DNA of 20,663 nt from Chloroflexota bacterium (GTDB lineage: Bacteria > Chloroflexota > Anaerolineae > Caldilineales > Caldilineaceae): the NCBI GenBank assembly GCA_003577005.1, contig QEUW01000283.1, forward strand, positions 1 through 20,663, read 5' to 3'. Within the stretch, counting starts at the first letter, position 1. Every line of letters begins with the position of its first letter. Below the pieces are notes generated by a model. It was not told where the DNA came from. It ran no database searches and saw only the letters and a list, made by a program, of their open reading frames with translations. Shown piece by piece: positions 1 through 20,663 of this stretch. A program made the translations under genes and the position numbers.

Positions 1-182
1 TCCCCCGCACCTCGGGGGAGTTGATCGCGATCTTCGACGCGGATCATGCGCCCTTTGCCGAGTTCCTGGACGAGCTCATCGGCTACTTCAACGACCCGCT
101 GCATGCTGCCTACGAATATGACGCCTTCGCCCGAAACTACTTCGGCGAGTACGCGCGCGTCAATTTCCCGCAGCGCCGCTGA
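1..182 (+). CDS. C-terminal end of an AP2-domain homing-endonuclease-like protein (partial)
   Basis: Open reading frame entering from the left edge and stopping at TGA 180-182. The last 30 or so residues (codons 81-170) read GYFNDPLHAAYEYDAFARNY followed by FGEYARVNFP. This fits the end of the AP2 DNA-binding domain found in phage-associated HNH homing endonucleases, whose usual pattern is a G-x-F-D strand, an AAxAYDxAA helix, then FGExAxxNFP. The upstream HNH part would lie outside the window. It is in the same frame as the downstream RecA frame, separated from it by two stops (180-182 and 198-200). The AP2 assignment comes from motif reading only; the segment before codon 81 matches less well. 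Confidence 0.55.
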   Translation, partial: PRTSGELIAIFDADHAPFAEFLDELIGYFNDPLHAAYEYDAFARNYFGEYARVNFPQRR

Positions 183-200
183 CTGCGATTTTCCCCGTAA

Positions 201-1337
201 CACCGTTCTATATTCGTTCCTCAGAGAACCATTCTCTGGAAGCCCATCACCACCTACGAACCTGCCGAGTTCTGGCCGACCGGATCGTTCGCCCTGGACT
301 GGTGCTTCGGCGGGGGTATCCCGAAGGGCCGCATCACACTGGTGCACGGCCCCGAAAGCACCGGGAAGACGACGCTCTCCCTGGTCATGTGCAAGGCCGC
401 AGTCAACCGAGGCGGCTACGTGGCCTACGTGGATGCTGAGCACGCCATCGATCCGCGATGGGCGAAGCGGTTCGGCCTGGACTTTGACGGATCGCAGCAT
501 TTCTTCCTGATCCAGCCCGCCAACGCCGAAGACGCGCTGAACGCGATCCTCAAGATGGTGAAGCTGCCGCATCCGGAGGACAAGTCACGCGGCCTCTTTG
601 ATGTCATCGTGCTGGACTCGGTGGCTTCGCTGGTCACGAAGGCGCAGCTTGCGGGCGAGGTCGGAGATCACGTTGTGGCAGGGGTTGCGCGGGCCATGAC
701 GCAGTTCTTGGCTAACGTTGCCAAGCCATTGGCCGAGAGCGACACGAGCCTCGTCCTGATTAACCAGGAACGGGACAACATCGGCGGCGGCACGTATGCT
801 TCGCCCATCCGTCTCCCTGGCGGGAAAGCGCAGCGGTACTACGCGACCATCCGCGCCGCGATGCGAAGCCAGGGCGAGGTATTCACCAACAAGGACGGTG
901 AGATCATCGCCCGCACGTTCCGGCTGAGCACAAAGAAGAACAAGGTATCCGAGCCGAACCGTGTAGCCGAGGTCAAGGTCTACCTGGACACAGGCGTACC
1001 GGACTACTTCGAGGAAATGGCCTCAATCGGGAAGGAACTCGGCGTGTTCACGCGGGAGAATGGTTCTCGCATCAAGGGCAGCGCGGCGTGGTACTTCAAC
1101 CGCGACGAGGGCATGGTCAAGGTCGGTGTCGGCGCGAAGCAGGTTGCGAACGCGCTGGACGAGGACCGGGAACTCGCCGCCGAGGTCGAGTCGGCCATCC
1201 GCTACGCCATCTCGCAGATGAACGAGATCAAGGTAGACCCTATCACCCTTTTGGAGTCAGACGACGAGGACGATGAGGCGGCTGAGGAAGCCTGGGCCGA
1301 AGGGTCGGGCGCTGCCGGCCTCGTCGAGTTGAGTTGA
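201..1337 (+). CDS. recA: RecA-family recombinase, 5' end lacking a start codon
   Basis: RecA ATPase for homologous strand exchange, probably phage- or plasmid-borne. The frame is open from 201 (after TAA 198-200). RecA-like sequence begins near 240 with PTGSFALD and GGGIPKGR. Walker A GPESTGKT lies at 348-371, Walker B-like DVIVLDSVASL near 600, and the L2-like INQERDNIGGGTY region follows. The C-terminus is acidic (SDDEDDEAAEEA), as is common in RecA. There is no ATG, GTG or TTG in this frame between 201 and the GTG at 342, which falls inside the P-loop strand and is too late to be a real start. The usual N-terminal helix of about 25-30 residues is missing. Either a rare start (ATT at 231) is used, the 5' part lies upstream of an intervening sequence, or the gene is truncated. 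Copies of the GAGAATGGTTCTC palindrome lie at 224-236 (inverted) and 1056-1068. Confidence 0.85.
   Translation, partial: HRSIFVPQRTILWKPITTYEPAEFWPTGSFALDWCFGGGIPKGRITLVHGPESTGKTTLSLVMCKAAVNRGGYVAYVDAEHAIDPRWAKRFGLDFDGSQHFFLIQPANAEDALNAILKMVKLPHPEDKSRGLFDVIVLDSVASLVTKAQLAGEVGDHVVAGVARAMTQFLANVAKPLAESDTSLVLINQERDNIGGGTYASPIRLPGGKAQRYYATIRAAMRSQGEVFTNKDGEIIARTFRLSTKKNKVSEPNRVAEVKVYLDTGVPDYFEEMASIGKELGVFTRENGSRIKGSAAWYFNRDEGMVKVGVGAKQVANALDEDRELAAEVESAIRYAISQMNEIKVDPITLLESDDEDDEAAEEAWAEGSGAAGLVELS
222..238 (-). promoter_or_regulatory. Palindromic repeat copy at recA 5' end
   Basis: CAGAGAACCATTCTCTG, with perfect 7-bp arms and a 3-bp centre. It is the only copy whose core (224-236) is inverted, reading GAGAATGGTTCTC on the minus strand. 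It lies just before the first RecA-like residues, where an operator would control or overlap initiation. In RNA it could form a 7-bp hairpin with a 3-nt loop. Confidence 0.8.
1056..1068 (+). repeat. Palindromic repeat copy inside recA
   Basis: Exact 13-mer GAGAATGGTTCTC within the recA reading frame, encoding part of RENGSR. An exact copy inside a coding region, matching the intergenic copies, argues for a protein-binding site and not a transcript-end hairpin. Confidence 0.8.
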
Positions 1338-1382
1338 GGCGCCTGTGATACCTGATAACACCGAAAGGAGCAGCATCAATCC

Positions 1383-1715
1383 ATGAGCAACTATCGTATT
1401 CCACTTGAAGTCCGACCTGGCATCACCCACATCAACCAGCTCCAACACGAGCAGCGTCTGCAGCTCCTCGCCGACCTGCTGCGCTTCTTCCAGACAGACC
1501 CAGAGAAGCCGGATACGCGTCGTCTACGAGAGACCTATGAGGACGCGCGCTTCAACGGCTATCCGACGAGCTTCCTGAAGACCCTGGTCGGCGCACTGGC
1601 GGCCTGTGGCCTGCTCGATCTCCCTCCGCACAAGGCAACCCGGGCGGCGGGCTATATCACCACGCGTGAAGGCTTGCTGGTGCTGGCGTTGTTCGAGAAG
1701 CGCCTGGCAGGGTAG
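1383..1715 (+). CDS. Hypothetical protein, 110 aa
   Basis: I do not recognise the family. It starts at ATG 1383, preceded by AAAGGAG at 1364-1370, a rather long 12-nt gap but the only good ribosome site. It lies 45 bp after the recA stop on the same strand, so co-transcription is likely. The product is soluble, helical and rich in Leu and Arg. The part around residues 60-110 (YPTSFLKTLVGALAACGLLD, then GYITTREGLLVLALFEKRL) has the rhythm of a winged-helix fold, which is a guess from pattern only. No cysteine pairs, signal peptide or membrane segment are visible. A hairpin follows 16 bp after the stop. Confidence 0.65.
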   Translation: MSNYRIPLEVRPGITHINQLQHEQRLQLLADLLRFFQTDPEKPDTRRLRETYEDARFNGYPTSFLKTLVGALAACGLLDLPPHKATRAAGYITTREGLLVLALFEKRLAG

Positions 1716-1731
1716 GGGGCTGACGACGTGT

Positions 1732-1768
1732 GCCAGAGGCCTGCATCGTCCTGGTGTGGGCCTCTGGC
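1732..1768 (+). terminator. Hairpin after the recA - 110-aa gene pair
   Basis: GCCAGAGGCC at 1732-1741 pairs perfectly with GGCCTCTGGC at 1759-1768 over a 17-nt loop. It sits directly downstream of the gene ending at 1715. There is no good T-run after it, so intrinsic termination is plausible but not certain. Confidence 0.45.
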
Positions 1769-2031
1769 TGGCATTATGAGGGCTGTGCGGGAGTGGGGCG
1801 GCACTAAAGCCCGTACCGAGAAAACTGCTCCAACGGAGGGTGACACAGAGCAGTGGTTGTCAATCGGCGTCAACCAGAAGATAGCTCTCAGCAACGACAG
1901 AGGACCGACTTCAAGGGAAGAACGAGTATGTCCCTGGCGGATCGGAGTGGTTGACACACAGTGCAGCATCAACCCCTGTGCCAACCCGGAGCGAGCTGTA
2001 TCCAGTTCGTGAGCGGAGAGGAAAGGTCCTG

Positions 2032-2566
2032 GAGAATGGTTCTCTGGACCAGGAGCGACTTCAATGGGGGAGAAGTTGGAAGGTATGGGAGATGTCGGGG
2101 GCCAGCATCGTTCCTGGTTGAAGCACAGTTGCTGGAGAATGGTTCTCTGAGCCAAGAGCGGCTTCAATCGAGTAGGGGGAGGGGAACGTGCTAGGCAGAG
2201 AACAACCTGTCTCTACCCCTTGTTGGAGCCAGCTCTTCCAGAGAATGGTTCTCTGAGCCCAAACGACTTGTCGGCCAGGGCAGGGAGCAAGCCTGAGGAG
2301 AGGATAGATTCCAGTGACCCGGTTGGAGTCCACTCGCTAGAGAATGGTTCTCTGTCCTGGAATGGGTGTCCCAGTCGAGAGCGGAGAACTGGCTGTCAGA
2401 TTGAGCTCGCCTGTGGTGTTCCAGGTGATGCTGAACCGCCGGTGCTTTGGAGAATGGTTCTCTGACCTGGCATGGACTCCAAACAGGGCAGGGGAGGGCA
2501 GCCATAGGAAGCAGTTCCGACCAAGTGCATCCCCCGTTGGAGCAGTCGACCTGGAGAATGGTTCTC
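2032..2566 (+). repeat. Array of six direct 13-bp palindromes, about 104-bp period
   Basis: Exact GAGAATGGTTCTC at 2032-2044, 2135-2147, 2241-2253, 2340-2352, 2450-2462 and 2554-2566. Successive starts differ by 103, 106, 99, 110 and 104 bp (mean 104.4), close to ten helical turns. All six have the asymmetric TGG centre in the same orientation and all continue as TCTCTG on the right. Four also carry a box GTTGGAG (GTTGAAG at the second site) 11-12 bp upstream (second, third, fourth and sixth sites). The DNA between units is otherwise not repeated. The spacing resembles centromere or iteron arrays bound by one protein along one face of the helix. Confidence 0.9.
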
Positions 2567-2582
2567 TGACCTGAACCAAGAA

Positions 2583-2629
2583 GCAACTCCCGCCAGGGGC
2601 GCTATGCCGTCGGCGGGAGAGCGAGTTGC
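2583..2629. terminator. Split inverted repeat downstream of the membrane-protein gene
   Basis: GCAACTCCCGCC (2583-2594) pairs with GGCGGG (2612-2617) and, after a 6-nt bulge, AGTTGC (2624-2629). It lies just beyond the stop of the minus-strand gene ending at 2644 and could end that operon. No strong T-run is present. It also marks the right edge of the repeat array. Confidence 0.4.
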
Positions 2630-2643
2630 CTGGATCGAGCCTC

Positions 2644-3027
2644 TCAAAAGGGCAGATCCGAGGTCGGGTAGGTCCGCCTGGTGTGGCGGACCTGGTCGTT
2701 CTTCGCCTTCCTCGGACTCTGTGGCTGTGAGAAGGCTGTTCGCTTCTCAAAAGGCCGACGGTTTGGCAGACGCTTCTTCGTTGGCGGTGGGGGCGGAGGA
2801 TTCAGCCGGCGGTTGAGATGTACTATGCCAAAGTACAGTGCCCCAGCGGCGACCACGACCCCCAGCAGGATGAACATTCCCTGACTGAAAATATCGGCGT
2901 GGTCGTAGGACCATTTCCCGGTACTCGCCCCTAGAAACGCATTGGCGATGATGAAGTAGGTGATGAAAGCGGCAATGAGGGAGAATTCGAGAAAGTCTTC
3001 CAAGAAGGACCGGTTTTTCTTTGACAT
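2644..3027 (-). CDS. Small membrane protein of unknown function, 127 aa
   Basis: Not recognised. The start ATG at 3027 has AGGA four bases upstream. Two hydrophobic segments are visible, about residues 14-34 (FSLIAAFITYFIIANAFLG) and 48-70 (SQGMFILLGVVVAAGALYFG). They are followed by a short linker with six prolines and a long basic cytoplasmic-type tail rich in Arg, Lys and Pro. It lies 54 bp downstream of the helicase gene on the same strand. A copy of the palindrome (3051-3067) falls in that gap, 23 bp before its start, so the gene may have its own controlled promoter. A basic tail on a membrane anchor could tether DNA or a replication complex, but nothing in the sequence proves this. Confidence 0.7.
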   Translation of the reverse strand: MSKKNRSFLEDFLEFSLIAAFITYFIIANAFLGASTGKWSYDHADIFSQGMFILLGVVVAAGALYFGIVHLNRRLNPPPPPPTKKRLPNRRPFEKRTAFSQPQSPRKAKNDQVRHTRRTYPTSDLPF

Positions 3028-3050
3028 ATTCCTTTTCTCTCCACTGACTA

Positions 3051-3067
3051 CAGAGAATGGTTCTCTG
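3051..3067 (+). promoter_or_regulatory. Palindromic repeat copy between helicase and membrane-protein genes
   Basis: CAGAGAATGGTTCTCTG, perfect 7-bp arms (core 3053-3065). It lies in the 54-bp gap between the helicase stop (3082) and the start of the 127-aa gene (3027), where an operator would control the downstream gene. Confidence 0.8.
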
Positions 3068-3081
3068 GCTATCTGGGCGCT

Positions 3082-4713
3082 CTAGAATGGAATGTGGATG
3101 TCGTTTCGATTGTCCGTGTCAGGTGCGGCGCGATTGCCGCCGTAGACCTCATCAATGATGGTCTTTAGCTGTTCCTGGCTTTGATACTCGATCTCCCTGA
3201 CCTGAAAGCGCCCGTTGATGAACTCTACTGGCACGAATCCCGTTTCGTCGTCGCTGCCCTTGATGACATGCAGCAAAGAGCGGCTGTGTAGCTGCCCGGC
3301 CTTGTGCTTGAAGATAGGCCGACCGAACATATCTACCTTCTGGACCACATTGCCATCGGCGTCTTTCGTGGTCACAATTTCCGAGTCCTCGGCGTAGTAG
3401 CGTTCTAGCCTCACGTACACCTGAGAGCGGTGTAGCGCCTTCTGACCGCCATACGGCATCAAACGGGTGCGGTAGTTGGCTTTCAAGTCATCCTGGGCGT
3501 ACAGGTACGTGTAGATGCCGAATTGCTGGCCGATCTCGTCGCGCAGGAAGTCCATGACAGCGGTGTGGTTCGCTACCATGCCATCACCATCTTTCTTGAG
3601 GCCCTCGCTTGAGATCAGGTCCAGGTAGTCGTAGTGGACGACCAACTCACGCCCATTCTGATATGCCATTGCTGCGCGCTGCGCGATCTCGGCGGCGATC
3701 TGGGCGGGTGTCCAGCCAGTCGCGTGAATGAGCCAGATGTTGCCCTTTTCCTCGCTCATGCGCTTCACATGGGCTTTGAACTCATTGAGCGCCCTTTCCC
3801 AACGCGGGTCTTTCAGGGAGAAGGTTCGGGTTTGCTTGGGATCGGTGATCTTCCCAGGCTTGCGGAAGTCCACGGGCAGCAAGCTGAAACGGTGCGCCAG
3901 CAAACGATCCAAGATGCTCTCCGTGTATTGCTCGAAGTGCATCAGCGCCACGTCATACCCCTGCGTCCACGCCTGATGCAGCGCCATCAGCAGCGCCAGC
4001 GTGGACTTGCCGTAACCAGTCTTGGCCGAGATAAGGGTGATGTCGCCCTTCCTGCCGCCAGCAATCATGCGATTGAGGCGCGGCCAGGGTGTCTCCGGCC
4101 CGACTGAGCCTTGCGACTCCAATCGCGCCTCGCGCTCGGCCAATATTCTCTCTTGTCGAGCAAGGTTTTCTTCCAGCGGATTGACGAAAACACGAATCCG
4201 CTGCGGCGCGGCTTCCATCATACGCTCAAGCATCGCATTGTAGACCTCGATGTTGCTGCCGAAGTTCTTGGTTGCGATCTCAAGCGTGTCGCGGCCTGCC
4301 GCAATCAGGTTGGCAGACACAATCGCGTCACTTAGCGCGGTGGACAGGGCGCTCACACGCACAGCGTCCGGCGCGTCTTCGATGGCGCGGAAGGACATCA
4401 GCCGTTCCATACCGCGCTCAGCTTCTTCCCGGCCAAGCTCCAATAGCAGGCGGGGCATGATGTTCTCTTTGGTCGGCGGCAGACCTTCCTCGACTGCCGT
4501 GTAGATCATGCGGAGAACGGTTCTCGCAAACTCCAAGTCGGGGTTGTCCGTCTTGGGGAAGGTCTTGGGCGTCAACCGCGCCTCACCCATCAGCGGCAGG
4601 TTGTTCTCCGGTCCAATCAGGTTTGCCACCAGCGACATCGCCAGTTCGATAGCCTCTGGCGAGGTCAGGTTGGCGATCCGCTTCTCGTGGTAGTTCCCGT
4701 TATTCCTGCTCAT
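3082..4713 (-). CDS. DnaB-like replicative helicase
   Basis: 543 aa. The C-terminal half is a RecA-fold helicase core with Walker A SAKTGYGKST at residues 229-238, an LMHFEQ segment after the first strand, a Walker B-like ELVVHYDYLDLI strand, and a YAQDDLK segment where DnaB proteins carry their sensor residue. A charged, coiled-coil-like linker (about 180-205, EENLARQERILAEREARLES) separates it from a helical N-terminal domain, as in DnaB. It would unwind the fork as a hexamer. ATG 4713 lies inside the last codons of the upstream initiator gene (14-bp overlap), indicating translational coupling. DnaB family membership is clear; the N-terminal half is divergent, as expected of a phage or plasmid helicase. 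A near-copy of the palindrome lies at 4513-4525. Confidence 0.85.
   Translation of the reverse strand: MSRNNGNYHEKRIANLTSPEAIELAMSLVANLIGPENNLPLMGEARLTPKTFPKTDNPDLEFARTVLRMIYTAVEEGLPPTKENIMPRLLLELGREEAERGMERLMSFRAIEDAPDAVRVSALSTALSDAIVSANLIAAGRDTLEIATKNFGSNIEVYNAMLERMMEAAPQRIRVFVNPLEENLARQERILAEREARLESQGSVGPETPWPRLNRMIAGGRKGDITLISAKTGYGKSTLALLMALHQAWTQGYDVALMHFEQYTESILDRLLAHRFSLLPVDFRKPGKITDPKQTRTFSLKDPRWERALNEFKAHVKRMSEEKGNIWLIHATGWTPAQIAAEIAQRAAMAYQNGRELVVHYDYLDLISSEGLKKDGDGMVANHTAVMDFLRDEIGQQFGIYTYLYAQDDLKANYRTRLMPYGGQKALHRSQVYVRLERYYAEDSEIVTTKDADGNVVQKVDMFGRPIFKHKAGQLHSRSLLHVIKGSDDETGFVPVEFINGRFQVREIEYQSQEQLKTIIDEVYGGNRAAPDTDNRNDIHIPF
4513..4525 (+). repeat. Variant palindrome inside the helicase gene
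   Basis: GAGAACGGTTCTC, one base from the consensus, giving perfect 6-bp arms around a single central G. It encodes part of FARTVLRM on the minus strand. It may be a bona fide binding site or a chance near-match. Confidence 0.5.
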
Positions 4714-6028
4714 CGGTGTCTGCGCTCCTTTCGGTTTCGTCTACCGTGCTCTTCTGCATAATTTCTTCTAACGACAGCATCCCAGGCAGTACAGTGGCTG
4801 GTCTGCCATCGTCAACGAACTGCGGCACGACCCCTTCATCAGGCTGAGGCACATAGGACTCGGCGTCGAGACGCTCCAAGTGCTTCTGCGACTCGCGCCA
4901 CTTGTAGAACTCCTTGAGATTCAAGTCCGTGTATTTCATCGTAACGGCGCTAACCAGCTTGTCGCGTGCGATTGGCGTGCTTGTACCCTGACGCCCGCGC
5001 AGGAACGGGTAAACAACTCGCTTCAACCACTTCTCCATGAGTGGCTCAGCGTCAAACAGATCGTTGGGCGAGACGGTGATGTACTCGCCATTGGTGTGGT
5101 AGAAGCTGACCTCGGTCGCCAGTGCTTCGGCTTGCCTGGCGGTCAGTGTCTTAGTCTGTGTTCGTTCGGGGATGTTTGCTCCCGTGTTGGAGAGTAGGAC
5201 CAGGAACTTACCGAGCTTCGACAGGCTGGCGTAGCTTATGTTCTTGTCGCGCTTGGAGGTCTTCTTTTTGTTAGCTCTAGCTCGTGGGGTTGAGAGTGAC
5301 TCCTGAGTCTTGGATTGCTCTGTTGAAGCTGTTTTTGATTCCAACCCTCTTGAAGCTGACTCCGCCGCGTCCGCGTTAGCGGCGTCGGCGGGATCACTTT
5401 TTGATGTGTCTATGTGGTTGTTTCTGTTATAGGTCGCAGGGAAATCACCATTCCCGAAGCCGGACTTCCCGTCTTCCGAACAGGGGATTTCCCGTTCCGT
5501 GTGCTTGTCCCACTCTAGAATCGCGTTGGTGAGGAGCTGCACATTCAGCTCGAAGCGAAGGACGTTGTCTGCTTCGCGCCAGTACGCTACCAGGTGCTGT
5601 CGGTTAAGTAAGATGGTCTGGTGTTTATTTCGCTTGTCGGGATCGAGGCCGAATTCCGGTACTGCATCACTCAGAATTTGGGAACGATCCTTTTTTCGTA
5701 CTCGCGTGGCAATTTTTTTTAGCGCTTGGTGATACTCATCTTCGCTGAAGCCTAGCTCCTCAACCCAACTGTCTCCCGGGCGGTACAAAGAGTGGAGTTC
5801 GTCTTTACTTGGTGCGACGAACTTGTAGAATGGTTTTCGTCCCATTGTGACAAAACGGAACACGATCTGCTGTAGGAGAATCGCTGCGTTCACGTCTCCT
5901 ACCAGGTGTTTCAGGATAGGGCGGTAGGTGATTTGGGAGTGAGATTTTGCTCGAAGCAATTGGAAGAGAGGATCGTCATTGTAGTCTGTTACTGGACGAC
6001 CATTCTTCCGTGTTGAACCTGAAGCCAA
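4700..6028 (-). CDS. Winged-helix replication-initiator-like protein
   Basis: About 442 aa from a TTG at 6028, chosen because AAGGAGG lies 6-7 bases before it; a GTG at 6055 would place that ribosome site inside the gene. The N-terminal segment (NAAILLQQIVFRF, GRKPFYKF, GDSWVEELGFSEDEYHQALKKI) has the pattern of the winged-helix domain in phage and plasmid replication proteins related to DnaD/RepA-type initiators. A low-complexity linker (ADAANADAAESASRGLESKT) and a lysine-rich stretch follow, then a second helical domain. It overlaps the DnaB-like gene, so the pair probably act as initiator/loader and helicase of one replicon. Two palindromes of the same geometry precede it (6076-6092 and 6270-6282). 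The initiator role is inferred from fold pattern and neighbour. Confidence 0.7.
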   Translation of the reverse strand: MASGSTRKNGRPVTDYNDDPLFQLLRAKSHSQITYRPILKHLVGDVNAAILLQQIVFRFVTMGRKPFYKFVAPSKDELHSLYRPGDSWVEELGFSEDEYHQALKKIATRVRKKDRSQILSDAVPEFGLDPDKRNKHQTILLNRQHLVAYWREADNVLRFELNVQLLTNAILEWDKHTEREIPCSEDGKSGFGNGDFPATYNRNNHIDTSKSDPADAANADAAESASRGLESKTASTEQSKTQESLSTPRARANKKKTSKRDKNISYASLSKLGKFLVLLSNTGANIPERTQTKTLTARQAEALATEVSFYHTNGEYITVSPNDLFDAEPLMEKWLKRVVYPFLRGRQGTSTPIARDKLVSAVTMKYTDLNLKEFYKWRESQKHLERLDAESYVPQPDEGVVPQFVDDGRPATVLPGMLSLEEIMQKSTVDETERSADTDEQE

Positions 6029-6075
6029 GGGTCTCCTCCTTAGTATGCTCTTCACTGTGCTAGCAATTGCATTGT

Positions 6076-6092
6076 TGGCTCTGGGAGAGCCA
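6076..6092. promoter_or_regulatory. 17-bp palindrome upstream of the initiator gene
   Basis: TGGCTCTGGGAGAGCCA, perfect 7-bp arms around a 3-bp centre, about 48 bp before the TTG start. It has the same arm length and centre as CAGAGAATGGTTCTCTG but a different sequence, so it may bind a different or autoregulatory protein. Confidence 0.55.
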
Positions 6093-6269
6093 GACAGCGC
6101 GAAGCCATTCTACAGGAAGATTTGGAGTCCCAAGGCAAAATAGGGCAGAAATCACCAGATATTTATAGAACTCTAACGCGAAGGTACTGGATAACCGACG
6201 CGCTTACCGAAATGGCGTGGTTGTGTTGCTCTTCCTGGCCAAGATACGTCAAAACGGCCTGCTGACGCG

Positions 6270-6282
6270 GAGAATGGTTCTC
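6270..6282 (+). promoter_or_regulatory. Rightmost palindromic repeat copy
   Basis: Exact GAGAATGGTTCTC, 88 bp before the antitoxin-like start and about 240 bp before the initiator start. No further copies are found to the right, so it marks the edge of the repeat-bearing module. Confidence 0.8.
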
Positions 6283-6552
6283 TACGGTTCGTTGGGGCAG
6301 TATAAATCAAAAAGGGTGGGGTGGTAGAATCAAGACACAGATTGTGGGGAGAAATCGTATGGCTGACGTACCAGAACAATCCATCAAGGATGTGGTGACC
6401 GACTTCCTCGCCTCCGGGCCATCTGTTGACGACCTTATTGCCTATTGCCTGCCGGAGACGCTACAAGAACGCGCGCAATACCTGCTGGACAAGAAACGTG
6501 GTGAGGGGCTGACTCCAGTCCAACAGCAAGAGATGGACGAGTTTCTGCAGAT

Positions 6553-6569
6553 GAACTGGTTCAAACTTT
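6553..6569 (+). repeat. Left terminal inverted repeat of the IS
   Basis: GAACTGGTTCAAACTTT, matching the reverse complement of 7470-7486 except at position 7. Confidence 0.9.
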
Positions 6570-6628
6570 TGCAATCAACGGGAGATAGTGCATCATGGGA
6601 GAAAAAACCTCAGCAAAGGTGAAATCCC

Positions 6629-7478
6629 ATGAGCACTATCCCCACCAGTGTAACTGAAGAGCAGTTCAACGCCCATATCTTGCCCTATCTGAGTACGGCC
6701 AAACGTGGGTTCGTATGCCAAATCCCGCTGTACAAGGTCTTCAACTACATCCTGTACCGGCTGCACACAGGGTGCCAGTGGCGGCAGCTACCGATTGCCC
6801 CGGACCCGAACGACCCGAAAAAAAGAAATCAGTTGGCAGGCGGTGTACTACCACTTTCGCAAATGGAGCGCCGACGGGAGTCTGGAGCGGGTCTGGCAGG
6901 CCAGCATTCAAACGGTACGGGCCGACCTTGACGTGAGCGAGTTGAACCTGGATGGCAGCCATGCCCTGGCCAAGAAGGGTGGTGAGAGTGTGGCCTATCA
7001 GGGTCGCAAGCGCGCCAAGACCAGCAACATCCTGCCCCTCATGGATGCCAACGGCTACATCCTGGCTTCGACAGGCATCATTGCGGGCAACCACCATGAC
7101 GCCTTCAACCTGCAGACCCATCTCCAGGCTGCTTTCAAGAGCATGAAGCGCTTGGGACTGACCATCGCCGGGGCGTTTTTCAACGCTGACAGTGCCTTCG
7201 ACACCCGTGAAGCCCGCCAGGTCTGCTTCAACCATGGCTTGATCCCCAACATCGCCGAGAACAAGCGCAACCGCAAAACCCCCAAACGTGGGCGCAAACG
7301 TTTGTTCAACGCTGCGGTTTACAAGCATCGCTTTGCTACCGAACACAGCTTTGCCTGGGTCGATAAGTTCCGAGCTTTGCTCATCCGCTTTGACCGTAAG
7401 GACGCCCACTTCCTGGGTGCTCACCATATCGCATTCGCTATGATCAACCTGCGCCATGTTCTTGCACAGAAAGTTTGA
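6629..7478 (+). CDS. IS5-family DDE transposase, two overlapping frames
   Basis: Cut-and-paste transposase. ATG 6629 with AAAGGTG upstream opens frame one, whose N-terminal domain (LPYLSTAKRGF, YILYRLHTGCQWRQLP) is typical of IS4/IS5-type proteins. After seven As and a G (6818-6825) the homology continues one base further on (KEISWQAVYYHFRKW) and runs to 7478. The catalytic triad is visible as LNLDGS, then FNADSAFD, then ATEHSFAW. The joined product would be about 282 aa, a normal size. Joining needs a +1 (or -2) shift, or loss of one A by slippage. Several IS5 groups use such A-run frameshifts, but a simple one-base insertion that inactivated the gene is equally possible. Confidence 0.9.
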
Positions 7479-7486
7479 ATCAGTTC
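7470..7486 (-). repeat. Right terminal inverted repeat of the IS
   Basis: AAAGTTTGAATCAGTTC, partner of the left end at 6553-6569. It contains the transposase stop codon. Confidence 0.9.
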
Positions 7487-7546
7487 GATTGATCACCTTA
7501 TGGCGCTTGTCAAAGCCAAAGCCCGGCTCAAACGGCTGGGGCGTGC

Positions 7547-7972
7547 GTGACGTATATCCCCGCAAATCTTCGCCGTCTCGTCATCGCACGGGCCGGTGAT
7601 TGCTGTGAGTATTACCGTGTCGGACAGGCCGGCCGCGTCATCGACTTTGCCGTGGATCACATCATTGCTGAGAAACATGCCGGCCCGACTGAGGCAGACA
7701 ACTTGTGTTTGAGTTGCTACTGGTGCAACAGTCACAAAGGCAGCGATATCAGTTCAGTAGACTGGGATGGGGCAGGGGAGGTCACGCCGCTGTTCAATCC
7801 GCGGAAACACGACTGGGCTGACCACTTTCAGCTTCGTGGCGCGATCATCCAACCTCTGACGCCAGAAGGGCGCGTGACAGCTCGGTTGCTACGTTTCAAT
7901 GATCCTCAGCGGATTTTGGAGCGCGAGATGCTGTTGCGGCTCGGCGAGTATCCCTGTCAGCCTCCCGAATAA
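7547..7972 (+). CDS. HNH endonuclease, possible toxin of a split pair
   Basis: 141 aa from GTG 7547, which overlaps the stop of the antitoxin-like gene. The HNH pattern is clear: VDHIIAEKHAG (His strand), EADNLCLSCYWCN (Asn helix with Cys-x-x-Cys) and NSHKGSD. The PLFNPRKHDWADHF and TPEGRVTARLLRFNDPQRILE blocks are typical of a family common in cyanobacteria and Chloroflexota. The first zinc knuckle, normally CEYC, reads CEYY, so one ligand seems lost. With the upstream partner split by the IS, the nuclease may now be uncontrolled, unexpressed or inactive. The transposon could also supply read-through transcription. The toxin role is an inference from pairing. Confidence 0.85.
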   Translation: MTYIPANLRRLVIARAGDCCEYYRVGQAGRVIDFAVDHIIAEKHAGPTEADNLCLSCYWCNSHKGSDISSVDWDGAGEVTPLFNPRKHDWADHFQLRGAIIQPLTPEGRVTARLLRFNDPQRILEREMLLRLGEYPCQPPE

Positions 7973-8100
7973 GCGTCGCGGTGGGATGGCTCGGGGACAC
8001 GGCGAAGGACGCGCGGTGCTGCAGGCGACCCCCTATTCTGTTCGTTCATACAGCACCCGGGCACTATAGCTGCTGCACTGTGCCTTCAACTCAGGCGGCA

Positions 8101-9249
8101 TCATTGGCTCTTGCGCTTCTGGCGATAGCGCTTGACCCGCCCCCGCGTGCTCGCCCGATCACGCTCGCGCTCGTATGCGCGCCTGCATTCGTCGCTGCAG
8201 AGTGTCGGCGCCCGACCAGGATAGCGGCGAAGTGTCACCACGCGACCACACTGCTTGCAGACGATGGTGTATTCCTTCATCGGCATTTCACGGCGGTGCG
8301 TCGGCGTCTCCACTGTAACGGTTATCTTGCTCATCTGTGCCGTATCATCGTTTAGAATATCGCGCTCAAACTCAGTGAGTTCTTTGTCGCCGAGCCGGGT
8401 GAGGTCACTCAGCGCGTTTCGCCGCGTGTCAAAGATGAAGTACTCGGACAGTGAACCGAGCGGATAGCGTGCTTCCCGGTAGCGGTGCGTGAAATAGAGT
8501 TCGACGGCGCCGCGGTGACGCAGCGCGCGCAGCGGTTCGATCTGCACATCGCCGAGCTGCGCCGACAAGTCGTGCGTGATCTCGACCAGTCGCTCAGCCA
8601 GCGGGCGCATGGTTACGCCGATCTTGTACAGCTTGCCCGCCGCGTGGCTAATTTCGAGAAAATACAGCGAGCACAACAGCACGCGCCGCCATTGGGCGCG
8701 GTACAGTCGCAGGTCCGTAACGGCTATCTTGTGTGTCTCACTCTCTGGCTGCGCGCGCTGGACGTTGTACTCAAGCTGGTCATGCTTTTGCTTGATTAAG
8801 CCGTCCTGAATGGCAGCGAACGAGGCGAGCGACACCTCGCCGAACGGAACCCGGCCGAGCGGCGTCAACTCGTCTTGCCGTGACCACTCGTTGTAAGTTA
8901 TCAGCCCACGATCTTTCAGCCGACGAAACACACGCGCATTGTGCCAGCCATAGTTCCGCGCCGCGCTAGGAGCGATCGCGTCGTGGAACCCCTGGAGCAC
9001 TTCCCACTCCCGGCCGGAGAGGTTGAGGCCAAAGCGATCATACGCAGGTAGCGCGATCACATCGTCAGCACGAGCGCTAGGCTGACACGTCGCGCCTGCA
9101 TGCGCGAAATGGTGTGCTACTCGCTGCCCTTTGCGTGCCAGAAGCGCACCACCACAGTAGGGGCATATCACGTCCGTGAGCCTTCCGCGGCCTACCTGGT
9201 CAATGTAGACCAATTCACCAGCCGAGTTGACGCCATAGGGCAGAAGCAT
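8101..9249 (-). CDS. Predicted nuclease: CoiA-like zinc ribbon plus T5orf172 (GIY-YIG-like) domain
   Basis: 382 aa, ATG 9249 with GAGG six bases upstream. Residues 29-55 hold CPYC, then RKGQRVAHHFAH, the pattern at the front of CoiA-like competence proteins. The middle (about 70-165) is helical and winged-helix-like, with GLNLSGREWEVLQGF and RRLKDRGLITYNEWSR. Residues about 195-275 (LYKIGVTMRPLAERLVEI, then GAVELYFTHRYREARYPLG) match the T5orf172/MUG113 domain, a GIY-YIG relative. The C-terminus carries a second four-Cys cluster (CKQCG, then CSDECRRAYERERDR) and a very basic tail. It stands alone on this strand between the HNH gene and the recombinase. Function is unknown; DNA processing or defence is plausible from domains and location. 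Confidence 0.75.
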   Translation of the reverse strand: MLLPYGVNSAGELVYIDQVGRGRLTDVICPYCGGALLARKGQRVAHHFAHAGATCQPSARADDVIALPAYDRFGLNLSGREWEVLQGFHDAIAPSAARNYGWHNARVFRRLKDRGLITYNEWSRQDELTPLGRVPFGEVSLASFAAIQDGLIKQKHDQLEYNVQRAQPESETHKIAVTDLRLYRAQWRRVLLCSLYFLEISHAAGKLYKIGVTMRPLAERLVEITHDLSAQLGDVQIEPLRALRHRGAVELYFTHRYREARYPLGSLSEYFIFDTRRNALSDLTRLGDKELTEFERDILNDDTAQMSKITVTVETPTHRREMPMKEYTIVCKQCGRVVTLRRYPGRAPTLCSDECRRAYERERDRASTRGRVKRYRQKRKSQ

Positions 9250-9383
9250 AGCAGCCTCAAAAGCAAGATAGCCGTTACATGTCAGGATAGCACAGAAAAT
9301 TGGGTTACGTGTGAACGTGCGCCCGTTATGTTACAGCGTGCGACTGGCTTGGAGTCTTCCTGTCAATGGCAGAGCACAGCGGA

Positions 9384-10362
9384 TCAGCCATAGCGCACCC
9401 GACCTGCCTTGCGGCGCTGGCGCGCGTCAACCGAAACAGCATAGTTGTCGAGGGTTGTGCTGGCGTTCTCGTGGCCCAGTTGCGCCTGAACGTGGTGAAC
9501 GGCGTCACCAGTGGCGAGCAGTTCGGTTGCAAGCGTTCGGCGCAAGTCGTGCGGTTTTAGGTGGCCGAGTCCGGCTGCTTTGGCCAGGCTGGCTACCACC
9601 CGCCAGATGGTGGTGGTATCTACCGGCCGATCTCCCGTAAACACGCCCCCGCGCCGTACCCTGACCACGACATAGTTGTATCCGGGCGGCTGTTCTCGCT
9701 GCCAGGCTTTGAGTGCCTCTAACGCTGCCTGCGAGTAGATGGCGGCCTCGCGGGCCTTGTCGCCTTTGCCATGCCGCACCGTGATGACCCCGTTCGCAAA
9801 GTCAATGTCACGCCAGCGGAGGGCGGCGAGCTCTGCTCGGCGTAGTCCGGTCAGCAGCAAGGTTGCCACAATCGCGTAATCGCGTTTGGCCTTGATGCGT
9901 TCGTGGTCTTCGGCCTCTGCGACCCGGCGTTGGGCTTCGCGCAGCAGGCGATCCGCTTCGGCCGGTGAGAGCGCCCGGCGCTGCCGCTCCTGTCCGGTGT
10001 CGGTTGCCGCGTATTTGGACTTGAACAGCTTGAGGCTGTCGTAGGCGGCCTTGCGGAATGGATTGCCCGGGTCGGCGATCGCTGCCACTTCAGCGAGCTT
10101 GCGCAGCGCGGACAACCGCCGCTGTTGAGTTGATTTTGAGCCGGGGGTAACGGTCAGGAAGTCGCGCACGGTCGAGAAGTTCAGATCGAGCGGGTCAATC
10201 CCGACGCTCTGTGCATAGCGCAGCCAACACCCGCGCGCTGGACGGCGCCACCATGCCAGGCACGGTGGGATCGTCCGGCGCGATCATCTTGACAAGCTGG
10301 TTGAAGGCCTGCGTGCTTTCAAGCGCGTTGAATGGGGCATTTGTCAGGGCGTTTTCGTTCAC
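9384..10362 (-). pseudogene. Tyrosine recombinase/integrase with a frameshift near 10225
   Basis: The catalytic domain is intact, with Arg in GLRRAEL, Lys in HGKGDKAR, HDLRR, LGHENAST and the tyrosine in TLDNYAV. The N-terminal SAM-like domain starts at GTG 10362 (VNENALTNAPFNALESTQAF) and continues to SSARV. The homologous continuation WLRYAQSVGIDPLDLNFSTV is one frame over. Removing one T of the GTGTTGG (minus strand, about 10224-10228) restores a single frame of about 325 codons. Without the shift, only the shorter frame from about 10169 remains, lacking most of the arm-binding domain. This is either a sequencing error or a recent inactivation. It would catalyse integration or excision of the accessory region. 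Confidence 0.85.
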
Positions 10363-10385
10363 AGGTCACTGATCTTTCGCCATAG

Positions 10386-10421
10386 AATAACGCACGGAAA
10401 TTCTTATTTACATGCGTTATT
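10386..10421. repeat. 9-bp inverted repeat upstream of the integrase
   Basis: AATAACGCA (10386-10394) and TGCGTTATT (10413-10421), perfect arms with an 18-bp spacer, 24 bp before the integrase GTG. It could be an operator for the integrase promoter or a recombinase binding site. Confidence 0.55.
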
Positions 10422-10438
10422 TTAACTCAAAAAATAGG

Positions 10439-10488
10439 GCGGTCAAATCCGATCACCCAATGCAATCGTAGTAATCGGACTTGACCGC
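10439..10488. repeat. 15-bp inverted repeat between integrase and LacI remnant
   Basis: GCGGTCAAATCCGAT (10439-10453) and ATCGGACTTGACCGC (10474-10488), 14 of 15 pairs matched around a 20-nt loop. It lies 22 bp past the LacI-remnant stop, so it may terminate the leftward metal operon. Its position beside the integrase also makes it a candidate attachment-site core. There is no T-run. Confidence 0.6.
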
Positions 10489-10509
10489 ACAGCAGGTTGC
10501 GGCCAAACA

Positions 10510-10971
10510 CTAACTCGCGGCGGGCGCAGTGGAATTGCGGATTATGAGTTCGGGGGCTACATAAATCCGGGTTTGGAGCAAGTGTTCAGACTCAGGGTCT
10601 TCAATCAAATCCATAAGCAGCTTGAGCGCTGCCTCAGCGATTACGTCATTCGGGATGCGAACGGTGGTCAACTCCGGATATGTAATCAACGCTTCATGTT
10701 GATCGCCATATCCCACAATCGAGATATCGTCAGGAACGCGCAACCCTAACCGGTAAACTGCCTTGAGCACGTCTGCGGCATACCCGTCGCTCGCGCAGAA
10801 GATTGCGGTCGGACGGTGTTTCTGCGCGACGAGGCGATACGCATGCTCGGTGGCAGCGTGCCGGATCTGCTCGACAAAGTTTGTCATCTCAGGGGTATAC
10901 GGAATTTGCCCTAGATCGGACACCAATTCTTCGTGGAACGGCAGTCCATGTGCTTGCAAATAAGGTTTCAC
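10510..10971 (-). pseudogene. Truncated LacI-family sugar-binding domain
   Basis: 153 codons from a GTG that overlaps the response-regulator stop (GTGA). The sequence (RPTAIFCASDGYAADVLKAV, LRVPDDISIVGYGD, YPELTTVRIPNDVIAEAALK) is the C-terminal half of a LacI/GalR effector domain. The DNA-binding helix-turn-helix and the first half of the periplasmic-binding fold, normally about 180 residues, are missing. The homology starts abruptly at KPYLQAHGLPFHEELV. It therefore looks like a remnant left by a rearrangement that joined it to the end of the regulator gene. It could still be translated by coupling as a free half-domain, but a function is unlikely. Confidence 0.75.
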
Positions 10972-11663
10972 GCCGGTTGGTCGTCAAATTTATAGCCGAC
11001 GCCCCGCACTGTGACCACAAACTGCGGGTTGGCCGGATCGGGTTCGAGCTTTTGCCGGATATGCCCGATATGCACGTCCACCACGCGCTCATCCCCGTAG
11101 AAATCGTAACCCCACACCTGCTGGAGTAATTGCTCCCGGCTGAAGACCAGACCAGCATAACGGGCGAGTGTGATGAGCAGCTTAAACTCGAGCGCGGTCA
11201 AATCAATGCACTCGTCATCACGCCAGACCTCGTGGCGCTGACCGTCAATTCGAATATGGGCAAACTGGAGGGGACGCTCGTCATCACCCCCAGTATTGCG
11301 ACCGCGCTTGAGGATCGCTTTGACCCGCGCTACCAGTTCGCGCGGGCTGAACGGTTTGGTGGCGTAATCATCCGCGCCGACCGTCAAGCCGATCACCCGG
11401 TCAGTTTCTTCAGAACGGGAGGTCAGCAGCAGGACGTAAACGTCTGACTCACGGCGGATCTGCTGCAAGACCTCTAACCCATCTATCCCCGGCAGCATGA
11501 TATCCAGCACCACCAGATCAGGCTGGTAACGTCGAAAGGCCGCTAACCCTTGCGTCCCGTCGGCGGCGCAGTAAACCGCATAATTTTCAGCGGTCAGGTA
11601 GGCGTCAAGCAGGTTTCGAATATTTTCTTCGTCGTCTACGACAAGAATCGAGGGCATAATCAT
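10968..11663 (-). CDS. OmpR/PhoB-type response regulator
   Basis: 231 aa. Receiver domain at about 1-120: ILVVDDEE (acidic pocket), DLVVLDIMLPGIDG (phospho-acceptor Asp), LLLTSRSEE (Thr/Ser switch) and YATKPFSPREL (conserved Lys). The C-terminal winged helix (LTALEFKLLITLARYAGLVF, RVVDVHIGHIRQKLEPDP, VRGVGYKF) is full length. AGGAAT precedes ATG 11663. It lies 75 bp downstream of the P-type ATPase on the same strand, so it may be the last intact gene of that operon. No histidine kinase is in the window. A 14-bp near-palindrome overlaps its upstream region. It probably controls a metal or envelope response, but the target is unknown. Confidence 0.92.
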   Translation of the reverse strand: MIMPSILVVDDEENIRNLLDAYLTAENYAVYCAADGTQGLAAFRRYQPDLVVLDIMLPGIDGLEVLQQIRRESDVYVLLLTSRSEETDRVIGLTVGADDYATKPFSPRELVARVKAILKRGRNTGGDDERPLQFAHIRIDGQRHEVWRDDECIDLTALEFKLLITLARYAGLVFSREQLLQQVWGYDFYGDERVVDVHIGHIRQKLEPDPANPQFVVTVRGVGYKFDDQPA

Positions 11664-11668
11664 TATTC

Positions 11669-11682
11669 CTGTTCCAGAACAG
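11669..11682. promoter_or_regulatory. Near-palindrome upstream of the response regulator
   Basis: CTGTTCCAGAACAG: 6-bp arms CTGTTC/GAACAG around a 2-bp centre, five bases before the ATG codon. It overlaps the ribosome-site region and could be an operator or a translational control site. Confidence 0.4.
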
Positions 11683-11738
11683 AGCCAAGGTACGGCCTCA
11701 CCCTAGCTCAATCTTGTCCTTTCATGTCCGATGGAGTG

Positions 11739-13865
11739 TTATGCTCGTAACATACGCAAGCCACTGCCAATCACGACAAACTCGCTGATTTCATGACCCA
11801 ATACGGCCACAGGAAGTGAAAACACGCCCGCGATCGCACCAACTACCAACGCCCCAATCACTAATGTAGACAGAGCCAAATTCTGATTCACCACAGATTG
11901 GTTGCGGCGCGCAAGGTTGAGCGCATACACCAGCTTACTCAAGTCATCGGCCATCAGCGCCACATCGGCAGTTTCCAGCGCCACATCAGTACCTGCCGCT
12001 CCCATAGCTACGCCTACCGAGGCTTCAGCCAGAGCCGGAGCGTCATTGACACCGTCGCCAACCATCGCTACATGACCGTGGCGTCTGGTCAAGGTTCGCA
12101 CTTGTGCCACCTTGTCTTCTGGTTTCAGGTCGGCGTAGAACTCGTCAACACCGACTTCGCGTGCAATCGCCTGGGCAGCCCGTTCGTTATCGCCAGTGAG
12201 CATGACAACTCGGTATCCCATTTGATGCAATTCCGCAATCGCCTGCCGTGCGTTGTTTCGGACAGTGTCTCGAATAGCGATCAGGCCCCAGAGCGTTTCT
12301 TTTGTACCTACGACGACGACGGTTTTGCCCTCGCTTTGCAGCCGGACGATATCCTCCTGCCAAGCGGTGATGTCAATTTGTAGCCGGTCTTGGAATAGTG
12401 CCGGACTGCCGACCATAACGGTATCTCCGTCCACTCGCGCTGATGCGCCCGCTCCTGGCAGGGCTTGAAAATCAGCAATCTCTACCGGCGCTACCGCCTG
12501 AGCCTCAGCGTGCTGCACAATGGCTCTGGCCAGCGGGTGTTCGCTACGGCGCTCAATTCCGGCAGCAATACCTAACACATCCTGAACAGTGTGCGGTTGA
12601 GTCCCCTGTTCAGATGTGGTCAGTAGTATATCAGTTACTTCAGGCTTCCCACGCGTAATCGTGCCGGTCTTGTCCAATGCCACCACTTTGATCTTCGCCA
12701 GTTCTTCGACATAGGTGCCCCCTTTAATGAGCACACCTTTGCGCGCTGCGGTTCCCAGTGTAGCCACCAGGGTGATAGGAATCGATATCACCAACGCGCA
12801 GGGTGCTGCCGCCACGATAAACACAACCGCTCGCATCAGCCAGGTATCGAATGAGACCGCGAACAACAACGGTGGAAGAACGGCCATGAGGACCCCCGTG
12901 AGCAGCACCAGCGGGCTATAGCGTGCGCCAAAGCGCTCAATAAAGCGTTGGCTCTGTCCCTTTCGCTCTTGAGCTTCTTCCACCATTTTGATGATGCGCG
13001 CAATCGTATTGTCAGAAGCCGTTTTTGTTACCTGCACTTCCAGAGCGCCTTCAACGTTGAGTGTTCCCGCATACACTGTGTCCCCCGGATGTTTGACAAC
13101 TGGGGCACTTTCGCCCGTAACCGGGGCCTGGTTGACACTTGACTGTCCGATTATGATCTCGCCATCTGTGGCAATGGATTGGCCGGGCTTAACAATAAAC
13201 ACATCACCTATCTGCAAATCCTCTACCGGAACTTCAACTTCCCGCTCACCCCGTTTTACTAACGCCACTTTTGGGGTTAGATCCATCAGAGCCTTGATCG
13301 CCGAGCGCGTCTTTTCTTCAGTGTATCCCTCCGCAGCCTCGGATATGGAATACAGGAACGCTAACATAGCGCCTTCGGCTGGCTCTCCCATCAACGTGGC
13401 AACGACCGCGGCGATGAGCATGAGCAGTTCAATCCCGATTTCACGCTCAAAAATGAGTTCTTCGAGCGCTTCGCGGCCAAAGAAATAGCCACCCATAATC
13501 AGCGAGAGACTGTATGCGACCAAGGGAATGAGTTCGGCAGCGCCCGCCTGCCCCACCAACCAACCAACGAGTAGAAGTACACCGGACGCAACTGACATCA
13601 ACACTTTGGGATTCTTCCAGGGTTTGGGTTGCTCAGGTATCACACGCCCTGTCTGTGGAGGGAATCCCAGTTCGTCTAACTTATCGCGTAGCACATCGGG
13701 TGTTGTCTCTGATGGGTCAAATGTCAGCGAAACTTTAGCTGACTTAGGATACACGATGAGATCCACCAGGCCATTGAGATCCTTCATGCCCCGCTGAATC
13801 GCAGCAGCATCATGCTCACAATCCAAATTTCTAACGTAGATTTCGGTTTGAACCGTAGTTTTCAT
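11739..13865 (-). CDS. P1B-type heavy-metal-exporting ATPase with unusual metal-site motifs
   Basis: 708 aa integral-membrane cation pump. An N-terminal HMA-like domain (residues 1-70) has a single cysteine in LDCEHDA instead of CxxC. TGES lies at 250-253, DKTGT at 398-402 (phosphorylated Asp 398), and MLTGDN and MVGDGVNDAPAL follow. The membrane metal motif is APC (354-356), where Zn/Cd pumps have CPC and Co-type pumps SPC. The last helix carries HEISEF (691-696), where the P1B-4 group has HEGST. Metal specificity is therefore unclear: Cd, Zn, Pb or Co are possible. It lies 39 bp after the CmtR-like sensor and is surely co-transcribed with it, pointing to toxic-metal efflux. Confidence 0.92.
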   Translation of the reverse strand: MKTTVQTEIYVRNLDCEHDAAAIQRGMKDLNGLVDLIVYPKSAKVSLTFDPSETTPDVLRDKLDELGFPPQTGRVIPEQPKPWKNPKVLMSVASGVLLLVGWLVGQAGAAELIPLVAYSLSLIMGGYFFGREALEELIFEREIGIELLMLIAAVVATLMGEPAEGAMLAFLYSISEAAEGYTEEKTRSAIKALMDLTPKVALVKRGEREVEVPVEDLQIGDVFIVKPGQSIATDGEIIIGQSSVNQAPVTGESAPVVKHPGDTVYAGTLNVEGALEVQVTKTASDNTIARIIKMVEEAQERKGQSQRFIERFGARYSPLVLLTGVLMAVLPPLLFAVSFDTWLMRAVVFIVAAAPCALVISIPITLVATLGTAARKGVLIKGGTYVEELAKIKVVALDKTGTITRGKPEVTDILLTTSEQGTQPHTVQDVLGIAAGIERRSEHPLARAIVQHAEAQAVAPVEIADFQALPGAGASARVDGDTVMVGSPALFQDRLQIDITAWQEDIVRLQSEGKTVVVVGTKETLWGLIAIRDTVRNNARQAIAELHQMGYRVVMLTGDNERAAQAIAREVGVDEFYADLKPEDKVAQVRTLTRRHGHVAMVGDGVNDAPALAEASVGVAMGAAGTDVALETADVALMADDLSKLVYALNLARRNQSVVNQNLALSTLVIGALVVGAIAGVFSLPVAVLGHEISEFVVIGSGLRMLRA

Positions 13866-13904
13866 GGCGTAACAAGCTTTCCTTAACAGTGAAATGGCGA
13901 GATG

Positions 13905-14273
13905 TCACAGTTGGCTTTCGCCGGTCGATTCAGCTGAAGAAGGTACGTTGTAACGGGTACATTCGTAGACACCTCGTGCCACATCGGCCACAAGATCCTC
14001 AGCCAGTTTGAGTAGGGTGGCAACCCGGTCATCACTTAAACGATATGTCACAGAACGACCAGATTGCTCTGATATAACCAGCCCGCAGTCCCGGAGACAA
14101 GCAAGGTGATTTGATGTGTTGGACTGCGACAACCCGGTTGCCTCCACGATTTCACTAACTGACAATGGCTCTTTCACAAGCGCCTCAAGGATACCCAGGC
14201 GGGAAGGATCACTAAATCCACGAAATAGCTTAGCGTGCAAAGCCAATCGGTCTTTATCAGCAGCCAACAGCAT
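13905..14273 (-). CDS. ArsR-family metal sensor, CmtR-like
   Basis: 122 aa from ATG 14273 (GAGG six bases upstream; a longer frame starts at 14306 but runs through the dyad and ribosome site). Winged-helix repressor released by metal. The recognition helix SQSNTSNHLACLRDCGLV carries C59 and C63, and C105 lies in YECTRYN. These match in spacing the Cd/Pb ligands C57, C61 and C102 of mycobacterial CmtR. The expected signal is Cd or Pb. A near-consensus promoter and a 28-bp dyad lie directly upstream, so it is probably autoregulated and controls the ATPase behind it. Assignment to ArsR is firm; the metal is inferred from cysteine spacing. Confidence 0.92.
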   Translation of the reverse strand: MLLAADKDRLALHAKLFRGFSDPSRLGILEALVKEPLSVSEIVEATGLSQSNTSNHLACLRDCGLVISEQSGRSVTYRLSDDRVATLLKLAEDLVADVARGVYECTRYNVPSSAESTGESQL

Positions 14274-14284
14274 AAACACCTCAC

Positions 14285-14312
14285 ATATCATCACATCAGC
14301 AATCAATGATAT
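14285..14312. promoter_or_regulatory. Dyad operator candidate for the CmtR-like sensor
   Basis: ATATCAT (14285-14291) and ATGATAT (14306-14312) with a 14-bp spacer, immediately downstream of the -10 box and before the start codon. This is the expected place for an ArsR-type operator. Confidence 0.6.
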
Positions 14313-14341
14313 ATCTTATTCCTCTAAAGTCTTTCTGTCAA
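14313..14341 (-). promoter_or_regulatory. Sigma-70-type promoter for the CmtR-like operon
   Basis: On the minus strand TTGACA (14341-14336), a 17-bp spacer, then TAAGAT (14318-14313). The -35 is perfect and the -10 near consensus. Transcription would start inside the dyad. Confidence 0.75.
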
Positions 14342-14829
14342 TGCCCAAGCGTATCTGTGAAAAAGGTGTCCTCAGGTTTTCTAGACCTGCGGATACCCCT
14401 CACGCTGGTTCGCGGCGGTCAGCATCTTGCCATCTGTGATGGCAGCGGCAGCCCAATCGCTTCCTGATCTGGGCATTCTTGCCAACTCATCCCGGCTGTC
14501 ACACTACCAGCGGGAATGAACCGGTCGGGTTTCATCGTCACGGATCATTATGTTGAACCCGGGCAAAAGGAAAAGATGTAGTAGAGGTTTCACTTTCCGT
14601 ACTGCCTCTTTCCATGACTTGGCGTTGTGCTGGCAAACTGCGCGTCTGGATAACGATTCCCCCTGCCTATCTTGAGAGTTTTAGATACCCGGCTCCAAAA
14701 ACGAAGACTTCCCGCAATGATAGATTCACAGCGGTCCCGCATACAATTGGCTACCCACCGTAATCCAATGGCGTGGCATGATCCAAAACCACCTCTAATT
14801 TGCGTTTTTTCAGATATATTTTATAAAAA
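14342..14829. other. Intergenic region between divergent metal operons
   Basis: About 490 bp with no recognisable gene. Two small inverted repeats are visible: CAGGT/ACCTG near 14367-14383 and GCCATC-TGT-GATGGC near 14429-14443. The right part (from about 14795) is AT-rich, leading into the oxidase promoter. A short frame from a GTG near 14357 reads 34 codons but has no ribosome site or homology that I recognise. Confidence 0.5.
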
Positions 14830-14858
14830 TTGACAATAATGTTTTTGGGCTGTAAAAT
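14830..14858 (+). promoter_or_regulatory. Sigma-70-type promoter for the oxidase - ZIP operon
   Basis: TTGACA at 14830-14835, 17-bp spacer, TAAAAT at 14853-14858, 38 bp before the oxidase ATG. No dyad is obvious at this promoter. Confidence 0.75.
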
Positions 14859-14896
14859 TGAAATTGTGGCAAGCCTAATAATCAAAAAGGAAACCT

Positions 14897-15973
14897 ATGT
14901 CCGCTGCGAACGTAAAACGACGGCAATTCATCTTTGGAGCATTGTCTACAGCACTGGCTGTTTTTGGTGGATCGCGTCTGCTGCCGCGCATTGATGCGGC
15001 ACCACCCCGCCAGTCTCCGAGCGGGCATGGCGCATCACACGGTGATGGTGTGTTTGGCACGATGGGTGAGGTGGATCACGCGCGTAACGGCTTTCATCCG
15101 AGCGATTTGCTCGTCGATTTCAACTACGGTGACCGTGTTTATGAAGAAAACGGGCGCACGGTCCGCGAATATAATCTGGTAGCGGTCGATAAAGAAATCG
15201 AGATTGCACCTGGGCTGTTCTTCCCGGCGTGGACCTATAACGGTCGCATTCCAGGGCCAACGATCCGCTGCACAGAAGGCGACCTGCTGCGGATTCATTT
15301 TGTGAACGCAGGCTCGCATCCGCATACGATCCACTTTCACGGCATCCACGCTGCGGTGATGGATGGTATACCCGCCATGCCTGGGATGCCCTTCGAAACG
15401 GTTGGGCCGGGTATGATCCAACCGGGCGACTCATTCACCTATGAGTTCGTCGCCGAACCGTTCGGGTGTCACCTCTACCACTGCCACGCGATTCCACTCA
15501 AGCGCCACATTCACAAGGGACTGTACGGTGCCTTCATTGTCGATCCGCCCGAAGGCCGCCCCGAGGCTAAGGAACTGGTCATGGTGATGAACGGCTTCGA
15601 TACTAATTTCGATGACGAGAACGAAATCTACGCGGTGAACACGATTGCATTTGCCTACAACAACGACGTGATTCCCCTGAAGATGGGCGAGAGGGTGCGC
15701 CTTTACCTGATCAACGTGACCGAGTTCGATTTGATTAACTCGTTCCATCTACATGCCGAGTTTTTCGATTATTACGATCATGGCACGACCTTAACCCCCA
15801 CACATCGACGAGTCGACACGATCATGCAGTGCCAGGGACAGCGCGGCATCCTCGAGTTCAGTTATCAAAAACCAGGCATGTATATGTTCCATGCCCACCA
15901 GAGCGAATTCGCGGAACTGGGCTGGATGGGGATGTTCCATGTCACAGAGGAGGACCACCATGGCAGCACCTGA
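14897..15973 (+). CDS. Tat-exported two-domain multicopper oxidase
   Basis: 358 aa; ATG 14897 after AAAAGGAAAC. A Tat signal (KRRQFIFGALSTALAVFGG, cleavage after about residue 35) sends the folded enzyme across the membrane. Copper motifs: HTIHFHGIH and HLYHCHAIPLKRHIHKGLYG in the first cupredoxin domain (about 80-220), NSFHLHAEFF and MFHAHQSEFAELGWMGMF in the second. The type 1 copper cysteine is in the first domain; the second has HAH without Cys. This fits a two-domain laccase-like oxidase or a nitrite-reductase-like relative. Four His-x-His pairs favour a trinuclear site, hence an oxidase. Substrate may be a metal ion or an organic compound. The gene overlaps the ZIP transporter by 14 bp, so they act in one pathway. 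Confidence 0.88.
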   Translation: MSAANVKRRQFIFGALSTALAVFGGSRLLPRIDAAPPRQSPSGHGASHGDGVFGTMGEVDHARNGFHPSDLLVDFNYGDRVYEENGRTVREYNLVAVDKEIEIAPGLFFPAWTYNGRIPGPTIRCTEGDLLRIHFVNAGSHPHTIHFHGIHAAVMDGIPAMPGMPFETVGPGMIQPGDSFTYEFVAEPFGCHLYHCHAIPLKRHIHKGLYGAFIVDPPEGRPEAKELVMVMNGFDTNFDDENEIYAVNTIAFAYNNDVIPLKMGERVRLYLINVTEFDLINSFHLHAEFFDYYDHGTTLTPTHRRVDTIMQCQGQRGILEFSYQKPGMYMFHAHQSEFAELGWMGMFHVTEEDHHGST

Positions 15974-17156
15974 TGTGACCGCCCAACGCTCCGCTGCACG
16001 CGGCATACAATTCTGGCTGATGGGCCTGTTACCCCTGGTTGCCCTGGTGGGTGTGCTTGGTCTTTTTCTGTCCATTAATCCAGTGTCAGTTTTCACCGGG
16101 GACGTTCCTCCGGTCGAAGTGCTCGAGTCGCAGCGGTTGGTCCTCGACGACGGAGGCTTCCGGCTGGATGTGCTTAACAGTGGTCCTGACCCCATTTCGA
16201 TTTCCCAGATCCAGGTCGATGGCGCGTATTGGAACTACAGTTTTGAAACGGGCGATCACGTGCTCGATCGTTTTGAGTCCGCGTCGATCCGCATACCGTA
16301 CCCCTGGGTCGAAGGGGAAGCACATGAGATCGTGGTGATCACCGCCAGCGGAGTCACGTTTCCCTTTGCGATTGAGGTGGCTCTGGCAACGCCCGAACCA
16401 TCCGCCCGCCAGTTCCGCGCGTATGGGCTGCTCGGTGTATACGTTGGCATCCTACCTGTCACACTGGGGTTGCTCTGGTACCCGTTCCTGCGACGGTTGA
16501 AGCGGGAGTGGATGAATTTCGCCCTGGCACTCACGATTGGGTTGTTGGTCTTTTTAGCAGTCGATACGTTTGAAGAGGCACTTGAACGTGCGGCTGATGT
16601 GCCTGCTACGTTCCAGGGCCAATCACTTGTATTCTTGCTGGTCCCGGTCAGTCTGTTGGTGATCAAACTGGTGAGCGACCTGTTCAGGTCCGGCGACTCG
16701 CGACTGCTGCTGGCCTACACGATTGCGCTCGGTATTGGATTTCACAACCTGGGGGAAGGACTGGCGGTTGGCGCGGCGTTTGCGGTGGGACAGGCCAGCC
16801 TCGGCACCTTTCTGGTGATTGGGTTCACGTTGCATAACATCACCGAGGGCATCGGCATCGCTGCCCCTATTACCCGAAAACGTCCCGCGCTTTACCACTT
16901 TGTCGCGCTAGCATTGCTAGCCGGAGGGCCCGCAGTGATCGGCGTGTGGATTGGTGGATTTAGCTTTAACGCACTGCTAGCGGTCATTTTCCTGAGCGTG
17001 GGGATTGGAGCGATTCTCCAGGTGGTCTATGAAGTGACGCGCCTGCTGATCCAGGACAGCCGCCGACACGAGGAGAGCGCGCTGAATACCGTGAACAGTT
17101 TGGGTTTCCTGACCGGCGTGGCGATCATGTATTTCACGGCGTTTCTGGTCGTGTAG
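15960..17156 (+). CDS. ZIP-family metal transporter with N-terminal extracytoplasmic domain
   Basis: 398 aa. ATG 15960 (GAGGAGG about seven bases upstream) lies inside the end of the oxidase gene. The ZIP signature occurs twice: HNLGEG from H262 and HNITEG from H292, the binuclear metal site of helices 4 and 5. Before the ZIP core is a first membrane helix (about 17-38) and about 100 residues of beta-rich, soluble-looking sequence (RLVLDDGGFRLDVLNSGPDP through VVITASGVTFPF), which should lie outside the membrane. Ordinary ZIP proteins lack this. ZIP proteins move Zn, Fe, Mn or related ions into the cytoplasm, or in some cases out. Coupling with an exported oxidase suggests oxidation or loading of the metal at the cell surface. 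Confidence 0.88.
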   Translation: MAAPDVTAQRSAARGIQFWLMGLLPLVALVGVLGLFLSINPVSVFTGDVPPVEVLESQRLVLDDGGFRLDVLNSGPDPISISQIQVDGAYWNYSFETGDHVLDRFESASIRIPYPWVEGEAHEIVVITASGVTFPFAIEVALATPEPSARQFRAYGLLGVYVGILPVTLGLLWYPFLRRLKREWMNFALALTIGLLVFLAVDTFEEALERAADVPATFQGQSLVFLLVPVSLLVIKLVSDLFRSGDSRLLLAYTIALGIGFHNLGEGLAVGAAFAVGQASLGTFLVIGFTLHNITEGIGIAAPITRKRPALYHFVALALLAGGPAVIGVWIGGFSFNALLAVIFLSVGIGAILQVVYEVTRLLIQDSRRHEESALNTVNSLGFLTGVAIMYFTAFLVV

Positions 17157-17200
17157 TGCTGGCATTCAAACGTATTCGCTGAATTGGCTGATTGAACGTC

Positions 17201-17217
17201 ACCGTTCGAAAAACGGT
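17201..17217 (+). terminator. Small hairpin after the ZIP gene
   Basis: ACCGTT (17201-17206) and AACGGT (17212-17217) with a 5-nt loop, 45 bp past the ZIP stop. It abuts the -35 of the next promoter and has no T-run, so it is a weak terminator candidate. Confidence 0.3.
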
Positions 17218-17245
17218 TGACAGGTAGCGTACAAACGTCTAATAT
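17217..17245 (+). promoter_or_regulatory. Sigma-70-type promoter for the SmtB-like sensor
   Basis: TTGACA at 17217-17222, 17-bp spacer, TAATAT at 17240-17245: almost full consensus. It shows that the sensor - ATPase pair has its own start, separate from the oxidase - ZIP operon. Confidence 0.8.
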
Positions 17246-17261
17246 ATGAGCATGTATTCAT
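17246..17261. promoter_or_regulatory. ArsR/SmtB-type operator candidate
   Basis: ATGAGCATGTATTCAT: arms ATGA and TCAT around a partly symmetric centre, inside the wider ATATATGAGC / ATTCATGTGT context. This resembles the 12-2-12 imperfect repeats of Zn-sensing ArsR repressors. It overlaps the -10 edge, the classic repression position. Confidence 0.6.
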
Positions 17262-17283
17262 GTGTTGTGTATGTGAGGTGAAT

Positions 17284-17643
17284 GTGACTGACACACAGGA
17301 TCATATCTGCGGTCAACTCAATTCTGATGGTTCAGTGGTCTCTGAGGTTCATGGTGACCTATTGAATACAGACGATGCAGCCACCTTAGCTGAACTGTTC
17401 AGGACCCTGGGCGATCCTAACCGGCTGCGTATTATCTCGGTGTTGATGCATCACGAGCTGTGCGTGCATGATATCACCGAACTGGTGGAACTCAGCCAAT
17501 CGGCGGTATCCCACCAACTGCGCGTTTTGCGCCAGATGCGGCTGGTTCGCACGCGGAAAGAAGGCCGTAACGTCTATTACGCGCTGGATGATGACCATGT
17601 GCGCGAGTTGTTCCGGCTTAGTCTGGAACATATTAGCCACTAA
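17284..17643 (+). CDS. ArsR-family zinc-type sensor, SmtB-like
   Basis: 119 aa from GTG 17284, which has GAGG in GTGAGGTGA just upstream. An earlier in-frame ATG at 17260 would overlap the operator and add MCCVCEVN. The winged helix is clear: LFRTLGDPNRLRIISVL, ELCVHDITELVELSQSAVSH, then QLRVLRQMRLVRTRKEGRNV. The last helix carries D103, H105, H116 and H119, matching in spacing the alpha-5 Zn ligands D104, H106, H117 and E120 of SmtB. C60 in ELCV could add an alpha-3N-type contact. It would repress its own promoter and the ATPase 77 bp downstream until zinc (or a similar ion) rises. It differs from the CmtR-like sensor of the other arm in ligand set, so the two arms probably sense different metals. 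Confidence 0.93.
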   Translation: MTDTQDHICGQLNSDGSVVSEVHGDLLNTDDAATLAELFRTLGDPNRLRIISVLMHHELCVHDITELVELSQSAVSHQLRVLRQMRLVRTRKEGRNVYYALDDDHVRELFRLSLEHISH

Positions 17644-17672
17644 CAGGCTTCTTTTTTTGCCAAAATGCATGA

Positions 17673-17688
17673 ATATATGCGCATATAT
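17673..17688. promoter_or_regulatory. Perfect 16-bp palindrome before the second ATPase
   Basis: ATATATGCGCATATAT, perfectly symmetric, in the 77-bp gap between the SmtB-like gene and the ATPase. It shares the AT-rich ATG...CAT character of the sensor operator and is probably a second repressor site controlling an internal promoter. Confidence 0.65.
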
Positions 17689-17720
17689 CGAGTTAAAACT
17701 GTACCGTCGTGGAGGACATT

Positions 17721-20135
17721 GTGACCGAAAAGCTGAAACTGGACCTCTCGCTGCTGCTACCAGAGATGGAAGCCGGGGATCGCTGCATCACCTTCCTGAC
17801 CGAGCGTCTCAATAATATGCGCGGCATCGAAGAGGCACATATTGTCCGGCAGAATGGGACCGCTGAGGTATGTATTCACTACGATCCCAACCTGGTACCT
17901 CTGGCGCGTGTCGAACGCCTGGCTCGCCAGGCCGGGGGCGAGATTTCCGAGCGCTACCAGCATGACACGCTGCGGTTTAGCGGTCTCAATACGGCGGATG
18001 CAGCCTGGACACTGGAAGAAGCGTTGACGGGTCTCGACGGGATGCTGCACGCGAATGTGAATTACGCAGCCGGGTTGATCAGCGTTGCGTATGACACCCA
18101 GGGCACTGCCAAAGAACAGATCGAGAAGGTCATCCAGCGGCACGGTGCCCATATCGTGTCGGAGCGAACCGAGGCAGCGAAGCAACGCCGGAAAGAACAT
18201 GAGGAGGAGCATGAACACGGCAGCGCACCATCGTTCTTGCCCCATTGGGTTCAGGAATGGTGGACTCTGCTGCTGGTCGGCATAGCAGGCGTGGCATTCC
18301 TGGTCGGCTGGATCGGCCAGACGTTTTTGGGACTGACTGAGTCGGTTGCCCTGGTGTTCTTTGTGACCGCGTATGTCGCTGGCGGCTATGACATCGCCAC
18401 TCATGCACTACCGGGGTTGTTGAAAGCCCGGTTTGACACGGATGTCTTGATGCTGGCGGCGGCGGGTGGTGCGGCGCTGCTTGGAGAATGGGCGGAGGGC
18501 GCTTTTCTGTTGTTCCTGTTCAGTCTGGGGCATGCAGGCGAGCATTATGCGCTGGACCGTGCTCGCAGCGCGGTGAATGCGCTGGGGGAGATGATGCCCC
18601 AGACGGCCCGCGTCAAACGCGACGACCGCGTGGTCGAGGTGCCTGTCGAGGAACTGCAAATCGATGACGTGGTGGTGGTTCGTCCGGGTGACCGGGTGCC
18701 GGTAGATGGCGAAGTCAGCCAGGGGGCTAGCAGCATCGATCAAAGCCCGATTACCGGTGAGAGCGTGCCGGTTTCCAAGCAGCCGGGCGACGAGGTGTTT
18801 GCAGGCACAATCAACCAGGAAGCCGCGCTAGAGGTGAAGGTCACGCGGCTGGCGCGGGACAACATGCTCAGTCGTGTGATGGAGATGGTCGCCGAAGCGC
18901 AGAGTCAGCAGAGTCCGACCCAGCAGTTCACTCAGCGATTCACGTCGCGTTTTGTGCCTGCCGTGCTGTTGGGGACTGCGTTGCTGATTGTGGTGCCGCC
19001 GTTGGTGGGCTGGATGTCGCTCGACGACAGCTTCTACCGCGGGATGCTGCTGCTGGTCGCGGCGTCGCCGTGCGCACTGGCGATTGGCACGCCTGCTGCC
19101 GTGCTGGCAGGCATTGCCCAGGCCGCGCGCAACGGAGTGTTGGTCAAAGGTGGTGTGCACCTTGAAAACCTGGGACGCCTGAACGTCATTGCGTTTGACA
19201 AGACCGGCACGCTGACCAAGGGTGAATTCGAAGTAACCGATGTTGTGCCGTTGAACAGCGCGGAGCCGCAGCAGGTGTTACGGTTGGCGGCGAGTGTCGA
19301 ACAGCAGTCCAATCATCCACTGGCGTTGGCGGTGGTGCGCGCGGCGGAAGCGCAGCAGCTTGAGCTGCAACCCACGGATGGCATGGAGAACATTCCGGGG
19401 CGTGGGATCAAGGGTATGGTAGATGATGCGGAGGTTTACGTCGGTTCACTGAAACTGTTCCAGGAGAACGACGGTTTTGTCCTCGGCGACAGCGTGCGAC
19501 AGCTGGTGGCCGACCTTGAGTCGAGCGGTCGTACGACGATGGTGATCGGCAAAGGGAGTGAGTTAGTCGGCGTGCTGGGGCTGGCCGATACCGCCCGCGA
19601 GAATGCGTCAGACGTTATACAGCGTCTGAAAGAAGTTGGCGCGCGCCATCTCGTGATGCTCACCGGCGACAACGACGACGTAGCCCGGCAGATCGCATCA
19701 CAGCTTGGCCTGACCGACGTCCGCGCCGAACTGCTGCCCGAAGACAAACTCGCCGCGATCCGCGATCTCGAAAAAGAGTACGTGTCGATTGCGATGGTGG
19801 GCGATGGCGTCAACGACGCACCGGCGCTCGCTACCGCGACCGTGGGGATCGCGATGGGCGGCGCGGGGACCGCTGTCGCGCTGGAAACCGCCGATGTTGC
19901 CCTGATGGCCGATGACCTGTCGCGCCTGCCGTTCGCTGTGGGCCTCAGCCGCGCCAGCCGCCGGATCATCCAGCAGAACCTGGCGATCTCGCTGGGCATC
20001 ATCGGCCTGCTCATCGTGACCTCAGTGCTGTCGATTGTGCCGCTCAGCGGCGCGGTGGCGCTGCACGAAGGCAGCACGATTGTGGTTGTCCTGAATGCGC
20101 TGCGGCTGCTGCGTTACCGGGATATCTCATCGTAA
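17721..20135 (+). CDS. P1B-4-like heavy-metal-transporting ATPase
   Basis: 804 aa from GTG 17721 (GGAGG five bases before; a GTG at 17709 would leave that site internal). Two degenerate HMA-like domains precede the membrane part. The first has one cysteine (GDRCITFLTERLNNM) and the second none (FSGLNTADAAWTLEEALTGL). A His/Glu-rich linker EEHEHG follows. Membrane motif SPC (449-451), DKTGT from D493, MLTGDNDD, GDGVNDAPAL and a last-helix HEGST from H782 place it with P1B-4 pumps, known for Co, Zn, Fe or Cd efflux. It is controlled by the SmtB-like sensor upstream and followed 55 bp later by a methyltransferase gene. Efflux is the likely direction; the ion is not settled. Confidence 0.93.
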   Translation: MTEKLKLDLSLLLPEMEAGDRCITFLTERLNNMRGIEEAHIVRQNGTAEVCIHYDPNLVPLARVERLARQAGGEISERYQHDTLRFSGLNTADAAWTLEEALTGLDGMLHANVNYAAGLISVAYDTQGTAKEQIEKVIQRHGAHIVSERTEAAKQRRKEHEEEHEHGSAPSFLPHWVQEWWTLLLVGIAGVAFLVGWIGQTFLGLTESVALVFFVTAYVAGGYDIATHALPGLLKARFDTDVLMLAAAGGAALLGEWAEGAFLLFLFSLGHAGEHYALDRARSAVNALGEMMPQTARVKRDDRVVEVPVEELQIDDVVVVRPGDRVPVDGEVSQGASSIDQSPITGESVPVSKQPGDEVFAGTINQEAALEVKVTRLARDNMLSRVMEMVAEAQSQQSPTQQFTQRFTSRFVPAVLLGTALLIVVPPLVGWMSLDDSFYRGMLLLVAASPCALAIGTPAAVLAGIAQAARNGVLVKGGVHLENLGRLNVIAFDKTGTLTKGEFEVTDVVPLNSAEPQQVLRLAASVEQQSNHPLALAVVRAAEAQQLELQPTDGMENIPGRGIKGMVDDAEVYVGSLKLFQENDGFVLGDSVRQLVADLESSGRTTMVIGKGSELVGVLGLADTARENASDVIQRLKEVGARHLVMLTGDNDDVARQIASQLGLTDVRAELLPEDKLAAIRDLEKEYVSIAMVGDGVNDAPALATATVGIAMGGAGTAVALETADVALMADDLSRLPFAVGLSRASRRIIQQNLAISLGIIGLLIVTSVLSIVPLSGAVALHEGSTIVVVLNALRLLRYRDISS

Positions 20136-20190
20136 CGTCCGTTCATGACAGAGACAGCAAGCTGATTAAAAAGGAGACGCTGGAATAGCG

Positions 20191-20663
20191 ATGATTCGAA
20201 CAAATACCTGGAATCGCATTCGTTATAGTGTGTATGCGCCGTTGTACGATCGAATTGCTATTCAACGATTCGCGTCGCCGCTCGATTGATCTTTTGAATT
20301 TGCAGGCAGGTGATCGTGTTCTGTTGTTGGGAGCAGGCACAGGTATCGATCTTGAATTCTTGCCACGTGGTCTGGATGTCACGGCCATCGATGTGACACC
20401 GGCGATGGTGAAGCGCATACAAACACGTGCTGAACAATTGCAGCTGCCGGTCAAGGCACACGTTATGGATGGACAGGCGCTTGACCTGCCCGATGATCAC
20501 TTTGACGCTGTTATTCTGCACCTCATTCTGGCGGTTATCCCCGACCCTTATGCCTGCATCGCTGAAGCCGTGCGGGTTCTCAAACCCGGCGGGCATGTGG
20601 CGGTGTTTGACAAGTTCCTCCCGGATAATACAGAGGCAACCCTGGGGCGACGTATTGCGAATA
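20191..20663 (+). pseudogene. Class I SAM methyltransferase, frameshifted near 20260, cut by window end
   Basis: ATG 20191 after AAGGAG, encoding NRIRYSVYAPLYDRIA, then a shift. From 20261 the homologous sequence continues in another frame (FNDSRRRSIDLLNLQAGDRV). The SAM-binding loop LLLGAGTGIDLEFLP, acidic AIDVTPAM, and later MDGQALDLPDDHFDAVILHL and VLKPGGHVAVFDKFLP are type-11 methyltransferase motifs. Without the shift the first frame stops at TGA 20287-20289. It needs one base removed (or two added) to join the parts, so either the sequence has an error or the gene is broken. The right end lies outside the window. It probably belongs to the ATPase operon; substrate unknown. Confidence 0.8.

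Follow-up and report, generated by a model that had tools for sequence, protein, structure and literature searches.

Palindromic sites dispersed over a recA–helicase–initiator module in DNA labelled Chloroflexota: candidate binding sites of an element-encoded protein

Dispersed operator-centromeres are, to our knowledge, known from few replicons. Among the closest described systems is KorB/O_B of the IncP plasmid RK2, in which short palindromes, given as 16 bp (PMC11790492), are dispersed over the plasmid and used for silencing as well as partition. The window analyzed here, a 20,663-nucleotide stretch that appears to be the whole of contig QEUW01000283.1, likewise contains inverted-repeat sites that are partly clustered and partly scattered, as is expected of KorB/ParB-type sites. 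KorB of RK2 is assisted by another small operator protein (KorA/O_A), and the second box described below could be the parallel to this. On the other hand, the sequence of the sites is different, and here noncoding DNA holds a cluster of six of them, while two are inside genes. No ParA or ParB/KorB relative was found in the 21 window frames scanned with Pfam (101 ORFs of at least 60 aa were listed on this incomplete contig), and therefore membership in the KorB/O_B or the N15/F SopB systems is not claimed. The sites of SopB are described as short inverted repeats in longer units, which are clustered in sopC of plasmid F or scattered over the genome of N15 (PMC5016525). By this comparison, the array in the window looks clustered, while its outlying sites look scattered. 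The sopC repeat of plasmid F is 43 bp long, versus about 104 bp here, its sequence is one that we take to be unrelated to the palindrome, and no sopA/sopB-like gene was present among the scanned frames.

The stoperators of mycobacteriophage L5 are also many 13-bp sites, located in promoter regions and between genes, and recognized by one protein. They are described as asymmetric sites that a monomer binds and whose orientation follows transcription (PMC9283540). In contrast, the sites studied here are near-palindromic, with complementarity at positions ±2 to ±6 in 19/19 sites, and 10 of the 11 window sites point one way even though recA and the helicase gene run oppositely. A sequence-only reading of this DNA had named KorB operators and stoperators as parallels; its general scheme of one protein acting at many sites fits, but the near-symmetry of the sites and their independence of transcription speak against the stoperator part. 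The P1 parS site, with its A and B boxes, shares with this locus a palindromic box accompanied by a second, different box, and parS is described as containing two different repeats (PMC5016525). It differs in being a single locus built around an IHF site, and no ParB was found in the window.

Palindromes and genes of the module

The window scan detected ten exact copies of GAGAATGGTTCTC and one copy of GAGAACGGTTCTC, all at positions 224–6282, and none in the remaining 14.4 kb. These are the ten exact copies and the near-copy at 4513 that the sequence-only reading had listed, and the 7-bp arms around a 3-bp centre, which it had noticed for the copies now listed at 224, 2241, and 3053, were seen as well. 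Its placement of all copies between recA and the initiator gene was roughly right, but the span is slightly wider, with site 224 at the 5′ end of the recA frame and site 6270 upstream of the initiator. The sites found by the pattern scan were as follows:

222–238, minus strand: recA frame, 5′ end: 17-bp palindrome of two 7-bp arms and a 3-bp centre; identical in the relative L006
1056–1068, plus strand: intragenic palindrome in recA
2032–2566, plus strand: six-copy noncoding array between convergent operons (2032, 2135, 2241, 2340, 2450, 2554); counterpart array in L006
3051–3067, plus strand: 17-bp palindrome flanked by the stop of the helicase gene and the start of the 127-aa gene; C-form counterpart in L006 at 814–826
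4513–4525, plus strand: C-form palindrome within the helicase gene
6270–6282, plus strand: palindrome in the intergenic region from which the initiator and the 6359–6622 ORF diverge

When up to two mismatches were allowed, the window contained 13 matches, while 100 shuffles averaged 0.47 and never exceeded 3. They corresponded to the eleven sites, the opposite strand of site 4513, and a 2-mismatch match at 5826 inside the initiator gene, which was regarded as chance and set aside. The pattern GAGAANNNTTCTC with at most one mismatch gave 12 matches versus a mean of 0.63; the twelfth, at 1818, was excluded for its one mismatch and its unrelated centre.

The palindromes accompany the following genes:

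237–1337, plus strand: RecA/UvsX-like recombinase frame (Pfam RecA, E=4.5e-53; PHROG UvsX-like, E=1.6e-60)
1383–1715, plus strand: 110-aa protein adjoining the array, with weak winged-helix resemblance; candidate binder
2644–3027, minus strand: 127-aa protein with two hydrophobic segments by eye, probably membrane-spanning; kept in L006 (126 aa)
3082–4713, minus strand: DnaB_C-type helicase, 543 aa (Pfam DnaB_C, E=2.6e-10)
4700–6028, minus strand: O-like replication initiator, about 442 aa (PHROG O-like, E=0.0068; ORF listed to 6055)

The recA frame has no ATG, GTG, or TTG start between the upstream stops and position 342. The initiator probably starts at the TTG at 6028, after a GGAGGA ribosome-binding site, because its close homologues begin there. 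It matched no Pfam family, and its structural model was poor overall (mean pLDDT 51.7), with only the N-terminal, winged-helix-like region usable. Neither this model nor that of the 110-aa protein had a Foldseek match at E≤0.001, and the 127-aa protein had no Pfam family at E≤0.001.

Ten other homologues of the helicase were found, which were 87–97% identical, and there were no helicase relatives in viral contigs (by alignment) or in phage or plasmid records (by tblastn). Homologues of the 110-aa protein, the helicase, or the initiator occur on other contigs of 10.9, 13.3, 17.9, and 32.4 kb, and in some elements (P0009–P0013) the initiator has a different N-terminal domain. A tblastn search with the initiator gave nothing in phage records and three weak N-terminal matches in plasmids. 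Two of the latter, from Ilyobacter and Cupriavidus, were unnamed proteins amid conjugation or pilus genes, and the Cupriavidus match was also near a ParA gene. RecA matched 1782 phage and 1029 plasmid records, every one below 60% identity, and had only two matches in viral contigs, at 24% and 31%. Megablast of window positions 1–10000 returned nothing in plasmids or phages, and no phage structural genes were recognized among the scanned frames. The element is probably a plasmid or a phage-plasmid. Elsewhere in the window, a tyrosine recombinase at 9384–10169 is separated from the module by an IS, and for one P-type ATPase of the right half there were at least 5000 matching plasmid records, at below 60% identity, which gave no information on the host.

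Conservation and symmetry of the sites

The scan of GTDB contigs identified one relative, L006, a 4.3-kb contig binned as Armatimonadota, which has the gene order of the window and eight palindrome copies. The two contigs share 207 identical bp around the 222–238 palindrome, reaching the end of L006, and the recA site at 1056 is inside a 58-codon run identical in L006. BLASTN aligned nothing of window region 1881–2538 to L006, save for one site that matched over 23 bp. The arrays of the two contigs are unaligned in sequence, yet the sites are about 100 bp apart in both. Between its sites 1425 and 2148, the array of L006 contains a gene for an Imm5-like immunity protein (Pfam E=1.3e-37). The initiator was not found in the bin of L006, and within this bin the DNA upstream of recA was present only on the L006 contig itself. 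Alignment of the helicase to 291 genomes of the same phylum matched 29 of them; beyond the L006 contig all E values were 2.3e-12 or worse, and these weaker matches are presumably the cells' own DnaB.

Comparison of the two sets of sites showed a consistent one-base difference. The sites outside recA were of the C form (GAGAACGGTTCTC, full dyad) in 6/6 cases in L006, while the window sites outside recA and the helicase gene (the array, 3053, and 6270, all noncoding) were of the T form in 8/8 cases. Both sites of the recA frame had T in the window as well as in L006. With C, the site is a dyad with 6-bp arms around one base (GAGAAC-G-GTTCTC), and the T form is the same dyad with one position broken. 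Such a linked T/C shift between elements is as expected if the binding protein changed with its sites. The sites are directional, with YGG on one common strand in 10/11 window sites and 6/8 L006 sites, regardless of gene direction.

The two intragenic sites, 1056 and 4513, were written in rare codons, the probability of the codon choice given the amino acids being 0.0015 for the recA site and 0.00027 for the helicase site. The recA site falls in an 8-residue insertion, FTRENGSR, which was absent from 9/9 compared RecA proteins (L077, which had no frame, and L067 were left out).

Outside the module the palindrome was no commoner than the reversed control. When one mismatch was allowed, the 4.4-Mb bin of L006 had 12 matches, eight of which were on the 4.3-kb module contig, which may be misbinned; the other four equaled the number for the reversed control (four). 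A similar density over the host chromosome, which would have spoken against a link with the replication genes, was hence not seen in this bin. That the sites are not random and belong with the replication module, as the sequence-only reading held, is supported, and in L006 they are conserved together with this module. The sequence GGAGAAYGGTTCTCTG occurred in 3 of 291 genomes of the phylum of L006, with two copies in the module's own bin and one each in two others, as compared to two for the reversed control. The exact two-copy array pattern had no match among viral contigs, and the 17-mer CAGAGAATGGTTCTCTG was present in five contigs, with one copy each, which by a rough estimate is about the chance expectation. 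The relaxed pair of GAGAANNNTTCTC gave 40 stretches, which were judged unrelated on the sole ground that their centres mostly differed (GAGAATGATTCTC, GAGAATCATTCTC), and the search for the composite of GTTGRAGY, 8–18 nucleotides, and the palindrome found none. Among open-access papers containing any spelling of the 13-mer, none was on bacterial operators as judged by titles and the opening of abstracts, and no open-access paper combining Chloroflexota plasmid replication initiation with a palindrome was found.

The noncoding array and the second box

The six sites of the array are spaced by 99–110 bp and are flanked by the converging recA and helicase operons. Since this location is an operon convergence and not a promoter, simple operators are a poorer fit to it than the core of a centromere or silencer. 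A second box, GTTGRAGY, was found 8–18 bp upstream of 7 of the 11 array sites of the window and L006, with gaps of 8, 10, 10, 10, 10, 11, and 18 bp. In 20000 random placements GTTGRAG never reached seven sites, the best being six, once, and 2000 dinucleotide shuffles gave at most one. The boxes in the window were:

2117–2124, plus strand: second box GTTGAAGC, 10 bp before palindrome 2135
2222–2229, plus strand: second box GTTGGAGC, 11 bp before palindrome 2241
2322–2329, plus strand: second box GTTGGAGT, 10 bp before palindrome 2340
2536–2543, plus strand: second box GTTGGAGC, 10 bp before palindrome 2554

Possible functions of the sites

In view of the presence of the sites in a diverged relative, with a matching sequence change, the likeliest reading is that one control or segregation protein docks at them. 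We tentatively propose, with nearly an even chance of being right, that a single dimeric protein encoded by the element binds the palindromes, assembling on the array and controlling the replication genes via the outlying sites, in the manner of KorB/O_B or N15/F SopB. One dimer would recognize every palindrome and would nucleate on the six-site array, where the palindrome is often paired with the GTTGRAGY box, as a centromere-like or silencer core. From this core, and via the outlying sites (at the recA start, inside recA and the helicase gene, ahead of the 127-aa gene, and in the divergent initiator intergenic region), the protein would silence the replication genes or tune them. Protein binding, the single dimer, and the coupling of gene control to maintenance are what we infer from the sites. 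The 110-aa winged-helix-like protein adjoining the array is the first candidate binder, and a ParB/KorB-like or phage repressor gene past the left end of the contig is the second. It is distinctly doubtful that this small protein and its own composite-site array form a previously undescribed centromere/silencer core and operator governor of a phage-type recA–helicase–initiator module, without a classical ParB. The locus is of interest for its dispersed sites tied to a phage-like replication module, in an element of a poorly sampled kind, and for an array of two box types combined with rare-codon sites in genes and noncoding sites that change in step. It gives a small testable set, in which two or three candidate proteins face one 31-bp probe.

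The palindromes could instead be iterons of a replication origin, bound by the N-terminal winged helix of the O-like initiator, with the array as origin or copy-control locus and the outlying sites titrating or handcuffing the initiator. This is possible but rather unlikely, because the usual spacing of iterons is about 20 bp, and not about 104 bp as here, and the array is not an arrangement of closely packed direct repeats by an A+T-rich stretch, its AT content being 0.38–0.44 (200-bp windows starting at 2001–2501) versus 0.47–0.52 in windows starting at 5601–6501. Furthermore, the DnaA-box consensus had no match in the module, and sites within recA and the helicase gene would be unexpected. 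Phage immunity, with a lysogeny repressor from beyond the contig end blocking transcription of early replication genes at dispersed stoperators, would agree with the likeness of the UvsX-like RecA, O-like initiator, and DnaB-like helicase to a phage replication module, and with sites lying not only between and inside genes but also in the divergent intergenic region. We consider it unlikely, however, because of the near-palindromic sites with their one-strand bias whatever the gene direction, the lack of recognized phage structural genes among the scanned frames, the lack of helicase relatives in viral contigs or phage records and of initiator relatives in phage records, and the distant RecA matches in viral contigs.

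The Imm5-like gene inside the array of L006, and the recA frame cut off near the 222–238 palindrome without a usual start codon, could suggest that a recombinase acts on the palindromes and that the array is a place of cargo swapping. Such a role is very improbable, since two sites are inside genes, in rare codons, the module has no recombinase, the one at 9384–10169 lying across an IS, and inserting cargo into noncoding DNA requires no special site. The insertion in RecA that carries a palindrome is also what a mobile palindromic repeat, similar to REP or the Rickettsia palindromic elements, might leave when spreading within the element. This explanation is hardly credible, however, because all copies have just 13–17 bp in common, the other 14.4 kb of the window have none, the copies in the bin of L006 are concentrated on the module contig, and the linked T-to-C change points to a sequence that is read.

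As regards the docking of a protein, the T-to-C change at ±1 completes the dyad of the duplex, yet no pairing is possible for it in a hairpin that has a 3-base loop, and we therefore prefer recognition of the site as duplex DNA; a structural role is conceivable. No Rfam family reached the gathering score in the window, and the two terminator-like sites in 1–6700 were not at palindromes. The array folded as single-stranded DNA better than its shuffles (z −3.3, with 0/100 shuffles as good), an effect that the palindromes themselves may cause.

Palindromic sites of the replication module

The window seems to be a complete contig of 20,663 bases. ORF listing together with Pfam and PHROG profile searches placed a replication module in the left third of the window, with a noncoding stretch at the meeting point of two convergent operons. 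To the right of the module, Pfam scans showed a small ORF, an IS, HNH and CoiA-like genes, a tyrosine recombinase and metal-resistance-type genes. The motif scan of the window against shuffles bore out the sequence-only reading that ten exact copies and one near-copy of the palindrome all lie within 224–6282: ten GAGAATGGTTCTC and one GAGAACGGTTCTC were found there, and none elsewhere in the window. When two mismatches were allowed, 13 matches were seen versus a shuffle mean of 0.47. Six copies form an array, with successive spacings of 103, 106, 99, 110 and 104.

Genes and sites of the module in the window
+ strand: RecA/UvsX-like frame
+ strand: 110-aa gene
About 1.72 to 2.64 kb, between + and − strand genes: noncoding stretch
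− strand: 127-aa probable membrane protein
− strand: DnaB_C-type helicase
− strand: O-like initiator
224: site at the 5′ end of the recA frame
1056: site inside recA
2032–2566: array of six sites
3053: site between the helicase and 127-aa genes
4513: site inside the helicase gene
6270: site in the initiator's divergent intergenic region

A related locus and the specificity of the site

The contigs of GTDB genomes were scanned with the helicase alignment using two peptide patterns, and among 164 stretches matching a pattern one locus, L006, was confirmed. This 4,293-bp contig belongs to a bin named Armatimonadota, in which, as one short contig, it could have been misplaced. Synteny with the window runs from recA through the helicase C terminus, with about 84% DNA identity in two BLASTN blocks. 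Between L006 and window 1881–2538, the array, BLASTN aligned nothing but a 23-bp match at one site; despite this, L006 has eight sites, of which three and two flank an Imm5-like gene in its array region, one precedes the 127-aa counterpart, and two are in the recA frame. The Imm5-like immunity gene (L006 1511–2026; Pfam E=1.3e-37) is absent from the window array. Tracts 107–313, 996–1171 and 3423–3878 of the window are identical or nearly identical to L006 amid about 84% overall, which could possibly reflect mosaic exchange between the two elements. The fragment at window 1–98, before recA, has a weak, sub-threshold similarity to family 2 glycosyltransferases (Pfam E=0.013), and L006 starts only at window 107, possibly through rearrangement or a contig-end effect.

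In the 4.4-Mb bin of L006, 12 places matched with at most one mismatch, 8 of them on the module contig, and the remaining 4 equaled the 4 matches of a reversed control. GGAGAAYGGTTCTCTG was found in three of 291 genomes of this phylum (two places on the module contig, one in each of two other genomes), and its reversed control occurred twice. Because matches outside the module are at about the control level, the site is not a chromosome-wide word within this bin and these 291 genomes; a similar density over the host chromosome or in unrelated genomes, which the earlier reading had named as evidence against its proposal, was not seen there.

Symmetry and context of the sites

All 19 sites of the window and L006 are complementary at ±2 to ±6, and complementarity at ±1 is found only in the 7 C-form sites, which make a complete dyad around one base. 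The eight window sites that lie in neither recA nor helicase (array, 3053, 6270) are GAGAATGGTTCTC, and the six L006 sites outside recA are GAGAACGGTTCTC, one of which has its centre base on the opposite strand. Both recA-frame sites are T-form in both loci, and the window's helicase site is C-form.

When the array sites were lined up, a second box, GTTGRAG, was found upstream of 7 of 11 (window 4/6, L006 3/5), at gaps of 8, 10, 10, 10, 10, 11 and 18 bp. When positions were drawn at random within these same regions, none of 20,000 placements reached 7 (6 once), and the largest count in 2,000 dinucleotide shuffles was 1, statistics which overstate the case because the box was picked after the sites had been inspected and one array unit may derive from another. 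Some array sites are followed by a recurring G-rich word, CAGGGCAGGG (window 2276 and 2484; L006 1954, reverse complement), and the + strand of the array shows a G skew (window 0.17–0.19; L006 0.17 and 0.06).

Given module codon usage, ENGSR would be spelled as the motif at 1056 with a probability of 0.0015, and ARTVL at 4513 with one of 0.00027. Site 1056 lies in an 8-residue stretch, FTRENGSR, missing from 9/9 other RecA-like proteins compared (a tenth gave no frame); as these are only about 31–39% identical, they do not allow the insertion to be dated. Window and L006 are identical over 176 bp around 1056, 58 codons without silent change, versus 260/313 identical same-residue codons overall. 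This run, which may reflect recombination or constraint, means that the two recA sites cannot be counted as independent evidence. In the window's recA frame, stops stand at 180 and 198 and no ATG, GTG or TTG occurs before 342; the frame lacks the N-terminal part of other RecA proteins, and its nearest in-frame start candidate is ATT at 231, within the palindrome. The same holds for L006.

A putative binder and its alternatives

The favoured explanation is a single putative dimeric protein, which would nucleate on the array and then act on the outlying sites, in the manner of KorB on RK2 and SopB on N15. A set of simple promoter operators is argued against by the array's position between converging operons and by the sites inside genes. 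A standard iteron origin sits poorly with the spacing of the sites, the array's G+C content and a module that has no DnaA-box match, though the initiator may still bind the sites. L5-type stoperators are disfavoured in that the window sites are near-palindromic and indifferent to transcription direction, a comparison that draws on PMC9283540. Alternatively, the sites could be bound by a lysogeny repressor encoded beyond the contig end.

Dispersed operator-centromeres are an already known kind, and it is the composite array, intragenic sites and phage-like module which would set this system apart within that kind, a claim limited to two DNA loci and a putative binder. An open-access literature search with four spellings of the 13-mer returned three papers, none on a bacterial operator by title and abstract opening. 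Homologues of the initiator (P0009–P0013), compared with window 4700–6028, have its C-terminal half in common and a different N-terminal domain, which suggests that DNA specificity has been changed by domain swapping.
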